From contig NZ_LT607750.1 of NCBI RefSeq assembly GCF_900090235.1, positions 2,926,501 to 2,990,500 on the forward strand: a stretch of 64,000 nucleotides of DNA, read 5' to 3'. Positions 1 through 64,000 of this stretch are shown here, one piece after another; position 1 is the first letter of the stretch; each line of letters begins with the position of its first letter. The DNA comes from Micromonospora echinaurantiaca. Its GTDB lineage: Bacteria > Actinomycetota > Actinomycetes > Mycobacteriales > Micromonosporaceae. The notes below the pieces were generated by a model. It was not told the origin of the DNA. It saw only the letters and a list, made by a program, of their open reading frames with translations, and ran no database searches. The position numbers and the translations under genes were made by a program.

Positions 1-2
1 TC

Positions 3-458
3 GGTGGGTTCGTCGGCGCCCAGCTCGCCCCGCGACTGGCGGCCCGCCACGGGCGGCGGCGGGTCCTGCTGGTCTCGGGCGTGCTGCGCGCACTGTGGCC
101 GGTCGGCCTGGTCCTCGTCGTACCCGGCACGGCGGGAGTGGTGCTGGTGATCGCCGTCGAGTTGGTGCTGATCACCTGCATGGGCGTGTTCAACCCGCTG
201 TTCGCCACCGAGCGGCTCCAGCGGGTGCCGGCTGACCGGATCGCCCGCGTGCTGGTCGCCTGGCGGGTCACCGGCGCCGGGACGATCGCGCTGCTGACCG
301 CACTGTGGGGCGTGCTGGCCGCGGCCACCGGTGCCCGCGCCGCAATCGGGCTCGCCGGCGCGGCGCTGCTGGCCACGCCACTCCTGCTGCCACACCGCGG
401 GAGCGGGAAGTCGCCGCGCGGCGAGCCGGTCCCGCCGCCGCTGGCCGCCGTGCGGTGA
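3..458 (+). CDS. MFS transporter, C-terminal part (5' end outside window)
   Basis: The reading frame is open from the first bases of the window and ends at 458, so only about 151 C-terminal residues are present. It shows a basic loop (ARHGRRRVLL, about residues 14-23) followed by three or four hydrophobic segments. The loop-helix pattern and a periplasmic stretch ending PLFATERLQRVPADR are typical of the last helices of major facilitator superfamily drug or metabolite exporters of the MFS_3 type. The tail is short, proline-rich and probably cytoplasmic. The substrate cannot be told from this fragment. It reads away from the rest of the window and is separated from the next gene by 153 bases. 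Confidence 0.7.
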   Translation, partial: GGFVGAQLAPRLAARHGRRRVLLVSGVLRALWPVGLVLVVPGTAGVVLVIAVELVLITCMGVFNPLFATERLQRVPADRIARVLVAWRVTGAGTIALLTALWGVLAAATGARAAIGLAGAALLATPLLLPHRGSGKSPRGEPVPPPLAAVR

Positions 459-611
459 GGGTGCCCGGTCGGCGGATCGGGCCGGGGCGGCCGGGCCCTT
501 GCCGAGATTCCTTGATCGGCGTAGGAAGAACACCACGCCCCACCCCCGGCTCCTGCCACCAGCGTCGGCCGCGTGGCTCCGTCCACTCCGGCCACCGTCG
601 AAGGAGATGGT

Positions 612-2642
612 GTGACCACCCCCGGACGCCTCCGTCTCGCCGTGTCCGTGCTGGTGACGGTCGGTGCCGTACTTCTCGGCACCGCCGCCGCCGCCGAACC
701 CCCCGCGCGGCATCCGGCCGCGCACGGCGCGTGCGACCCGATCGACCCGACGGCCTGCCTGCTGCCGTTCCCCAACGACTACTTCACCGTGCCCGATCCC
801 GTCAGCCCCACCGGCAAACGGGTGCGGTTCACGGCCAACGCGATGCCGGCCACCGTGCAGGGCACCCCGATCGACCCGACCGAATGGAACCGGCAGGACG
901 GGTTCAGCCCCGGCTCGCCGATCCTGGTGCACGTGCCCGGCCTGGACGCCGCGGCAACCGGGGTCGCTCCGGTCACCGACATCGGCCGGTCGCTGGCGCC
1001 GGACGCGCCGATCGTGCTGCTCGACACGGCCACCGGGAAGCGCACCCCGTACTGGGCGGAGCTGGACGCGCACGCCGCCGGCCAGCCCGACCGACAGTTG
1101 CTCATCATCCGGCCGGCGGTGGCGCTGGCCGAGGGCACCCGGTACGTCGTGGCGCTGCGCGGCCTGCGCGACCGCAACGGCAAGCTGATCCCGGCCCCGA
1201 CGGCGTTCCGCGCGTACGTCACCGGCGCCGGCCACGGCCCGCGGGACCGCCGCGCCCCGCAGATCAAGCGGATCCTCGCCGAGCTGACCCGGGTCGGCGT
1301 GAAGCGGCACAGCTTGCACCTCGCCTGGGACTTCACGGTGGCCAGCCGGCAGGGTCTGACCGGACGGATGCTGGCGATCCGCGACGGCGCGTTCGCCACC
1401 CTGGGCGCGGCGGCGCCGTCGTTCACCGTCACCCAGGTGACCGACTATTCGGAGCAGCAGGACGCGCGGATCGCCCGGCAGGTGACCGGCACCGTCGCCG
1501 TGCCGTCCTACCTGACCGGCAGCGGCGGACCGGGCTCGCGGCTGCACTACGGGCCGGCCGGCGGCGACGGGACGCCACCCACGACGTACGCCCGGCCCAC
1601 GCCGTCCGGCACGACGCTGCGGGCGGACTTCGTCTGCAACATCCCGCGCAGCGCCTCCGCCGCCGAGCCGGCCCACCTCTCGCTCTACGGCCACGGACTG
1701 CTCGGCCGGCCGACCGAGATCAACGCCGGCAACGTCAAGACCATGTCGGCGGAGTACGACTTCACCTTCTGCGCCACCAGCTGGATCGGGATGGCCGCCG
1801 CCGACGTCCCGTACGTGGCCGGCGCCTTCACCGACCTCAGCGCCTTTCCCGCGGTGGCCGACCGGCTGCAGCAGAGTTTCCTGAACTTCCTCTTCCTGGG
1901 CCGGACGATGATCCACCCGGGCGGGTTCGCCGCCGACCCGGCGTTCCAGGACGCCGCCGGGCGACCGCTGATCGACGTGGCCGGCGGGTTGCACTACGAC
2001 GGCAACAGCCAGGGCGGCATCAACGGCGGCGCGCTCACCGCCATCGCCCAGGACTGGACCCGGTCGGTGCTCGGCGTGCCGGCGATGAACTACTCCACCC
2101 TGCTGCAGCGCAGCGTGGACTTCGCCCCCTTCCAGTCGATCATGGATGGGTCGTACCCGGACAAGGTCGACCAGCAGCTGATCTTCGCGCTGCTGCAGAT
2201 GTTGTGGGACCGGGCCGAGGCCAACGGGTACGCCCAGCACATGACCGGCAACCCGTTGCCGCGCACCCCGGCGCACCAGGTGCTGATGCACGTCGCCTTC
2301 GGCGACCAGCAGGTCTCCCCCGCCGCGGCCGAGGTGCAGGCGCGCACCATCGGCGCCCGCCTGCACACCCCGGCCCTCGCCGACGGCTGGTCGCTGGACG
2401 TGCGGCCGTACTGGGGCATCAAGCCGATCCGGTCGTACCCGTACACCGGCTCGGCGATGGTGGTCTGGAACAGCGGTGCGGCGTACGCGCCGCCGCCGAC
2501 GAACCTCGCCCCGGCCGGGCCGGAGTACGGCGAGGACTCGCACGAGTTCCCCCGCGCCCAGCCCGGCGCACAACGGCAGAAGGCGACGTTCCTGCTCACC
2601 GGCAGGATCATCGACGTCTGCGCGGGTCGGCCCTGCCCGTGA
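612..2642 (+). CDS. Secreted alpha/beta-hydrolase-fold protein (virulence-factor-lipase-like)
   Basis: I start the protein (676 aa) at GTG 612 because AAGGAG at 601-606 is well placed before it; an in-frame ATG at 573 has no such site. The N-terminus is a Sec signal peptide (basic RLRL, hydrophobic core, cleavage near TAAAAEP). The mature part opens with a conserved block around CDPIDPTACLLPFPNDYFT, seen in actinobacterial secreted proteins and bacterial virulence-factor lipases. A nucleophile-elbow-like motif GNSQGG (about residues 461-466) supports an esterase/lipase fold. Cysteine pairs suggest disulfides. Substrate unknown; a lipase or esterase of extracellular lipids is the best guess. 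It is a single gene, with a hairpin downstream. Confidence 0.75.
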   Translation: MTTPGRLRLAVSVLVTVGAVLLGTAAAAEPPARHPAAHGACDPIDPTACLLPFPNDYFTVPDPVSPTGKRVRFTANAMPATVQGTPIDPTEWNRQDGFSPGSPILVHVPGLDAAATGVAPVTDIGRSLAPDAPIVLLDTATGKRTPYWAELDAHAAGQPDRQLLIIRPAVALAEGTRYVVALRGLRDRNGKLIPAPTAFRAYVTGAGHGPRDRRAPQIKRILAELTRVGVKRHSLHLAWDFTVASRQGLTGRMLAIRDGAFATLGAAAPSFTVTQVTDYSEQQDARIARQVTGTVAVPSYLTGSGGPGSRLHYGPAGGDGTPPTTYARPTPSGTTLRADFVCNIPRSASAAEPAHLSLYGHGLLGRPTEINAGNVKTMSAEYDFTFCATSWIGMAAADVPYVAGAFTDLSAFPAVADRLQQSFLNFLFLGRTMIHPGGFAADPAFQDAAGRPLIDVAGGLHYDGNSQGGINGGALTAIAQDWTRSVLGVPAMNYSTLLQRSVDFAPFQSIMDGSYPDKVDQQLIFALLQMLWDRAEANGYAQHMTGNPLPRTPAHQVLMHVAFGDQQVSPAAAEVQARTIGARLHTPALADGWSLDVRPYWGIKPIRSYPYTGSAMVVWNSGAAYAPPPTNLAPAGPEYGEDSHEFPRAQPGAQRQKATFLLTGRIIDVCAGRPCP

Positions 2643-2670
2643 CGCGGTGACCGGTCGCGCCGCGCAGGCG

Positions 2671-2691
2671 CGGCCGGTCAGCTTCCGGCCG
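2671..2691. terminator. Hairpin between convergent genes (terminator-like)
   Basis: Perfect 7-bp arms CGGCCGG / CCGGCCG around the loop TCAGCTT. It lies 29 bases after the secreted lipase-like gene and 140 bases from the end of the convergent enol-lactonase-like gene. There is no T-run, as is common for actinobacterial terminators. Confidence 0.45.
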
Positions 2692-2830
2692 AGGTTCGCA
2701 GGGCGCGCCAGACGCCACGACAGCGGTCACTGCCCGCCGGAAAGGTTGCCCTGCGAGTCGGGTCCGGCCGCTTACGCTGACGCGCTTACGGACGTCATGG
2801 GTGCCGATCGGCGCCGGTGGCGGCCTTCGA

Positions 2831-3697
2831 TCACTTCTCGTCGAGAAGGTGCTCCAGAAGGAGAGCGGTGACGGCTTGTCGCTGCTCGACGTTGGCGAGG
2901 TGCGCGGCCGGCGAGAGCACCTCGAGACGTGCGTTCGGGATGCTGGCGGCGATCGCGCGACCGTGCTCCGGTGGCGTGGACGGGTCCTCGTGACCTGCGA
3001 TGACGAGTGTTTTCGCGCGGATACGAGGCAGAAGGTCCGTCAGGTCCATGGATTGGATCGCGTTGCAGCAGGATGCGTAGCCTTCTGCGGGTGTAGCCGC
3101 CACCATCGCTCGCATGTCCCGGGCGGTTTCTGGGTGCGCCTGCGCCCAGCCGGGGGTGAACCATCTCGTCACGACGCCGTCGGCCACCGCTTCGACTCCC
3201 TCGCGGCGAACCAGGTCCGCCCGTTCCGCCCAGAACCGCGGCGGTCCAAGGCGGGCGGACGTGCAGCACAGCACGAGCCGGCGGACCCGCTCGGGGGCAT
3301 GCGCTGCCAGCCACATACCCGTCATGCCGCCCAGCGAGAGCCCGCAGAAGTGAGCCGACGAGATGCCCAACCTGTCTAGCAACCGCAGTACGTCGGCGCC
3401 CAGGTCGGCCAGCTCGTAAGGTCCAGGTGGGACGGGTGACCTGCCGTGGCCGCGGTGGTCATAGCGCACCACGCGGAACCGAGCCCGGAGTGCTATCGCC
3501 TGCGGCTCCCACATGGCGTGGGTGCTGCCGAGGCTCGGGGACATGACGACTACCGGGGCATCTTCCGGGCCCTCCACAACGGCGTGAACGTCGACCGTGC
3601 TGCGGTCGGTGAGATCGTGCACGGGATAGGCGACGTTCGGCACGTGCTCCTCCTGCTCGCGGTGCACTGGTCGGTGTGGCTGCGCGGGGTTGCTCAT
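2831..3697 (-). CDS. Alpha/beta hydrolase, 3-oxoadipate enol-lactonase-like
   Basis: A 288-aa alpha/beta hydrolase. The start is ATG 3697, overlapping the thiolase stop as ATGA; a GTG 6 bases upstream is less likely. The nucleophile elbow GLSLGG has Ser at about residue 121, the acid is in AGHEDPSTP and the histidine in PAAHLANVE. RYDHRGHGRS and the overall length fit the PcaD-type 3-oxoadipate enol-lactonase / BpoC-like branch. It is the last gene of a leftward catabolic operon and is translationally coupled to a PcaF-like thiolase, which favours a ring-cleavage or CoA-ester catabolic role. No ring-cleavage dioxygenase or muconate enzyme is present, so the true substrate may be another lactone or a thioester. 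Confidence 0.75.
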   Translation of the reverse strand: MSNPAQPHRPVHREQEEHVPNVAYPVHDLTDRSTVDVHAVVEGPEDAPVVVMSPSLGSTHAMWEPQAIALRARFRVVRYDHRGHGRSPVPPGPYELADLGADVLRLLDRLGISSAHFCGLSLGGMTGMWLAAHAPERVRRLVLCCTSARLGPPRFWAERADLVRREGVEAVADGVVTRWFTPGWAQAHPETARDMRAMVAATPAEGYASCCNAIQSMDLTDLLPRIRAKTLVIAGHEDPSTPPEHGRAIAASIPNARLEVLSPAAHLANVEQRQAVTALLLEHLLDEK

Positions 3698-4878
3698 CAG
3701 CACGCCTCGAGTACGACGGCGAGCCCTTGGCCGGCGCCGATGCAGAGTGCGGCGAGGCCCCAGCCGCCACCACGGCGGCGGAGCTCGTGGGCGAGGCTAC
3801 CGAGAATGCGGGCGCCCGAGGCGCCGAGTGGATGACCGATGGCAATGGCGCCGCCGTTGGGGTTCACGATCTCCGGGTCGAGCTCCTTCCACTCGGCGAG
3901 GCAGGCCAGGGCCTGTGCCGCGAACGCCTCGTTGAGCTCGACGACGGACAGGTCGTCCCAGCCGATTCCGGCGCGCTCCAGCGCGGTATGTGCGGCGCGA
4001 ACGGGGCCGATCCCGAACATGTGGGGATCGACAGCGGCTGCTGCCCGGCCGGCAATGCGGGCCAGCGGCTCACGGCCGATGCGGCGTGCGCCGGCCTCGT
4101 CGCTCAGCAGCAGGCCCGCCGCTCCGTCGTTGAGCGGGGAGGAGTTGCCCGCCGTTACCGTCCCGTCCGAGCGGAAGACCGGTTCGAGCCTGGCGAGCGC
4201 CTGGATCGAGGCGTTCGCGCGGATACCCTCGTCGATGGTCAGTTCGGTTCCATCGACGGGAACGACTTCGTCGTCGTAGCTGCCGTTCTTCCACGCCGCC
4301 GCGGCGCGGGTGTGGCTACGGAGCGCGAACGCGTCCTGGGCCTCGCGGGAGATGCCGTAGATCTCGGCCATCAGCTCCGCGCCCTCACCGAGGCTGATCG
4401 TCCACTCCTGCGGCATGCGCGGATTGACCATGCGCCAGCCCAGGGTTGTCGAGTACAGCGTCTCGTGTCCACGCGGGAAGGCCCGACCCGGTTTGGGCAG
4501 CACCCAGGGCGCGCGGCTCATGGACTCGACTCCACCGGCCAGTGCGAGCGAGGCATCACCGGTTCCGATCGCGCGTGCGGCCTGCACAGCGGCCTCCAGC
4601 CCCGATCCGCACAGCCGGTTGACTGTCACCCCCGGCACGGCCGTCGGTAGTCCGGCGAGCAGGACAGCCATCCGGGCGACGTTCCGGTTCTCTTCACCCG
4701 CTCCGTTGGCATTGCCGAAGACGACCTCGTCGATCATGACCGGATCCAGGTTCGGGGACCGGTCGACGAGGGCTCGCACGACGTGGGCGGCGAGGTCGTC
4801 GGGGCGCACGTCCGCCAGTGCGCCGCCGTAGCGGCCGATGGGTGTACGAGCGGCGTCGAGGATGAAGACGTCGGCCAC
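3697..4878 (-). CDS. Acyl-CoA thiolase (beta-ketoadipyl-CoA thiolase / acetyl-CoA C-acyltransferase type)
   Basis: A full-length 393-aa thiolase. The nucleophilic cysteine is Cys90 in VNRLCGSGLEA, the C-terminal catalytic histidine is in GHPLGASG and the second cysteine is in CIGAGQG. It cleaves a 3-oxoacyl-CoA with CoA to acetyl-CoA and a shortened acyl-CoA. The sequence style resembles PcaF/PaaE 3-oxoadipyl-CoA thiolases more than biosynthetic acetoacetyl-CoA thiolases. The gene sits between a TauE-like permease (80-base gap) and the enol-lactonase-like gene (ATGA overlap). In the locus it would perform the last CoA-dependent cleavage. Chain-length specificity cannot be read from the sequence. 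Confidence 0.85.
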   Translation of the reverse strand: MADVFILDAARTPIGRYGGALADVRPDDLAAHVVRALVDRSPNLDPVMIDEVVFGNANGAGEENRNVARMAVLLAGLPTAVPGVTVNRLCGSGLEAAVQAARAIGTGDASLALAGGVESMSRAPWVLPKPGRAFPRGHETLYSTTLGWRMVNPRMPQEWTISLGEGAELMAEIYGISREAQDAFALRSHTRAAAAWKNGSYDDEVVPVDGTELTIDEGIRANASIQALARLEPVFRSDGTVTAGNSSPLNDGAAGLLLSDEAGARRIGREPLARIAGRAAAAVDPHMFGIGPVRAAHTALERAGIGWDDLSVVELNEAFAAQALACLAEWKELDPEIVNPNGGAIAIGHPLGASGARILGSLAHELRRRGGGWGLAALCIGAGQGLAVVLEAC

Positions 4879-4958
4879 GTGAGGTCCTTTCCGTTGTGGT
4901 CACCGGGATGCGTCGGGGGCGTATCGCCGCCCGGTGTCGTGGGGGTGCGGTGCCCGGT

Positions 4959-5678
4959 TCATGTCGCCGCCCTGACGAGCAGGGCCGTGGCGGCGCAGGC
5001 GGCAACGGCGAGCACGGCCGGCCGGATCCTTCCCGAGTCGAGGTACCGCCGCAGCGGGACGGCAAGTGCGAAGCCGATCGCGACGAACGGAAGCATGAAC
5101 AGGCCGCCGACGACCGAACGCGGTTCGAGGTGGCCGACCAGATGGAGCATGCCCAGCGAGCCGGCTGCGCCGACGACGAAGAAGGCTCCGAGAGTGGCGC
5201 GTAGCGTGGCGCCGCCCGCCCGCTGGTAGATGAGGGCCATCGGCGGCCCGCCGATGGCCGCCGTGGTGCCGGTGACCGCGGCGACGCTTCCGGCGACGGA
5301 CAGGGTCAGGCGTGTCCGGGGCACGTGCACGGGCAGCAGGCTGATACCCACGGCCACCAGCACCGTCATGGCGACGACGGCCTCCATGCCGCGTCCGGGA
5401 AACGCGGCGATCAGCCAGACGCCGCACACCGTGCCGGGGATACGGCCGAGCAGCGCCCACCCCAGACCGGGGAAGTCGATGTGCCGCCACTCCCAGGCCA
5501 GGGTCAGCAGTGGCAGGATCCCGTTGATCACCAGCAAGGACGCGGGCATCAGGGACGGGTCGGCGATGGTGATGACCGGCGCCGCCACGACCCCCAGGCC
5601 GAAGCCCACGCAGCTCTGCACGATCGCTCCGACGCACGCGGCGATCCCGACGACAAGGAGCAGCTGGTAGCTGAACAT
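4959..5678 (-). CDS. TauE/SafE-family membrane permease
   Basis: A 239-aa integral membrane protein with about seven or eight hydrophobic helices and two similar halves. The first helix pair contains VQSCVGFGLGVVAAP, and the second half has GTTAAIGGPPMALIYQ, the twin re-entrant motifs of the sulfite exporter TauE/SafE (anion permease) family. Members export sulfite or sulfoacetate or move organic anions. Here it lies between an acyl-CoA mutase (6-base gap) and a thiolase, so it may export a by-product or move a carboxylate used by the pathway. No sulfur-metabolism enzyme is nearby, so the substrate is unknown. Confidence 0.8.
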   Translation of the reverse strand: MFSYQLLLVVGIAACVGAIVQSCVGFGLGVVAAPVITIADPSLMPASLLVINGILPLLTLAWEWRHIDFPGLGWALLGRIPGTVCGVWLIAAFPGRGMEAVVAMTVLVAVGISLLPVHVPRTRLTLSVAGSVAAVTGTTAAIGGPPMALIYQRAGGATLRATLGAFFVVGAAGSLGMLHLVGHLEPRSVVGGLFMLPFVAIGFALAVPLRRYLDSGRIRPAVLAVAACAATALLVRAAT

Positions 5679-5684
5679 CGGCGG

Positions 5685-7211
5685 TCAGTAGGAGGTGCTC
5701 GGTGTCCACGGTCCGTGGACGGTGCGGAGCCGGGCGACGATCTCCCCCACCGTGGCGTACGCCCGGATGGCGTCGATACATGCCGGCATGATGTTGTCCC
5801 CGGCTTCCGCCGCGGCGGTGAGGTCGTCGAGGGCCACGGCGACGGCCCGCGCGTCGCGGCGCTTCCGCAGCGCGACCAGCGACCGCACCTGGGCCTTCTC
5901 CAGTGCCGGGTCGACCCGGAACACATCCAGCGGCTCGGTCTCGGCCGGGTACCGGTTGACGCCCACGACAATCCGCTCGCCGGTCTCGATCTGGCGGGCG
6001 TAGGCGTAGGCCGCGTCGGACAGTTCGCGCGCGAACCACCCGGACTCGATGCACGCCAGCGCGCCACCGCGCTGTTCGATGCGGCTCATCTCATCGACGA
6101 TGCGCCGCTCGAGGTCGTCGGTGAGCGACTCGACGGCGTAGGAGCCGGCCAGCGGGTCGAGGGAGTCCACCAGGCCGGTCTCGTTCGCCACGACCTGCTG
6201 GGTGCGTAGCGCGAGGGTCGCGGCTGCCTCGGTGGGGACCCCGAGTGCCTCGTCGTAGGCGGACACGTGCAGGGTCTGCACGCCGGCCAGCGCGGCGGCG
6301 AGCGTTTCCACCGTCGTCCGTGCCACGTTGTTCAGTGGCTGCTGGGCGGTCAGCGTCGAGCCGGCGGTGAACGCGAAGATGCGCAGTTGTTGCGAGCGTG
6401 GGTCGCGGGTGCCGTAGGTGTCTCGCATGAGCCTGGCCCAGACCCGGCGCGCCGCGCGGAGTTTCGCCACCTCAGGCAGGAAGTCCATGGTGATGGCGAG
6501 GAACGTGAACAGTGTCGGCGCAACCTCGTCGACCGCGACCCCGCGCCGGACCGCCTCATCGAGGTAGGCGCGGGCGTTGGCGAAGGTGAAAGCGATCTCC
6601 TGGACGGCGTCGGCGCCGGATTCCCGGATGTGGTACCCGGACATGGCCAGCGGAACCCAGGTCGGGACCTTGCGGGCGACGTACTCGATGGTGTCGACCG
6701 CGAGGCGCAGGGACGGCTCGGGCGGGAAGATCTGGGTGCCGCGGGCGATGAACTCCTTGAGCACGTCGTTCTGGATGAACATGCCGAACTCGCCCGGGTC
6801 GACACCGCGCTTCTCGGCCAGCGCGACGAACATCGCCGCCCAGACGTAGCCGACGGAGTTGGCGGTGGTGCGCACCTGGGAGATGGACTCCAGCGGGATG
6901 CCGTCCATGAGGATCTCGATGTCGGCCAGCGAGTCGATGGCGACGCCGACCCGGCCCACCTCGCCGAGCGCCCGCGGGTCGTCAGAATCCAGGCCCATCT
7001 GCGTGGGGAGGTCGAGCGCGACGGAGAAGCCGGTCACCCCGGCTTCCAGTAGCGCCTTGAACCGACGGTTGGAGTCGGCCGCGGTGCCGAAGCCCGCGTA
7101 CTGTCCCATGATCCAGGGCTTGGGCTCGGCCGAAACCCCGCGCGTGTACGGATACTCCCCGGGTCGCTCAGCCCCGGCCGGGGCGTAGTCCACCTTGAGG
7201 CGGCGCATCAC
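5685..7211 (-). CDS. B12-type acyl-CoA mutase, large (substrate-binding) subunit; unusual active site
   Basis: A 508-aa member of the methylmalonyl-CoA mutase (MCM) large-subunit family, covering only the TIM-barrel catalytic domain. Seen are QYAGFGTA (37-44), an IQND segment (146-149), FPPEPSLRL (162-170), SGYHIRESGA with the conserved His at 194, and DPLAGSYAVESLT. The DxHxxG B12-binding domain is absent, as in split isobutyryl-, 2-hydroxyisobutyryl- and archaeal-type mutases, but no small subunit gene lies in the window. By ungapped alignment, the position of MCM Tyr89 is Ala28 and the usual SMTxN segment reads VRTTANS (Arg114 where Ser is normal). The Arg207 equivalent (Arg157) is kept. 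The start ATG 7211 overlaps the ligase stop (ATGA). Substrate undetermined. Confidence 0.85.
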   Translation of the reverse strand: MMRRLKVDYAPAGAERPGEYPYTRGVSAEPKPWIMGQYAGFGTAADSNRRFKALLEAGVTGFSVALDLPTQMGLDSDDPRALGEVGRVGVAIDSLADIEILMDGIPLESISQVRTTANSVGYVWAAMFVALAEKRGVDPGEFGMFIQNDVLKEFIARGTQIFPPEPSLRLAVDTIEYVARKVPTWVPLAMSGYHIRESGADAVQEIAFTFANARAYLDEAVRRGVAVDEVAPTLFTFLAITMDFLPEVAKLRAARRVWARLMRDTYGTRDPRSQQLRIFAFTAGSTLTAQQPLNNVARTTVETLAAALAGVQTLHVSAYDEALGVPTEAAATLALRTQQVVANETGLVDSLDPLAGSYAVESLTDDLERRIVDEMSRIEQRGGALACIESGWFARELSDAAYAYARQIETGERIVVGVNRYPAETEPLDVFRVDPALEKAQVRSLVALRKRRDARAVAVALDDLTAAAEAGDNIMPACIDAIRAYATVGEIVARLRTVHGPWTPSTSY

Positions 7212-8755
7212 TGACCAGCCGCCTCGGTGGCGAGCCGCTCGCGGAGGAACTTCTTGGCGATCTTGCCCGTGGAGCTGAGCGGAAGGCTGTCGACCCGGCG
7301 CAGCTCCTTGGGTTTCTTGTACGACGACAACCGGCGGCGGCAGTGCTCGAGCACCTGTTCGTCGGTGACCGTGGCCGCGTCGTGCACGGTGTAGAGCGCG
7401 GTGACCCGCTGGCCCCAGTCCGGATCGTCCACGCCGAGCACGGCGACCTCGGCGACGCCCGGCACCTCCGCGATGACGTCCTCCACCTCGCGGGGGTAGA
7501 TGTTGTATCCGCCGGAGATGATCATGTCACCCTTGCGGTCGACGAGGTAGAGCCGGCTCTCCGCGTCGAGCCAGCCGAGGTCGCCGGTGTGCAGCCAGCC
7601 GTCGTGGACCGCCTTGGACAGGTCGTCGCGGCCCTCGGCGTTCCAGTAGCCGCGCATCACGTGGTCGCCCCGGGTTATCACCTCGCCGATCTCGCCGGCG
7701 GGCAGCCGCCGGCCAGACCCGTCCACGACGGCCAGTTCCACGCCCAGCGCGGGCCGACCGGCCGAGGTGAGCAGCTGCGGATCGTCGGCGAGGCCCCGCG
7801 CGTGATCGGCCGCGTCGAGCAGCGTGACCGGTGGGATCGCCTCCACCAGGCCGTAGTACTGCACGAGGTGCGGGGTGAGGCGTTCGTACGCCTGGCGCAT
7901 CTGCTCCGGGGGCATCGGGGCGCCGGCGTAACTGAGCATCTTCAGCCCGGCCAGCCGCTGACGGTCGAGGTCGGGCCGGGCGAGCAGCCGGGCGACCATC
8001 GTCGGGACGAGTGCGGTGTGGGTGGCACCCCGCTGCTCCACGGCCGCGACGAACTCGTCCGGGTCCCACGACGGCAGAATCAGCTGGGTCGCGCCGGCCA
8101 CCAGGAACGGCAGGACGAACAGCCCGCTGGTGTGGGTGATCGGCCCGGCGTGCACGTAGACGTCGTCGGGTCCGGGGCGTCCGGCGAGCACGTCGTAGCT
8201 CATGTTCACCAGGCTGGCGAACCAGTTGCGGTGCGTCCGCAGGGCGCCCTTCGGGTGGCCGGTGGTGCCGCTCGAATAGTGCAGCCCGCACAGCGTGTCC
8301 ACGTCGAGTGGCGCCAGCGCGGCGGTGCTCGCATCCGCCAGCAGCCGTTCATACGCCGTGCCGGGGCCGTCGCCGACGACGACGAGTCGGCCGGCAAAGG
8401 CCGAGCACAGCGACTCCGCCTGCTCGGCGAAGCGGGCTTCGTAGATGAGCGCCGCCGCGCCGCAGTCGTCAGCGATCCGCGCCCAGTCGTCGGGGTGCAG
8501 CCGGTAGTTGAGCGCGACGCGTACCAGGCCGGCGCTGCGGATGGCCAGGTCGGTCTCCACGTAGCGGTTCTGGTTGGACTGCAGGTCGAGCACCCGGTCG
8601 CCCGGTCGCAGCCCCATGGCGCGCAGCGCGTTCGCCAGCCGGACGACCCGGTCGCCGAGCTCGGCGAAGGTCAGGCTGCCCCCGGGTCCGTCCACCGCCA
8701 CCCGGGTGCCGTACCGCTGAGCTGACCGGGCCACGAGCTGACCGATGTCCCTCAT
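7208..8755 (-). CDS. AMP-dependent acyl-CoA ligase
   Basis: A 515-aa ANL-superfamily synthetase. Motif A is YSSGTTGHPKGA (about 182-193). The hinge and core motifs follow as GYWNAEGR, LHTGDLGWLD (about 391-400) and DRKGDMIISGGYNIYP. The catalytic lysine sits in the C-terminal LSSTGKIAKKFLRE. It activates a carboxylic acid to its CoA thioester with ATP, via an acyl-adenylate. It most resembles medium-chain or aromatic-acid ligases (FadD/FcsA style). Its stop overlaps the mutase start (ATGA) and the monooxygenase gene ends 18 bases upstream, so ligase and mutase are translationally coupled. That coupling makes the ligase product the likely mutase substrate or its precursor. Confidence 0.85.
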   Translation of the reverse strand: MRDIGQLVARSAQRYGTRVAVDGPGGSLTFAELGDRVVRLANALRAMGLRPGDRVLDLQSNQNRYVETDLAIRSAGLVRVALNYRLHPDDWARIADDCGAAALIYEARFAEQAESLCSAFAGRLVVVGDGPGTAYERLLADASTAALAPLDVDTLCGLHYSSGTTGHPKGALRTHRNWFASLVNMSYDVLAGRPGPDDVYVHAGPITHTSGLFVLPFLVAGATQLILPSWDPDEFVAAVEQRGATHTALVPTMVARLLARPDLDRQRLAGLKMLSYAGAPMPPEQMRQAYERLTPHLVQYYGLVEAIPPVTLLDAADHARGLADDPQLLTSAGRPALGVELAVVDGSGRRLPAGEIGEVITRGDHVMRGYWNAEGRDDLSKAVHDGWLHTGDLGWLDAESRLYLVDRKGDMIISGGYNIYPREVEDVIAEVPGVAEVAVLGVDDPDWGQRVTALYTVHDAATVTDEQVLEHCRRRLSSYKKPKELRRVDSLPLSSTGKIAKKFLRERLATEAAGQ

Positions 8756-8773
8756 CGCGTTGCCTTCCTTTCC

Positions 8774-10006
8774 TCAGACGAGGGTCGGTGCCGCAGCCGC
8801 CGCCGAGCGGTCGAGCGGGGCGTCGGCCGCCGAGACCACGTCGTAGCCCCACAGCCAGCCGCGCAGCCACAGGCCGTACGGGTCGGTCTTGGCGCGTTCG
8901 CGCATCTGGTCGTTGCGCCTGGCGATGGCGGCCGGGTCGCTGAGGTGGTAGACGGTCGCCATCTCCCGGGAGACCCGGGCGACCTCCGCCACCCGGCCCC
9001 ACCGGCGCTGCTGGAACTCGCGAAGTGACTCGGCGACGGCATCGACCGAGCCGCGGGCAAGGCACCGCGACAGCACGTACGCGTCCTCGAGCGCCTGGGT
9101 GGCGCCGTTGGCGAGGAACGGCCAGATCGGGTGCGCCGCGTCGCCCAGCAGCGCGATCCGCCCCACTGTCCACTGCTCCAGCAGCGGCCGGGTGAAGATG
9201 CCGGTGATGAACGGCGTCTCGATGGCGTTGACGATGGTGGCCAGCGGCTCGGTGGCGCCCGCGTACGAGCGACGGAGGTCCTCGATGTCGCCACGGGACT
9301 CCCACGCCTCCGAGCGGACCTCGCCGGACGGTACGGTGCCGACGAAGTTCATGTGGGTGCCACCGTTGACCCAGAAGACGACGCCGCTGCGGTCGGGCCC
9401 CCACCAGGCCGTGCAGCTCGGAGGAACGTCCACGCCCTCGAGGCGCTCGCGCGGGATGAGTGCCCGCCAACACACGTAACCGGAGGCATCCGGCTGCGTG
9501 GCGCCGAAGAGCTCCGCGCGCAGGGTCGATCGGATGCCGTCGGCTCCGATGACCACGTCCGCCTCGACCACGTCGCCCGCTGCGGTGGTGAGCCGGACGA
9601 CGTTTTCGTCCTGCTCCACCCCGGTGACGGCGGTGCCCAGTCGCAGCCGGGTGCGCACCACGGCCTTGTGCAGGATGTCGAGGAGGTGGTGGCGGTGGAT
9701 GTGGAAGAACGGCGCGCCGTAGGTCTTCTCACCCCACTCGCCGGCGCGCGTCTCCAGGATCAGCTCGCCGTCTTCGATGTCGTAGTAGTAGTTGCCCCCG
9801 CTGACGACGCCCCGCGCCCGCAGCTCGTCCTCCAGGCCGAGGTGCCGCAGCAGGCGGGCGCCGTTGTTGGAGACCTGGATACCCGCGCCGATCTCCGTGA
9901 ACTCGGGCGCCTGCTCCAGCAGGACGATGTCGTCGAAGCCCTGCCGCTCCAGGCACACGGCGGTGGCCAGTCCTCCGATTCCGCCGCCCACAATCGCAAT
10001 CCGCAT
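8774..10006 (-). CDS. FAD-dependent monooxygenase (salicylate / 6-hydroxynicotinate hydroxylase type)
   Basis: A 410-aa class A flavoprotein hydroxylase. The Rossmann FAD motif GGGIGG is at residues 7-12, the DG motif is in VVIGADGIRSTLR and the second FAD motif is GRIALLGDAAHP. The segment after GDAAHP reads IWPFLANGA, where most relatives have MTPYLAQGA, so the flavin/substrate loop differs. Enzymes of this type add one oxygen to an aromatic ring or carry out oxidative decarboxylation with NAD(P)H. It lies between the transporter ATPase (82-base gap) and the CoA ligase. It could hydroxylate the imported compound before CoA activation; the aromatic nature of that compound is inferred. Confidence 0.8.
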   Translation of the reverse strand: MRIAIVGGGIGGLATAVCLERQGFDDIVLLEQAPEFTEIGAGIQVSNNGARLLRHLGLEDELRARGVVSGGNYYYDIEDGELILETRAGEWGEKTYGAPFFHIHRHHLLDILHKAVVRTRLRLGTAVTGVEQDENVVRLTTAAGDVVEADVVIGADGIRSTLRAELFGATQPDASGYVCWRALIPRERLEGVDVPPSCTAWWGPDRSGVVFWVNGGTHMNFVGTVPSGEVRSEAWESRGDIEDLRRSYAGATEPLATIVNAIETPFITGIFTRPLLEQWTVGRIALLGDAAHPIWPFLANGATQALEDAYVLSRCLARGSVDAVAESLREFQQRRWGRVAEVARVSREMATVYHLSDPAAIARRNDQMRERAKTDPYGLWLRGWLWGYDVVSAADAPLDRSAAAAAPTLV

Positions 10007-10088
10007 CCCGTACGCCCTCTCGTTCCACCCGAGTTCCCTCGGTTGTGTCTGTCCGCCTCGTCCATGTCGGTCACCCGCCGGTCGTGGC

Positions 10089-10853
10089 TCAGCCGGCCGG
10101 GACGGTCGTCTCCTCGGCCAGTCGGGCCCGGATCTCGGTACTCACCGCGTCCAGCTCTGTCTGGCCACCCGCCCGTACCGGTGCGGCGTCGTACTCACAC
10201 AGCACGCGGGCCGGCCGGCCGAGCACGATGACCCGGTTGGCCACGGCGAATGCCTCTTCGATGCTGTGCGTGACGATGACGGCCGATGTCCCCGTCGACT
10301 CGCACAGCTCGACGAAATCGGCGCGCAGGCTACGGGCGGTGACCTCGTCGAGCGCCGAGAAGCTCTCGTCGAGGAAGATCAGCTCCGGCTTCACAGCGAA
10401 CGCGCGTGCCAGCGAGACGCGCTGACGCATTCCGCCACTCAACTGGCTCGGGTACTTGTGCAGGGCGTCCTGCAGATGTACCCGGCCGAGCCACTCCTCG
10501 GCGATCCGCCGTCGTTCGGCCTTCGGTCGCCGCAGGATCTCCAGGCCGACGGCCACATTGCCGAGCGACGTCCGCCACGGCAGCAGCCGCGGCGTCTGGA
10601 AGGCCATGGCGACCCGGCCCTGGAGCTGGGCGTGCTGCGCGTACGGGTCCAGCCCGAGGATTCGAACGCTGCCCGACGTCGGCCGCATCGAACCAACCAG
10701 CAGGGACAGGATGGTCGATTTGCCCGCGCCGGTCCGACCCATCAGCGCCACCCGCTCGCCGGGCCGCAGTCGCATGCTGAACCGGTCGACCGCGCGAAGC
10801 GAGTCGAAACTCACCGAAGCGTGATCGATGTCGATCAACGGTTCCTCAGTCAT
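10089..10853 (-). CDS. ABC transporter ATPase, nitrate/sulfonate/taurine type
   Basis: A 254-aa ATPase with Walker A GRTGAGKS (about 39-46), Q-loop FQTPRLLPW, signature LSGGMRQR, Walker B LIFLDES and the H-loop histidine in VTHS. The PRLLPW Q-loop is characteristic of the SsuB/TauB/NrtD/ThiZ group. The start ATG 10853 overlaps the permease stop (ATGA). Together with the permease and binding protein upstream it forms a complete importer feeding the downstream catabolic enzymes. Confidence 0.88.
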   Translation of the reverse strand: MTEEPLIDIDHASVSFDSLRAVDRFSMRLRPGERVALMGRTGAGKSTILSLLVGSMRPTSGSVRILGLDPYAQHAQLQGRVAMAFQTPRLLPWRTSLGNVAVGLEILRRPKAERRRIAEEWLGRVHLQDALHKYPSQLSGGMRQRVSLARAFAVKPELIFLDESFSALDEVTARSLRADFVELCESTGTSAVIVTHSIEEAFAVANRVIVLGRPARVLCEYDAAPVRAGGQTELDAVSTEIRARLAEETTVPAG

Positions 10854-11713
10854 CGGACGACCGCCTCTCTGCGCCACCTGAGCAGATACCGTTCGGCCAG
10901 ATCGACGACCGCCGTGAGGAGGAAGTTGAACACGATCAACACCACCGTCCAGGCGAAGATCAGGTCGATCCGGAAGTTTGCCTGTGCGAGCCCCATCGAG
11001 TAGCCGACACCAGCCGTCGCACCGATCAGCTCGGCGAACACGAGGATCCGCAGACAGAACGCGCCGGCGCTGCGGAGGGTCATCAGCATGTAGGTCAGCG
11101 ACTGCGGAACGAACAGCACCCGCAGGATCTGCAGGCGGGACGGCCGGAACTGGCCGATCCCCTCCATCAGTTCGTGGTCGATGTTGCGGATGCCCTCGAA
11201 GACCGCGACCACGAAGAACGGGACGCCGATGACGAAGACGATGAAGAAGATCCGCGCCTCGACGCTGTGCAGCCAGATGACCGACACCAGAATCCACGAC
11301 AACGCCGGGACCGCCTGCATGATGCCGAACACCGGCCGCAGCAGCTCGCCGACGGTGGTGCGGAACGCGCCCATCAGCAGGCCGATGACCCAGCCGGCGA
11401 CCATGGCACCCAGCAGCGCCCCGGTGAACCGTAGGACCGTGGCGATGATGTCGCCGCGCTCGTCGCGCAGGATCTCCAGCAGCGCCTGACCGATCGCCGG
11501 GAGGTCCGGGAAGACGTACTCCGGCATGAACAGGCTGGCTATCTGGATCCCGGCCAGCACGACCAGCAGCACCAGAGCGGTCCACAGGTGGGAACGCCGC
11601 GGAGCGAGTCGTCGTAGGCGTCCGCTCGCCGCAGGCGTCGGTGCCGGCCCAGGGGGCGCTTCCGGGTCAGTGTCTTGTCGGATCGGACGGGTGGTGGTTC
11701 CGGTGTTGGGCAA
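10850..11713 (-). CDS. ABC transporter permease, nitrate/sulfonate/taurine type
   Basis: A 287-aa permease with a proline-rich cytoplasmic N-terminus of about 40 residues followed by six membrane segments of the BPD_transp_1 fold. The coupling (EAA) loop is around EGIGQFRPSRLQILRVLFVP. The SsuC/TauC family is suggested by the motif MQAVPALSWI. It is coupled to the ATPase by an ATGA overlap and lies 41 bases after the binding-protein gene. Family members carry sulfonates, nitrate, pyrimidine precursors or aromatic acids, so the substrate cannot be set from the permease. Confidence 0.85.
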   Translation of the reverse strand: MPNTGTTTRPIRQDTDPEAPPGPAPTPAASGRLRRLAPRRSHLWTALVLLVVLAGIQIASLFMPEYVFPDLPAIGQALLEILRDERGDIIATVLRFTGALLGAMVAGWVIGLLMGAFRTTVGELLRPVFGIMQAVPALSWILVSVIWLHSVEARIFFIVFVIGVPFFVVAVFEGIRNIDHELMEGIGQFRPSRLQILRVLFVPQSLTYMLMTLRSAGAFCLRILVFAELIGATAGVGYSMGLAQANFRIDLIFAWTVVLIVFNFLLTAVVDLAERYLLRWRREAVVR

Positions 11714-11754
11714 GGCCTGCCCCTCTCACTGCCTGGCTGTGGGTGGTCGGTGTG

Positions 11755-12735
11755 TCAGTTCGATCCGCCGTAGAACCGCGCCGGTGGCTCCTTCTCGTCG
11801 GTGCCGGTCCGGTGGATCAGCGCGAGCTGCTCCTTGAGCTGGGTCACGACCTCACCGTCGACCGGCTTCACGACGAAGGCGTGCACCGACTGCTGCATCA
11901 CGTTGGCCGCGGTTCCCGCCTTGAAGCCCTGCTTGGTGGCGTACTTGTCGGCCTCCTCCGGGTGCTCGTTCAGCCATTGGGCCGCCTCCTGCAGCCGCTC
12001 GACGGCGCGCTGCTCGGCGTCCTTGCTGACGCTGTCACGGACCGCGAGGACGAGCTGCCACCCGGTGCCGAAGGTCTCGCCGGGCTTGGCGTCCGATGAG
12101 CTGAACGCCACCCTCATCCCGGGGTTGGCCCGCACGGCCGAGGTGACGGCCGGTTCCCAGCCGACCGCGAAGTCCGCGGTGCCCGCGGCCACCTGCGTCA
12201 CGCCGCTCTCGGCGTTGGGCACGTTGACGACCTCGAAGTCCTCGCCCTCCTTGACCCCGAACTTGTCGGCGAGCAGGGCCTTGGTGATGCGCCATCCGCC
12301 GCTGGTGGTGATCGCGGCGATGCGCTTGCCCTTGAGGTGCTCGGCTGACGTGATCTCCGACTTGCCGACCAGCGCGGTGGAGTTCGGCGAGACGGTCGCG
12401 GCAATGTGGATCGGTGCGCCCTTCGCGGCCTGGCTCGCGAACACGTCCGGGCCGCCGATGGTCATGTCGGCTTTGCCGGAGAGCACGTCGGTGTACAGCT
12501 GCTGGAGATCGGAGTAGTTGTTGACTTTCAACTGGTCGTCGTTCGCGGCGGTCTCGGCGACGCGGTCGGTCAGGACGACGCTGAAGCCGCGCGTCCACGA
12601 GCCGATCACGTACTGCTTGTCACCGCCTCCACCAGCATCCGAGGCCGCCCCGCATCCGCTCATCGCGAGCGCGAGCCCGGCAACGAGCAGCACGCGGACA
12701 TGTCTTGTCGTCCATCGACTCCGGCCACCACGCAT
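11755..12735 (-). CDS. ABC transporter substrate-binding lipoprotein (SsuA/TauA/NMT1 type)
   Basis: I start at ATG 12735 (326 aa) because GGGAGG sits 6 bases upstream; an earlier in-frame ATG (12759) lacks a site. The lipoprotein signal ends with the lipobox AMSGC, followed by a Gly-rich linker. The mature protein has the periplasmic-binding fold of the NMT1/SsuA group (DLQQLYTDVLSGKADMTIGG near the start of the mature domain). It captures the solute for the coupled permease/ATPase. It is the first gene of the leftward catabolic run, and its promoter must lie in the 120-base gap shared with the divergent IclR gene. Confidence 0.85.
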   Translation of the reverse strand: MRGGRSRWTTRHVRVLLVAGLALAMSGCGAASDAGGGGDKQYVIGSWTRGFSVVLTDRVAETAANDDQLKVNNYSDLQQLYTDVLSGKADMTIGGPDVFASQAAKGAPIHIAATVSPNSTALVGKSEITSAEHLKGKRIAAITTSGGWRITKALLADKFGVKEGEDFEVVNVPNAESGVTQVAAGTADFAVGWEPAVTSAVRANPGMRVAFSSSDAKPGETFGTGWQLVLAVRDSVSKDAEQRAVERLQEAAQWLNEHPEEADKYATKQGFKAGTAANVMQQSVHAFVVKPVDGEVVTQLKEQLALIHRTGTDEKEPPARFYGGSN

Positions 12736-12855
12736 GGGGCGCCTCCCGAAGATTTCCATAATGTGGAGGTTGCTTCTACAAGGTGGAGCCACTGTAAGAT
12801 GCACCACACCAGCAGTCAATAGAGGTCTTCACGTAGCTGACCTGGGGGTAGACGA
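12736..12855. promoter_or_regulatory. Divergent promoter region with candidate IclR operator
   Basis: This 120-base gap separates the divergent binding-protein gene and the IclR gene and is clearly more A/T-rich than its flanks. It contains TCCA-TAATG-TGGA (12755-12767), an interrupted inverted repeat resembling IclR-family TGGAA/TTCCA half-sites. The GTGGAG element recurs about 19 bases further on (12783-12788). Because IclR regulators usually act on their divergent neighbours, this is the likely operator, but the match is short. Confidence 0.4.
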
Positions 12856-13689
12856 GTGAGCGGCGATGGCGCACGTTCAGGAGCGCAGGCGGTGTACCGG
12901 GCGCTCGCCGTGTTGGACGCGTTCAGCTCGGCACGACCAGCAATGACGATCACGGAGCTCGCCGAGGCGACATCACTGACCGCTCCGACCGCGCACCGCA
13001 TCGCACTCGCCCTGGTCGACCGGGGTTTCCTCACACGTGACGAGGTCTCCCGACGGTTCAGCGTCGGCCCCGCCGTGCTCCGGCTGGCGCAGCTGACCGA
13101 CATCGGCCACTCCGCGTTCGCACACATCGGCCCCCTCCTCGAGACCCTCAGAGCGGAGACCGGGGAGACTGTGGGCCTGCACGTACGCGTGGGGACCCGT
13201 CGGGTCTGCGTCCTGGAACTGGAAAGTCCACACCGCGTCCGGGTGGTGTCCGGCATCGGGCACACGTATCCGCTGACAGCGGCTGCGGCGAGCAAGGCAA
13301 TCCTCGCCTGGCTACGACCGGATCAGATCGAATCGGCGCTCGGCGAGGCTCCACCGGAGCTCGATCAGGCGAAGCTCCGCGCCGACCTGCGGCAGGCGCG
13401 CCAGGACGGGTACGCGATCAGTTACGGCGAAACCATTCCCGGCGCGCATGCCGTCGCCGCACCCGTACTCGACTCGAGCGGCGAGGCGACCGCCAGCGTC
13501 AACGTCACCGGACCAGCCGACCGGCTACCGGAGGCACGACTGCGCAAGATCGGCACGGGTCTGTCGCAGAAGCTCCACCTCATACATCAATCGCGCCACG
13601 TTCCCCCACAGACGACCGCCCCGGAGGACTTCGCACATGTTCGCAGTGACGGTGACCAGCGGCTGCTCTCTCGAATGGACAGAGGTTGA
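12856..13689 (+). CDS. IclR-family transcriptional regulator
   Basis: A 277-aa regulator starting at GTG 12856. The N-terminal winged helix (about 10-70) contains AVLDAFSS and the recognition helix region LTAPTAHRIALAL. The C-terminal effector domain has the family features VRVVSGIGHTYPLTAAAASKAILA and GYAISYGETIPGAHAVAAPV. IclR proteins typically sense small aromatic or carboxylic acids and control adjacent catabolic operons. Here it would control the leftward importer/ligase/mutase operon and its own operon with the quinone oxidoreductase, whose start lies inside the last 53 bases of this gene. Confidence 0.88.
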   Translation: MSGDGARSGAQAVYRALAVLDAFSSARPAMTITELAEATSLTAPTAHRIALALVDRGFLTRDEVSRRFSVGPAVLRLAQLTDIGHSAFAHIGPLLETLRAETGETVGLHVRVGTRRVCVLELESPHRVRVVSGIGHTYPLTAAAASKAILAWLRPDQIESALGEAPPELDQAKLRADLRQARQDGYAISYGETIPGAHAVAAPVLDSSGEATASVNVTGPADRLPEARLRKIGTGLSQKLHLIHQSRHVPPQTTAPEDFAHVRSDGDQRLLSRMDRG

Positions 13690-14677
13690 CGCGCCTACGC
13701 CCGGGACGAACGACGTCCTCATCCGCGTCGCGGCCTCCGCGCTGAACAGGGCGGACGTCCTACAGCGCAAGGGTCTGTACCCCCCGCCCGCCGGCGCGTC
13801 ACCGGTGCTCGGCCTCGAGTGCGCAGGCGAGATCGTCGCGGTCGGTGCGGCGGTCTCGACCCGCCGAGTCGGTGAACGGGTCTGCGCCCTGCTCGACGGC
13901 GGCGGATACGCCGAATACGTCTGCGTGAACGAAGCCCTGACACTTCCGGTGCCCGCGGGCATGTCCACGACGGTCGCCGCCGCCCTGCCGGAGGTGGCGG
14001 CCACCGTGTGGTCCAACCTCGTGATGGTCGGCCAGGTCCAGCCGGGCACCACCGTCCTCGTCCAGGGCGGCGCAAGCGGCATCGGTACGACCGCCATCCA
14101 GGCTGCCGCCGCGCTGGGCTGTCGGGTCTTCGCCACCGCCGGAACCGAGGCGAAGGCCAAGGTCTGTGTCGAACTCGGTGCCGAGGACGCCTGGAACTAC
14201 CGGGACGAAGACCTGCCCTCGCGGGTCCTCGAGGCAACCGGCGGCCGGGGATGTGATCTCGTCCTCGACAACATGGGGCCGAGCAACCTGGACCGGACCG
14301 TTGACCTTCTCGCGCGGAAGGGGCGGATCGTCATCATCGGATCCCAGGGCGGCCGGCAGGGCGCCTTCAACGTCGGGCCTTTCATGGCCAAGCAGGCGAC
14401 CATCCATGCCACATCCCTGCGCCAGCGCGGGCGAACGGAGAAAGCCGAGATCGTCCGGGCCACCAAGGCAGCCTTCTGGCCGTTGATCGAATCCGGGACA
14501 CTCCAGCCCGTCATCGATTCACAGTTCCTCATGTCGGACGCACTCGCGGCGCACAGCTACCTGGAAAGTGGCGTACACATCGGCAAGGTCCTGTTGACGC
14601 AGGAGCCGAGCGTGGCCGCCGACAGCCTCCACGGATCTCATCCGCTCTCGCCGGCACGACGGGCTCTCACCGTGTAA
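13637..14677 (+). CDS. NADPH:quinone oxidoreductase (zinc-free MDR family)
   Basis: 346 aa from ATG 13637, chosen because GGAGG lies 9 bases upstream; it overlaps the end of the IclR gene in another frame. It is a medium-chain reductase of the quinone oxidoreductase/PIG3 branch. It has ALNRADVLQRKGLYPPP near residue 40, the GroES-like domain, a nucleotide-binding motif GGASGIGTTAIQ (about 147-158) and a C-terminal IHATSLRQR block typical of PIG3-like enzymes. Zinc ligands of alcohol dehydrogenases are absent. It reduces quinones or enones with NADPH, possibly an intermediate of the neighbouring pathway. The last 25 residues are a poorly conserved tail. Confidence 0.85.
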   Translation: MFAVTVTSGCSLEWTEVDAPTPGTNDVLIRVAASALNRADVLQRKGLYPPPAGASPVLGLECAGEIVAVGAAVSTRRVGERVCALLDGGGYAEYVCVNEALTLPVPAGMSTTVAAALPEVAATVWSNLVMVGQVQPGTTVLVQGGASGIGTTAIQAAAALGCRVFATAGTEAKAKVCVELGAEDAWNYRDEDLPSRVLEATGGRGCDLVLDNMGPSNLDRTVDLLARKGRIVIIGSQGGRQGAFNVGPFMAKQATIHATSLRQRGRTEKAEIVRATKAAFWPLIESGTLQPVIDSQFLMSDALAAHSYLESGVHIGKVLLTQEPSVAADSLHGSHPLSPARRALTV

Positions 14678-14937
14678 GCAGCAGGGTGCGACCAGGGGTC
14701 CGGTGATCCGCGCAGCCCGGACAGCGGGTCGTCAAGGTCCCGCCGCTGCTCCGAACTGCCGTCGGTGAGCTCGTCCGAGGGCTGCGACGGCTGCAGGACT
14801 TTGACGTCAGCTCACCAACACTACGTATCCTCGACCGGCCGCCGGGGCGACGACCCGGCCGCCTCCGGTCCCGGTGCGCCCACCAAACAGCCGCGAGGGG
14901 GTGGTCCGGCGGCGGGAGCAGGGAAGGCGGTCCACGC
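14678..14937. other. Intergenic region before the LysR gene
   Basis: 260 bases between two rightward genes. I see no coding signal and no clear terminator. A TGACGTCA palindrome (near 14802-14809) about 130 bases before the LysR start could be regulatory but is too short to call. GGAAGG about 10 bases before ATG 14938 is a plausible ribosome site. Confidence 0.3.
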
Positions 14938-15951
14938 ATGTTCAACACGGCACGCCTGCAGGTCGTGCTGGAGATCGCCCGGCACGGCACGATCGTCGCC
15001 GCGGCCGAGCAGCTCCGGCTCAGCCCGTCCGCGGTCTCCCACCAGCTCGCCACCCTGGAGCAGGAAGCCGGCGTGGCGCTGGTGGACCGGGGGCCGCGCA
15101 GCCTGCGGCTCACGGTGGCGGGCCAGCGCCTGGCCGACTACGCCCAGCAGATCGCCGATCTGATGTCGGCGGCCCGCGACGAGCTGTCCGCGCACGGGGA
15201 GGGCCGGCGGGGGGTGCTGCGGATCGGCTTCTTCGCCACCGCCGGCACGGAACTGCTGCCGCGCGCCCTGTCGAGCTTCACCGCCGAGCATCCCCAGGTC
15301 GAGCTGGCCCTGATCCTGGGCCAGCCGCCGGAGCTGCTGCCCCGCCTCAACCAGGGTGAACTGGACCTCGTGGTGGTGTTCAACCATCCGCTGAGCCCGG
15401 TCCGGGAGGCGTCCTCCCCGGCGGTCTCCCCGCTGATGGTGGACCCGCAGCTGGTGGTGCTGCCGGCACACCACCCGCTCGCCGGGCGGCGGCGGCTACG
15501 GCTCACCGACCTGGCCGACGAACCGTGGATCACCACCCTCGGCGTGCGGGACGAGGTGTCCGTGCTGGAACTGGCGGCCCGGGCCGAGGGGTTCCAGCCC
15601 CGGATCCGCTGCCGCAGCGACCACTACGAGGTGGTGCTGGGCCTGGTCCGGGCCGGCGTCGGCGTCGCGCTGGTGCCGTCGCTGGGACTGCGCAACCCGG
15701 GCGGGGTGGCGGTCCGTCCGCTCACCCACGCCAACCTGCACCGGGAGATCGGGGTCGCCCTGCGTCCCGGCAACCCGAATCCGGTGGTCGGCAGCTTCGT
15801 CGACCGGCTGACCGACGCCGCGGCGGGGCTCAGTCAGGAGTTGGCCGAGCGTTGGTCGCCGGCGAGCCGGTCGACCGCCGTACCCCAACGGCGCAGCTCC
15901 GCCACCGCGGCCCGCTCCGCGCCGGGCGGGAACGCCGCGACCACGGCGTAG
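14938..15951 (+). CDS. LysR-family transcriptional regulator
   Basis: A 337-aa LTTR. The N-terminal winged helix has VLEIARHGTIVAAAEQL and SPSAVSHQLATLEQEAG (about 1-60), then a linker helix and a periplasmic-binding-like effector domain with LPAHHPLAGRRRLRLTDL and GLVRAGVGVALVPSLG. The final 40 residues are Ser/Ala/Arg-rich and lie antisense to the end of the beta-lactamase-like gene, with which the 3' ends overlap by 118 bases. It faces the amino acid transporter/aminoacylase operon and is its most likely local regulator, although LTTRs more often lie divergent to their targets. Confidence 0.85.
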   Translation: MFNTARLQVVLEIARHGTIVAAAEQLRLSPSAVSHQLATLEQEAGVALVDRGPRSLRLTVAGQRLADYAQQIADLMSAARDELSAHGEGRRGVLRIGFFATAGTELLPRALSSFTAEHPQVELALILGQPPELLPRLNQGELDLVVVFNHPLSPVREASSPAVSPLMVDPQLVVLPAHHPLAGRRRLRLTDLADEPWITTLGVRDEVSVLELAARAEGFQPRIRCRSDHYEVVLGLVRAGVGVALVPSLGLRNPGGVAVRPLTHANLHREIGVALRPGNPNPVVGSFVDRLTDAAAGLSQELAERWSPASRSTAVPQRRSSATAARSAPGGNAATTA

Positions 15952-16631
15952 ACGACGGTGTGCGGGCCGACGACGATGCCGGCGTCGGCGCGTACGCCGC
16001 TGTCGGTGCCGGTCTTGTTCGCCACCCGGACTCCGCCGGTCGACCAGGGGTCGTGCCGGATGGTGTCGGCGACGAGCGTGCGGTCGGTGTTGCCGGCGAG
16101 CCACCCGTGTAGCAGCTCCGACGCCCGCGGGCTCTGCCAGGTCCCGGTCGCCACGTCGGTGAGGAAGGTGCAGAGGTCGTGCGCGGTGCCGGTGGCGAAG
16201 GTCGGCGGTACGTCGGGGCCGCGGGTGGCCCGGATCCGGTCGTGCACGGTGGTGGCGCGCAGGCCGCTGGTGCGGGCCAGGTGCTGCACGGCCTCCAGGG
16301 TCACCAGCCGCAGCAGCGCGTTCGTGGCGGCGTTGTCGCTGACCGCGGCGACCGCGGTGGTGAGGTCGGCGACGGTCCACCGGCGCGGTGAGAGCAGGCC
16401 GAGCAGGCCCGTCCCGCCCACCGCTCGGTCGTCGTCGAGCAGGTCGACCGGCTGCTCGGCGGTGAGGGTCCCGGCGGCGAGGCGGCGGGCGACCTCGCCG
16501 AGCAGCAGGACCTTCCCGACGCTGGCCAGCGGTAGGACCAGGTCCGGGTCGAGCGAGAGCGTGCGCCCGTCGTCCAGCCGCCGGACCATCGCCCCGATCC
16601 GCACCGGGGCCGCCGGGCCGCCGCTGGTCAC
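15834..16631 (-). CDS. Beta-lactamase-fold serine hydrolase (class A-like, apparently cytoplasmic)
   Basis: 265 aa from GTG 16631, overlapping the aminoacylase stop as GTGA. The serine beta-lactamase/DD-peptidase signature residues are present: SVGK (Ser37-Lys40), SDN (98-100) and KTG (206-208). No signal peptide or lipobox precedes Ser37, and I see no ExxxN omega-loop motif, so antibiotic hydrolysis is unlikely and the protein seems to stay in the cytoplasm. As last gene of an operon for amino acid uptake and D-aminoacyl hydrolysis it may cleave D-amino-acid amides or peptides (inference). The 3' end overlaps the convergent LysR gene by 118 bases. Confidence 0.8.
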   Translation of the reverse strand: MTSGGPAAPVRIGAMVRRLDDGRTLSLDPDLVLPLASVGKVLLLGEVARRLAAGTLTAEQPVDLLDDDRAVGGTGLLGLLSPRRWTVADLTTAVAAVSDNAATNALLRLVTLEAVQHLARTSGLRATTVHDRIRATRGPDVPPTFATGTAHDLCTFLTDVATGTWQSPRASELLHGWLAGNTDRTLVADTIRHDPWSTGGVRVANKTGTDSGVRADAGIVVGPHTVVYAVVAAFPPGAERAAVAELRRWGTAVDRLAGDQRSANS

Positions 16632-18250
16632 GGCCGTCCCCGCAGGGCGGGCTCGCGGTCCGGTACGGCGAGCACCCGCCCCGGTCGGGCGTCGGTGACC
16701 CGGTCGCCGTCGACGACGACCCGGCCGTCGACCAGCACGTGGCGGATGCCGCGCGGCGGCGCCAGCGGTTCGTCGTAGGTCGCCCCGTCGACGGTCTCCG
16801 CCGGGTCGAGGATCACCAGGTCCGCCGCGTACCCGTCGGCGAGCAGGCCCCGCTCGTGCAGGCCGAAGCGCCGGGCGGGCAGGCCGGTCATCTTGTGCAC
16901 CGCCTCGGTGAGGCTCAACAGCCCCACGTCGCGGACGTAGTGGCCGAGCACCCGGGCGAAGCTGCCCGCCCAGCGGGGGTGGGGCCGGCCCGGCTTGGGC
17001 ACGCCGTCGGAGCAGATCATCGACAGCGGGCTGGCGAGCACCCGCCGGACGTCGTCCTCCCGCATCGAGTGGCTGATGATGGTCACGTTGCCCGCCTCGG
17101 CGGCGAGCAGGTCGCAGACGTAGTCCACCGGGTCGACGCCGCGGGCGGCCGCGAGGTCGGCGACGGTGTGCCCCTCGACGGCGGGGCTGGTGGGGGCGGA
17201 CGCGACCCGGATCAGGTCCCAGCCGCCGTTGCCGACGGTGTTCTCCCAGCCGGGCAGTCCGGCGGCCAGGTCGGCGCGGATCCGGTCGCGGACGGTCGGG
17301 TCGGCGAGGGCGGCGAGCATCGCCGGCACGCCGTCGGCGATGACCCAGGGTGGGAGCATGGCGTGCAGGGCGGTGCTGCCGGCGGTGTACGGGTAGACGT
17401 CGCAGCGGATGTCCAGCCCGTCGGCCCGGGCCCGCTCGAGCCGGTCCAGGGTACGCACGGTGGCGCCCCAGGAGTGCCGCCCGGCGGTCTTGTGGTGCGA
17501 GACCTGCAACGCCGCGCCGGCCGCGGTGGCGATCTCGATGGCCTCCTCGAGCGCCGACTCGACCTGCGACATCTCGTCGCGCAGGTGGGTCACGTACGGC
17601 TTCCCGTGCGCCGCGGCCACCCGGGCGAGCGCGATCACCTCGTCGGTGCCCGCGTTGACGCCGGGCGAGTAGATCAGGCCGGTGGACAGCCCGGCGGCGC
17701 CGGCGGTGAGCGCCTCGTCGAGCAGGTCGCACATCCGCTGGACCTCGTCGGCGGTGGCGCGCCGCTGGGCGAAGCCGACGACGGCGGCGCGGAGCGTGCC
17801 GTGGCCCACCAGGGCGGCGAGGTGGTTGCGGCGGGCGGCGCCCTGCGCGGCGGCGAACTCCGCGAAGGACGGGTACGTCGCGGCGGGCGGGCCGAACGTC
17901 GCGCCGACCAGCTCCCGCACCGTCTCCGCGCGCTGGGCCGGCACCGGGAAGGGACTGATGCCGCAGTTGCCGCAGATCTCGGTGGTGACCCCTTGGCGCA
18001 GCGGCGCGAGCCGCAGCGCCTCCCGCTGCTCGTCGTGGCCGGCGAGCAGGTCGGAGTGGGTGTGCACGTCGATGAAGCCGGGGGTGACGACCAGGCCGTC
18101 CGCGTCCAGCACGTCGGCGGCGGCGCTGCCGCTGCGGGCCGGCAGCAGCAGGAGCCGGCCGTCGCGCACGCCCACGTCGGCGGTACGGGCGGGCGAACCG
18201 GTGCCGTCGACGATGGTGCCGCCGGTGATCAGCAGGTCCAGCCGGGTCAT
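16628..18250 (-). CDS. N-acyl-D-amino-acid deacylase (D-aminoacylase)
   Basis: A 540-aa amidohydrolase-superfamily enzyme of normal length. Metal-binding DVHTHSD (His63, His65) follows the N-terminal beta-sandwich. The metal-bridging cysteine region is EICGNCGISP (Cys93/Cys96). HLRDE, QVSHHK and ISHS supply further ligands, and the catalytic Asp is in ICSDGVPKPGRPHPR, a stretch typical of D-aminoacylases. The reaction is hydrolysis of N-acyl-D-amino acids to D-amino acid and carboxylate. It is translationally coupled to the transporter ATPase upstream (ATGA at 18250) and to the serine hydrolase downstream, implying that imported acyl-D-amino acids or related peptides are its substrates. Confidence 0.88.
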   Translation of the reverse strand: MTRLDLLITGGTIVDGTGSPARTADVGVRDGRLLLLPARSGSAAADVLDADGLVVTPGFIDVHTHSDLLAGHDEQREALRLAPLRQGVTTEICGNCGISPFPVPAQRAETVRELVGATFGPPAATYPSFAEFAAAQGAARRNHLAALVGHGTLRAAVVGFAQRRATADEVQRMCDLLDEALTAGAAGLSTGLIYSPGVNAGTDEVIALARVAAAHGKPYVTHLRDEMSQVESALEEAIEIATAAGAALQVSHHKTAGRHSWGATVRTLDRLERARADGLDIRCDVYPYTAGSTALHAMLPPWVIADGVPAMLAALADPTVRDRIRADLAAGLPGWENTVGNGGWDLIRVASAPTSPAVEGHTVADLAAARGVDPVDYVCDLLAAEAGNVTIISHSMREDDVRRVLASPLSMICSDGVPKPGRPHPRWAGSFARVLGHYVRDVGLLSLTEAVHKMTGLPARRFGLHERGLLADGYAADLVILDPAETVDGATYDEPLAPPRGIRHVLVDGRVVVDGDRVTDARPGRVLAVPDREPALRGRP

Positions 18251-19014
18251 CAGAGGACCTTGGAGAGGAAGGCGCGGGTCCGGTCGTGCCGCGGCGCGGC
18301 GAGCACCTCCCGCGGTGGGCCCTGCTCGATGATCAGGCCGTCGTCCATGAACACGAGGTGGTCGCCGACCTCGCGGGCGAACCCCATCTCGTGGGTCACC
18401 ACGACCATCGTCATGCCGCTGGCCGCGAGGTCCTTCATCACCTCCAGCACTTCGCCGACCAGTTCGGGGTCGAGCGCCGAGGTCGGCTCGTCGAAGAGCA
18501 TGAGTTTCGGTGACATCGCCAGGGACCGCGCGATGGCGACCCGCTGCTGCTGCCCGCCGGAGAGCTGCGCCGGGTAGTGGTGTGCCCGGTCGGCGAGCCC
18601 GACCCGGTCGAGGAGGTCGCCGGCGCGCCGGCGGGCTTCCGTCGTCCCGACGCCCTTCACGGCGACCAGGCCCTCCATCACGTTCTCCAGGGCGGTGCGG
18701 TGCGGGAAGAGGTGGAACCGTTGGAACACCATGCCGATCGACTCGCGCTGTCGCCGCAGCCGGGCGTCCGGCAACGGTCGCAGCCGCCCGTTGTGCTCCT
18801 CGTAGCCGATCAGTTCGCCGTCGACGTAGACCCGGCCCGCCTGGGGCTCCTCAAGGTGGTTGAGACAGCGCAGCAGGGTGGACTTGCCGGAGCCGGACGG
18901 GCCGACCACACAGATCACCTGGCCCCGCTCGATGACCAGGTCGATGCCGCGCAGCACCTCGATCCGGCCGAAGCTCTTGCGGAGCTGCTGGCAGCACACC
19001 ATCGGCGCGGTCAT
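18250..19014 (-). CDS. Polar amino acid ABC transporter ATPase (GlnQ/HisP type)
   Basis: 254 aa from ATG 19014, which overlaps the permease stop (ATGA). Walker A is GPSGSGKST (about 36-44), followed by the GlnQ-family element [18 protein letters not shown]-loop [12 protein letters not shown], signature LSGGQQQR, Walker [20 protein letters not shown] and [13 protein letters not shown]. These are hallmarks of the polar amino acid (PAAT) family. It energises the permease/binding protein pair upstream and is coupled to the D-aminoacylase downstream. Confidence 0.9.
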
Positions 19015-19982
19015 CGCGCGCTCCCGGTGAGGCGCAGGTTGCGCCCGATCCGCCCGCGCAACGTGCCCGAGGCGGTGGTGCCGAAGCCGCGGCTGAACCG
19101 ACGCTCCAGGTAGTGCTGGCCGACGCTGGCGACGGTGGTGAGGACCAGGTACCAGATGGACGCGACGATGAGCAGGGCGATCACCTCGAAGTTGGTCAGG
19201 TAGAGCCGCTGGGCGACGGTGAGCAGGTCGGCGCCGGCGATCACCGAGACCAGCGAGGTGGTCTTGAGCATGGAGATGAACTGGTTGCCGGTGGGCGGGA
19301 CGATGATCCGCATCGCCTGCGGCAGCACCACCCGCTGCATGATCTTCGAACGGGACATGCCCAGGGCGGCCGCGGCCTCCTGCTGGCCGGGATCGACGGC
19401 CCGCAGTCCGGCCCGGACGATCTCGCTCATGTAGGCGCCCTCGTTGATGCTGAGCCCGAGCAGCGCCGCGACGAAGCCCGTGATGAGGGCGTTCGTCTCC
19501 CAGGTCACCAGCTTCGGACCGCCGAACGGCACGCCGAGGCCGACCTCCGGGAAGATCAGCGCGATGTTGAACCAGAAGATCAGCTGCACCAGCAGCGGGG
19601 TGCCGCGGAAGAACCAGACGTAGGCCATCGCGCCGGTGCGCAGGATCCGGCTGCTGGAGATCTGCATCAGCGCCACCACCACGCCCAGCACCACGCCGAT
19701 CAGCATCGACGCGACCGTGAGCTGGATGGTGACCCAGAGGCCCTCCAGGATGACCCGGTCGAACTGGTAGGCGACGACGATGTCCCAGTGCAGGTTGGGG
19801 TTGACGGCGATGGTCCAGCCGAACCAGACCAGGACCAGGGCGGTCACGCCGGCGGCCAGCCACCGCCCCGGGCGGAGCGGGTGGCTGATCCGGTTCGGCT
19901 GCACGAGGTCGGGCCCGTCGGGCGCCGGGCCCGCGCCGGCCGTGTCCTGCTTGTCGACCGTACGGTCCACCGGCGTGCTCAC
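19011..19982 (-). CDS. Polar amino acid ABC transporter permease
   Basis: 323 aa from GTG 19982, overlapping the binding-protein stop as GTGA. The HisM/GlnP-type permease has a long N-terminal cytoplasmic arm (about 45 residues) and membrane helices from about 42. Typical signatures are [38 protein letters not shown] and the coupling loop [20 protein letters not shown] single permease gene suggests a homodimeric channel. It is the second gene of the five-gene operon. Confidence 0.9.
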
Positions 19983-20866
19983 TTCTGGTCGTTGACGGTG
20001 GCCGCCTGGACGGCGCTGCCGGTCACGCCCCACTTCTCCAGGATCTTGGTGTACTCGCCGCTGTCGATCAGCTCCTGGAGCGCCCGCTGCACCGCGTCGC
20101 GCAGCTGGCTGTCCTTCTTGTCGATCGCGATGCCCCACGGGCCGGCCTCGTACTGCGCCTCCAGCACGTCGTACTTGCCGCTCTCTTGGGCGAGCATCTT
20201 GGCCACCGGGTAGTCGACGATGGTGGCGACGGCGCGTCCGGCGTCGATCTGCAGCAGGCCGGTGGGGGCGTCCTCGCTCTGCGAGATGGTCATCTTCTTC
20301 GCGCACTTGGCGTTCTGCCCCTCGCCGATGGCGAGGTTGGAGCTGCCCTTGGCGAGTACGACGGCCCGGCCGCAGAGGTCGGCGAGGTCCTTGACGCCGG
20401 CGGGATTGCCCTTGGCGACCATGATCGCGCCGCCGGCCTGGAAGTAGTCGACGAAGTCGACGGCCTTGCGCCGCTCCTCGGTGTCGCTCATCGAGGACAT
20501 CGCCAGGTCCCAGCGGTCGGCCTGCAGACCGGGGATGAGCCCGGGGAAGCTGGCGTTGGTCATCTCCAGCTTCAGGCCGAGCCGACCGGCGATGGCCGCG
20601 GCCAGTTCGGGGTCGACGCCGATCAGCTCCTGGGTTCCTTCCTTGTACATCTCCATCGGCGGGTAGCCCTCGGCGGTGGCGACCCGGAGGACGCCCTTCT
20701 CCTTGAGGGCGGCCGGCACCAGGTCGGCGGCCTTGGCGTCGGCGGCGACCGAGGCGGCGCCGCCGGGCTGCGGAGTCTGCCCGCTCGTCGACCGGCCGCA
20801 GCCGGTTGCCGCGATCGAGAGGGTGACCAGACCGATGACGACGTGGAGCGCACGCTTCCTGAGCAC
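19979..20866 (-). CDS. Amino acid ABC transporter substrate-binding lipoprotein
   Basis: A 295-aa lipoprotein with signal ending in AATGC (lipobox Cys at about 23). The SBP_bac_3 fold is shown by [20 protein letters not shown] and the element [17 protein letters not shown], plus [20 protein letters not shown]. The DP of VDPELAAAI and the Arg of ERRKAVDF correspond to residues that bind the alpha-amino and alpha-carboxyl groups of ligands in this family. It is the first gene of the operon. A perfect 11-bp inverted repeat lies 80 bases upstream. Confidence 0.88.
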
Positions 20867-20945
20867 GGTGAACCTCCTGGCTGAGCGACTGGCGGGGACC
20901 CTATCCGGGATCAGCCAGCATGAACAGCCTGAATGCTCTGCATGG

Positions 20946-20970
20946 TGAGCATCGATAGAATCGATGCTCA
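20946..20970. promoter_or_regulatory. Perfect 25-bp inverted repeat upstream of the amino acid transporter operon
   Basis: Arms TGAGCATCGAT and ATCGATGCTCA match over 11 bp around the spacer AGA. No T-run follows, and it sits 80 bases before the first gene of the SBP-permease-ATPase-aminoacylase operon. A second, weaker AGCAT/ATGCT pair is at 20917-20937. This arrangement fits an operator for a dimeric regulator better than a terminator; the cognate protein (LysR at 14938 or a distant regulator) is not known. Confidence 0.6.
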
Positions 20971-21081
20971 GGCGCGGTAGCGGTCGGCAGTGCCGTGACG
21001 GCGGTCAGGTCAGCCGGTGGCCGATGACCGGGTGCTGGCGCGGCTGGCCGGGCGCGGGCCGGGAGGGGTGCGCGCCGATCG

Positions 21082-21537
21082 TCAGCGGGCGGCGGGGGCA
21101 GACCGGCCCATCTCGGCGAGGATCCCGGTGCCCTGACCGAGTTCGATCAGGTATCCGTCCGGGTCCCGCAGGTAGCAGCGGATCTCCACGCCGTGGTCCT
21201 TCGGCTCGGTGAGGAACTGCCCACCCCGTGATCGCCACAGCTCGTAGATCGCCCGCACGTCGGTGACCCTGACGTTCATCGCGCCGCTGAGCGTGTCCGG
21301 ATCCGGCGGCGCCTGTGCCCGTACGCCAGGCTTGTCGTCGGTCGGACCGCCCTCGTTGTTGATCACGATGTAGCTGTTGTGGAACCGCAGGATCGCCGGC
21401 TGGCGTTCCCGGACCACTGTCGCTCCCAGCACCCGCCGGTAGAACTCCCGGGAGCGGTCCACGTCCCGCACGATCAACAGGTGGGTGAGCACCAGCCCGC
21501 CCTCGGGCTGGAAGTAGTCCGGCGCCTCGCCCGCCAT
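21082..21537 (-). CDS. VOC (glyoxalase/bleomycin-resistance) family protein
   Basis: 151 aa from ATG 21537, preceded by GGAGGAG. The single VOC module runs from LVLTHLLIVRDVDRSREFYRRVLG (first His metal-ligand candidate in THLLI) to CYLRDPDGYLIELGQGTG, where the terminal Glu of LIELG is the usual last ligand. Members are dioxygenases, isomerases, glyoxalases or metabolite-binding resistance proteins. The function here is unknown. It is divergent from an epoxide hydrolase with 184 bases between starts, which suggests but does not prove a shared detoxification role. Confidence 0.8.
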   Translation of the reverse strand: MAGEAPDYFQPEGGLVLTHLLIVRDVDRSREFYRRVLGATVVRERQPAILRFHNSYIVINNEGGPTDDKPGVRAQAPPDPDTLSGAMNVRVTDVRAIYELWRSRGGQFLTEPKDHGVEIRCYLRDPDGYLIELGQGTGILAEMGRSAPAAR

Positions 21538-21721
21538 GCACGCCTCCTCCGGTCCGGTCCGCCCGGCGTACCCGCCCGCAGTGCCGACACACCCGGTCCC
21601 GGCCGGACCCGGGCACGAAATCGCGTTCCGGTCCGCCGGGCGCCGGGCCGGTGCGAGGATGAGCGCGTGCCAGCCCCGCCGGCGCCCGGCGCCGGTCGAC
21701 CCGACGCGGCAGGTGGAGAGC

Positions 21722-22918
21722 ATGCCCAACGACCAGGAAATCCGTCCCTTCCGGCTCGACACACCGGAGGAAGCGATCGCCGACCTGCGGCGCCGGATCA
21801 CGGCCACGCGCTGGCCCACCCGGGAGCTGGTCGGTGACCGCTCCCAGGGCGTGCAGCTCGCGACCGTGCAGGCGCTGGCCCGCTACTGGACGACCGATCA
21901 CGACTGGCGCGGGTTCGAGGCGAGGCTGAACGCCCTGCCGCAATACACGACCACCATCGACGGCGTCGAGATTCACTTCATCCACGTGCGGTCGCAGCAC
22001 GAGAACGCCCTTCCGCTGATCATGACGCACGGCTGGCCGGGCTCGGTCGTCGAGCTGCTCGGGGTGGTCGGTCCGCTCATCGACCCGACCGCGCACGGCG
22101 GACAGGCCGAGGACGCCTTCCATCTGGTGCTGCCGTCCCTGCCCGGATACGGCTTCTCCGGCGAACCGACCGAGCTCGGCTGGGATTCGAACCGCATCGC
22201 CCGCGCGTGGGCGGAGCTGATGAGCCGCCTCGGCTACCCGCGCTACGTCGCGCAGGGCGGCGACGTGGGCGCCAACGTCACGGACGCGATGGGCCGCCAG
22301 GCACCCGAGGGATTGCTCGGCATTCACGTCAACCTGCTCGCCGGGGCGATCGCCCTCAAGGACAAGCTGCCGGCGCAGTCCGAGCCGGAACGCACGGCGC
22401 ACGACCGGCTCAACACGTTCACGACGGACGGCTTCGGCTACTTCCTGGAGCAGTCCACCCGGCCGCAGACGATCGGCTACTCCCTGCTGGATTCACCGGT
22501 CGGGCTGGCGGCCTGGATGCTCGACCACGACACGGACAGCTACTACAAAATGTCCCGCGCGTTCGTCGACGGCGGGCCGGTGGGCGGTCTCACCCGGGAC
22601 AGCATCGTCGACAACATCACGCTGTACTGGCTGACCGGCACCGGCGCCTCGGCCGCCCGGTGGTACTGGGAATTCGGCCGGTTCCGGGCCGCCGCTGCCG
22701 CGTCCGGCCAGGCGCCACCGCCGGTCAAGGTTCCGGTCGGCTTCACCACGTTCCCCGACGAGCTCTGGGCCGCCCCTCGCAGTTGGGCCGAGGCGGTCTA
22801 CCCCGGCCTCGCCTACTTCAACGAGGTCGACAAGGGCGGCCACTTCGCGGCCTGGGAGGAACCCGACCTGTTCGCGAACGAGATGCGGGCCGTGTTCCGG
22901 CCGCTGCGGGCAGCCTGA
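21722..22918 (+). CDS. Epoxide hydrolase (EHN-domain alpha/beta hydrolase)
   Basis: 398 aa from ATG 21722. The N-terminal epoxide hydrolase (EHN) domain covers about 4-110 (RPFRLDTPEEAIADLRRR, WPTRELVGDRSQGVQL). The oxyanion motif is HGWPGS (103-108), the nucleophile is Asp181 in GGDVGANV and the catalytic His is about 374 in GGHFAAWEEP. The family adds water to epoxides through an alkyl-enzyme ester, as in microsomal-type and limonene/juvenile-hormone-like epoxide hydrolases. Length is normal. The natural epoxide is unknown. It converges on the tctA gene with 19 bases between stops. Confidence 0.88.
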   Translation: MPNDQEIRPFRLDTPEEAIADLRRRITATRWPTRELVGDRSQGVQLATVQALARYWTTDHDWRGFEARLNALPQYTTTIDGVEIHFIHVRSQHENALPLIMTHGWPGSVVELLGVVGPLIDPTAHGGQAEDAFHLVLPSLPGYGFSGEPTELGWDSNRIARAWAELMSRLGYPRYVAQGGDVGANVTDAMGRQAPEGLLGIHVNLLAGAIALKDKLPAQSEPERTAHDRLNTFTTDGFGYFLEQSTRPQTIGYSLLDSPVGLAAWMLDHDTDSYYKMSRAFVDGGPVGGLTRDSIVDNITLYWLTGTGASAARWYWEFGRFRAAAAASGQAPPPVKVPVGFTTFPDELWAAPRSWAEAVYPGLAYFNEVDKGGHFAAWEEPDLFANEMRAVFRPLRAA

Positions 22919-22937
22919 GCCGGGGCGGGCGGTGCTC

Positions 22938-24443
22938 CTACTCCTCCTCGGCGAACACCACCTCGCGGCGCTTGCGGATCGCCGGGAGGACGGCGACGAC
23001 GAGCGCCGCCACGGCCAGGGCGAGCAGCACCGCGGAGATCGGTCGGGTCAGGAAGACCGACGCGTCGCCGCGGGAGATGATCAGCGCGCGTCGCAGGTTC
23101 TCCTCCAGCAGCGGGCCGAGGACGAAGCCGAGCAGCAGCGGCGCCGGCTCGCAGCCGCACTTGATCAGGACGTAGCCCAGGATCCCGAAGAACACGATCG
23201 CGTAGACGTCGAACGCGTTGAAGCCCAGCGAGTAGGTGCCGATCGCGGCGAACAGGATGATCATCGGGAACAGCACCTGGTACGGGATGCGCAGCATCCG
23301 CACCCAGACCCCGATCAGCGGCAGGTTCAGCAGCACCAGCAGCACGTTGCCGATCCACATCGAGGCGATCAGGCCCCAGAACAGCGCCGGCTCGTCGGTG
23401 ATGACCTTCGGGCCGGGCGTGATGCCGTGGACGATGAACGCGCCGACCATCAGCGCCATCACCGGGTGGGCGGGCAGGCCCAGGGTGAGCAGCGGGATGA
23501 ACGACGTCTGCGCGGCGGCGTTGTTCGCCGACTCGGGCCCGGCCACGCCCTCGATCGCACCGCGCCCGAACTCCTCCGGCCGCTTCGAGACCCGCTTCTC
23601 GACCGCGTACGAGGTGAACGAGGCCAGCACGTGCCCGCCACCTGGCAGCACGCCGAGCGCGGTTCCCAGCCCGGTGCCCCGAAGGATCGGGGCGACGATG
23701 CGCCGCCGGTCCTCGCGCGTCGGCCAGAGGTTCTTCACCTTGCTGACCACGGCCTCACGGGTCTGCTCGTTCTCCAGGTTGCGCAGGATCTCGGCCACCC
23801 CGAACATGCCGACGGCGACCGACACGAAGTCGATGCCGCCGTACAGTTCGCGCTGGCCGAACACGAACCGGGGCAGGCCGGTGTAGATGTCCTGGCCGAC
23901 CATGCCGAGCAGGACGCCGAGCGCGATCATCGCGAGGGCCTTGAGCGTGGAGCCGCGCGCCAGCGCGATCGACACGATCAGGCCGAACAGCACGAGCGAG
24001 AAGTAGTCCGCCGGGCCGAACTGCAACGCGACGCGGGCCAGCGGTGGAGCCGCGACCGCCAGCGCGACGGTGGCCAGGGTGCCCGCGATGAAGGACCCGA
24101 TCGCGGCGGCGGCCAGGGCCGGACCGGCCCGGCCCTGGCGGGCCATCTCGTGGCCGTCCAGCGCGGTGACCGCCGCCGACGACTCACCGGGCAGGTTGAT
24201 CAGGATGGCCGTGGTCGAGCCGCCGTACTGTGCGCCGTAGTAGATGCCGGCCAGCATGATCAGCGCCGTCACCGGTTCGAAGTTGAACGTGATCGGCAGC
24301 AGCATCGCCACCGTGGCCGTCGGCCCGATGCCGGGCAGCACGCCGACCGCCGTCCCGAGCAGCACGCCCACGAAGCAGTAGAGGACGTTCTGGACCAGGA
24401 AGGCGGTCGAGAAGCCCAGCGCGAGGTTGTCGAAGAGTTCCAT
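22938..24443 (-). CDS. tctA: Tripartite tricarboxylate transporter, large membrane subunit TctA
   Basis: A 501-aa protein with about 12 membrane segments. The two TctA signature repeats are present: GVLPGIGPTATVAMLLPIT near residue 34 and the second GVLPGGGHVLASFTSY around 262, with GAIEGVAGPESANNAAAQ between. It conducts sodium- or proton-coupled uptake of a carboxylate delivered by TctC. It is the third gene of tctCBA, 20 bases after tctB. The C-terminus is charged (RKRREVVFAEEE). The specific substrate (citrate, tartrate, terephthalate, others) cannot be read from the sequence. Confidence 0.92.
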   Translation of the reverse strand: MELFDNLALGFSTAFLVQNVLYCFVGVLLGTAVGVLPGIGPTATVAMLLPITFNFEPVTALIMLAGIYYGAQYGGSTTAILINLPGESSAAVTALDGHEMARQGRAGPALAAAAIGSFIAGTLATVALAVAAPPLARVALQFGPADYFSLVLFGLIVSIALARGSTLKALAMIALGVLLGMVGQDIYTGLPRFVFGQRELYGGIDFVSVAVGMFGVAEILRNLENEQTREAVVSKVKNLWPTREDRRRIVAPILRGTGLGTALGVLPGGGHVLASFTSYAVEKRVSKRPEEFGRGAIEGVAGPESANNAAAQTSFIPLLTLGLPAHPVMALMVGAFIVHGITPGPKVITDEPALFWGLIASMWIGNVLLVLLNLPLIGVWVRMLRIPYQVLFPMIILFAAIGTYSLGFNAFDVYAIVFFGILGYVLIKCGCEPAPLLLGFVLGPLLEENLRRALIISRGDASVFLTRPISAVLLALAVAALVVAVLPAIRKRREVVFAEEE

Positions 24444-24463
24444 GCCTCAATCCGGGTGGCACG

Positions 24464-24925
24464 TCAGAACGAGAGCCACGGGCCCCACAGCGGGATCCGC
24501 AGCTGGAGTCCGACGACGAAGATGAGCGTGCTGGCCACGGTCAGCCCGGCGGCCACGGCCAGGGCCGCGAGGATCCGCACCCGCCGGCTGGCCAGGGTGA
24601 CCAGGAAGGCGGTCACCGCCGACGTCGGCACGAACCCGAGACGCCGGACGCTGTAGCCGAAGAACACGACGGCGATCACGATGACGCCCACCGCGCGCCA
24701 CGGGATCGACCCGAACGAGACCACCTCGCCGGCGACGAGCCCCTTGGCGACGATCACCAGGCCCAGGGCGGCCAGGATCGCGCCGACCAGCAGCGGGAAG
24801 TAGCCGGGCCCCATCCGCAGTGGGGTGCCCAGCTCGTAGCTGAGCGACCCCACCACGAACGCGCCGCCGATCAGGACGAAGATTCCTCCGGCGAGGACGT
24901 CCGGAAAGGACCGTCGACGTTCCAC
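24464..24925 (-). CDS. tctB: Tripartite tricarboxylate transporter, small membrane subunit TctB
   Basis: A 153-aa protein with four hydrophobic segments and the family pattern SYELGTPLRMGPGYFPLLVGAIL near residues 30-52. It forms the small membrane partner of TctA. The gene starts 1 base before the tctC stop region (stop at 24927) and leads into tctA, so the three are co-transcribed. Confidence 0.88.
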   Translation of the reverse strand: MERRRSFPDVLAGGIFVLIGGAFVVGSLSYELGTPLRMGPGYFPLLVGAILAALGLVIVAKGLVAGEVVSFGSIPWRAVGVIVIAVVFFGYSVRRLGFVPTSAVTAFLVTLASRRVRILAALAVAAGLTVASTLIFVVGLQLRIPLWGPWLSF

Positions 24926-24926
24926 C

Positions 24927-25943
24927 TCAGGAGGCCTCGACCCCGGCGTCGGCGATGATCTTCGCCCAGGCGCCGAGCTGCTCCTGCAGGTGTGCCCGGT
25001 GTGCCTGCGGGGTCGCGTCCTCCGCCGGCACCGGCGCGGTGCCCAGCTTGGCCATCTGATCGATCACCGCCTGGTCGGCCAGTGCCACCTTCAGCGCCTC
25101 GGACAGCTTGTCGACGACCTGCTGCGGCGTGTCGGCCGGGACGTAGAGGCCGTGCCAGACACTGACCTGGAGCTGGGTCAGCCCCGCTTCGGTCGTGGTG
25201 GGCAGGTCGGGCAGGCTCTTCACCCGTTCCGGGGTGGTGACCGCGTACGCCTTGATCTCGCCCGCGGTGATCTGGCCGCTGGTGTTGGTCGTCTGGTCGC
25301 ACATGAAGTCGACCTGGCCGCCGACGAGGTCGGTCAGCGCGGGGCCGGTCCCCTTGTACGGGACCTCCTGGAGCTTGACCCCGACGGCGTGCTGGAACAG
25401 CAGGCCGCACAGGTGGGACGCGGCGCCGACGCCGGCGTTGGCCAGGGTGACCTTGTTGGCGTTCGCCTTCACGTGGGTCACCAGGTCCGGCAGCGTGGCG
25501 GGCGGGAAGTCCTTGCGGGCGACGATGGTCATCGGCACCTCGGTGACCAGCCCGACCGTCTCGAAGTCCTCGAGCGGTTTGTAGCCCAGGTTCTTGTAGA
25601 GGGCGGGCGCCGTGGACATGCCGATGTGGTGCATGAGCACGGTGTAGCCGTCGGGCTCGGCCCGGGCGACCTCACCGGCGCCGACCGTGCCGCCCGCGCC
25701 CTCGACGTTCTGTACGACGATCTTGGCACCCAGCTTCGCGGCCATCGGCTCGGCGATCATGCGGGTGACGGTGTCCGTCGGGCCGCCGGCGCTGAACGGC
25801 ACGACGAACGTGATGTTCTGCTCCGGGTAGTTCCCGGCGTCGCCTCCGCCGCCGCCACCATTGCCGGAACAGGCGGCCAGCAGCGAAACGGCGCCGATCG
25901 CGGCGATCATCCGCGCGGCGGCCCGGTGCCTGGTCGTTGTCAT
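24927..25943 (-). CDS. tctC: Tripartite tricarboxylate transporter substrate-binding protein TctC
   Basis: 338 aa from ATG 25943, preceded by GAGGAGG; a longer start at 25973 is less likely. Lipoprotein signal ends LLAACS followed by a poly-Gly linker. The Bug/TctC fold is shown by NITFVVPFSAGGPTDTVTRM, where the loop around GGPTD contacts the carboxylate, and by KIVVQNVEGAGGTVGAGEVA. It delivers a carboxylate to TctBA. It is the first gene of the operon and divergent from a TctDE-type two-component system, which would induce it when the ligand is present. Confidence 0.9.
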   Translation of the reverse strand: MTTTRHRAAARMIAAIGAVSLLAACSGNGGGGGGDAGNYPEQNITFVVPFSAGGPTDTVTRMIAEPMAAKLGAKIVVQNVEGAGGTVGAGEVARAEPDGYTVLMHHIGMSTAPALYKNLGYKPLEDFETVGLVTEVPMTIVARKDFPPATLPDLVTHVKANANKVTLANAGVGAASHLCGLLFQHAVGVKLQEVPYKGTGPALTDLVGGQVDFMCDQTTNTSGQITAGEIKAYAVTTPERVKSLPDLPTTTEAGLTQLQVSVWHGLYVPADTPQQVVDKLSEALKVALADQAVIDQMAKLGTAPVPAEDATPQAHRAHLQEQLGAWAKIIADAGVEAS

Positions 25944-26074
25944 CTCGGGGCCTCCTCGTCGACGCATGCGCATCCGTCGGTGGGTGTGCGGCCTCAGTCT
26001 CGACGGGCCGGGACGCGGATGGTGTCAGAAAAATCCCAAGAACTTGCGGGCTAACAGGAGCCTGGTCCGGGCCG

Positions 26075-26088
26075 TACAATTCGCCGAC
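26075..26088 (+). promoter_or_regulatory. Putative leaderless promoter (-10 TACAAT) of the response regulator gene
   Basis: TACAAT (26075-26080) matches the actinobacterial -10 consensus in an otherwise G/C-rich stretch. It ends 8 bases before ATG 26089, so transcription would begin at or within 2 bases of the start codon. No Shine-Dalgarno sequence is present, which agrees with a leaderless mRNA. No clear -35 is seen. Confidence 0.5.
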
Positions 26089-26772
26089 ATGCGGATCACC
26101 GTCATCGAGGATGACGACCGCGTGGCGCGGGGTCTGGTGACCGTGCTGACCCAGGCGGGCTTCCAGGTCCAGCGCATCGCCACCGCCGCGGAGGCCGTGC
26201 GTGCCGCCCCGTCCGACGTGGTCCTCGTCGACCTGGGCCTGCCCGACGGCGACGGTCTCGACGTGATCCGCAAGCTGCGCGACCGACCGGAGACCGCCGT
26301 CATCGCGGTGACCGCGCGGTCGGAGGAGCACGAGCGGGTCCGTGGCCTGCGCGCCGGCGCCGACGACTACATCGTGAAGCCGTTCGGCATCCCGGAGCTG
26401 CTGGCCCGGATCGACGCCGTGCTGCGGCGCACCCGGGCGGCTCGGGCCCTGAGCCACCCGGCCGAGCCGCTGGTCGTCGGCCCGATGCGGATCGGCGTGG
26501 GCACCCGCGAGGTCACCGTCGACGGCACCGCCGTGACGCTGACCCGCAAGGAGTTCGAGCTGCTCCTGCTGCTGGCCCGGCGGGCGCCGAACGTGGTGAG
26601 CCGCGACGTCATCCTCGACCAGATCTGGGGCGCGACCTGGGAGTCCTCGAGTCGCACCCTGGACACCCACATCGCGGCGTTGCGGCACAAGCTCGGGTCG
26701 GCCGTGCTCATCCGCACGGTCCACGGCGTCGGCTACCGGCTGCTGGCCGACCAGCCGGAGCTGATCGGCTGA
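26089..26772 (+). CDS. OmpR-family response regulator (TctD-like)
   Basis: 227 aa from ATG 26089. The receiver domain (1-115) has the acidic pocket EDD (7-9), phospho-acceptor Asp48 in VLVDLGLPDGD and Lys in DDYIVKPFG (about 98). The winged-helix DNA-binding domain (about 130-220) has LTRKEFELLLLLARR and VHGVGYRL. It works with the kinase gene 6 bases downstream and probably activates the divergent tctCBA operon in response to a carboxylate; this pairing is classical for TctDE. The start is decided by the receiver fold and the -10 element just before it. Confidence 0.88.
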   Translation: MRITVIEDDDRVARGLVTVLTQAGFQVQRIATAAEAVRAAPSDVVLVDLGLPDGDGLDVIRKLRDRPETAVIAVTARSEEHERVRGLRAGADDYIVKPFGIPELLARIDAVLRRTRAARALSHPAEPLVVGPMRIGVGTREVTVDGTAVTLTRKEFELLLLLARRAPNVVSRDVILDQIWGATWESSSRTLDTHIAALRHKLGSAVLIRTVHGVGYRLLADQPELIG

Positions 26773-26778
26773 CCCGCC

Positions 26779-28251
26779 GTGCACCGTCGCCTGCTCGCCG
26801 TCCTGGTGCCCCTCGCGGTGCTGCTCGTCGCGGCGCTCGGGGTGCCGCTCAGCGTCACCGTGGCCGAGCGGGAGATGCAGGAGACCTACGTCGACCGGCT
26901 GGGCGACGTCGGCCGGTTCGCGTCGCTGGCCGAGACCGCGCTGTCGACCGGACGCACCGAGGCGCTGCACCAGGAACTGGCCCGCTACCACCAGCTCTAC
27001 GGCATCCCGGCCGCGGTGATCGACACCTCGGGCACGGTGCTGCTCGGCCCGGCCGGCGCGTACCAGGAGGCGGCGCGGGCCGAGCCGGCGGTGCCCCGGA
27101 TCGTCACCGCGGCGCTGGCCGGGGCGAGGTCCGAGCCGTCCGGGGAATGGGCGCCGTGGGACGACTCCGCCCTGGTGGTGGCGGAGCCGGTGGGCCGGGA
27201 CAGCGAGGTCGTCGGCGCCGTCGTGACGATCTCCGACCTGTCGCAGACGCGCGGTCACATCCTGGTGCGGTGGGCCCAGCTCGCCGCGCTCGGGCTGCTG
27301 CCGTTGATCGCGCTGGTGGCCGTCGCCTGGCCGGTGTCCGCGTGGGTGCTGCGGCCGGTGCGGGAGCTGGACGCGGCGAGCGCGCGGATCTCGCGGGGCG
27401 ACCTCACCATCCGGGCCGACGCCGAGGCCGGCCCGGTCGAGCTGCGGCGGCTGGCCGGGTCGTTCAACACCATGATGGACGCGGTGGAGAACGCCGTGCA
27501 GCGGCAGCGGGCGTTCGTGTCCGACGCGTCGCACCAGTTGCGCAATCCGCTGACCAGTCTCCGGCTGGCGGTGGAGAGCCTGGAACCGCATCTGCGCCCG
27601 GCCGGCGACGGGCGGCAGCTGTACGACGTCGCCGTCGACGAGCTGAAGGCGATGCAGCGGATGTTGAACTCGCTGCAGGCCAGCGCGCGGATGGAGAGCA
27701 TCCGGACGGCGTCGCCGGTCGACCTCGACGCGGTGCTGGCGACCCGGGTGAACCGGTGGCGGGCGTTGACCGCGGCCGCGGGGCAGACCCTGGTGGTCAA
27801 CGTGCCGCCCGGGCTGCGGTTGCTGGAGCCGCCGGGCGGACTCGGCAGCGTCCTGGACGAGCTGATCAGCAACGCGTTGCGGCTGTCGGGCTCGCAGACC
27901 GTGCAGGTGACCGCCCAGCTCTCCCCTGCTGCTCCGGACGCCGCACCCGGCGACGCCGCCCGGGCCGGTGGGCTGGTCACGATCGCGGTCCGCGACGACG
28001 GCCAGGGGATCGACGTCGCCGAGCGGGCTCAGGCGCTGCGGCGGTTCTGGCGGTCGCCGCGGCACCAGAACGTGTCCGGGACCGGCCTGGGACTGGCGAT
28101 CTGCGCCGACCTGGTCGGGGCGGCCGGGGGCGAGCTGCGCCTGGAGGACGGCCTGCCGCGTCCGGACGGGTCCGGGCACGGATTCGCCGCGGTGGTCGCG
28201 CTGCCGGTCGCCGCGCGGGCGGCGGCGGCCGACGCCGCGTCGCCGGTCTGA
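26779..28251 (+). CDS. Sensor histidine kinase (TctE-like)
   Basis: 490 aa from GTG 26779. Membrane helix 1 at about 4-25, extracytoplasmic sensor about 26-165, helix 2 about 166-190, HAMP about 190-243, dimerisation box FVSDASHQLRNPLTSL with phospho-acceptor His252, and an ATPase domain with N box DELISNALRLSG, G1 DDGQGID and GTGLGLAI. The alanine-rich C-terminus is variable. It would sense an external carboxylate and phosphorylate the adjacent response regulator. Downstream it converges on the TAXI receptor gene with 30 bases between stops. Confidence 0.88.
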   Translation: MHRRLLAVLVPLAVLLVAALGVPLSVTVAEREMQETYVDRLGDVGRFASLAETALSTGRTEALHQELARYHQLYGIPAAVIDTSGTVLLGPAGAYQEAARAEPAVPRIVTAALAGARSEPSGEWAPWDDSALVVAEPVGRDSEVVGAVVTISDLSQTRGHILVRWAQLAALGLLPLIALVAVAWPVSAWVLRPVRELDAASARISRGDLTIRADAEAGPVELRRLAGSFNTMMDAVENAVQRQRAFVSDASHQLRNPLTSLRLAVESLEPHLRPAGDGRQLYDVAVDELKAMQRMLNSLQASARMESIRTASPVDLDAVLATRVNRWRALTAAAGQTLVVNVPPGLRLLEPPGGLGSVLDELISNALRLSGSQTVQVTAQLSPAAPDAAPGDAARAGGLVTIAVRDDGQGIDVAERAQALRRFWRSPRHQNVSGTGLGLAICADLVGAAGGELRLEDGLPRPDGSGHGFAAVVALPVAARAAAADAASPV

Positions 28252-28281
28252 GGACTCCCCCGCCGGCCGGTCACCGGTTGG

Positions 28282-29241
28282 TCAGCGCTTGCGGTCGCGG
28301 AACCAGGCGGCCGCGCCGGGATGCAGCGGGACCGACCCGGTGGAGATCCCGGTACGCACGTTGATCTGCCACGCCTCGGGAACGGCCTCGGCGTCGTCGC
28401 GGCTGGCGGAGGTGATCGTCCGGGTGTGCGTGAAGATCGTGTCGGTGATGGCGTAGACCAGGTCGTCGGGCAGGTCGTTGCGCACCAGGAGCACGTTCGG
28501 CACCGCGACGGTCCGGGTGGCCGGGACGCCGGCGTAGGCCGTCGCGGGGATCCTGGCCGGAGCGTACGGACCGGGGTACGCGGTGAAGAGGGCGCCGGCC
28601 TGCGCGTCCAGCGGGATCAGCCGGATCGGGTGCCACTGCGCCAGCTCGGTGATGGCGGGTGTCGGGACGCCGGTCAGGGAGAACATCGCGTCGATCCGGC
28701 CGGCGCGCAGGGCGGCCGCCGATTCGGCCTGGCTGAGGGACCGGCCGTCGGCCCGCACCCGGCCGAGTTCCAGCACCCGCAGCGAGGTGAACTCGGTGCC
28801 CGAGTCGCGGGCGCCGAGCGATATCCGCCGGCCCGCGAGGTCCCCGAACTCGTCGATCGCGGAGGCGGCCAGGACCACGAGGTGCAGGTGGCTGTCGTAG
28901 AGCCGGCAGATCGCCGAGAGTCCCTCGGGGGCGCTGCCGTCGGTCGTGATCAGCGCGTCCAGGCTGGTCAGCCCGAGGTGCACGTCGCCGGCCCGGAGCA
29001 TCCGGATGTTGTCGGTGGACGCCCCGCTCGGCACGGTGGTCACCGTGGCACCCGGTACCTGTTCGGAGATGTGGGCGGCGATCGCACCGCCGATGCGTCG
29101 GTACACCGCCCCCGCCGGCCCGGTGGCCAGTCGCAGGTGGACCGGGTCGACCTCGGACTGCCGGGAACAACCGGCGAGCAGCCCGCCGGCGGCCAGGAGC
29201 ACCGCCCGCCGGCTGAACCGCACCGCCGGGTCCAGCGCCAT
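28282..29241 (-). CDS. TAXI-family TRAP transporter solute receptor (lipoprotein)
   Basis: A 319-aa protein with twin-Arg-like RRAVLLAAGGLLAGCS and lipobox Cys near 25. The TAXI fold is indicated by LRLATGPAGAVYRRIGGAIAAH, TVTTVPSGASTDNIRMLRAGDVHLGLT and the acidic-cluster region DLAGRRISLGARDSGTEFT. TAXI receptors hand glutamate, oxoglutarate or other carboxylates to a fused TRAP permease, but no such permease is in the window. Its place beside the TctDE-like pair suggests it may instead be an auxiliary sensor for the kinase (inference). Gene ends 30 bases from the kinase stop. Confidence 0.82.
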   Translation of the reverse strand: MALDPAVRFSRRAVLLAAGGLLAGCSRQSEVDPVHLRLATGPAGAVYRRIGGAIAAHISEQVPGATVTTVPSGASTDNIRMLRAGDVHLGLTSLDALITTDGSAPEGLSAICRLYDSHLHLVVLAASAIDEFGDLAGRRISLGARDSGTEFTSLRVLELGRVRADGRSLSQAESAAALRAGRIDAMFSLTGVPTPAITELAQWHPIRLIPLDAQAGALFTAYPGPYAPARIPATAYAGVPATRTVAVPNVLLVRNDLPDDLVYAITDTIFTHTRTITSASRDDAEAVPEAWQINVRTGISTGSVPLHPGAAAWFRDRKR

Positions 29242-29302
29242 GCCGAGATGATACGGAGGGTCCCGCCCGTCCGATCGCCGGACGGGCGGGACCCCGGTCC
29301 GG

Positions 29303-30865
29303 CTACAACTGGATGAGGCGGGTCAGGTCCACCGTGGAGATCGCCCCGGCGCGCACCTGGGCGACCGCGATCGGCTGGCCGACGACGCGATTGGGCAGGT
29401 CGACCTGCACCAGGTAGGTCCCCGGACGCAGGTGCACGAAGCCGAACCAGCCGTCGCCGTCGGTGGCCCGGGTGATCGGCGCACCGCCGGTGGTCAGCGG
29501 CCGCAGGGTGACGGTGGCCTGGTCCAGCGGCGCGCCGGTGTGCAGCGCGACGCGGCCCGAGACGTGCCCCTCGGCGGGGGTCGCCTTCCACGGCATCACC
29601 GGCACCGCCGGCTTGTCGGCGAACGGGGCGTCCGGCCCGGTCGTCAACGCCTCGGCCAGTTTGTCCCGCTCCGCGTTACGGACGGCCAGCGGCTGATTGA
29701 CGCCGGCGCGGGTCGGGTTAGCGTACGAGTATCCGCTCCAGCCGGCGGCGGTGTTGCCCGCCGCGGTGGGGGCGAGCGCCGTGCGTACCTGCTCGAGGCT
29801 GTCGGGGATGTCGTTGAGGTACAGGGCCGGGCCGATCACCGCCTGCCGGTCGCCCTGCCAGTCGGCGAGCACCTCGGTCCACTCGTCGTACATCTGCTTC
29901 TGGTCGGGCATCCAGTTGCGCTTGTAGTTCATGGCCACGACGGTGTCCATGATCCCCTCGGCCAGCCAGCCCTTCCAGTCCTGCAGCACCTCGGCGTAGG
30001 GCCGGGTCTGCTCCCAGCCGCCCATGGTCTGCGGCCCGTAGCTGTAGGTGATGCCGTCCATCGACAGGCGGGCCCGCGGGTCCACCTGCCACATGCCGAG
30101 GTAGATCTTGCGGACCAGGTTGGTCATCTGGTTGCGCCGCCAGTCCGAGAACTGCGGGTCGGCGGGCAGCGGCGTGTCGGTGCGGCCGGTGGCGGCGCGG
30201 AAGCGGGCCAGCGAGGTCTCGCTGTAGCCCCAGTCGCTGTGCGTGGTGGTGGAGTTGAAGTCCGGGTAGCGCACGTAGTCGAGGTTGATGCCGTCGACGT
30301 CGTACTCCCGCACGATGCTCTGGATCGCCGAGACGATGTAGTTGACCGCGGCCGGGTTGGCCGGGTCCATGTAGGCGTTGTTGCCCATGAGTTCCTGGCC
30401 GTCGTACCGCTTGTTGAGCCAGCGGTCGGCGCCGGTGGCGGACCGGCCGTGCTTGTTGAAGACGTGCTCGGGCGAGGAGTGCGGGGTGGCCGAATTCCAC
30501 ATCGTGTTGACGTTGACCCAGGCGTGCACCTCCAGGCCCGCCGCGTGTCCCTGCGCGATCATCTCGTCGAGCGGGTCGTACGGCAGTGGGGCGATCGCCG
30601 CGTCGGTCCGCGGGTAGAGCGCCCGGTTGCAGAAGCAGTCGTAGCGGCGGGCGATCTGGACGATCAGGGCGTTGGCGTTGATCTTCTTGGCGTCCTGCAC
30701 AAGCCGGGTGACCTGTGCCGGGGTGTAGATGCCCTCGTTGAACGCGTCGACCCAGTAGCTGCGCCACTGCTGGGTGGGCTCCGCTTCCGGGTCGGCCTTC
30801 GCGGCGGTGGCCATGCTGAGCGTCAGGACGATGGCGGTGAGGACGGCTAGTGCTCGTTTTGTCAC
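29303..30865 (-). CDS. Secreted family-10-like glycosyl hydrolase (GHL10/YngK type) with C-terminal carboxypeptidase-regulatory-like domain
   Basis: 520 aa from GTG 30865, preceded by GGAGG. Signal peptide of about 24 residues (cleavage near AKA-DPE). The GHL10 (DUF187) barrel follows, with WRSYWVDAFNEGIYTPAQV, EVHAWVNVNTMW, VDGINLDYVRYP (candidate catalytic acidic residues) and DTVVAMNYKRNW. From about 440 to the end is a beta-sandwich resembling the carboxypeptidase regulatory-like fold (GRVALHTGAPLDQATVTL, GDGWFGFVHLRPGTYLVQVDL). Relatives act on polysaccharides or peptidoglycan glycan strands; the exact substrate is unknown. A LacI-type palindrome lies upstream. Confidence 0.82.
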   Translation of the reverse strand: MTKRALAVLTAIVLTLSMATAAKADPEAEPTQQWRSYWVDAFNEGIYTPAQVTRLVQDAKKINANALIVQIARRYDCFCNRALYPRTDAAIAPLPYDPLDEMIAQGHAAGLEVHAWVNVNTMWNSATPHSSPEHVFNKHGRSATGADRWLNKRYDGQELMGNNAYMDPANPAAVNYIVSAIQSIVREYDVDGINLDYVRYPDFNSTTTHSDWGYSETSLARFRAATGRTDTPLPADPQFSDWRRNQMTNLVRKIYLGMWQVDPRARLSMDGITYSYGPQTMGGWEQTRPYAEVLQDWKGWLAEGIMDTVVAMNYKRNWMPDQKQMYDEWTEVLADWQGDRQAVIGPALYLNDIPDSLEQVRTALAPTAAGNTAAGWSGYSYANPTRAGVNQPLAVRNAERDKLAEALTTGPDAPFADKPAVPVMPWKATPAEGHVSGRVALHTGAPLDQATVTLRPLTTGGAPITRATDGDGWFGFVHLRPGTYLVQVDLPNRVVGQPIAVAQVRAGAISTVDLTRLIQL

Positions 30866-30899
30866 TGGAAGCCTCCACGTGCGGGAGTGCGCTGAAGGA

Positions 30900-30922
30900 T
30901 TTCTGCAAGTGATTGCAGTAAA
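30900..30922. promoter_or_regulatory. Candidate LacI-family operator upstream of the glycosidase
   Basis: CTGCAA-GTGA-TTGCAG (30903-30918) is a perfect 6-bp inverted repeat with A/T-rich edges (TTT at the left, TAAA at the right). It lies 38-53 bases before the GTG start of the secreted glycosidase. TTGCA/TGCAA half-sites recur in operators of LacI-type carbohydrate regulators, so repression lifted by an oligosaccharide is plausible. The rest of 30923-31229 shows nothing coding. Confidence 0.5.
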
Positions 30923-31229
30923 TGCGAAGGTAAGCTACGGCCCACCGTGGGGGCAAGGGTGCCGGCGATCCCGGCGGCGGCGCCGACACCCACACCGTGA
31001 CCTCGGCTGGCGACGTCGAGTGGGCGGCTCCGTGGCGTCCGGCCAACCCGAGCCTGAGCGAAAGCCGGTGGCGGACCACGGCGGCCACTGTTAGCCTTCG
31101 GCGACCGTGCGAGAGATCGAGGAGGTGGTACCCGTGAACGTATCGACGTGGGTGCTCCCCTCCGGGGTCACGGTCGGGCGATAGGTCGTCCGGGAGCGCC
31201 GTTCACGAGCACTCCCGAAAGGCACGACC

Positions 31230-31961
31230 GTGCGATTCACTTCCGAACAGCGCCTCGACGACGGCGTCCTCGAGCGCGAATTCACCCTCGGCGAGATCCC
31301 CGGCATCCTGTGGACGCCCGGATCCGCATCCGCACCGGCCCCGCTGATCCTGCTCGGCCACCCCGGCGGACTGCACAGGATGTACCCCCGACTGGTGGCT
31401 CGGGCCCGGCACTGCGCGGCGGAGGGCTTCGCCGCGGCCACCATCGAGCTGCCCGGGAGCGGTGATCGGCCCCGTTCCGCGGCCGCCGAGGAGGCCCGCG
31501 CTGATCTGCACCGGGCCTTGGAGGCCGGCGAGCCGGTCGACGACGAGATCGTCGGCCGGCTCGTCCTCCCGTTGGTCGAGAAGGCGGTCCCGGAATGGCG
31601 GGCCGCCCTGGATGCCCTCCTGTCGCTGCCCGAGATCGGCGGCCCGGTCGGGTACGCGGGCGGGGTGATCGCCATCGGCGTCCGGCTGGCGGTGGTCGAG
31701 CCGCGCATCTCGGCCGCCCTTCTGTTCGCCGGGAGTTACGTGCCCCGCGCCATGTTCGAGGAGGCCCGGCAGGTCACCATTCCGTTGCAGGTCCTGCTGC
31801 AGTGGGACGACGAAGGAAACGACCGACAGCTGGCCCTGGACCTGTTCGACGCCTTCGGCTCCGCGGAGAAGACGCTGCACGCCAACATGGGCGGGCACAC
31901 CGGCGTCCCGGGGTTCGAGGGGGACGACGGGAACCGGTTCTTCGCCCGGCACCTGAAGTGA
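31230..31961 (+). CDS. Alpha/beta-hydrolase-like protein lacking the nucleophile serine
   Basis: 243 aa from GTG 31230 with GAAAGG upstream. The alpha/beta fold is visible: strand and oxyanion loop PLILLGHPGGLHRMYPRLVARA, then AATIELPGSGDRPR, a late LQVLLQWDDEGN (acid region) and NMGGHTGVPGFE (histidine region). Where relatives have a GxSxG elbow, this protein reads GPVGYAGGVIAIG, so the nucleophile serine is replaced by alanine or glycine. It may be an inactive binding protein or use another residue. It is a single gene with a strong hairpin after it. Confidence 0.7.
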   Translation: MRFTSEQRLDDGVLEREFTLGEIPGILWTPGSASAPAPLILLGHPGGLHRMYPRLVARARHCAAEGFAAATIELPGSGDRPRSAAAEEARADLHRALEAGEPVDDEIVGRLVLPLVEKAVPEWRAALDALLSLPEIGGPVGYAGGVIAIGVRLAVVEPRISAALLFAGSYVPRAMFEEARQVTIPLQVLLQWDDEGNDRQLALDLFDAFGSAEKTLHANMGGHTGVPGFEGDDGNRFFARHLK

Positions 31962-32011
31962 GGCTGGGCCGTCGAGCCGGCAGCAGACGATAGGCCCTGC
32001 CGGCCTGGATG

Positions 32012-32053
32012 CCGCTCATCGAGGAGGACAGCCGCGCCCCCCTCGATGAGCGG
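32012..32053. terminator. Strong bidirectional hairpin between convergent genes
   Basis: Perfect 13-bp arms CCGCTCATCGAGG / CCTCGATGAGCGG with a 16-base loop lie 51 bases after the alpha/beta-hydrolase-like gene and 70 bases after the end of the convergent esterase gene. No T-run. Position and stem strength indicate a shared terminator. Confidence 0.65.
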
Positions 32054-32122
32054 TGGCCAGCAGCTGCACAACAGGGCTCGTACCGGTCGGGGGTCGCGGC
32101 AGCGGACCTGGACAGCCGGAAC

Positions 32123-33097
32123 TCAGCGGGTTCCCGAGCCGAGGAGCTTGTTCAGCCAGGCGAGCTGTTCGAGCTGGTGCGCGGCTTCGCCGCCTTCGTG
32201 GTCGTTGAACTCGTACACCCGCAGCTCCTTCTCGCCGCCGTACCGGTGGTAGGCGACGAAGCAGGTCGAGGGCGGGCAGACCTGATCCAGCATCGCGATG
32301 GAGAACAGCGCGGGCGCGGTCGCCCGGGGCGCGAGCACGGCGGCGTCGACGTAGGACAGCGTGCGGAACACCTGTTCGCCCCGGTCGCGGTGCAGTTTGA
32401 GGTATTCGGTGACCTCGCCGTACGGGCCGCGACCGGCGACCTGCACGCCGCGCCGGATGTCGCACAGGAAGGGCACGTCCGGCATGACCGCCGCCACGCC
32501 CGGATCCAGCGCGGCCACCGCCAGCGCCAGGCCGCCGCCCTGGCTGATGCCGGTGACGGCGACCCGGTCGGCGTCGACGGCGGGATGCTCCCGGGCGGCG
32601 CGGGCGAACCGTACCGCGTCGGTGATCAGCCGGCGGTAGTAGCAGGTCTCCGGGTCGGTGACGCCGCGGGTGAGGAATCCGGGCACGGTGCCCGCCGGGT
32701 ACGGGTGCGGGTCGGCGGTGCTGCCGGACGCGGCACTCCAGCCCTGGCCGCGACTGTCCATGATCAGGTGCGCGTAGCCGGCCGCGGCCCAGAACAGCTT
32801 CTCGTGGGGCAGGCCACGGCCCCGGCCGTAGCCGAGGTACTCGACCACGCACGACAGCGGTCCGTCGGCGTTCGCGGGCAGGTGCAGCCAGCCGCGCACG
32901 GGCTCGCCGCCGTAGCCGGGCACGGTGACGTCGAAGGTGCGGACCTGGACGAGCCCGGTGTCGACGGGCTCGTAGGCCGCCGGTCCGGGTTCGTCGGCGG
33001 CCAGGGTCCGCGCCCAGAAGGCGTCCAGGTCCGCGGGAACGTCCAGGTCGGGCCGGTACGCCCAGCAGTCGGCGAGGGTGAGATCGGTCAGGGGCAC
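32123..33097 (-). CDS. Carbohydrate acetyl esterase (CE7, acetylxylan esterase / cephalosporin-C deacetylase family)
   Basis: A 324-aa protein of the usual CE7 length. The RGQG motif is in IMDSRGQGWS, the nucleophile is Ser in GISQGGG (about 185), the Asp in AMLDQVCPPST and the His in FNDHEGGE. These enzymes remove O-acetyl groups from sugars and typically form hexamers. It lies 67 bases after nanE on the same strand and is probably the last gene of the sialic acid operon. Removing 4/7/9-O-acetyl groups from imported sialic acids would therefore be a sensible role (inference); the family itself is better known for xylan oligomers. Confidence 0.85.
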   Translation of the reverse strand: MPLTDLTLADCWAYRPDLDVPADLDAFWARTLAADEPGPAAYEPVDTGLVQVRTFDVTVPGYGGEPVRGWLHLPANADGPLSCVVEYLGYGRGRGLPHEKLFWAAAGYAHLIMDSRGQGWSAASGSTADPHPYPAGTVPGFLTRGVTDPETCYYRRLITDAVRFARAAREHPAVDADRVAVTGISQGGGLALAVAALDPGVAAVMPDVPFLCDIRRGVQVAGRGPYGEVTEYLKLHRDRGEQVFRTLSYVDAAVLAPRATAPALFSIAMLDQVCPPSTCFVAYHRYGGEKELRVYEFNDHEGGEAAHQLEQLAWLNKLLGSGTR

Positions 33098-33164
33098 CGC
33101 GTGGCCTCCGGTCAGCAGGATCGTCGGTTGTCGTCGTGGTGGGGCGCGCCGGTGGGCCGGTCCG

Positions 33165-33845
33165 CTACCGGGCCTCGGCGACGGCCGAGGCGAACCAGCC
33201 GGTGATGGTGGTGGGGTGGGTGATCGCCGTGCCCACCACCACCGTCCACGCGCCGGCGCGCAGCGCCTGCGCGGCCTGCTCCGGGCGGTGGATCCGGCCC
33301 TCCGCGACCACCGGCACGTCGATCGCGGTGGCGAGCCGCGCGACCAGGTCCAGGTCCGGGCCGGGCTGCTTGCTGGTGTACGCCGTGTAGCCGGCCAGGG
33401 TGGTGCCGACCAGGTCGGCGCCCGCCGCGGCAGCGCCGACCCCCTCCTCCAGGGTGGAGCAGTCGGCCATCACCAGGGCTCCGGTCCGCTCCTTGACGGC
33501 GGCGACGGTCTCGCCGAGGGTTCGGCCGTCGGGTCGTGGCCGGGCGGTGCCGTCGAGCGCGACGACGTGCGCGCCGGCGCGGGCGACGGCCAGCGCGTGG
33601 TCGAGCGTGGGGGTGATGAAGACGTCGTCGTCGCCGTCCTTCCAGAGCCCGATCAGCGGGAGGTCGACCGCGTCCCGGATCGCCGCGATGTCCGCCAGGC
33701 CCTGGGCGCGGATGCCGGCGGCGCCGCCCCGGGCGACCGCGAGCGCCACCCGGCGCATGGTGTCCGGGTCGCGCATCGGCTCACCGGGGTACGCCTGGCA
33801 CGACACGACCAGGCGGTGGCGCAACTGTTCGACCAGCGGGTTCAC
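33165..33845 (-). CDS. nanE: N-acetylmannosamine-6-phosphate 2-epimerase NanE
   Basis: 226 aa from GTG 33845, overlapping the NanK stop (GTGA). The TIM-barrel signatures of NanE are present: LVVSCQAYPGEPMRDPDTM at the N-terminus, GAAGIRAQG, LIGLWKDGDDDVFITPT, HVVALDGTARPRPDG, MADCSTLEEG, DLVGTTLAGYT and VVAEGRIHRPEQA followed by VVVGTAITHPTTIT. It converts ManNAc-6-phosphate to GlcNAc-6-phosphate, the third step of sialic acid breakdown. GlcNAc-6-P deacetylase and glucosamine-6-P deaminase are not in the window and must be encoded elsewhere. Confidence 0.92.
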   Translation of the reverse strand: MNPLVEQLRHRLVVSCQAYPGEPMRDPDTMRRVALAVARGGAAGIRAQGLADIAAIRDAVDLPLIGLWKDGDDDVFITPTLDHALAVARAGAHVVALDGTARPRPDGRTLGETVAAVKERTGALVMADCSTLEEGVGAAAAGADLVGTTLAGYTAYTSKQPGPDLDLVARLATAIDVPVVAEGRIHRPEQAAQALRAGAWTVVVGTAITHPTTITGWFASAVAEAR

Positions 33846-34780
33846 GCGAGGACCTCCCAGGCGAGCGAGGCGGCGCCGAGCAGCGGGGCGTCCGACCCGA
33901 GGGCCGAGGCCAGCACGGGCACGTCGGCCAGGCTGGGCAGGGTCTCCCGCCGTACCGCGTCCCGCAGCGCCTGCCACCACGGCGCGCCGAGGCCGGTGAC
34001 GCCGCCGCCGACCACGACGGCGTGCGGGTCGAGCAGGTTGACCAGCCCGCCGACCGCCGAGCCGACGGCGGCTCCGCCCAGCGCGACCACGTCGCGGGCG
34101 GTATCGTCGCCGTCCTCGGCACGCGCGGCCACCGATCGCAGGTCGTCGACCGGCCGGCCGGTACGCCGGGCGTACTCGCCGGCGAGGCCGGGACCGGCGG
34201 CGATCGCCTCCAGGTGGCCCTGTCCCCCGCACGTGCAGGGCAGCGACCCGGCGTACGGGGAGGGTTGGTGGCCGGCGTGCCCGGCCGCCGAGTGGGCGCC
34301 GGCGAGCACGGTGCCGCCGACGACGAACGAGGCGCCGACGCCGGTGCCGACGGCGACGTAGAGCACCGTGTCGCGCCCGGCCGCGACGCCGTGACGCGCC
34401 TCGCCGAGGGCGTGGGCGTGCACGTCGTTGATGACCGTGACGGGCAGCCCCAACCGCCGGCGCAGGGTGCCACGCAGGTCGGTGCCGGCCCAGCCGGTCA
34501 GCACGTCGGTGGCCGAGAGCACCCGGCCGCTGCGGTGGTCGATCACCCCGGCGCTGCCGACCCCGAGCGCCCGGACCGGCGTCCCCGCCGACCTCGCCCG
34601 CAGCTGCTCGACGAGGCCGGCGGCGGTGTCCAGCACGGCGGACGCGCCGGCCCGGCCCGGGGTGGCGGCGGTGACCCGGTCGAGGATCTCGCCCCGCCTG
34701 GTCACGATGGCGGCCGCCGTCTTGGTGCCGCCGATGTCGAGCGCGGTCACCGCCTCGGCGTGATTGCGTGCCTCGGGCAT
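33842..34780 (-). CDS. nanK: ROK-family sugar kinase, N-acetylmannosamine kinase NanK
   Basis: A 312-aa ROK kinase. ATP-binding ALDIGGTKTAAAIV (about 13-26), catalytic Asp in INDVHAHALGEARHG and the ROK zinc motif GHxxxxxxxxxxLPCTCGGQGHLE, where the usual third cysteine is His. Phosphorylates ManNAc at O6. Specificity is assigned from its place between nanA (2-base gap) and nanE (GTGA overlap); the ROK family alone does not distinguish ManNAc from glucose or GlcNAc. Confidence 0.85.
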   Translation of the reverse strand: MPEARNHAEAVTALDIGGTKTAAAIVTRRGEILDRVTAATPGRAGASAVLDTAAGLVEQLRARSAGTPVRALGVGSAGVIDHRSGRVLSATDVLTGWAGTDLRGTLRRRLGLPVTVINDVHAHALGEARHGVAAGRDTVLYVAVGTGVGASFVVGGTVLAGAHSAAGHAGHQPSPYAGSLPCTCGGQGHLEAIAAGPGLAGEYARRTGRPVDDLRSVAARAEDGDDTARDVVALGGAAVGSAVGGLVNLLDPHAVVVGGGVTGLGAPWWQALRDAVRRETLPSLADVPVLASALGSDAPLLGAASLAWEVLA

Positions 34781-34782
34781 GG

Positions 34783-35721
34783 TCAGAGCAGCCCCGCCAG
34801 TTCCAGCTGGGTACGCACCCGGGCGGCCTCCTCGGCGTCGAGCGGGCGCAGCGGCAGCGACACCGCGTTGCTGGCGATGACGCCGAGCAGGTTAAGGGCG
34901 GTCTTGAACGCGCCGACCCCCCGGGTCGCGCCGGCCGAGGTGGCCGGGTCGGCGGCGTCGACGATGCGGAACAGCCGGGTGAGGCGGTCCTGCTCGCGGC
35001 GGGCCGCCGCCCAGTCGCCGCCGGTGCAGGCCCGGTGCAGCCGTACGTAGCCGGCCGGGTCCACATTGCCCAGCCCGGGTACCGAGCCGGCGGCGCCGGC
35101 CAGCATCATCGCGTCGACCACCACCTCGTGCCCGGTCAGCAGGCTGAAGTCGGTGTCCGGCGCGTGTTCCGCGATGGACAGCGCCAGCTGGCGGAAGGCG
35201 ACGTCGTCGCCGCTGGAGTCCTTGACGCCGGCGAGGATCCCCTCCGCGGCCAGCCGGGTCAGCAGGTCGGTGGAGAGCTTGCTGTGCACGCAGACCGGGA
35301 TGTCGTACGCGAGCAGGGGAAGCTCCACCCCGGCGGCGAGCGACCGGAAGTGCCGCTCGATCTCGTGCGGGCCGACGATGGCGTAGAAGGGGGCGGTCGC
35401 GACCAGCCCGTCGGCGCCCAGCCGGGTCGACGCCTCCGCCCGATCGAGGACCCGGCGGGTGGTCGGTTCGATGCAGCCGGCGAGGACGGGTACGGCGCCG
35501 CCGACGGTCTTCACGATGACCTCCAGCGCCCGGTCCCGCTGCCGGTCGGTGAGGAAGACGGTCTCGCCCGAGCTGCCGAGGGCGAAGATGCCGTCGACGC
35601 CGGCGTCGAGCAGCCGCTCGACGAGCCGCTCGAGGGAGGTGACGTCGACCTCGCCCTGGTCGGTCAGGGGGGTGACGGTCGGCGGCACGACTCCGGCGAA
35701 CCGCGGGGCTGGGCTGGTCAC
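34783..35721 (-). CDS. nanA: N-acetylneuraminate lyase-type aldolase NanA (DapA family)
   Basis: 312 aa from GTG 35721, overlapping the ATPase stop (GTGA). A class I aldolase barrel: GSSGE (49-53) for the pyruvate carboxylate, Tyr139 in AYDIP and Schiff-base Lys167 in GVKDSSGD. These positions are close to Ser47/Thr48, Tyr137 and Lys165 of E. coli NanA. DapA-family proteins include dihydrodipicolinate synthase and other 2-keto acid aldolases, but the flanking nanK and nanE genes make neuraminate cleavage to ManNAc and pyruvate the best assignment. Confidence 0.87.
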   Translation of the reverse strand: MTSPAPRFAGVVPPTVTPLTDQGEVDVTSLERLVERLLDAGVDGIFALGSSGETVFLTDRQRDRALEVIVKTVGGAVPVLAGCIEPTTRRVLDRAEASTRLGADGLVATAPFYAIVGPHEIERHFRSLAAGVELPLLAYDIPVCVHSKLSTDLLTRLAAEGILAGVKDSSGDDVAFRQLALSIAEHAPDTDFSLLTGHEVVVDAMMLAGAAGSVPGLGNVDPAGYVRLHRACTGGDWAAARREQDRLTRLFRIVDAADPATSAGATRGVGAFKTALNLLGVIASNAVSLPLRPLDAEEAARVRTQLELAGLL

Positions 35722-36791
35722 GCTGTCTCCTGGGCAGGTAGAGGGGTGGTGCGTCCGGTTGCCGCGCTGGCGAGTTCGACCAGCTCGGCGTTGCTGGTCC
35801 CGGCTGGGACCGGGTGGTAGCACCGGAACTCGTGGGCCGTGCCGTCGGCGTCGCTGCGCTCGGCCGGCGGCATCTCGGTGGCGCACCGGTCGGTGGCCTT
35901 CCAGCAGCGGGTCCGGAACGGGCATCCGCTGGGCGGTCGGGTGGCCGACGGGACCGGGCCGACCAGTGGGATGGGGTCGATGGGCGAGAGCAGGCCCGGC
36001 GTGGCCGACAGCAGTGCCCGGGTGTACGGGTGCTGGACCCCCTCGGGCAGCAGGGCGGCCGGCGCCTGCTCCACGATCCGGCCGAGGTACATCGTGACGA
36101 CGCGGTCGCTGATCCGCTTGACGGTCTGGATGTCGTGAGAGACCAGGACCATGGCCAACCCGAGCCGGTCCTTGAGGTCCAGCAGCAGGTTGAGGATCTG
36201 GGCCCGTACCGAGACGTCAAGGGCGCTGGTGGGCTCGTCGGCGATGACCAGTCCCGGCTCCAGGGCCAGGGCGCGGGCGATGGACACCCGCTGGCGTTGC
36301 CCGCCGGAGAGCTGGCTCGGCAGGACGTCGGCGACCGAGCGGGGCAGGCCCACCAGGGCCATCAGCTCGGCGACCCGCGCTTCCCGCTGCGCCCGGGTGC
36401 CCCGGCGGTGCACGTCGAGCGGGTCGCGCAGGATGTCGCGTACCGGCATCCGCCGGTTCAGCGACGTGGCCGGGTCCTGGAAGATCATGCCGACGCCGGC
36501 GCCGATGTGCTGGCGGCGTTTTGCGGCGCTCATCGACCACACGTCCTTGCCGGCGAAGGTGACCGCGCCGCTGGTCGGGCGTTGCAGCCCGACCAGCACC
36601 TTCGCCAGGGTGGACTTGCCGCAGCCGGACTCGCCGACGATGCCGACGGTCTCGCCGGCGCGGACGGTCAGGTCCGCCCCGGTGAGGGCGTACACCCGCT
36701 CGCGGCTGAACATGCCGCCGCCGCGGGTGCGGTGGACCACGTGCACATCGCGCAGCTCGACGATCGGCTGGCGGACGGCTGTCGCGCTCAT
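35718..36791 (-). CDS. Sialic acid ABC transporter ATPase (oligopeptide/DppF type)
   Basis: A 357-aa ATPase. Walker A GESGCGKST (about 53-61), Q-loop IFQDPATSLNRR, signature LSGGQRQRVSIARALALEP, Walker [14 protein letters not shown] and the Dpp/Opp C-terminal oligopeptide domain with the cysteine cluster CPFRTRCWKATDRC (a possible iron-sulfur site in this family). It pairs with the ATPase half of the fused permease-ATPase encoded upstream. Its start ATG 36791 overlaps the stop of that gene, and its stop overlaps nanA, tying transport to catabolism. Sialic acid specificity is inferred from the operon. Confidence 0.87.
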   Translation of the reverse strand: MSATAVRQPIVELRDVHVVHRTRGGGMFSRERVYALTGADLTVRAGETVGIVGESGCGKSTLAKVLVGLQRPTSGAVTFAGKDVWSMSAAKRRQHIGAGVGMIFQDPATSLNRRMPVRDILRDPLDVHRRGTRAQREARVAELMALVGLPRSVADVLPSQLSGGQRQRVSIARALALEPGLVIADEPTSALDVSVRAQILNLLLDLKDRLGLAMVLVSHDIQTVKRISDRVVTMYLGRIVEQAPAALLPEGVQHPYTRALLSATPGLLSPIDPIPLVGPVPSATRPPSGCPFRTRCWKATDRCATEMPPAERSDADGTAHEFRCYHPVPAGTSNAELVELASAATGRTTPLPAQETA

Positions 36792-38746
36792 CGGGCCAGC
36801 TCCTTCTCGCTGACGGTGACGGCCGGGTGGTGGCAGGCGTAGCCGTGGGCGGTGGTGCCCGCCAGGCTCGGTGCCGTGTCGTGGCAGACCTGGGTCGCCG
36901 CGGGACAGCGGTCGGCGAACCGGCAGCCGCGCGGGAAGTCGGCCGGCGACGGCACCACGCCGCGAATCTGGGTGAGCCGCTCCGCGCCGGCCTCCAGGGA
37001 GAGGACGGACCCGAGGAGCCCGCGGGCGTAGTGGTGCGCGGGCGCCTCGATCACGTCGGCGGTGACGCCGGTCTCGACGATCTGCCCGCCGTACATGACG
37101 ACCACGCGGTCGGAGATGTCGCTGACCAGCGCGAGGTCGTGGCTGACCAGGATCAGGGCGAAGCCCAGCTGCTCCCGCAGCCGCAGCAGCAGCTCCATCA
37201 CCTGCGCCTGGACGGTGACGTCGAGCGCGGTGGTCGGCTCGTCGGCGATGATCAGGCGCGGGTCCCGGGACAGCGCCATCGCGATCACCACGCGTTGCCG
37301 CTGCCCGCCGGACAGCTCGTGCGGGTACGCCGCCAGGGTGCGCTGCGGGTCCAGGCCCACCAGCCGCATCAGTTCCTCGGCCGACCGGGTGCCGCCGCGG
37401 CGGATCATCTGCGCCAGTTGCGTCCCGACCCGCAGCGCGGGGTTCAACGCGGACAGGGCGTCCTGGTAGACCATGGCGATCTCCCGCCCCATCAGGGCAC
37501 GGCGCCGCTTGGCGGCCAGGGTCAGCAGGTCCGTGCCCTGGAAGCGGATCTCCCCGCGTACCCGGGCGCCCTGCGGCAGCAGCCCCATCACGGCGAGCGA
37601 GGTCAGCGACTTGCCGGAGCCGGACTCCCCCACCAGGCCGACGACCTCGCCGGGGCGGACGTCGAAGGAGAGGCCGTCGACGATGTCGACGCCCTGGTGG
37701 CGGCCGTCGAAGCCGATCGACAGGTTCCTGACCTCGAGCACGGGCTGGCCCTGCGGGAGGGGACGGGCCCGCTCGCGCAGCCGCTGCGCCGCCTCCGCGA
37801 GACCGGGCAGGCGCACGGTCTCGCCGGTGCCGGGCCGCGGCTGCTCCAGCGGGTCACCGGCCGACGTGGTGGTGGCGCGGCGGGCCGCCGGTGCGGCCCA
37901 GGCGTCGGAGATCCCTTCGGAGAGCACGTTCAGGGCCAGCACGGTCAGCAGGATCAGCAGGCCGGGGAAGAACGTGGCCCACCAGCCGCCGATCTGCACC
38001 ATCTCCTTGCCGAAGGCGATCACCGAGCCCCACGAGGACTCCGCCTCCTGCGGGGCCAGCCCGCCGCCGATGAAGGACAGCGACGCCTCGAAGACGATGG
38101 CGTCGGCGACCATGACGGTGACGAAGACGAGCACCGGGGCGGCGCAGTTGCGCAGCACGTGCCGCCAGAGGATGTGCGGACGCCGGGCGCCGATGATCCG
38201 TTCGGCCGCCACGTAGTCCTCGCGGTACTGCGACAGCACGTTGGCCCGGACGATGCGGGCGACCGACGGGGTGAACACGAAACCGATCGCGACCACGAGG
38301 ACGAGCAGGCTGTTCTTGCCGAACGAGATGATCAGCAGGGCGGAGAGCACGATGGCCGGGAAGGCCATGACGACGTCGAGGCAGCGCATGATCACCTCGT
38401 CGACGGCGGTCCGGCTGCTGCCCGCCAGCGCGCCGAGGATCCCGCCGACCAGCAGGGCGAGGCCGGCCGCGCCGGCGCCGACGATCAGCGACCGCCGGGT
38501 GCCGGCCACCAGCCGGGAGAAGACGTCCCGCCCGAGCTTGTCCAGGCCGAACCAGAAGTCGCCGTTCGGGCCGGTCGTCGCCGCGCCGAGCCCGGCCTGG
38601 GCGGGGTCGTGCCGGATCAGCAGCGGGGCGAGCAGGCCCACCAGGACGATGAGCAGGACGAAGCCGAGCGCGAACCGGGCCGGTACGCCGAGCCGGGTGA
38701 AGGCGATGCCAGGGCGGGAGAGCCGGGCGGTGAGGGTGCGGCGCAT
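36788..38746 (-). CDS. Fused ABC permease-ATPase (DppC-DppD fusion) of the sialic acid transporter
   Basis: 652 aa from ATG 38746, overlapping the preceding permease stop (ATGA). Residues about 1-285 are a DppC-type permease with six helices and the coupling loop ERIIGARRPHILWRHVLRNC. A Pro/Gly-rich linker covers about 290-345. Residues about 345-652 are a DppD-type ATPase with Walker A GESGSGKSL, signature LSGGQRQR, Walker B LIIADEPTTALD and a cysteine cluster CRFADRCPAATQVC. The frame is continuous with no stop or slippery site, so the fusion is genuine. As I recall, fused permease-ATPase subunits also occur in the Haemophilus Sat and Corynebacterium SiaEFGI sialic acid transporters, which supports the assignment. 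Confidence 0.87.
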   Translation of the reverse strand: MRRTLTARLSRPGIAFTRLGVPARFALGFVLLIVLVGLLAPLLIRHDPAQAGLGAATTGPNGDFWFGLDKLGRDVFSRLVAGTRRSLIVGAGAAGLALLVGGILGALAGSSRTAVDEVIMRCLDVVMAFPAIVLSALLIISFGKNSLLVLVVAIGFVFTPSVARIVRANVLSQYREDYVAAERIIGARRPHILWRHVLRNCAAPVLVFVTVMVADAIVFEASLSFIGGGLAPQEAESSWGSVIAFGKEMVQIGGWWATFFPGLLILLTVLALNVLSEGISDAWAAPAARRATTTSAGDPLEQPRPGTGETVRLPGLAEAAQRLRERARPLPQGQPVLEVRNLSIGFDGRHQGVDIVDGLSFDVRPGEVVGLVGESGSGKSLTSLAVMGLLPQGARVRGEIRFQGTDLLTLAAKRRRALMGREIAMVYQDALSALNPALRVGTQLAQMIRRGGTRSAEELMRLVGLDPQRTLAAYPHELSGGQRQRVVIAMALSRDPRLIIADEPTTALDVTVQAQVMELLLRLREQLGFALILVSHDLALVSDISDRVVVMYGGQIVETGVTADVIEAPAHHYARGLLGSVLSLEAGAERLTQIRGVVPSPADFPRGCRFADRCPAATQVCHDTAPSLAGTTAHGYACHHPAVTVSEKELAR

Positions 38747-39702
38747 CAGTGGCCTCCGCGCAGTCGAGGGTTGGCGAAGAGGTAGAGGATGTCGACCACC
38801 AGGTTCACCAGGACGAAGCCGAGCGCGATCGTCAGCACGGTGCCCTGGGCGAGGGCGGTGTCGTTCTGCTGCACCGCGCTCATGATCTGGGTGCCCATCC
38901 CGGGCAGCGAGAAGATGGCCTCGATGACGACCGTGCCGCCGATCAGGTAGCCGATCCGCAGGCCCAGCGCGGTGAGCGGGTTGACCAGCGCGTTGCGCAG
39001 CACGTTGCGGCCGATCACCACCCGGGGCGGCAGTCCGGCGCCGACCGCCGTGCGGACGTAGTCCTTGTCCAGTTCCTCGACCATCGAGGTGCGGACGATC
39101 CGGGCGAGTGAGCACCCGACCGGCACGGCGAGCGCGAGCGCGGGCAGGGCGAGCGACTGCAGCCAGAGGCTGACCGAGTCGGCGGGGTTGACGTAGCCAC
39201 CGGTCGGCAGGATCGGGCGGCGGACCGCCAGCTCCTGGATGAGCAGCAGGGCCAGCCAGAACGACGGCGTGGCGATGCCGGCCATGGAGACGAACCGGAT
39301 GACCTGGTCGGGCCAGCGGTCCCGGTACAGGGCGGCGAGGATGCCCAGGGCCAGCGCGATGACCAGGGCGCCGAGCACACCCAGGGCGGTCAGCTGGATG
39401 GTCAGCGGCAGGGCGGTGGCGATCTTGTCGGCCACCGGCACCGACGGCGGGAAGGTCATGCCCAGGTCGCCGCGGGCCAGGTCGCCCAGGAAGTGCAGGT
39501 AGCGCAGCGGCAGCGGGTCGTTGAGGCCGTTGGCGGCCTTGAACGCCTCGATCTGCGCCGGCGTCGCCTGGTCACCGAGGACGGACAGCGCGGGGTCGAT
39601 CGGGGAGAACTGCATGATCACGAAGACGAACAGCGTGATGCCCAGCACCAGCGGGACCAGGGTCAGCAATCGTCGCGCGACCAGGCTCAGGACGGTCAGC
39701 AT
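38746..39702 (-). CDS. Sialic acid ABC transporter permease (DppB type)
   Basis: 318 aa from ATG 39702, with a purine-rich GAGAGAGAA upstream; a longer GTG/ATG start at 39750 is possible. DppB-type permease: VARRLLTLVPLVLGITLFVF at the N-terminus, six helices, coupling loop VRTAVGAGLPPRVVIGRNVLRNA, and the typical IEAIFSLPGMG. It pairs with the permease half of the fused subunit. It follows the binding-protein gene by 107 bases and is coupled to the fusion gene. Confidence 0.87.
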   Translation of the reverse strand: MLTVLSLVARRLLTLVPLVLGITLFVFVIMQFSPIDPALSVLGDQATPAQIEAFKAANGLNDPLPLRYLHFLGDLARGDLGMTFPPSVPVADKIATALPLTIQLTALGVLGALVIALALGILAALYRDRWPDQVIRFVSMAGIATPSFWLALLLIQELAVRRPILPTGGYVNPADSVSLWLQSLALPALALAVPVGCSLARIVRTSMVEELDKDYVRTAVGAGLPPRVVIGRNVLRNALVNPLTALGLRIGYLIGGTVVIEAIFSLPGMGTQIMSAVQQNDTALAQGTVLTIALGFVLVNLVVDILYLFANPRLRGGH

Positions 39703-39809
39703 GGTTCTCTCTCTCGTGGCGGGGCGCCGGGGCGTCCCGCCCGGCCCCACGGATCACGCGGGCGGGGCGGGACGCGGTGGACGGGGGTCCGGTGCCCCCG
39801 AGCGCAGGC

Positions 39810-41432
39810 TCAGCCGTTGCGGCTGGCGCCCAGGAAGTACAGGCCGGTGGTCGCGGCGCCCGAGAAGCCGGTGAGCTTGCCGGGGTCGTACGCGGTGACG
39901 ACCTTGGTGTGCAGGATCGGGTAGAGCGGAACCTCGTCGGCCACCTTGTCCAGGGCCTGCTTCCACAGCGCCTTGCGGGCCGCCTCGTCGGAGGTCTGGG
40001 CCGCCTGGTCGAGCAGGGCGGCCATGGCCTTGCGGTCGGCGTCGCTCCAGCGGTAGCGCTTACCCGGCCAGGTCTCGCCGTAGTAGAACCAGCGCATCAG
40101 CAGGTCGGTGTCGACGCCGAAGACGCTGGGGTCGCCGGTGGCCATCAGCACCCGGAAGGTGTCCTTCGGGACGACGTCGCCGTAGATCGCCGCGGACGGC
40201 ACGGTGTTGAGGCTGGCGTTGACGCCGATCTTCTTCCACTGCTCGACGACCAGCGGGGCGACGTCCTTCACGATCGAGCTGTCGGTGGTGTCGAGCTGGA
40301 TCGACAGGTTGCTGACGCCGGCTTCGGCGAGCAGGGCCTTGGCCTTGTCCAGGTTGTAGTCGTAGACGGTGGCGGCCTTCTGGTAGTCCTTGTTGCCCTC
40401 GTCGAGGTAGCTGGTCGCCGGGCTGCCGTAGCCGTTGAGCGCCGTCTTGATGACCGCGTCCTTGTCGATGGCGTAGTGCAGGGCCTGGCGCACCCGCTTG
40501 TCGTTGAACGGCGCCGCCTGCGTGTTGAACATGAGGAAGACCTGGTTGAATGCCTGCTTCACGTCGACGGTGTACTTGCCCTTGAGCGAGTCGACGTTCA
40601 GGTACGGCACCGACTCGATGGCCTGGACCCGGCCGCCCTGCAGATCCGACACCCGGGCCGCGGCCTCGGTGGTGGTGTTCCAGGTCATCGCGTCGGCGGT
40701 GGCGGGACGAGGGCCATTGTAGGTGTCGTTCCTGCTCAGCTTGATGCCGGACTCCTTGGACGCGCTGTCCATCTTGAAGGGCCCGGAACCGATCGGCGCC
40801 GTGTCGAAGGCCTTCGCGGCGGCCGCGTCGCCGGTCTTCGCCTTCGGCACGATCTTGACGACCGAGATGCGCTCGGCGAAGAGCGCGAACGGGTACTTCA
40901 GCTTGAACTCGGCGGTGGTGGCGTCCTTCGCGGTGACCGCCTCGATGAACGGGATGAACCCCTGCATCAGCGGCGGGGCCGCGGGGTCGGCCGGCTTCAG
41001 CACCCGGGTGAAGGACCAGGCGACGTCCTCGGCGGTGACCGGGGAGCCGTCGGAGAACTTGGCGCCGTCGCGCAGGGACACCGTGTACGTCAGTCCGTCG
41101 CCGCTGGCCACCGGGTCGGCCTTGGCCAGCGCCAGGTACGGCTCGCGGGTGATCGGGTCGAGGTCGACGAGAGCTTCGAAGATGTGCTGGTTGACCGCCG
41201 TCGCGACCGCCGAGGACGCGTTCGCGGGGTCGAACCCGCTGGACAGGGTGAAGGCCATCGTGGCCTCGATCGTCTTGCCCTTGCCGCCCTCGACCGCGTT
41301 CGTCGAGGCCGGGCCGCCGCTGCACGCCGCCAGCCCGAGCGCCAGGGTGGTCGCGGCCGCGGTCAGGGTCAGGGCGCGGCCGCGGCGCACGGGGCCGAGG
41401 CGTCGCCTCGTCGGCTTGTCGGTGGTGCTCAC
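39810..41432 (-). CDS. Sialic acid ABC transporter substrate-binding lipoprotein (SBP_bac_5 family)
   Basis: 540 aa from GTG 41432, preceded by GGAGG. The N-terminus is basic (RRRLGPVRRGR) with a lipobox LAACS at about 34-38. The family-5 oligopeptide-binding fold is seen in DGLTYTVSLRDGAKFSDGSPVTAEDVAWSF-type blocks (about 110-140) and FNDKRVRQALHYAIDKD. It is the first and presumably most expressed gene of the leftward nan operon and is divergent from the GntR regulator. The family includes the SatA/SiaE sialic acid receptors; the ligand is inferred from nanA, nanK and nanE downstream. Confidence 0.87.
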   Translation of the reverse strand: MSTTDKPTRRRLGPVRRGRALTLTAAATTLALGLAACSGGPASTNAVEGGKGKTIEATMAFTLSSGFDPANASSAVATAVNQHIFEALVDLDPITREPYLALAKADPVASGDGLTYTVSLRDGAKFSDGSPVTAEDVAWSFTRVLKPADPAAPPLMQGFIPFIEAVTAKDATTAEFKLKYPFALFAERISVVKIVPKAKTGDAAAAKAFDTAPIGSGPFKMDSASKESGIKLSRNDTYNGPRPATADAMTWNTTTEAAARVSDLQGGRVQAIESVPYLNVDSLKGKYTVDVKQAFNQVFLMFNTQAAPFNDKRVRQALHYAIDKDAVIKTALNGYGSPATSYLDEGNKDYQKAATVYDYNLDKAKALLAEAGVSNLSIQLDTTDSSIVKDVAPLVVEQWKKIGVNASLNTVPSAAIYGDVVPKDTFRVLMATGDPSVFGVDTDLLMRWFYYGETWPGKRYRWSDADRKAMAALLDQAAQTSDEAARKALWKQALDKVADEVPLYPILHTKVVTAYDPGKLTGFSGAATTGLYFLGASRNG

Positions 41433-41512
41433 GTAAATGCCTCCATAGGCTCTGCATGCGCTCCGCGGGTCCGCTCGGCGCTGCGGGGGGTAGAGGTTTT
41501 ATGGGGTATGGG

Positions 41513-41533
41513 TCTGACGTCTGACGTCTGATG
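41513..41533. promoter_or_regulatory. Triple heptamer repeat, candidate operator for the GntR/FadR regulator
   Basis: Three tandem heptamers TCTGACG, TCTGACG, TCTGATG contain two GACGTC palindromes 7 bases apart. They lie in the 148-base gap between the divergent sialic acid binding-protein gene and the regulator gene. GntR/FadR (including NanR) proteins bind repeated short half-sites in such gaps, so this is the best candidate for control of the nan operon. Confidence 0.55.
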
Positions 41534-41580
41534 CCGGTAGGCTGAGCGTGACAGATCCGTGAAGGAAGGGCAAGGGGCAG

Positions 41581-42312
41581 ATGACGACGATTGACGCGAG
41601 CCCGCTACGCGGGCAGGAGCGCCCGGGTCCCCGCCGCCAGGAGGTGGTGACCGGGATCAAGGAGTACATCCTGCGCAATCGCCTGAAGCCTGGGGACCTG
41701 CTCCCCACCGAGACGGAACTGTGCGAGGCCGTCGGCGCCAGCCGCTCCAGCGTCCGCGAGGCGGTCAAGATCCTCTCCGCGCTCGACATCGTCGAGGTGC
41801 GGCACGGTCACGGCACCTTCGTCGGCCGGATGTCGCTGAACGCCCTGGTGGAGAGCCTGGCCTTCCGCGGCCTGCTCAGCGGCGAGGAGGACCACCGGGT
41901 GCTGGGTCAGGTGGTGGACGTCCGGCAGACCCTCGAGCAGGGCCTCGCCGCCGACATCATCGACGTCCTCGACGCCGGACACCTCGCCGGCCTCGCCGCG
42001 CTCGCCGACCAGATGGCCGACCTCGCCGCCCAGGACAAGGACTTCCTCGAGGTCGACCGGGAGTTCCACCTGAAGCTGATGGAACCCCTGGGCAACGACC
42101 TGATCCTCCAGCTCACCGAGGCGTTCTGGCAGGTGCAGGCCATCGTGGCCCCCACCCTGCGCACCGACCCGGAGGACCGCGTGATCACCGCCCAGCGGCA
42201 CCGGGCGATCGTCGACGCGATCTCCGCCGGCGACCCGGCGGCCCTGCGGGCCGCCATCGCCGACCACTACGCACCCGTCCGCGCCAGCCTGGCACGCGCC
42301 GTCCAGTCCTGA
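41581..42312 (+). CDS. GntR-family (FadR subfamily) regulator, probable NanR-like repressor
   Basis: 243 aa from ATG 41581. The N-terminal winged helix (about 18-85) has EYILRNRLKPGDLLPTETEL, ASRSSVREAVKILSALDIVEVRHGHGTFV. The C-terminal FCD domain (about 95-235) keeps the metal-binding pattern DREFHLKLMEPLGN, Q-H-RAIVDAI and DHYAPV. It is divergent from the sialic acid transporter operon with 148 bases between starts. FadR-type NanR proteins repress nan genes until sialic acid (or a product) binds; this role is inferred from position. Confidence 0.86.
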   Translation: MTTIDASPLRGQERPGPRRQEVVTGIKEYILRNRLKPGDLLPTETELCEAVGASRSSVREAVKILSALDIVEVRHGHGTFVGRMSLNALVESLAFRGLLSGEEDHRVLGQVVDVRQTLEQGLAADIIDVLDAGHLAGLAALADQMADLAAQDKDFLEVDREFHLKLMEPLGNDLILQLTEAFWQVQAIVAPTLRTDPEDRVITAQRHRAIVDAISAGDPAALRAAIADHYAPVRASLARAVQS

Positions 42313-42642
42313 TCGGTACGACCAGCTCGCTGGCGTGGAACAATCTGCCGCTACGGCTGGCTGGCCTTCAGCGCCCTGTCGGAACACCGAGCGGCCGCGC
42401 CCGGGCCGTCCGCCGCCCTTCCCCGCCAGCGGGTGACGGACGGCGCCGCGGCATCGCCCCACGCCCCACTCCCCCACCGCCAGGCGGTCGCGCGCCCGCG
42501 CCCGCTCCGGCGATCCTCGCATCGCGCTCCGCCACCCGGGTCCGCCACCGGATCAGCCCTGCCGACCGACCCTGGTGATGAGTTGTCGCGTCCGCAGCCG
42601 TCACACCTACGACGGAACACGACGAGGCGGAAGGATGACGTG
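42313..42642. other. Intergenic region before the ECF sigma factor
   Basis: 330 bases. A GCCGTCC/GGACGGC pair (42405-42411 and 42438-42444) with a 26-base loop could be a weak terminator for the GntR gene. Otherwise I see no coding signal; a rightward reading frame extends through it from 42433 but has shadow-like composition and no start site. Confidence 0.3.
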
Positions 42643-43671
42643 ATGGGTGCGGACACGCGGCTGGAGGAACTGGGCGTGAGCGGTCTGGGCGAGAACGGGC
42701 TGGGCGTGGGCGGTCTGGGCGAGGTCGACGAGCCGGCGTTCTCGGGGCTGGCCGAGCGGCACCGGCGGGAGCTGCACGTGCACTGCTACCGGATGCTCGG
42801 GTCGTTCGAGGACGCCGAGGACGCCGTGCAGGAGACGTTCCTGCGTGCCTGGCGGCGTCGGGAGACCTTCGCGGGGCGGTCGACGTTCCGGGCCTGGCTG
42901 TACCGGATCGCCACCAACGCCTGTCTGGACCTGCTCACCAAGCGCCGCCCGGAGCCGGCGACCGGCGGCGAGGTGCGGTGGCTGCAGCCCTACCCGGACC
43001 GGCTGCTCGACGAACTGCCCGCGGGCGACGCGGACGAGCCGGAGGCCGTCGCCGTCGCGCGGGAGACGATCGAGCTGGCGTACCTGGTCGCGGTCCAGCA
43101 CCTCGCGCCGCGTCCGCGGGCCGTGCTGATCCTGCGGGACGTGCTCGGCTGGCCGGCGAAGGACGTCGCGGAGCTCCTCGGGGACTCCGTCAACTCGGTG
43201 AACAGCGCGCTGCAGCGGGCCCGCGCCGGCATGCGGGAGCACCTGCCCGCCGAGCGGCAGGACTGGACCGGTGGCGAGGAGGACGCCGGGACGCGCGACC
43301 TGGTACGCCGATTCACCGAGGCCAGTGTGGCCACGGACATCCCGGCGATCACCGCGATGCTGCGGGACGACGTCCGGTGCTCGATGCCGCCCACGCCGGG
43401 CCTGCAGGTCGGCCGCGACGCGGTGGTGACCAGCTGGATCGAGGACGGCTTCGAGGGCATGACGGGTCTGCGCGCCGTCCCCACCGCCGTGAACCGGCAG
43501 CCCGCCGTCGCCTACTACCACTGGCGGGAGCAGGAGCAGGCGTACCTGCCGCTGACCATCGACGTCCTGCGCATCACCGGCGGGGCGATCACCGAGATCA
43601 CCATCTTCCACGACGACCAGTTCCCGCGGCTCGGGCTGCCGGAGCGCCTGTCGGCGGACGGCACGGAGTAG
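42643..43671 (+). CDS. ECF RNA polymerase sigma factor with C-terminal SnoaL-like domain (ECF41/SigJ type)
   Basis: 342 aa from ATG 42643 with GGAAGG 8 bases upstream. An unusual Gly/Leu/Glu repeat (GVSGLGENGLGVGGLGEV, about 11-28) precedes the sigma fold. Sigma region 2 follows with HCYRMLGSFEDAEDAVQETF, LRAWRRRETF and YRIATNACLDLL. Sigma region 4 has LILRDVLGWPAKDVAELLGDSVNSVNSALQRAR. From about 215 the protein has a SnoaL-like domain (VRRFTEASVATDIPAITAML to ITEITIFHDDQFPRLGLP). In ECF41 proteins this domain takes the place of an anti-sigma factor and tunes activity. It precedes a small cupin-like/membrane-protein frame. Confidence 0.88.
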   Translation: MGADTRLEELGVSGLGENGLGVGGLGEVDEPAFSGLAERHRRELHVHCYRMLGSFEDAEDAVQETFLRAWRRRETFAGRSTFRAWLYRIATNACLDLLTKRRPEPATGGEVRWLQPYPDRLLDELPAGDADEPEAVAVARETIELAYLVAVQHLAPRPRAVLILRDVLGWPAKDVAELLGDSVNSVNSALQRARAGMREHLPAERQDWTGGEEDAGTRDLVRRFTEASVATDIPAITAMLRDDVRCSMPPTPGLQVGRDAVVTSWIEDGFEGMTGLRAVPTAVNRQPAVAYYHWREQEQAYLPLTIDVLRITGGAITEITIFHDDQFPRLGLPERLSADGTE

Positions 43672-43676
43672 CTCCC

Positions 43677-43958
43677 GTGCGGACGCTCGCGCTGCGTGGT
43701 GGCGCGCGTGTCGCGGTGGTTGCAACGGAGTGGCACGACGCGTTCGGCGTCGTCACCCGCGGGCGGGTGCAGCTGGAGCTGCGCGACGGCCAGCCCGGCC
43801 CGGTCCTCGGCACCGACGCCGCCTTCTGGCTCCGCGGCACCGGCGTCCGCGCCCTGCGCAACCCCGGCCGACGCACGGCGACGGTACGCATCGTCACGCC
43901 CAGGACCGTCACCGGTCAGTCAACACAGCCTGTGCGCCAGTTAGATGGAGGAACAGCC
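43677..43958 (+). CDS. Small cupin-like reading frame, in frame with the next gene
   Basis: Starting at GTG 43677, 6 bases after the sigma factor stop, about 94 codons read ARVAVVATEWHDAFGVVTRG, LGTDAAFWLRGTG and RTATVRIVTP, with strong G/C third-position bias and a cupin-like flavour. No stop occurs before the ATG at 43959 of the membrane protein, in the same frame. Either the two form one 243-aa fusion, or the stop of the small gene has been lost, or it is decayed. The last 20 codons before 43959 look non-coding and contain the next gene's ribosome site. Confidence 0.4.
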
Positions 43959-44408
43959 ATGAACAGCATGAATGACACCGTCGCGGGCCCGGCATCGGGC
44001 CGGACCCGCCGCACTTACCGATTCCGCGGGCTCGTCGGTACCGGCCTCGTCGCCACGCTCGCCGCGATGGTGACCACCACCCTCGCCGCCGCGCTCGCCC
44101 GGGCCGTCGGCGTCGACTTCGAGATCCCCGATGGTGGCGAGGCGATCCCGTTGGGCGGGTTCGCCGTGGTGACCGGCTTCTTCTCGGTCGTGGGCGTGGT
44201 CATCGCCGCCGCCCTTCTCCGGTGGAGCGCCCGCCCCGCCGACCGATTCGTGTGGACGGCAGTGGCGCTGACGGTGATCTCGTTGATTCCGCCCCTCCTC
44301 TCCGGGGCCGACGCCGCGACCACCACCGCCCTGCTCGGGCTGCACCTCGTCCCCGCGGCGGTGATGATCCCCACCCTGACGCGGAGCCTCCGCACCCGGA
44401 CCGAGTGA
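43959..44408 (+). CDS. Small integral membrane protein (DUF6069-like)
   Basis: 149 aa from ATG 43959 with GGAGG about 9 bases upstream. Four hydrophobic helices (about 24-46, 62-84, 92-112 and 116-138) connected by short loops, including EIPDGGEAIPLGGFAVVTGFF, give the four-helix pattern of DUF6069 proteins, common next to ECF sigma factors in actinobacteria. No catalytic motif is visible. It may be part of the ECF41 regulon. It is followed by a very strong hairpin. Confidence 0.7.
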   Translation: MNSMNDTVAGPASGRTRRTYRFRGLVGTGLVATLAAMVTTTLAAALARAVGVDFEIPDGGEAIPLGGFAVVTGFFSVVGVVIAAALLRWSARPADRFVWTAVALTVISLIPPLLSGADAATTTALLGLHLVPAAVMIPTLTRSLRTRTE

Positions 44409-44518
44409 CCGTCTCGCAACAGGACAACGCGGGGCGCCAGCGCACCGACGTCGCCCCCGGTCGCGCTCACCTGGCGCTACCGGGGGCCGGGCGTCGCTCG
44501 CCGTACGCGACGCGACGC

Positions 44519-44545
44519 GGCGCGCCCGGCCAGGCCGGGCGCGCC
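44519..44545. terminator. Strong bidirectional terminator hairpin
   Basis: 13-bp perfect arms GGCGCGCCCGGCC / GGCCGGGCGCGCC around a single A (the inner pairs open to form a loop). It lies between the convergent membrane-protein and CHAP-amidase genes, 110 and 14 bases from their stops. Confidence 0.75.
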
Positions 44546-44559
44546 ATCAGGTCACGGGG

Positions 44560-46032
44560 TCAGATGATGTCGGTGAAACCGCCCCAGCCGCTGCCGATCT
44601 GCCGGGCGTCCGGGCTGCTGTACGGCACGCCGTTGTCGCGCTCGATGTTGTTCGGGTACAGCCACAGCGTCCCGTCGGTCTTGCGGGCCACCAGGTCGGT
44701 GTAGCCGTCGCCGGTCACGTCGGCGCCGACGACGTGGTTGAAGCCGCCCCAGCCGCTGCCGATCTGGCTGGCGCTGCCGTAGGGCACGCCGTTGTCGCGG
44801 ACGAAGTTGTTCGGGTACAACCACAGCGTCCCGTCGGTCTTGCGGGCCACCAGGTCGGTGAACCCGTCACCGGTCACGTCAGCGCCGACCAGGGTGTTGA
44901 AGCCGCTCCAGCCGTGGCCGATCTGCCGGGCCGTCGAGCCGCTGTAGGGCACGCCGCCGTCGCGGACGAAGTTGTTCGGGTAGAGCCACAGGGTGCCGTC
45001 GGTCTTGCGGGCAACCAGGTCGGTGAACCCGTCACCGGTGGCGTCGGCGCCGATGATCCGGTCGAAGCCGCCCCAGCCGCTGCCGATCTGCCGGGCGTCC
45101 GGGCTGCTGTACGGCACGCCGTTGTCGCGCTCGATGTTGTTCGGGTAGAGCCACAGGGTGCCGTCGGTCTTGCGGGCAACCAGGTCGGTGTAGCCGTCAC
45201 CGGTGACGTCGGCGTTCACGACCTGGTTGAAGCTGCCCCAGCCGCTGCCGATCTGCCGGGAGCTGCCGTACGGCACGCCGTCGTCGCGGACGAAGTTGTT
45301 CGCGTACAGCAGCATGGTGCCGTCGGCCTTGGTGCCGATCAGATCCGCGAACGAGTCGCCCGTCACGCTGTGGCCGACGTTGCGCTCGTCGACCGGGGTG
45401 CCACTGCCCACGCCCGCGGGCGACACGTACCCGTCGATGTCGGTGTTGGTGCGTGAGTAGCTGGCCCGGCTGACCTTGCTGGAGTAGTTGTTCGAGTTGC
45501 CCTGGTTGCCGCCGATCGTGTTGACCTGGGTGCTGGTGGCACTGGTGACGATGGCGACGTGGTCGATCGGGTGGCCGTCGCCGGAGGCGTGGTCCCAGTC
45601 GAACACGATGGCGTCGCCGGGCTGCGGCACGTACCCGCTGGACCGCGAGTGGTAGAGCCCGCGCCCGATTCCGTACGTCTTGAACGACTGCGCCCACGAA
45701 TCGAGGCCACTCACGTCGGAGACGCCGGCGGTGCGCCACACCCAGCGGGCGAACTCCGCACACCATTCGATGCCGCAGCTGTTGTAGTAGCCCGGGTTGC
45801 AGCCGGTGCCGCCGAGCTGGTTGGTGGCCACGCTGACGATCTGCTGCCGCGTCGTGGCGGCGGTCGCGGGCGGCGCCATCAGGCCGACGCCGCTCGCCAT
45901 GGCGAGCAGGGAGATCAGTACGGTGCGGCCGAACCGTCGTCGCACGGCGCGTGGGGTTTGCGGTGGGCCGGTGACGAAGTTGTCGCTGGCGGCGGCGCGG
46001 CTGTTCGTCGTCCTGGTGGTTGAGCGTCGCAT
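44560..46032 (-). CDS. Secreted CHAP-domain amidase with five FG-GAP/VCBS-like repeats
   Basis: 490 aa from ATG 46032; AGGAG lies 9 bases upstream, and an ATG 6 bases earlier is the alternative. A long n-region with RRRFGR leads to a signal peptide (cleavage near PATAATT). The CHAP domain (about 60-200) has Cys in IEWCAEFARWVWRTAG and His in GHPIDHVAIVTS, and cleaves peptidoglycan cross-bridges or stem peptides. Five repeats of about 53-55 residues follow (about 220-490), each with a calcium-loop pattern such as DVTGDGYTDLVARKTDGTLWLYPNN, forming part of a beta-propeller. Repeats 2 and 5 are almost identical in DNA. Likely an exported cell-wall hydrolase with a binding propeller. Confidence 0.85.
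   Translation of the reverse strand: MRRSTTRTTNSRAAASDNFVTGPPQTPRAVRRRFGRTVLISLLAMASGVGLMAPPATAATTRQQIVSVATNQLGGTGCNPGYYNSCGIEWCAEFARWVWRTAGVSDVSGLDSWAQSFKTYGIGRGLYHSRSSGYVPQPGDAIVFDWDHASGDGHPIDHVAIVTSATSTQVNTIGGNQGNSNNYSSKVSRASYSRTNTDIDGYVSPAGVGSGTPVDERNVGHSVTGDSFADLIGTKADGTMLLYANNFVRDDGVPYGSSRQIGSGWGSFNQVVNADVTGDGYTDLVARKTDGTLWLYPNNIERDNGVPYSSPDARQIGSGWGGFDRIIGADATGDGFTDLVARKTDGTLWLYPNNFVRDGGVPYSGSTARQIGHGWSGFNTLVGADVTGDGFTDLVARKTDGTLWLYPNNFVRDNGVPYGSASQIGSGWGGFNHVVGADVTGDGYTDLVARKTDGTLWLYPNNIERDNGVPYSSPDARQIGSGWGGFTDII
44575..45380 (-). repeat. Five tandem ~160-base coding repeats in the CHAP gene
   Basis: Each unit of about 159-165 bases encodes one VCBS/FG-GAP blade. The segments around 44580-44730 and 45069-45213 differ at only a few positions over about 145 bases, much closer than either is to the units between them, implying recent gene conversion or duplication. 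Confidence 0.8.
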
Positions 46033-46504
46033 CAACATCTGCTCCTGGGTCCTTTCCGGGGTTTCGATCAGTTCGGGATGGGTCTGCTGGTACGGGTCGA
46101 CCGGCAAGGGACCGGCCATTCGACACATAGACTTACTTACATATATCGATGTCCTTTCCACGGCTGTACCGCTGCCTGATGTTCGGGGGGTCTGCTCGGC
46201 GGATCTCCGGTGGTTTCCGCCGCGCTGAATGAAGCATCACGGACCCGGCGGACGTTGTCACCAGCCCTGACCTGGCGAAAAGACGCCCGGCCGGATCACG
46301 CCAGCGTCGAGAGATCGAGTTCGGCCTCGTCGACGGGGTGCGCGTGTTCCGCTGTCCGGTCGATCGACAAGCGCCACGCTGTTACCCGGCGGCGATGGCG
46401 GCGAGACTCCCACCAGCATGAATAGCTGTATGACAGGTCGGAGCGGGTGGTCACTGCCGTCGCAGGCCCAGGTGGCCCGAGCGTCGCCGGGCGGTTCGGT
46501 CAGC
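46033..46504. other. Gene-free region with an A/T-rich promoter segment
   Basis: 472 bases between the divergently oriented ends of the CHAP gene start and the TetR stop. A markedly A/T-rich stretch at about 46128-46150 (TATAT, repeated CTTA units) about 100 bases before the CHAP start is the likely promoter. The leader of about 100 bases was checked by eye for a c-di-AMP (ydaO-type) riboswitch, which often precedes CHAP genes, but its conserved blocks were not found. The remainder shows nothing coding. Confidence 0.35.
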
Positions 46505-47131
46505 TCACTGGGTCGTTGAGCCGCCCGGATCGGGCAGCGCGCCGCGCACGATGGCGCGGGCGAGCGGCTCGACGAGCTGCCTGTTGACGAGGTCGACCGG
46601 CGTGGTGACCAGGACGAACAGCGCGCCACCGTAGAGAGTGACCAGCGTCGGCACGGCCTCGGCGGGGATGGGCAGGCCGAGGGCGCCGTGGTGGTCGGCC
46701 GTCAGACCGATCGAGCTGTCCTGAAGTCCGGCGAGAGCGGAGGCGAGGGCCGGCCGGCGTACCGCCTCCAGCTGGAGTTCGTAGATCGCTCGGTACCGGG
46801 TCCGAAGCGTGGTGGCCGCGGTGAGCAGCGCGTCGGTCAGCAGGGCCGCCAGTCGGTCGGCGAGGCTCGCGTGGGTCGGCGGGGTCGCCGTGTCGGTGTG
46901 GTGGTGTCGGGCGGTCCGGTCCATGTCGGCGTGGTGCAGCTCGACGATGCGGCGCGCGGTGGCGACCAGGAGCGCCTCGCGGCTGGGGAAGTAGTTCGAC
47001 GCCGTTCCCGGGGGCAGCGCAGCGGCGTTCTCGACGGCCCGGTGGGTCACGCCGTGAACTCCGGACGCGGCGAGCAGGTCGATGGCGCCGTCGGTGAGCG
47101 CTTGGCGACGGGCGGGGTTGGTCGGCGGCAC
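46505..47131 (-). CDS. TetR-family transcriptional regulator
   Basis: 208 aa from GTG 47131. The HTH domain (about 8-55) has RRQALTDGAIDLLAASGVHGVTHRAVENAA, PPGTASNYFPSREALLV. The ligand domain is variable. A -10-like TATCAT on this strand (47138-47143) ends 6 bases before the GTG and no Shine-Dalgarno is properly spaced, suggesting leaderless translation. It is divergent from an FAD monooxygenase, with a 28-bp palindrome between them, so it likely represses itself and that enzyme. Confidence 0.87.
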   Translation of the reverse strand: MPPTNPARRQALTDGAIDLLAASGVHGVTHRAVENAAALPPGTASNYFPSREALLVATARRIVELHHADMDRTARHHHTDTATPPTHASLADRLAALLTDALLTAATTLRTRYRAIYELQLEAVRRPALASALAGLQDSSIGLTADHHGALGLPIPAEAVPTLVTLYGGALFVLVTTPVDLVNRQLVEPLARAIVRGALPDPGGSTTQ

Positions 47132-47145
47132 TCCACCATGATAGG

Positions 47146-47173
47146 ACTACGGGCGTACTAGTACGATCGTAGT
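47146..47173. promoter_or_regulatory. TetR operator palindrome
   Basis: The 14-bp arms ACTACGGGCGTACT and AGTACGATCGTAGT match at 12 of 14 positions as inverted repeats, centred on CTAG. It fills half of the 53-base gap between the divergent TetR and monooxygenase genes and overlaps both promoters, the classical TetR arrangement. Confidence 0.78.
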
Positions 47174-47184
47174 GAGGTGGGCAC

Positions 47185-48336
47185 ATGCGAGTCGTGGTGG
47201 TCGGCGGCGGCCTGGGCGGGGTGTCCGTGGCGGTCGGGCTGCATCGACAGGGACACGAGGTGTCGCTGTACGAGCGCGGTGCCGAGCTTCGCGAGGCGGG
47301 CACCGGCGTGGTGCTCATGCCCAACGGAGTCCGGGCGCTGGATGCTCTCGGCCTGGGTGACTACGTGCGCGGCCAGGCGATGCGGGCCACCACCGGCGGG
47401 TTGCGCGACTGGCGCGGACGGCCGCTGCTGGTGACCGACGCGGTCCACGCCGAACGAACGGTCGGCACCGCCCACGTGGTGAGCCGAGCGGAGCTGCACC
47501 GGGCACTGCGTGCACCGCTGCCCGCCCACCTGGTGCACACCGCCGCGCCGGTACAACGGCTGGAGCCCGATCCGTCCGGAGTGGTCGTCGTCAGCCACGG
47601 CCAGCCGGTGACCACGGCGGATGCGGTGGTCGTGGCCGATGGCATCGGTAGCAGCCTGCGGCGTCAACTCTTTCCCGCCCATCCCGGAGTACGGCAGGTC
47701 GGCCGGTTGGACCTGCGCGGCATGCTGCCCACGCCGTCGGGGCTCGACGTCACCGACCTGCTGGCCAGCATCATGGTCGACCGCCGGACCGGCGCCATGT
47801 TCGGACTGTTCCCGGTCGGTGAGCGCGAGCTGTACTGGTTCACCGACACCGCGCTGCTCGAAGCGCGGCCCTCCGCGCACGACGCGCGCCAACAGGTACT
47901 GGCTCTGCTGGCCGACTGGCACCCGGCGGTTCCGGCGCTGATCAGGGCGACGCCGCTCGCCGCTGTCCACGTCGACGCCATCGCGCGCCTCGCCACTCCG
48001 CTGCCGTCGTTCGCGGTCGGCCGTATCGCGCTACTCGGCGACGCCGCCCACGCGATGACCCCCGATCTCGGACAGGGCGCCAGCCAGGCATTCGAGGACG
48101 CGGCGGCGCTGACTCGGCACCTCAGCGAGGCCGACCCGGCCGATATTCCCGAACGACTGCTCCGCTATGACGCCGAACGCCGGCCCCGTACCAGTCGACT
48201 GATGGCCGCGGCATCCCGGCAGTCACGGATGACCTCGCAGACCGGCGCCGTCGCGTGGCTGCGCGACACCCTGCTGCGCGCGGCACCGCCCCAGCTCGCC
48301 ACCAAGCTGCTCGCCGCGACCTGGCACGCACAGTAG
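47185..48336 (+). CDS. FAD-dependent monooxygenase (TetX/class A hydroxylase type)
   Basis: 383 aa from ATG 47185, preceded by GAGGTGG. FAD motif GGGLGG (about 7-12), DG motif VVVADGIGSSLRRQLFP and second FAD motif GRIALLGDAAHAMTPDLGQGASQAFEDA. It hydroxylates an aromatic or polyketide-like substrate using NAD(P)H and oxygen. Control by the divergent TetR protein suggests a xenobiotic or antibiotic trigger, as for drug-inactivating members of this family, but the substrate is not known. The stop is 5 bases from that of the convergent methyltransferase. Confidence 0.85.
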   Translation: MRVVVVGGGLGGVSVAVGLHRQGHEVSLYERGAELREAGTGVVLMPNGVRALDALGLGDYVRGQAMRATTGGLRDWRGRPLLVTDAVHAERTVGTAHVVSRAELHRALRAPLPAHLVHTAAPVQRLEPDPSGVVVVSHGQPVTTADAVVVADGIGSSLRRQLFPAHPGVRQVGRLDLRGMLPTPSGLDVTDLLASIMVDRRTGAMFGLFPVGERELYWFTDTALLEARPSAHDARQQVLALLADWHPAVPALIRATPLAAVHVDAIARLATPLPSFAVGRIALLGDAAHAMTPDLGQGASQAFEDAAALTRHLSEADPADIPERLLRYDAERRPRTSRLMAAASRQSRMTSQTGAVAWLRDTLLRAAPPQLATKLLAATWHAQ

Positions 48337-48341
48337 GCGGT

Positions 48342-49097
48342 TCAGTTCACGGGGTGGGTCGCCTGCACGAAGGTGACCCGGCCGAACCTGTGGTCGGCGT
48401 GCGCGACCTCCCGGGCGTCGCCGAACCCGGCGTCGGCCAGGAGCGTGACGATGCCATCGCCGTGGTTGCGGGCCACGACCGGGCTGTCCGCCACCCGGCG
48501 AGGCATGAGGCGGGTCAGGCGCCGGAGGGCATGGACAGGGCTGTGGCCGTGGCGGTGTGTCGGGTGTCCGGCGTCCTCGACCTTGTGGGCTGGGCCGCCG
48601 AAGTCGACGATCGTGACCCTTCCTCCCGGCCGAAGGGCCCGCAGCGCGTCTCGCGCGAACGCGATCCGACCGTCGTCATCGACGTGGTGCAAGGCCAACG
48701 ACGAGACAACATGGTCGAGCGAGGCGTCCTCAGCGGGGATCCGGTCGGCATATCCCTGAACGAGGGTGAGAGCGGCGCTACGGCGGCGCGCCTTGCGCGC
48801 TGCCCGGCGCAGGGCGGCTCCGTCCGGGTCGAGGCCGGTCACCCGCGCGCTCGGCTGGGCCGCGAGCACGGCGAACGAGAGGTTGCCCGTGCCACAGCCG
48901 ACGTCGACCACCGTCTGGCCGGGCTCGATGCCGGCGAGCTCGACCACACGTTCGTGCAGTGCGCGGACGCCGGCCACCCGGGTGAAGACGTCGTAGAACG
49001 GAAGGAGCCAGGTCCTTCCCGCGCCCGGCAGGAACGGGCGGTCCCGGTCCTCCGGAGTTCGCTGGTCAATGATGCGTACCTGGGTCGACGGTGCCAT
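48342..49097 (-). CDS. SAM-dependent methyltransferase (class I)
   Basis: 251 aa from ATG 49097 with AGGAGG upstream. SAM-binding motif I VVDVGCGTGNLSF (about 62-74), acidic end of beta-2 in VTGLDPDGAALRRA, motif III region DHVVSSLALHHVDDDG and RPGGRVTIVDFGGP. The UbiE/COQ5-like Methyltransf_11/25 pattern does not fix the acceptor. It is divergent from an AraC regulator with 108 bases between starts and may be its target. Confidence 0.82.
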   Translation of the reverse strand: MAPSTQVRIIDQRTPEDRDRPFLPGAGRTWLLPFYDVFTRVAGVRALHERVVELAGIEPGQTVVDVGCGTGNLSFAVLAAQPSARVTGLDPDGAALRRAARKARRRSAALTLVQGYADRIPAEDASLDHVVSSLALHHVDDDGRIAFARDALRALRPGGRVTIVDFGGPAHKVEDAGHPTHRHGHSPVHALRRLTRLMPRRVADSPVVARNHGDGIVTLLADAGFGDAREVAHADHRFGRVTFVQATHPVN

Positions 49098-49177
49098 CGG
49101 TGCCTCCTGTGCGTGCGGGGACGGGTCTGCCTCGGCGGCCCGTGATCGACCGGTGTCGCCACCTCTCAGTCTTGGAT

Positions 49178-49200
49178 ATCCTGCGGTAGCCGAGCAGGAT
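49178..49200. promoter_or_regulatory. Inverted repeat in the methyltransferase/AraC divergent gap
   Basis: Arms ATCCTGC and GCAGGAT (7 bp, perfect) with a 9-base spacer lie just before the AraC gene start (49206). Possible autoregulatory site; AraC proteins more often use direct repeats, so the assignment is tentative. Confidence 0.35.
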
Positions 49201-49205
49201 TTATC

Positions 49206-50150
49206 GTGGCAAACATGGGACATTCTTCGGTCGGTGACGCGCCGGGGGTCCGGTCGAGGGCACGCACGGTACGGTCCGACGGGACGCCCATCTACCGCTA
49301 CCGGCAGCGCCCCGGCCTGCCTCCTGTCTCGGTGACCCGCTTCGACACCGAAGCCGCCCACTCCAGGCTCCCGCCGGACCACCGGCACGCCCACGACTTC
49401 CTCGTCCTGGTCTATGTCGAGGAGGGCATGGGCTCGTTCACCGTCGACGGCGTCGAACGGCCGCTGCGCGCTGGCGAGGTCCACGCTCTGTCGCCGGGAC
49501 AGGTCATCGGCGTCGCGGCCACGGCCGAGCTCGCCCGCGGTCGCGCGTGGTCGGTCGCGTTCACCCCGGACGCCGTCCCTACCCTGACCTCGGTCTCCCC
49601 ACTGGCCTGGGCGCACCATCCCCTCCTCGCCCTGTTCGCCGTCAGCGCGGGCCACGGTCGGATCGCGGAGCCCGACCAGGCGAACTGGTCGGCGTGGCTG
49701 GCGGACCTGGCCGACGAACTCGCCGACCCAGACCGTCTCGGCGCCAGCGACGCCATCGCCGCACTGCTCACCCGGCTTCTGGTCGCGGCCGCGCGACTGG
49801 CACCCTGCGCTCCGGCCGCGCCGGACCCACTGGTCGAGCGGGTCTTCGCCGAGATCGAGGCGACGTTCCGCGAACCGGTCTCCGCCACCGATGTCGCCCG
49901 CAGGCTCGGCTACACTCCGGGGCACCTCACGACCGTGCTCCGCCGGCGCACAGGCCGCCCCCTGCTGGAATGGATCACCGAACGGCGGATGACCGAGGTC
50001 CGGCGAATGCTGCGCGAGACCGACCTGCCGCTCGACGCCGTGGCAACCCGAACCGGCCTACGCGACGCCACCTATCTCGTCCGCCGCTTCCGCGACCGCT
50101 ACGGCATCACCCCGCAGCGATGGCGCCGCGCCCAGCGCGCATGGTCATGA
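49206..50150 (+). CDS. AraC-family transcriptional regulator
   Basis: 314 aa from GTG 49206; ATG 49215 is an alternative. N-terminal cupin-like arm (about 55-130: HRHAHDFLVLVYVEEGMGSF, RPLRAGEVHALSPGQ). C-terminal double HTH (about 210-310) with EPVSATDVARRLGYTPGHLTTVLRRRTGRPLLEWITERR and the second helix pair PLDAVATRTGLRDATYLVRRFRDRYGITP. The cupin suggests a small-molecule effector. Divergent from the methyltransferase gene, its probable target. Confidence 0.86.
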   Translation: MANMGHSSVGDAPGVRSRARTVRSDGTPIYRYRQRPGLPPVSVTRFDTEAAHSRLPPDHRHAHDFLVLVYVEEGMGSFTVDGVERPLRAGEVHALSPGQVIGVAATAELARGRAWSVAFTPDAVPTLTSVSPLAWAHHPLLALFAVSAGHGRIAEPDQANWSAWLADLADELADPDRLGASDAIAALLTRLLVAAARLAPCAPAAPDPLVERVFAEIEATFREPVSATDVARRLGYTPGHLTTVLRRRTGRPLLEWITERRMTEVRRMLRETDLPLDAVATRTGLRDATYLVRRFRDRYGITPQRWRRAQRAWS

Positions 50151-50209
50151 CCCTGGCTCCATCCGCACACACCGCTCCACCGCCTCCGAGTAGACGTCGC
50201 CGTCCGCGT

Positions 50210-50345
50210 TCAGTCGGGTGCGGGGATGCCGGCCACCCGGTGCGAGGCAGCGTGGATGACCTCGGTCACGAGCTGCCGGACATGCGGGCCCCGGGCCCTG
50301 TAGAGGGCCCGGCGGCCCTCCCGCCGCGCGGAGCTTCGGCACTGG
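50210..50345 (-). pseudogene. Remnant of an ArsR-family regulator (C-terminal part)
   Basis: The last about 43 codons before stop 50210 read RREGRRALYRARGPHVRQL then VTEVIHAASHRVAGIP, the typical wing and final helix of ArsR/SmtB regulators. No helix-turn-helix of this family precedes it in the same or other frames. A truncated gene; confidence is limited by the short length. Confidence 0.4.
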
Positions 50346-50863
50346 TTCGCGGGCCGCGACATCTCACGCGGTGGTCGGCGGGGTTGGTGGGCCAGGGGGC
50401 CGCCGCCAGGCAAGCGCGTTACCGGTCGCAATAGCCCGGCGAGAACGTACGCCAACGCGGGCCGATCAAGGACCCGGACGACACCCCGGTTGCGCAGGGG
50501 ATGCCCGGTGGGCACAACGGCGGGGAGTTCGGCCGGGCGTCCGGCCACGACGACCCGCATCCCGGCCTCGGGCCGCGCGGGCAGCAGCGCTGCGATGCTG
50601 TACGACCGCGCCGCGTCGCGAACCCCGGAGTCCTGATCCGTGGCAGTCCTCTTCGGCACGTGGTGTGTGTCGCACGTAACGCTGCGCCATGGATGAACGC
50701 CTATCGATGAGGAAGCCGGATGAGCGGCTTCCACCGACCGGGCATGACCTCCACCCGTCCCCCACCGGCCACTCAGGTCATACCGCCACCGACCACCGTC
50801 AGTGGCGGCGACTCACCGGGCCACCACCCGTCTGGTCCATCGCTCCCGTAGGAGGAAGAGACA
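50346..50863. other. Gene-poor stretch with a possible LysR effector-domain remnant
   Basis: About 520 bases without an intact gene. On the minus strand around 50400-50600 the frame reads LPAVVPTGHPLRNRGVVRVLD, which recalls the LPxGHPLA...V...DL block of LysR effector domains, upstream of the ArsR-like piece. The promoter and ribosome site (GGAGGAAGAG at 50851-50860) of the protease gene lie at the right end. Nothing else is supported. Confidence 0.35.
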
Positions 50864-51751
50864 GTGAGGATCACAAGGAATCCCTCCCGCAGCCGCATCG
50901 CTCGATCCGCCCAACTGCTGGCCGTAGCCGTCGGCATGATCGCTACCGCCGCCTTTACCCAGCCAACCGCCGCGTCGGCATCCCCCCAGGACTACAGTCC
51001 CCGCCAACTCGCCGAGGTGACCGACGCGGTGGACAGGTCGGGCGTCGAGGGCATCGCCTGGCACGTGGACGCCGCGTCCGGCCGCGTCGTCGTGGTCGCC
51101 GACAGCACCGTCAGCCGCGCCGAGATCGCGAAGATCAGGCAGAGCGCCGGCGACAAGGCCGGCGCGGTCCGGGTCGAGCGCGCCTCCGGAGTCTTCAGGC
51201 CGCTGCTGGCCGCCGGTGACGCCATCTACGGCGGGGGTTACCGCTGCTCGCTCGGCTTCAACGTCGTCAGCGGCAACACCTACTACTTCCTGACCGCCGG
51301 GCACTGCGGGGACGTGGCCAACACCTGGTACACGAACTCCAGCCAGACCACGCTCATCGGGGCGACCGTCGGCTCCAGCTACCCGGGCAACGACTACGCG
51401 CTGGTCCGCTACGACAACGCGTCGCTGAGCCACCCCGGCGGGTTCTCCGTGGCGGACGCGTACGTCGGGGAGTCGGTCAAGCGGACCGGGTCGACCACGG
51501 GTACCCGCAGCGGAACGGTCACCGCGCTCAACGTCTCGGTCCGCTACATCGGCCAGGGCGGCGGCAAGGTGAGCGGCATGATCCAGACCAACGTGTGCGC
51601 CGAGCCCGGTGACTCCGGCGGCCCGCTGTACGACGGGTCGAAGGCGCTCGGCATCACCTCCGGCGGCAGCGGCGACTGCCGGTCCGGCGGCACCACCTTC
51701 TACCAGCCGGTACGCGAGGCGGTCAACGCGTACGGCGTAACCGTCTACTGA
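50864..51751 (+). CDS. Secreted chymotrypsin-like serine protease (streptogrisin type, S1E)
   Basis: 295 aa from GTG 50864 with GGAGGAAGAG just upstream. Signal peptide to about residue 39 (ASASP), then a short pro-region of about 70 residues, and a mature domain starting near [14 protein letters not shown]. Catalytic His in FLTAGHCGD, Asp in [10 protein letters not shown] and Ser in [12 protein letters not shown], with cysteines placed as in streptogrisins (CSLGF...GHC; NVC...GDC). The short propeptide resembles streptogrisin A/B rather than C. An extracellular nutrient protease. Confidence 0.92.
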
Positions 51752-51996
51752 TCCCACCAGCGAGGCGACGGGCTTCCGGCCGTGGCCGGGAGCCCCGTTG
51801 CCGTGGCACCCGCGCGCCCATTCCAGGCGGCCCACTCTCGTCCCGGCCGGCGCCTGCCGACCGGACGCGAGTGGCGCCTGCCGTCAGGGATTGTTCCGAG
51901 CAGGAATGAGGAGCCAGCGCGCGAAGCAGCTGTCATTGTTCAGCTCGGTGTACCAGCGGGTTGTGAACCGATAGGCAGTGACGTTGGCGGTCAGGA
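51752..51996. other. Intergenic region after the protease gene
   Basis: 245 bases with no supported gene. Minus-strand frames here are short and shadow-like. No clear terminator hairpin was found. Confidence 0.3.
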
Positions 51997-52236
51997 TCAG
52001 CAGGCCCGGTCAGGCTCTCGCCGCGGTGCGCCGTGGACGAGCGGTACTGGGCCCGGGCGTGCCGGCGACAACGGGACAAAGTACTCGCCGGTGCCGTCCA
52101 GTGCTGTGTTGAAGACGACCCGTTCGAAGTCGTCGTTGCTGCAACCGCGCCACTCGCCGCGACCGATGGCGTCGATAGCGAGGAACGGTTCACCGTCGGT
52201 CCACAGCCGGCCGACATAAGCCCATGATCCTCGCAT
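51997..52236 (-). CDS. Small hypothetical protein adjoining an iron box
   Basis: 79 codons from ATG 52236 with good G/C third-position bias over the first 55 (RLWTDGEPFLAIDAIGRGEW, NDDFERVVFNTALDGTG, EYFVPLS), less convincing after that. I do not recognise the family; composition suggests a small soluble domain. The start codon directly abuts a DtxR/IdeR-like box, so if the gene is real it would be iron-repressed and probably leaderless. It may be only a fragment of a longer gene. Confidence 0.4.
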   Translation of the reverse strand: MRGSWAYVGRLWTDGEPFLAIDAIGRGEWRGCSNDDFERVVFNTALDGTGEYFVPLSPARPGPVPLVHGAPRREPDRAC

Positions 52237-52255
52237 TCAGGCTAGCCTCACCTAC
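52237..52255. promoter_or_regulatory. DtxR/IdeR/DmdR-type iron box
   Basis: Read on the minus strand, the 19-bp site GTAGGTGAGGCTAGCCTGA matches the actinobacterial iron-box consensus TTAGGTTAGGCTAACCTAA at 15 of 19 positions, including the palindromic AGG...GCTA.CCT core. It directly adjoins the small minus-strand gene and lies about 180 bases before the FUSC gene on the plus strand. Iron-loaded DtxR-family repressor would bind here. Confidence 0.6.
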
Positions 52256-52437
52256 ACGTTCCCACCGTGGTTGCGCTGGACTCCTCGACCGCCGCCCTGC
52301 GCTCGCTTCGGCGGTTGCTTCCGGTCCCTCCGCTTCGTCGGATTCTCTCGGCGCATGCGGGGTACGAGTGCTCGGTGAACCCTGATGATCGCTGGTCAGG
52401 CGTTGCTCGGTCACGGGTTGATCGCGGTGCTGAGCAG

Positions 52438-53586
52438 GTGAAGGTCACGGCGTCCCGAATTCGAGGTCGAAGTGGGCAGGCGGGTCGCTCGCGGCTGCAT
52501 CAGCTGGAAGTCGCCGTGGTTATCTCGGTGCAGGCAGGGCTCGCTGCGGCGCTGGCCTGGTTGATCGGGCACGATGTGCTGGGCAACCCCTCGCCGGTTT
52601 TCGCGCCGTCGGCTGCGGTGGGCACGATCGTCGCCGCGCTCGGCCAGCGCGCCCGCCGCACGGTCGAGCTGCTCCTCGGGGTCGGACTGGGTATTGCCAC
52701 CAGCGACCTTCTGCTGGCGGTTCTGGGTACCGGGTTCTGGCAGACCGGGTTCGTCGTCGGATGCGCCATCCTTGCCACGCTCATGCTGTTCGGGCGCAGC
52801 GGGGCAGCTGTCGGGCAGGCCGGCGGTACGGCGGTGCTGCTGGCGACCTTGTCACCGGCCCAGCAGGACCTGGAATGGCCGCGGATCGTCGACACACTGG
52901 TCGGCGGTGTCGTCGGTCTGGTGGTGGTCGCGTTGCTGCTGCCGATCAACCCGATGCGGATCCTCGACCGCGACGCGGCCCCCATCTTCCGATGCCTCGC
53001 CGCCCAGTTGAGGGAGGTTGCCGCAGCGCTGGCGACCCACGATCAGCCCCGGGCGGTTCGCGCGATGGAGGCGCTCCGCGACATGGGACCTGACCTCGGC
53101 CGGCTGCACGAGGCGATCAGCGGCGCCGAGGAGGTGGTCAGCCTGGCGCCGGCCCGCTGGCGACGCCGCCAGGATGTGGAACGCTTCGCGCACGCGGCCG
53201 CGCACATGGATCGAGTCGTCGAACACAGCCGAGGATTGGCCCACCGGTCAGCGATTGCGCTGCAGTACAAGGAGCCGATTCCCCGCGACCTGTCACCCAG
53301 CGTCGACCAACTCGCCGAGGCGGTCGAGCTCCTGCGCCATGAGCACCGTACCGGGCGCCCATCGGACAGAACCCACCACAAGATCCGCGACGCCGTGCAT
53401 TTGGCCGGCCAAGCTCGAAGCCAGAGAGTCGACGAATTCGCAGACGCGGTGGTGACCCAACTGCGCACCGCCGCCAGCGAGCTGCTCCGAGCCACCGGCC
53501 TCGACCCGACATTGGCCAATCAAGCGGTCCGGAAGGCAGCGCAGCGCGGCAAGGAGCCTGCTCGGACCCTTCGTAGGTCCGGCTGA
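52438..53586 (+). CDS. FUSC-family membrane protein (aromatic acid exporter-like)
   Basis: 382 aa from GTG 52438; a longer form starting at 52267 is possible, but its first 57 residues look non-coding. The membrane part (about 20-165) has closely spaced helices (VAVVISVQAGLAAALAWLIG, GTIVAALGQRARRTVELLLGVGLGIATSDL, GGTAVLLATLSPAQQDLEWPRIVDTLVGGVVG) as in FUSC/ArAE proteins. The soluble C-terminal part (about 175-380) is helical and charged. Family members export aromatic carboxylates or related compounds; function here unproven. An iron box lies 180 bases upstream, possibly relevant. Confidence 0.72.
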   Translation: MKVTASRIRGRSGQAGRSRLHQLEVAVVISVQAGLAAALAWLIGHDVLGNPSPVFAPSAAVGTIVAALGQRARRTVELLLGVGLGIATSDLLLAVLGTGFWQTGFVVGCAILATLMLFGRSGAAVGQAGGTAVLLATLSPAQQDLEWPRIVDTLVGGVVGLVVVALLLPINPMRILDRDAAPIFRCLAAQLREVAAALATHDQPRAVRAMEALRDMGPDLGRLHEAISGAEEVVSLAPARWRRRQDVERFAHAAAHMDRVVEHSRGLAHRSAIALQYKEPIPRDLSPSVDQLAEAVELLRHEHRTGRPSDRTHHKIRDAVHLAGQARSQRVDEFADAVVTQLRTAASELLRATGLDPTLANQAVRKAAQRGKEPARTLRRSG

Positions 53587-53602
53587 GTAGCGGGGCCACG
53601 AC

Positions 53603-53944
53603 GACGAGGGCACGCACGGGCTGGCCGGGCAGATCCTCACCGACCCCGGCTACCTGTCCACGTCGATCAGCCCGGAGCCGCCGCCGAGTTCGCCGCCGCG
53701 GACGTGCAGTGGCTGATCCGCGTACCCCCGAGACACCCCGGCTCTCTACCTGGGGGTACCGCCGTTCGACGCCGTCGACGGCGAGCAGGAGCTCCTCCTG
53801 GGCCGTGGCCAGCGGTTGCTGGTGCACGGCGTCTACCGGGGGCCCGGACCGCGAGTACCGCCCGCCGTGGGCCGGGTCGCAGACGATCTTCGGGCAGTGG
53901 TTTGTGGAGGCCGAGGTCGTCCCGCCCGAATGGCGCCGAATTAG
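53603..53944 (+). pseudogene. Frameshifted ADP-ribosyltransferase toxin domain remnant
   Basis: Three frames together spell the end of an ADP-ribosyltransferase (ART exoenzyme) fold. Frame from 53603: ILTDPGYLSTSISPE (the STS motif) to a stop at 53714. Overlapping frame at 53704: VQWLIRVPPR. Frame from 53732: TPALYLGVPPFDAVDGEQELLLGRGQRLLVHGVYRG, corresponding to the ExE/ARTT region and the last strands. A further frame gives PPWAGSQTIFGQWFVEAEVV. The N-terminal Arg region and any delivery domain are missing. The catalytic ExE reads EQE. At least three frameshifts make it inactive. Confidence 0.62.
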
Positions 53945-54031
53945 CCATTCTCAACAACCTGCGCACTGCTCGCGGCGAGATGAGTACGGCAACTCATCCT
54001 CCGCGTGCAGCCAGCCAGCATCCTCTTAACC

Positions 54032-54721
54032 ATGACTCCTCGTCGCCTGGTCACGTTGGCAACGGCGGCACTTCTGCTGCTCACCCTGGCGGCCTGCGGG
54101 TCAGACGCGCCCACGCGGGAGGAAGCCAGCCGGGAAGCGGAATCGGCCGCAACCCGGCAGGCAAGCGCGTCGAGCGCTGAGCAGATCAGCAGCGTGCTCG
54201 TCGCCGTGGCCCGGGCGTCTTCGCTCAGGCCGGTCGCAACGTCGACACTCGACGTCTGCCATGCCGGAGCCACCAATGGGCTATGGCCGCACGACGACTA
54301 CCGCCTCAGTTGCGGTCTTAGCGAGATCAGGTACTTCGAGGCGGACGGCGACCTTCTAGCTGTGCTGCGCGAGGTCGACAAGCGCGCCAAGGCTGCCGGG
54401 CTGGTGCCGGCCACCACCTCGGCCATCGAGGAAGTCGAGAGGTACTACGCGGCGAACGGCAAGACCGAAGACGGGCTACTACTCTCCATGCCGGGATTGA
54501 GCTACCTCGTACCCGGGAGCGACTCGACGGTTCAGGTCGGATGGTCGCAGGACAGCAACCCGTTGAACAATCAACCGGTCCCGGACCTCACCTGGCCGAC
54601 TGTCTTCGTTGAGGCCCACCCCGTTGACTTCGACACGCTGCGGAGTGGCCTGCGAAGGCACCAGCATCTCGTCACCATCTCCTCGGGGACCACGTACTAC
54701 GAAGTTCCCTGGCCCTCCTGA
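54032..54721 (+). CDS. Putative lipoprotein of unknown function
   Basis: 229 aa from ATG 54032 (an in-frame GTG lies 27 bases upstream). Lipoprotein signal RRLVTLATAALLLLTLAACG with lipobox Cys at 22, then a Thr/Glu/Ala-rich helix. Two cysteines in the mature part (TLDVCHAGATNGLWPHDDYR and SCGLSEIRYF) suggest a disulfide. The rest (about 95-229) appears as an alpha/beta domain with aromatic-rich strands. I recognise no family. It stands between the toxin remnant and the transposase remnant, with somewhat lower G/C than neighbouring genes. Confidence 0.65.
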   Translation: MTPRRLVTLATAALLLLTLAACGSDAPTREEASREAESAATRQASASSAEQISSVLVAVARASSLRPVATSTLDVCHAGATNGLWPHDDYRLSCGLSEIRYFEADGDLLAVLREVDKRAKAAGLVPATTSAIEEVERYYAANGKTEDGLLLSMPGLSYLVPGSDSTVQVGWSQDSNPLNNQPVPDLTWPTVFVEAHPVDFDTLRSGLRRHQHLVTISSGTTYYEVPWPS

Positions 54722-54791
54722 CAAGACGTAGGACCGGGCAACGGACAGCGACATATGGCAGGGCCTCGGAACGCTGTCTCAGCCGCCGACG

Positions 54792-54945
54792 TTGTCGGCG
54801 TCACGGCGGTGGCAGCGCCGTTCGGCCGGTGCCGGGTCGGAAGGGCCACACCTCTACGCCTGGGCCTGCCTCGACGAGGTCACCACTGACGCCGACCCCG
54901 ATGACGGCGGCCGGCACAGCGTACTGATCAGACGCAACACCACCG
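54792..54945 (+). pseudogene. Remnant of an IS701-type transposase
   Basis: The frame reads RRWQRRSAGAGSEGPHLYAW, then CLDEVTTDADPDDGGRH and SVLIRRNTT. This follows the order WQRxSAGxGxKGxRxYDWA ... GHxWLLIRRNxTTGEL found in actinobacterial IS701-family transposases. Both ends are missing and the DDE residues are not present in the fragment. It abuts a MOSC-domain remnant, consistent with old insertion and deletion. Confidence 0.5.
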
Positions 54946-55410
54946 CGGAGGTGCCGCAGATCGTGCAGTTGCTGGCCTCGCCCGTGCATCGCTTACCTGG
55001 GCCGGCCCGCCGACGGTCCGGCGCCGGCCTCACCCGGCGAACTGGGCGTGATCCGCCTGCGGGCGGGCCTCGGCATCGTCGGTGACCGGTACTCGGCAAG
55101 CCGGCCCACCGCGAGGCGAGCGTGACCGTGATCGCGCAGGAGTCGTGCCGGTCTGGGCCGACCTGGTGCAGGTCCGGCGCAAGGTGCTCACCACCGGAAT
55201 CGCCATGGACGGGTGATCGGCGCCGGGCTCATCCTAGACGCCGGCGCAGGCCGGTCAGCCTGCGGGACAACCGCCCGGCGAACCCCTGCGCCTGGAAGGA
55301 CGTCGCCGTCGGCCCCCAACGCCTGGAAGGCGCCGCGCCGCAGGGGCGGCATCCGCTGCACCCCAAGGAGCGACGGCACCCTGCGCCGGACCGGTCGACG
55401 TGACGGTCAG
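54946..55410 (+). pseudogene. Multiply frameshifted MOSC-domain protein remnant
   Basis: Successive frames give EVPQIVQLLASPVHR, YLGRPADGPAPASPGELGV, RLRAGLGIVGDRYSA, HREASVTVIAQES, ADLVQVRRKVLTTGIAMDG, GAGLILDAG, NRPANPCAWKDVAVGP and WKAPRRRGGIRCTPRSDG. In order these are the conserved blocks of small MOSC (molybdenum cofactor sulfurase C-terminal) proteins of about 160 residues. At least four frameshifts separate them, so no product is expected. Confidence 0.65.
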
Positions 55411-55468
55411 CCGCTGACAACCGGCCGCCACCACCGACTGGCCGTCTGGCATCGGCCGGTGATCGCCC

Positions 55469-56239
55469 TCAGGCAGCGCCGACGTCGGTGGTGAAGGTCG
55501 CGAAGGCGAGCAGGCCGGAGTAGGCCACCAGGCCGACGGTGAACCAGGTGAGGCTGGAGTGCCGCTCGGGGGCCAGTTCGTCGACGAAAACGTTGAGCAG
55601 GATCCCGCCACCCAGGAACGCGGTGAGCACGTTCATCAGCACGCCGGTGGGCTGGACGGCGACCGCGGTCACCCAGCCACCGGCGGCACCGGCGACCAGG
55701 ACGAGACGCCACCCGGTGGTGAGGCTGACCGGGAAGTGCTCGGCCAGGACGCCGTCGGTGGCCAGCACGTGCAGCCCCATGGCGACGGCGAACAGCACCG
55801 CCGGCCCGAGCCCCGCGTCCAGCTTGGTCGCCAGGGTGTACGTGATCAGGCCGCTGTACAGGGCGAAGAAGCCGAGCTGGAACCCGAAGACCAGCCGGGT
55901 GGGCTCCTGCCGGCGCTGCTGCGAGCGGTGGGTGACACGTTCCAGGGCGTAGAACGTGAAGAAGCCGACCAGCGCGACGAGGAACAGCACGAACCCACGG
56001 GCCGGGGTGGCCGTGACCTCCTCCTCCAGGACATGGGCCACCGCCTGGTTGCCCTCCGCGAGGCGCGGCAGCAGGTAGAGGAACACGTACGCGGCGGCGA
56101 TGCCGCCACCGAGGGAGGTCGCCGCGTGGATGGGCACCGGCAGTCGCCGGCGGATGGCCGGCGCGAGAAGGTGCAGGGCTCCCAGCGCCACCGCCGCCGC
56201 CAGCGCCGCCCACAGACTGCCCGCCCGGGTGAGCGTCAC
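55469..56239 (-). CDS. ZIP-like integral membrane protein
   Basis: 256 aa from GTG 56239, overlapping the cydB stop (GTGA). About seven or eight helices; HAATSLGGGIAAAYVFLYLLPRLAEG and the late VLTAFLGGGILLNVFVDELAPER resemble the helix pattern of ZIP metal permeases, although the metal-binding HxxPE-type signature of canonical ZIPs is not seen. A histidine-poor loop HRSQQRRQEPTR sits mid-protein. Its coupling to cydAB suggests a role near the respiratory chain or in metal supply, but this is only contextual. Confidence 0.65.
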   Translation of the reverse strand: MTLTRAGSLWAALAAAVALGALHLLAPAIRRRLPVPIHAATSLGGGIAAAYVFLYLLPRLAEGNQAVAHVLEEEVTATPARGFVLFLVALVGFFTFYALERVTHRSQQRRQEPTRLVFGFQLGFFALYSGLITYTLATKLDAGLGPAVLFAVAMGLHVLATDGVLAEHFPVSLTTGWRLVLVAGAAGGWVTAVAVQPTGVLMNVLTAFLGGGILLNVFVDELAPERHSSLTWFTVGLVAYSGLLAFATFTTDVGAA

Positions 56240-57255
56240 CGGGGCGGTGGGTTGCCGGCGGCCGGCTTGGAGCGCTGGAAGATGCCGAACAGCCAGAGCA
56301 GGGAGGGCGCCAGCAGCAGCGCTCCGACCGCGAGGACGGCGAGCACAGTGGCGAGCACAGTGGGATCACCGGCCGCCTCGGTGACGGTCAGGTCGGGTGG
56401 CAGCAGGTCTGGGTACTGGGCGGCGCCCCAGGCCCAGAGGACGGCCGCGACCGCGAGGGCCGCGGTCACCCGCACCGCCCGGTAGCGGCCGGTGGCGATC
56501 AGCACCAGCGACCCGAGCCCCGCGGCGAACGAGAGCAGCACCAGGGCGAGCGCCCGGCCCCGAAGATCGGCGAAAAGGTCCGGCGCGTCGGCGGCGACGA
56601 CGGCCAGCCCGGCCGCCGCGCCGACGCCCACCACCATGCCGGTGACCAGGGCGCGGCGGCGGAACTGGGCCACCAGGTCGGCGGCACCGGCGCGGCGCGC
56701 GTCGTGGATGATGTAGACCGCGGCGAGGTACGCGCACACGCCGACCGCGAGCAGGCCGGCGTAGATGGAGGTGGGATTGAGCCAGCTGCGCCAGATGTCA
56801 CCCTCGGCGATGCCGGGTGGGACGCGACCGGAGGCGACCGCGCCGACGATGGAGCCGAGGAAGAACGGGGTGGCCACCGAGGAGAGCGCGAAGGTGGCGC
56901 CGTAGAGGCGTTGCTCGGTGAGGGTGTGACTGGCCTTGCGGAAGGCGAAGGCCGCGCCACGACCGATGATGCCCAGCGCGGCCAGGGTCAGCGGGATGTA
57001 AAGGGTGGAGGCGAACGCGGCGAACGCGGGCGGAAAGGTGGTCCAGAACAGGGTGATCACCAGGATCAGCCAGACGTGGTTGGCCTCCCACACCGGGCCG
57101 ATCGAGTGCGCGATCAGTTCCCGGCGGGCTGCGCCGCGGCGCGTCCCGCCGGCGAGGAGGTCCCAGATCCCGGCGCCGAAGTCCGCGCCGGCGAGCAGGG
57201 TGTAGAGCGTCAGACCGGCCAGCAGCACCCCGAGCAGGACGTCGGCGACGGTCAT
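56236..57255 (-). CDS. cydB: Cytochrome bd-type ubiquinol/menaquinol oxidase subunit II
   Basis: 339 aa from ATG 57255, overlapping the cydA stop (ATGA). Eight-helix CydB: N-terminal LLGVLLAGLTLYTLLAGADFGAGIWDLL, then HSIGPVWEANHVWLILVITLFWTTFP, the family's best-conserved stretch. It forms the partner of CydA in the oxygen reductase. No cydC/cydD exporter genes follow; instead a ZIP-like protein is coupled downstream. Confidence 0.92.
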   Translation of the reverse strand: MTVADVLLGVLLAGLTLYTLLAGADFGAGIWDLLAGGTRRGAARRELIAHSIGPVWEANHVWLILVITLFWTTFPPAFAAFASTLYIPLTLAALGIIGRGAAFAFRKASHTLTEQRLYGATFALSSVATPFFLGSIVGAVASGRVPPGIAEGDIWRSWLNPTSIYAGLLAVGVCAYLAAVYIIHDARRAGAADLVAQFRRRALVTGMVVGVGAAAGLAVVAADAPDLFADLRGRALALVLLSFAAGLGSLVLIATGRYRAVRVTAALAVAAVLWAWGAAQYPDLLPPDLTVTEAAGDPTVLATVLAVLAVGALLLAPSLLWLFGIFQRSKPAAGNPPPR

Positions 57256-58622
57256 CGGCCGCTGTCCACCGGTTCGGGTACGCCCTCCTGCGGAGCGATC
57301 GGCTCGTCGCGGTGCCGGGCCATCCGCCACAGCACCGCGACGGTGGCGACGGTGAGCACCGCGTAGACGGCGGCGACCAGGGCCAGGCCGGTGGCCAGGC
57401 CCGGCGCCGGATTTACCGCCTCGGCGGTGCGCAGGACGCCGTACACGATCCAGGGTTGCCGGCCGACCTCGGTGACGACCCAGCCGGCCTCGACCGCGAC
57501 GGCGGCGGCGACCCCGGACAGGGCGGCGGCCCGCAGGAACCACGGCGAGCGCGGCGGACCCCGACGCCGCCACCATGCAAGCGCCCACCAGGCGGAGAGC
57601 GCCACCAGCCCGAAGCCGATGGCCACCATCAGCTGGAACGCCCACTTGACCACCGTCACCGGTGGCTCCTGATCGTCGGGCACCTGGTCCAGGCCCATGA
57701 CCACGGCGTCCGGATCCCACCTGGCCAGCAGCGACAGGGCGTTGGGCACCTCGACCGCGTACCGCAGTTCCCCGTCGACGTAGACGCCGCCGAGCGAGAG
57801 CGGCGCGCCGGCCTGGGTGCGGGCCAGCCCCTCCATCGCGGCGAGCTTGGTGGGCTGGTACTCCCCGACGAAGTGCGCGGCCCAGTCGCCGACCACCACC
57901 TGCACCGGGGAGAGCACCGCGGCGACGGTGAACGGGATGGCGAAGCCGAGCCGGTGGTAGCGGTCCCGGCGGCCGCGCAACAGGGCCACCGCGTAGACGC
58001 TGGCGATGCCGAAGCCGGTCACCATGAACGCCGCCACGATCATGTGAACGGTCTGCGGCGGCGTCGCCGGGTTGAACATCGCCTCCCACGGCCTGACGTC
58101 GGTGACCTCGCCGGAGACCAGGTCGAAGCCGCGGGGCTGGTTCATCCAGGCGTTCGCCGACACCACGAAGAACGCCGACGCCACGCCCGCGACACAGACC
58201 GGCAGTCCGGAGAGCAGGTGCGCCCGGGGTGGCACCCGGTCCCAGGCGTACAGGTAGATCCCGACGAAGATCGCCTCGACGAAGAACGCGATGCCCTCCA
58301 TCGCGAACGGCAGGCCGATCACGTCGCCGAAGCGGCCCATCAGGCCGGGCCAGAGCAGCCCCATCTCGAACGACAGGATGGTCCCCGACACCGCGCCGAC
58401 CGCGAACAGCACGCCCATCGCCTTGGCCCAGCGGCGCGCCAGCCGGGTGAAGGTCGGGTCCCCGGTGCGCAGCCCGCGCCACTCGGCGAAGACGGTGACC
58501 GCCGGCATGCCGACGCCGAACGAGGCGATCACGATGTGCCAGCCCAGGGACAGGGCCATCTGCACCCGCGCCGCCATGAGGTCTCCCGGTGCGGCGTCCT
58601 GGGCGAGCAGGTCAACCAGCAT
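57252..58622 (-). CDS. cydA: Cytochrome bd-type ubiquinol/menaquinol oxidase subunit I
   Basis: 456 aa from ATG 58622 with AGGTGGGG upstream; a GTG at 58634 is possible. Haem ligand candidates: His in LSLGWHIVIASFGVG (about 28) and His in PQTVHMIVAAF (about 190). Quinol-site features include the conserved GRQPWIVYGVLRT near residue 390. The Q-loop between helices 6 and 7 is short, as in cyanide-insensitive (CIO) and many actinobacterial oxidases. It reduces oxygen to water with quinol without pumping protons. First gene of a cydA-cydB-ZIP-like operon. Confidence 0.92.
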   Translation of the reverse strand: MLVDLLAQDAAPGDLMAARVQMALSLGWHIVIASFGVGMPAVTVFAEWRGLRTGDPTFTRLARRWAKAMGVLFAVGAVSGTILSFEMGLLWPGLMGRFGDVIGLPFAMEGIAFFVEAIFVGIYLYAWDRVPPRAHLLSGLPVCVAGVASAFFVVSANAWMNQPRGFDLVSGEVTDVRPWEAMFNPATPPQTVHMIVAAFMVTGFGIASVYAVALLRGRRDRYHRLGFAIPFTVAAVLSPVQVVVGDWAAHFVGEYQPTKLAAMEGLARTQAGAPLSLGGVYVDGELRYAVEVPNALSLLARWDPDAVVMGLDQVPDDQEPPVTVVKWAFQLMVAIGFGLVALSAWWALAWWRRRGPPRSPWFLRAAALSGVAAAVAVEAGWVVTEVGRQPWIVYGVLRTAEAVNPAPGLATGLALVAAVYAVLTVATVAVLWRMARHRDEPIAPQEGVPEPVDSGR

Positions 58623-58715
58623 CGGGTTCCCCACCTTCGTTGCGTGTCAGCCCCATGGTGGTCTAACGGCCCGGCTGCTGGCCGGCAACGCGAATGCCGC
58701 ATCCCGGGCGCGGAA

Positions 58716-59072
58716 TCAGGGCTTGTACTCGCTGCGGGTGCGGGGCAGCCACTGCGGGTGGTTCTCCCGCAGGTAGCGAACCATCGCCTCGCGCAGGTCG
58801 CAGCGGAGGTCCCAGGCGCTGGGCCCGTCGGCGGCGGAAGCCTGGAGCTGGATGACGACGGTCTGCGGGTTGGCATCGACCATTTGGAGCACCCGCTGGC
58901 GCCGGTCCCGGTCCCACAGCGGCGCTGCCCGAGCACGGGATCGTCATGCACCCCGGCTGCGACGCCTCGATCAGGCGCTGCGCCTCGACGCGCAGGTCGT
59001 CCAGGTTGGCGGTGTGGTCGACGTGGATCTGGACCTTGCCGACCACCCCGCTCGGACCATCAGCTGCCGTTC
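58716..59072 (-). pseudogene. C-terminal remnant of a mechanosensitive ion channel (MscS family)
   Basis: Read leftward, one frame gives GVVGKVQIHVDHTANLDDLR then VEAQRLIEASQP. After a frameshift near 58920-58950 another gives VLQMVDANPQTVVIQLQASA, ADGPSAWDLRCDLREAMVRY and LRENHPQWLPRTRSEYKP, ending at stop 58716. This is the cytoplasmic end of MscS-like channels. The membrane part is gone: an in-frame stop lies just upstream near 59085. Not functional. Confidence 0.65.
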
Positions 59073-59338
59073 ACTGCGGCATCGATGGTCATTACTTCCG
59101 CTCCCGTCCGGGTCGTCCCCCACGGCAGCGTGTCACGAGACGGCCGATCGCCGGGCGTACATCGCGACCGGCCGAAGTCCCCCGGCGGCCGCGGCACGCG
59201 GCGCCGCCGCCCGGGGCTCGGGTGGCGAGGAGGTCACCGTGATCAGCCGCGCCCGCTACGTAGCTAGGGCGGCGGGCTGCAGGGAGCAGGAAGCCATCCG
59301 GACGCCGGGCGCTGTTCCACGCGTAGCGTCCGAGGGAA
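59073..59338. other. Non-coding stretch between the channel remnant and the dehydrogenase
   Basis: About 270 bases in which I see no gene. It probably holds further eroded sequence of the channel gene, but no readable motif remains. Confidence 0.3.
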
Positions 59339-59360
59339 TCTCCGTCCGCGAAGGCGGAGA
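59339..59360 (-). terminator. Terminator-like hairpin after the alcohol dehydrogenase gene
   Basis: Arms TCTCCG / CGGAGA with a 10-base, partly self-complementary loop lie 6 bases past the dehydrogenase stop (59366) on its downstream side. No T-run. Confidence 0.5.
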
Positions 59361-59365
59361 GAGGG

Positions 59366-60541
59366 TCAAGGCTTGAGCACGACCTTCACGCAATCCTCCT
59401 GCTTGTTCTTGAAGATGTCGTAGCCGCGGGGAGCGTCGTGCAGGTGCATCGTGTGGGTGATGATGAAGCTCGGATCGATCTCGCCCTTGCGGATCCGTTC
59501 CAGCAACGGCCGCATGTAGCGCTGCACGTGGGCCTGTCCCGACCGCATGGTCAGGGACCGGTTCATGAACGACCCCATCGGGAACTTGTCGATGAAGCCG
59601 CCGTACGCGCCGATCGCCGAGATGGTCCCGCCGTTGCGGCAGCTCAGCACCGCCTCGCGGAGCGCGTGTGGGCGGTCCGTCTCCACCTTCATCGCCTGCT
59701 TGGCCCGGTCGTAGGCGTGCAGCGCAGCGGACGGGTGGTGCCCCTCCATGCCGACCGCGTCGATGCACGCGTCCGGCCCGCGGCCGGCCGTCATGTCCCG
59801 CAGCGCGTCCATGACGTCGGTCTCCTCGTAGTTGATCGTCTCTGCGCCCGCCTTCGTCCGCGCCATCTGCAGCCGGTACGGGAACCGGTCGATGACGATG
59901 ACCCGTTCCGCCCCGAGCAGGTACGCGCTGACGGCGGCGAACTGGCCGACCGGCCCAGCACCCCAGATGGCGACAGTGTCCCCGGGCTTGATGTCGCACA
60001 TCTCGGCGGCCATGTACCCGGTCGGCAGCACGTCGGACAGGAAGAGCACCTTCTCGTCCGGCAGGTCGTCCTCGATCTTAAGTGCCCCGACATCGGCGAA
60101 CGGCACCCGCACGTACTGGGCCTGTCCGCCCGCGTAGCCGCCCATGAGGTGCGAATAGCCGAAGATCCCGGCGGGCGAGTGGCCCATCGCCACCTCGGCT
60201 ATCGCGGCATTCGGGTTCGAGTTCTCGCAGATGGAGTACAGGCCCCGTTGACAGGTCATGCAGTTGCCACAGGCTATGGGGAAGCCGACCACCACGCGGT
60301 CGCCGATGCTCAGCCCGTCGCGTACGCCCGGGCCGAGCTCCACAATCTCGCCCATGAATTCGTGCCCGAGGATGTCGCCCTTCTTCATAGCCGGGATGAA
60401 GCCGTCGAGCAGGTGCAGGTCGGAGCCGCAGATCGCCGCCGAGCTCACCCGCACGACGGCGTCCCGGGGGTTGAGGATCTGCGGGTCGGAAACGTCTTCG
60501 ACGGCCACGTTGTTCGGGGCGATCCAGCAGTTGGCTTTCAT
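59366..60541 (-). CDS. Zinc-dependent alcohol/formaldehyde dehydrogenase (MDR family)
   Basis: 391 aa from ATG 60541 with GAGGAGG 7 bases upstream. Catalytic-zinc ligand Cys in AAICGSDLHLLDG, His/Glu in LGHEFMGEIVE, structural-zinc cysteines in CGNCMTCQRGLYSICE, Rossmann motif WGAGPVGQFAAVSA and cofactor Asp in IDRFPYRL, which favours NAD. The long form with HHPSAALHAYDRAKQAM resembles the glutathione-independent formaldehyde dehydrogenase branch. Substrate unproven. It follows an SRPBCC gene by 11 bases in a leftward two-gene operon, a pairing often seen in actinobacterial stress loci. Confidence 0.87.
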   Translation of the reverse strand: MKANCWIAPNNVAVEDVSDPQILNPRDAVVRVSSAAICGSDLHLLDGFIPAMKKGDILGHEFMGEIVELGPGVRDGLSIGDRVVVGFPIACGNCMTCQRGLYSICENSNPNAAIAEVAMGHSPAGIFGYSHLMGGYAGGQAQYVRVPFADVGALKIEDDLPDEKVLFLSDVLPTGYMAAEMCDIKPGDTVAIWGAGPVGQFAAVSAYLLGAERVIVIDRFPYRLQMARTKAGAETINYEETDVMDALRDMTAGRGPDACIDAVGMEGHHPSAALHAYDRAKQAMKVETDRPHALREAVLSCRNGGTISAIGAYGGFIDKFPMGSFMNRSLTMRSGQAHVQRYMRPLLERIRKGEIDPSFIITHTMHLHDAPRGYDIFKNKQEDCVKVVLKP

Positions 60542-60552
60542 CGATTTCCTCC

Positions 60553-61533
60553 TCAACCGACCCGCGGCGTCGCCAGCGGCCGCGCCGCCCGCTGCTTCGC
60601 CTGCTGCTGCATGCTGGTGCCCTGCGGGCTGCCGTCAGATCGGACGATCTCGCCCGTCTCGATCACCTGCTTGAACCGCCGGAGGTCGTCGCAGACCTGC
60701 TGCTGCGGGTTCTCGCCGAAAGCCTTGGCGACCATCGCGCCCAACCTGCGGCCGGGCGCCGAAAACTCCAGCTCCACCCGCACCTCGGTGCCGCGTCCCC
60801 CGGTTGCTGGCTGGAAGCGCACCGAGCCGGAGTTCGGTACCTTCGAGCCCTCGACCGAACGCCACATGATCAACTCGTTGGGGCGGTCGGCAACCACCTC
60901 GGCCTCCCACTCGACACTCCTGCCCGCCGGCGCCTTGGCCGTCCAGCACGACCGCCGGTCGCTGATCGTCCGCACCGACTGCAGGTGGTACATGAAACGC
61001 GGCAGATTCTCGAAGTCGTGCCAGAACCGGTATGCCTGCTCGACGCTGCGGTTGACCGTCACCGAGGCGTGTACCCGGTTGCCGGCGTTCATCGGTCGGG
61101 CCCGAGTGGTACGAAGCGCCGTATAGAGGTCGACGGCGGTGATGCCGGCGACCGCTCCGGTCGCGTACATCAGGCGCCGCTGGCGTTCGCCACAGCGGTT
61201 CCGCATCGCCTGACCACACGCGGCCAGGTCCATGATGTCGCCGGCGACCCGCGTCCACGCCCCCCACCCGGCCCGGCGCGGTATCAGCAGCGCCGCAGCG
61301 TGGCCGAACTCGCGCATACCGGCGATCTGCAGCACGGTCTGCGCGGTCCGAGAGTCGTCGATGCCGCAGAGTCGGCTGACCCGTTGTCGTGCCCCGACAG
61401 AGGCCGCGCCCAGGCCAAGACTGAACCAGCCCAGCAACCTCGCCATCCCTTGCGATCGACGGTCCGGAGTCTCTCGTTCGATGCCGAGAGCGTCCGTCAC
61501 CGACCGGAGACCCATTGTGCTTTTCCGACCCAT
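60553..61533 (-). CDS. SRPBCC-family (polyketide cyclase/dehydrase-like) protein
   Basis: 326 aa. Residues about 25-145 form a helical region with LLGWFSLGLGAASV and TGAVAGITAVDLYTAL that may associate with the membrane. Residues about 150-300 are a START/SRPBCC domain: HASVTVNRSVEQAYRFWHDF, ENLPRFMYHLQSVR, EVVADRPNELIMWRSVEG, and a long final helix. The Gln/Arg-rich tail is variable. The ligand is unknown; such proteins bind lipids or hydrophobic molecules. Divergent from an SDR gene with 174 bases between starts. Confidence 0.82.
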   Translation of the reverse strand: MGRKSTMGLRSVTDALGIERETPDRRSQGMARLLGWFSLGLGAASVGARQRVSRLCGIDDSRTAQTVLQIAGMREFGHAAALLIPRRAGWGAWTRVAGDIMDLAACGQAMRNRCGERQRRLMYATGAVAGITAVDLYTALRTTRARPMNAGNRVHASVTVNRSVEQAYRFWHDFENLPRFMYHLQSVRTISDRRSCWTAKAPAGRSVEWEAEVVADRPNELIMWRSVEGSKVPNSGSVRFQPATGGRGTEVRVELEFSAPGRRLGAMVAKAFGENPQQQVCDDLRRFKQVIETGEIVRSDGSPQGTSMQQQAKQRAARPLATPRVG

Positions 61534-61707
61534 CTGTCCTCACTTCAATCCGGCGGCGGTCGCCCTACCTGCCGACGCGGGGCTTCCCAAAATCGCAGCG
61601 TTCACGCACGCGGGACGCAACAGCCGCATTCGGAGCAGCAGCCCGGGGTGTGGAGCCGGCCCGAGCGGGAAGTCACATCCGCTCTCGTGCGACGCGATTG
61701 GGGGGAC

Positions 61708-62403
61708 ATGGTTGCCAGAAACCTGGTGGTGATCGGTGGCACCAGCGGTCTCGGGCTGGCGGCGGCCCGTCTGCTCGTGCACGAGCACCGGGTCACCGTC
61801 TTCAGCGACCGGCCGGACGAGGTTGTCGCGGTGACCAATGACCTCGGTTGTGCCGGCGCCGTCTGCGATGTCTCCTCCTACGAGCAGGTGCGGGACGGAT
61901 TCGCAAGCGTGGTCGACATGTACGGCACCATCGACGGAGTGGCCACCTGCGCCTCGGTGTGGGCGGGCGGCGACCTGGAGAGCCTCAGCCCGCAGCGCAT
62001 CCGGCGGGCGGTGGAGGTCAACGCGCTCGGCACGACGTACGTACTCAAGGAGGCGCTGCACCACCTGCGCCGGCAGGGCTACGGCAACGTGGTGTACACC
62101 GGCGCGATGGCGGTGACCCGGCCCCGACCCGGCATCCCGGTCTACAGCGCCACGAAGAGCTACGGCACCAGCCTGGTCGAGTCGCTGGCCGAGGCGCAGC
62201 ACAGCAACCGAATCAAGGTGATGCAGCTGCATCCCGGGCCGATGCCCACCCAGCTCCAGGAGCGGGTCGGAGACGAGTTCCTGGACCAGATCTACGCGCG
62301 GCCGGAGGAGGTAGCCGGGGAGGTCGTTCGGCTGCTCCTGCTCGCCCCCGATGACCTCTACGTCTCCGGTGAGCGCGTGCTGCGCGCGGACGGGCGGTGG
62401 TGA
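61708..62403 (+). CDS. Short-chain dehydrogenase/reductase-like protein with atypical active site
   Basis: 231 aa from ATG 61708. Cofactor motif GGTSGLGLAAA (about 10-20; TGxxxGxG in the family), VCDVSSYEQVRDGF, and the catalytic Tyr-Lys pair in YSATKSYG (about 150-157). The Ser normally 13 residues before the Tyr is Ala here (YTGAMAVTRPRPG), so the triad is incomplete. LHPGPMPTQL matches the PG motif. Either a weak reductase or a binding protein. Its stop overlaps the start of the MFS gene (GTGA), indicating co-translation. Confidence 0.8.
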   Translation: MVARNLVVIGGTSGLGLAAARLLVHEHRVTVFSDRPDEVVAVTNDLGCAGAVCDVSSYEQVRDGFASVVDMYGTIDGVATCASVWAGGDLESLSPQRIRRAVEVNALGTTYVLKEALHHLRRQGYGNVVYTGAMAVTRPRPGIPVYSATKSYGTSLVESLAEAQHSNRIKVMQLHPGPMPTQLQERVGDEFLDQIYARPEEVAGEVVRLLLLAPDDLYVSGERVLRADGRW

Positions 62404-64000
62404 CGCCCGGAGGCATCCCCGCCGAGGCTCCCGTCACGGCGTGGTCACCGCTGCGGACGGCGGTCTACCGCAACCTCTGGCTCGCCCTGCTCGCCGCCAA
62501 CATCGGCACCTGGATGCAGACCGTCGGCGCGCAGTGGCTGCTGATCCACGAACCGAACGCCTCGACGCTGGTCGCCCTAGTCCAGACAGCCAGCCTGCTG
62601 CCGATGCTGCTGCTGGCGTTACCGGCCGGCGCGCTCGCGGACGCCCTGGACCGGCGGCACCTGCTGATCTCGGTACAGCTGTTCCTGGTCGCGGTGGCCG
62701 GGGCGCTGACCGTGCTCACCGCGACCGGCCGGATGCCGCCGGCACTGCTGCTCACCCTCACCTTCGCGTTCGGCGCGGGGCAGGCGCTCACCCTGCCCGC
62801 CTGGGCGGCGGTGATCCCCCAGCTGGTGCCACGCGAACAGTTGCGGTCTGCTTCCGCGCTCGGCTCGATCAGCGTCAACGTGGCCCGGGCTGTCGGCCCG
62901 GCCGCGGCCGGTGTGTTGATCGCCAAAGTGGGGGTGGCTCCGGTCTTCGCCCTCAACGCCGTGGCGTTTCTGGTCTTCGCGCTAGCGCTGGTCCGCTGGC
63001 GACCCGCCAACGCCCGGGCCGTCGAGGTGCCGGAGCCGTTCACCGCCGCGCTGCGCGCCGGCGGTCGCTACGTGCGGCACTCACCGATCGTCCGCCGGCT
63101 GCTCCGACGCGCGCTGGTCTTCGTGATTCCGGCCAGCGCGCTCTGGGCGCTGCTGCCGCTGGTGGCCAACCGGCGGCTCGGCATGAACGCCAGCGGGTAC
63201 GGCCTACTGTTGGGCGCCCTCGGAGTGGGCGCCATCCTGGGCGGCCTGCTCCTGCCGTGGGTCCGGACCCGGATGTCGCCCAACCAGTTCCTGCTGGTGG
63301 CCGGGGCGCTCTACGGCGGGTCGCTGATCGCGGTGGCGTCGGTCCAGGTCGTGCCGGTGGCGCTGGTCGCCCTGCTGCCGGCCGGGGTGGCCTGGGTGAC
63401 CGTACTCGCCAGCATCAACGCCGAGATCCAGCTCTTCCTGCCGGGCTGGGTACGCGCCCGCGGACTAGCCGTCTACCAGGTGGTCCAGGGCGGCGGGCAG
63501 GCCGTCGGCGCGTTCGTCTGGGGCGTGGTCGCCGACACCGTCGGACTGGTCGCCGCGTTGCTCGCGGCGGGCGCGTTGATGCTTGTCGGTGGCGTGACGA
63601 GCCAGATCTGGCCGCTGCCCGAGCTGCGCGAGGTGACGAAGGACCCGACGGTCTACCTGCCCCCACTGCGGGAACTCGCCCTCGAACCGGACCCCCGGGT
63701 GGGCCCGGTGCTGGTGCTGGTGGCCTATATCGTGCGGCCGGAGCGGGAGCAGGATTTCATAAAGGCCATGGATCTTGTACGCGGCTCGCGGCAGCGCACC
63801 GGGGCGATGCGCTGGGGGCTTTTCCGGGAGGGCGAGTGCCGGGACCGCCTGGTCGAGGTCTACCTGGTGCCGTCCTGGGACGAGCACCTGCGCCAGCACG
63901 GCGGTCGGCTGACGGGAGCCGACCAGGAGGCGGAGGAACGGGCGAAAGAACTCGCCGACGGCGAACCGGAGGTGCGACACCTGCTGCCGGCCGGGCCTAT
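62400..64000 (+). CDS. MFS transporter (MFS_3/enterobactin-exporter-like) with C-terminal soluble domain, truncated by window end
   Basis: Starts at GTG 62400, overlapping the SDR stop, and stays open for 533 codons to the end of the window. About 12 membrane helices from NLWLALLAANIGTWMQTVG onwards; the 2-3 loop LPAGALADALDRRHLL carries the MFS signature (GxLaDrxdRR). Central cytoplasmic loop RWRPANARAVEVPEPF. After helix 12 a soluble tail (about 430 onwards: VGPVLVLVAYIVRPERE, FIKAMDLVRGSRQRTGAMRWGLF, VEVYLVPSWDEHLRQHG) resembles an ABM-like monooxygenase/dimeric alpha-beta barrel, a combination known in this MFS_3 branch. Substrate unknown. Confidence 0.85.
   Translation, partial: MTPGGIPAEAPVTAWSPLRTAVYRNLWLALLAANIGTWMQTVGAQWLLIHEPNASTLVALVQTASLLPMLLLALPAGALADALDRRHLLISVQLFLVAVAGALTVLTATGRMPPALLLTLTFAFGAGQALTLPAWAAVIPQLVPREQLRSASALGSISVNVARAVGPAAAGVLIAKVGVAPVFALNAVAFLVFALALVRWRPANARAVEVPEPFTAALRAGGRYVRHSPIVRRLLRRALVFVIPASALWALLPLVANRRLGMNASGYGLLLGALGVGAILGGLLLPWVRTRMSPNQFLLVAGALYGGSLIAVASVQVVPVALVALLPAGVAWVTVLASINAEIQLFLPGWVRARGLAVYQVVQGGGQAVGAFVWGVVADTVGLVAALLAAGALMLVGGVTSQIWPLPELREVTKDPTVYLPPLRELALEPDPRVGPVLVLVAYIVRPEREQDFIKAMDLVRGSRQRTGAMRWGLFREGECRDRLVEVYLVPSWDEHLRQHGGRLTGADQEAEERAKELADGEPEVRHLLPAGP

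Follow-up and report, generated by a model that had tools for sequence, protein, structure and literature searches.

The window analyzed here, a stretch of 64,000 nucleotides, covers positions 2926501-2990500 of the Micromonospora echinaurantiaca genome, which is a single contig of 7.2 Mb. On the minus strand, an open reading frame at 5685..7211 encodes the large subunit of a B12-dependent mutase, with 508 amino acids counted from a GTG codon and 507 from an ATG codon. This ATG overlaps the stop codon of the preceding frame (TGATG), which encodes an AMP-forming acyl-CoA ligase (7208..8755, minus strand; PF00501/PF13193). In a full-length profile search, the mutase matched PF01642 with 602.7 bits (cut-off 22.1) and TIGR00641 with 579.4 bits (cut-off 303.8). 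Both matches run from end to end, and the large-subunit frame proposed in an earlier note on this DNA is thus real. No B12-binding domain is fused to the protein. In the aligned coordinates, its N-terminus is approximately 50-60 residues shorter than those of methylmalonyl-CoA mutase (MCM) from human (2xij) and P. shermanii (1req). The best match in the PDB was HcmA of 2-hydroxyisobutyryl-CoA mutase (HCM; 4r3u, 438 bits), in which the large subunit is likewise a separate chain.

On the same strand, downstream of the mutase, lie a TauE/SafE membrane protein, a probable anion exporter (4959..5678; PF01925, 64.8 bits, cut-off 32.6), a thiolase of the 3-oxoadipyl-CoA thiolase (PcaF) type (3697..4878; above the cut-off of TIGR01930, with NF006551/TIGR02430 as the best models but below theirs), and a PcaD-type enol-lactonase of the alpha/beta hydrolase fold (2831..3703; TIGR02427, 318 bits, cut-off 255.85). 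Upstream of the ligase is a flavin monooxygenase (8774..10006; PF01494) resembling 3-hydroxybenzoate 6-monooxygenase and 6-hydroxynicotinate 3-monooxygenase; its top model, NF006021, stays below the cut-off, and its top PDB matches are 8uiq and 5eow. At E <= 1e-90, the monooxygenase matched one of the 354 genomes of the family, the source genome itself. An ABC transporter follows, consisting of a putative ATPase (10089..10853, its start inferred inside the longer frame 10089-11585), a permease (10850..11713; PF00528) and a substrate-binding protein of the SsuA/NMT1 type (11755..12819; PF09084, TIGR01728 below cut-off). A divergent IclR-family regulator is encoded on the plus strand (12856..13689; PF01614/PF09339, BhcR and PcaR models below cut-off). 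A search of positions 1-26000 of the window gave no ADP-forming ligase.

In a tree with MCM, HCM and the other mutases of the source genome, 27 core sequences formed one group with a support of 100/99, and the addition of three outer sequences (L019, L020 and L124) gave a group at 100/100; in this tree, HCM, L005 and L007 sit on long branches, 18 of the 53 inner forks are unresolved, and the sequences do not include authentic ethylmalonyl- and pivalyl-CoA mutases (ECM and PCM). The window sequence is nested within the core, and the clade is separate from MCM, HCM and the three other mutases of the source genome. The phylogeny proposed in the earlier note thus places the mutase outside the MCM and HCM branches (in a tree lacking authentic ECM and PCM), and this separate clade bears out its suggestion of an uncharacterized specificity. 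MCM identity was rejected on the same placement (100/99) and on a score of 504 bits with the MCM model NF006944, below its cut-off of 876. The ethylmalonyl- and pivalyl-CoA mutases belong to the same family, with their authentic sequences outside our comparison; L007 (fused, 37% identity) may be ECM-like. The closest named match is from Micromonospora sp. LZ34 (97%), followed by other Micromonospora proteins (90-92%). Matches at E <= 1e-170 were found in 10 other genomes among the 354 of the family, and the search of 394 genomes of the class gave 13 other genomes, one of which (G254) holds an outer member at 57%. Each of the 61 near genomes examined, the source genome among them, contains mutase paralogues with an identity of approximately 53% or less. 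Among plasmids, no member of the core clade was found: all 404 records were below 60%, and the best of the 20 listed reached 50%. The named proteins of the clade are entered in databases either as methylmalonyl-CoA mutase, with the addition of family or N-terminal domain, or as acyl-CoA mutase large subunit family.

The earlier note had also observed that no B12-binding subunit is encoded nearby and that the partner must come from elsewhere. A profile search of the genome agrees with both statements: the three TIGR00640 matches (141870, 437786 and 2417191, one of them below cut-off) all lie outside the window, 2926501-2990500. The only standalone small subunit above the cut-off, at C1:141870, adjoins a sucC homologue, and another B12 domain is fused in a 671-residue frame of a different mutase. 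Three large subunits of the genome, that of the window among them, have no B12 domain of their own; if all three are active, they must share the one standalone small subunit, which would be the partner of the mutase. An unlinked small subunit is also a feature of IcmA/IcmB of Streptomyces, which belong to the same family. A TIGR00640 match above the cut-off was present in all 24 mutase-positive genomes searched. At the 33 clade loci, a small subunit was within reach in eight, and in five of these (L012, L017, L021, L118 and L123) it lies beside a sucC homologue; no sucC homologue was seen by the small subunit in L119, L121 or the outer-clade L124, where the small subunit adjoins the mutase. 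A small subunit dedicated to the cluster was rejected on these counts (8/33, with five of eight beside sucC), as the adjacency appears to be incidental.

For the residue analysis, the clade was sampled as the closest 120 of 8000 protein matches plus the fetched loci, giving 147 distinct aligned cores after removal of L006 and L088 (the query again), with L019, L020 and L124 counted in neither clade nor outgroup. In the numbering of P. shermanii MCM, four residues that we take to hold the acyl part of the substrate are all kept: Tyr89 as Tyr38 (in QYAGF), Gln197 as Gln147, Arg207 as Arg157 and His244 as His194. Of these, His244 and Gln197 presumably contact the thioester carbonyl. Gln197, Arg207 and His244 are conserved in 147 of 147 clade sequences, as are Glu247 and Glu370, and Tyr89 is conserved in 146, the exception (L021) being a fragment that does not cover the position. 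The equivalence of His194 and Arg157 with His244 and Arg207, claimed in the earlier note, therefore holds in the alignment with P. shermanii MCM, and the carboxylate-binding arginine is retained throughout the clade. Arg228 of human MCM, which corresponds to Arg157 here, forms a salt bridge with the substrate analogue malonyl-CoA (PMC10356863). The earlier assignment of Tyr89 to Ala28 was an alignment slip across a three-residue deletion. This deletion adjoins Ala28 in the YPTMY segment, which is degenerate in the clade (checked in 150 clade rows, in which the same protein can recur with different ends) and is also lost in L007. With the tyrosine present and the acyl site that of MCM, the enlarged pocket deduced from its loss is not supported.

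The replacements occur elsewhere. Arg87 is changed to Gly and Ser164 to Arg in 146 of 147 sequences (the exception is the fragment L021), Thr195 to Phe in 137, Ser285 to Phe or Tyr in 146, and both His328 and Gln330 to Phe in all 147. At these six positions, 77-81 of the 81 outgroup sequences have the ancestral residue. Further changes are Gly194 to Met or Leu, Asn236 to Val or Thr, and Arg283 to Thr or Ser, although Arg283 is also absent from eight of the 81 outgroup sequences. Arg114, which had been noticed as a substitute for a serine, indeed sits at Ser164. The change from GTIQ to GMFIQ is genuine as a change of the segment, but it contains no insertion and consists of the substitutions G194 to M144 and T195 to F145. 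We assume that Arg87, Ser164, Thr195, Arg283, Ser285, His328 and Gln330 contact CoA or line its channel, and presumably Gly194 and Asn236 do so as well, as in human MCM bound to malonyl-CoA and in the 1REQ structure. Arg87, Ser164, Thr195, Arg283 and Ser285, which we take to bind CoA, are thus all replaced in the clade.

Outside the clade, 133 columns show an invariance of 95% or more, and 99 of these are conserved within it; a looser rule (at least 90% outside, less than 10% inside) gives 30 changed columns; this comparison used 169 clade rows including repeats. Segments assigned to barrel strands contain 19 of the 30 changed columns versus 14 of 93 kept columns (six of the 99 were dropped for want of a P. 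shermanii number), but the segments were assigned after the changes had been seen, and the p-value is therefore descriptive only. The Fisher values take no account of kinship. Because the changed residues are conserved across the clade, they reflect neither chance nor decay. As read from the alignment, the acyl site is of the MCM type, and the changes fall on the presumed CoA-tunnel positions, with bulky Phe in place of Thr, Ser, His and Gln. This pattern does not support the earlier suggestion of a larger acyl-CoA; it indicates that the CoA portion of the substrate is absent or differently bound, with the new Arg114 at Ser164.

The loss of so many otherwise near-invariant residues might also be expected of a catalytically dead or regulatory paralogue, such as the beta chain of MCM. 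We regard this as very improbable, because His244, Gln197, Arg207, Glu247 and Glu370 are retained in every clade sequence and Tyr89 in all but the one fragment. In addition, no second mutase chain was found among the ten window genes scanned (the mutase included), the other PF01642 matches of the genome lie elsewhere, and the start of the gene overlaps the stop codon of a catabolic ligase.

The mutase was compared with characterized enzymes of the family. MCM shares Tyr89, Gln197, Arg207, His244 and a succinyl-like acyl site with the mutase. In contrast, its Arg87, Ser164, Gly194, Thr195, Asn236, Arg283, Ser285, His328 and Gln330 are all replaced, and the mutase lacks three residues of YPTMY, the N-terminal extension and a fused B12 domain. 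In HcmA, Tyr89 is replaced by Ile and Arg207 by Gln, and position 116 is Asp, a pattern that we take to be its Ile90/Asp117/Gln208, whereas the mutase has Tyr38, Arg157 and Ala65. HcmA also retains the listed tunnel positions except Ser285 (Ala). HCM identity was rejected on the absence of the Ile/Asp/Gln pattern and on the separate tree placement. Similarly, the isobutyryl-CoA mutase (ICM) type is presumably marked by Phe and Gln at Tyr89 and Arg207, a pair carried by L005. The mutase has Tyr38 and Arg157 instead and scored 248 bits with the IcmF model NF045497, far below its cut-off of 1500, and ICM (IcmA/IcmF) identity was rejected.

The coupling of mutase and ligase is a common feature of the clade. 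Upstream of the mutase, 29 of the 33 loci encode an AMP-ligase that shares 45% or more identity with that of the window, which answers the neighborhood comparison proposed in the earlier note. The four exceptions are L021 (contig end), L019 (a ligase at 37%), L124 (no ligase match) and L013, where a class III CoA-transferase lies directly upstream of the thiolase and mutase, in the place of the ligases of other loci, and an AMP-ligase (29-35% identity) follows approximately 3 kb downstream. The loci further contain an ADP-forming acyl-CoA synthetase (24 loci), PaaX (12), a BadI/MenB-like hydrolase (12), RidA (10) and a thiolase resembling that of L012 (10, including the window); many contigs are short, and all these counts are lower bounds. 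In many loci the thiolase adjoins the BadI-like gene. The BadI-like protein stays below the cut-offs of both the badI model (300 versus 467.6 bits) and the menB model (320.5 versus 342.7 bits), and by these scores it would be a third, BadI/MenB-like group. The relatives' clusters also hold a benzoate-type CoA ligase (below the cut-off of its model) and a protein with FAD_binding_3 and Oxidored_FMN domains, an architecture that we take to be that of 2-aminobenzoyl-CoA monooxygenase/reductase. The latter protein passes NF006101 (1221 versus 1078 bits), whose curated name is salicylyl-CoA 5-hydroxylase/oxidoreductase, not aminobenzoyl-CoA. RidA is an enamine/imine hydrolase, and its presence suggests an amino substrate. 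A PF04199 gene, presumably of the kynurenine formamidase family, adjoins the mutase in L125 and fits tryptophan or anthranilate as the source. Several clusters also contain two SDR dehydrogenases, which have no role in the scheme below; they could indicate a 4-hydroxy intermediate.

A BadI-like gene (at least 65% identity) was found in 21 of 24 mutase-positive genomes versus none of 18 mutase-negative genomes, the latter being the first printed without a match, mostly of the same genus and not a random draw. The three without it are the source genome, G254 and G243; the mutase contig of G243 begins just upstream of RidA, and the expected place of the BadI-like gene is off the contig. The full-length monooxygenase/reductase showed the same distribution (21/24 versus 0/18), with a 22nd copy in G066 cut by a contig end and the gene absent in the source genome and G254. 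A thiolase 57-66% identical to that of the window was present in 13 of the 18 mutase-negative genomes, and the thiolase thus does not track the mutase. In the class sample, 63 of 394 genomes have the monooxygenase/reductase (E <= 1e-200); they include 11 of the 14 mutase-positive genomes of the class, and the other 52, which are all such genomes of the sample without the mutase, contain a BadI-like gene only once. In that exception (G276), the contig ends inside the AMP-ligase, just before the usual place of the mutase in relatives. Therefore, the mutase tracks the BadI-like hydrolase and not the hydroxylation step. No BadI-like gene was found near the monooxygenase/reductase in five mutase-negative clusters inspected (L135-L139). 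Ten further genes were scanned from three of these clusters; among them, L137 has a thioesterase as well as an FAA hydrolase, and L139 has an enoyl-CoA hydratase.

These distributions bear on the view that the protein is an ordinary acyl-CoA mutase with a further specificity, as the earlier note had it, unrelated to keto-acids and linked to ring opening only through a common catabolic island. Its PF01642/TIGR00641 membership and its occurrence in a source genome devoid of the ring-opening genes speak for this view. However, the co-occurrence with the BadI-like gene is near-perfect across seven families of the class, one contig each from Thermoleophilia and Bacillota (L013 and L019) also has the two genes within 6 kb of each other, and the changed residues are outside the acyl site, where known specificities differ. 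We consider it unlikely.

Instead, we propose, with a probability of roughly 0.5, that the protein serves as large subunit in an AdoCbl mutase whose substrate is a gamma-keto (4-oxo) dicarboxylate formed by the opening of an aromatic ring. The proposal builds on what the sequences contain: the family, the kept acyl site, the changed near-invariant residues, the AMP-ligase coupling, the co-occurrence with ring-opening genes in relatives and the single standalone B12 subunit of the source genome. In the relatives, the monooxygenase/reductase would convert 2-aminobenzoyl-CoA to 2-amino-5-oxocyclohexenecarboxyl-CoA, RidA would yield 2,5-dioxocyclohexanecarboxyl-CoA, and the BadI-like hydrolase would open the ring to 4-oxopimelyl-CoA. 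Entry from salicylyl-CoA would lead to the same dioxo compound with no need for RidA. Because its ketone is in the gamma position, 4-oxopimelyl-CoA is not cut by a thiolase. The mutase would shift the HOOC-CH2CH2-CO- acyl group to the adjacent carbon, converting 4-oxopimelate to 2-methyl-3-oxoadipate as MCM converts succinyl-CoA to methylmalonyl-CoA, with CH2CH2COO- replacing S-CoA. The MCM-like acyl site may fit the succinyl-like -CO-CH2-CH2-COO- group: Tyr38 and Arg157 would hold its carboxylate, Gln147 and His194 the ketone, and Arg114 the distal carboxylate. The 3-oxoadipyl-CoA-type thiolase would cleave the activated product to propionyl-CoA and succinyl-CoA. Among the open-licence papers listed in our literature searches, none was seen to describe such a 4-oxo-acid mutase.

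According to a review covering the Azoarcus evansii 2-aminobenzoyl-CoA pathway, the monooxygenase/reductase product is 2-amino-5-oxocyclohexenecarbonyl-CoA, and the lower part of the anthranilate pathway is named as beta-oxidation (PMC4539516). The relatives' clusters resemble this pathway in the FAD_binding_3 and Oxidored_FMN protein and the benzoate-type CoA ligase. They differ from it in that a BadI-like hydrolase occurs together with the mutase and a thiolase, and the window has none of the upper genes.

The substrate could be the free acid or its CoA ester. In the free-acid version, which we put forward tentatively, the CoA tunnel would be closed, 4-oxopimelate itself would be rearranged, and the enzyme would have been re-used in Micromonospora behind a different aromatic-acid pathway. 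The ADP-forming ligase would run in reverse, releasing 4-oxopimelate and saving ATP, and the AMP-ligase would re-activate 2-methyl-3-oxoadipate with CoA; this scheme gives a reason for two ligases and for the CoA-transferase of L013. Phe at the small tunnel residues together with Arg114 would fit a short carboxylate-bearing tail rather than CoA. Glutamate mutase and 2-methyleneglutarate mutase perform B12-dependent carbon-skeleton rearrangements of free dicarboxylic acids. They would work in a similar way but represent other enzyme families, and no membership is claimed.

Alternatively, the mutase might convert 4-oxopimelyl-CoA, made by the AMP-ligase, to 2-methyl-3-oxoadipyl-CoA and accommodate the CoA tail in a novel manner. 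The chemistry is identical and only the form of the substrate differs; the same scheme would need one ligase turn fewer. To our knowledge, all characterized members of the family use CoA esters, the product of the BadI-like hydrolase would already be one, and the ligase is the most constant neighbor (29/33). An AMP-ligase is equally expected beside a mutase of CoA esters: the acyl-CoA ligase gene hcl lies in one operon with hcmAB, and this operon also contains genes for the small subunit and a G-protein chaperone (PMC7176365). Unlike HcmA, the mutase of the window has no small subunit nearby. Against a CoA thioester, the presumed CoA contacts are replaced, several by Phe, while the acyl site is MCM-like and not enlarged. 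It would also be harder to account for the presence of two ligases near the mutase, or of a CoA-transferase in the case of L013. The residues as aligned favor the free acid, and we hold the CoA ester to be a doubtful choice.

The genome search found no BadI-like gene in the source genome and no full monooxygenase/reductase, only an OYE-domain match at 41%. The substrate of the window enzyme thus need not be 4-oxopimelate. The window thiolase shares 75-77% identity with thiolases from three further genomes, one of which lies in a pca-like cluster beside a PcaD homologue and a Lyase_1 gene, versus 49-60% with the BadI-linked thiolases; an orthologous relationship with the latter was rejected on these values. 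The window thiolase and PcaD resemble ordinary pca-type enzymes. 3-Oxoadipate was considered as the window substrate; by reasoning, its rearranged product would be a 3-oxoglutarate derivative of no use to this thiolase. We read the window as a lower module that may be re-used behind another aromatic-acid route yielding a free oxo-acid, in which the flavin monooxygenase and the PcaD-type lactonase would supply the 4-oxo acid by a different route.

If the proposal is true, a B12 radical step would solve the problem of the gamma-keto acid, which has no direct beta-oxidation, by turning it into a beta-keto acid, so that a thiolase finishes a ring-opening route from anthranilate or salicylate. This would provide a specific lower pathway for aerobic CoA-dependent anthranilate breakdown, for which the review, in the portion cited, has "beta-oxidation" alone (PMC4539516). 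A 4-oxo-acid mutase could also find use with levulinate-type feedstocks. For the family, it would mean that the acyl-CoA mutase fold is able to lose CoA-ester recognition, and that many annotations in the clade, which read methylmalonyl-CoA mutase or acyl-CoA mutase large subunit family, would be incorrect or uninformative.

The genome of M. echinaurantiaca holds a further orphan large subunit (L005, G000:C1:462952-464529), in which our alignment places Phe, Gln, Lys, and Gly at the positions of Tyr89, Arg207, Asn236, and Arg283 of P. shermanii MCM, respectively. Judged by its sequence, it appears to be an isobutyryl-type mutase with oddities of its own. Like the clade of the window's mutase, the 671-aa mutase frame of L007 (G000:C1:436217-437674) lacks the YPTMY segment; it carries a fused B12 domain, retains most of the tunnel residues, and is possibly an ethylmalonyl-CoA mutase.

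The neighboring genes differ in the outer members of the mutase clade. A Thiolase_C_1-type thiolase and a small subunit accompany the mutase in L124, a hydantoinase/oxoprolinase pair is found in L020, and L019, a Bacillota MAG, has a BadI-like gene nearby. These mutases perhaps act on related substrates. The standalone B12 small subunit adjoins a sucC homologue in L150:6780-8961, and such a pair also sits next to the mutase clusters of L012, L017, L021, L118, and L123.

In the window, a strongly coding-biased ORF of 689 aa (573-2642, + strand) gave no matches in Pfam and NCBIfam scans at E ≤ 0.001. A CrtO/CrtI-like FAD protein (L012:1644-3212) scores under the cut-offs of the CrtO/CrtI models, and L014 and L188 each carry a homologue (66%) close to their BadI-like gene. 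Several clusters encode a 3-hydroxybutyrate-dehydrogenase-like SDR upstream of RidA and a second, FabG-like SDR adjoining the monooxygenase/reductase (SDR genes at L012:5266-5991, L116:14986-15744, and L140:13199-13957); neither has a part in the proposed 4-oxo-diacid scheme.

Mutase-negative genomes (L135-L139) contain clusters with a full-length monooxygenase/reductase, RidA, PaaX, and a ligase resembling L009:1506-3029, in which neither a BadI-like gene nor a mutase was found. A thioesterase and an FAA hydrolase are present in L137, and an enoyl-CoA hydratase in L139. These clusters perhaps share the same upper step and lead into a different lower pathway.
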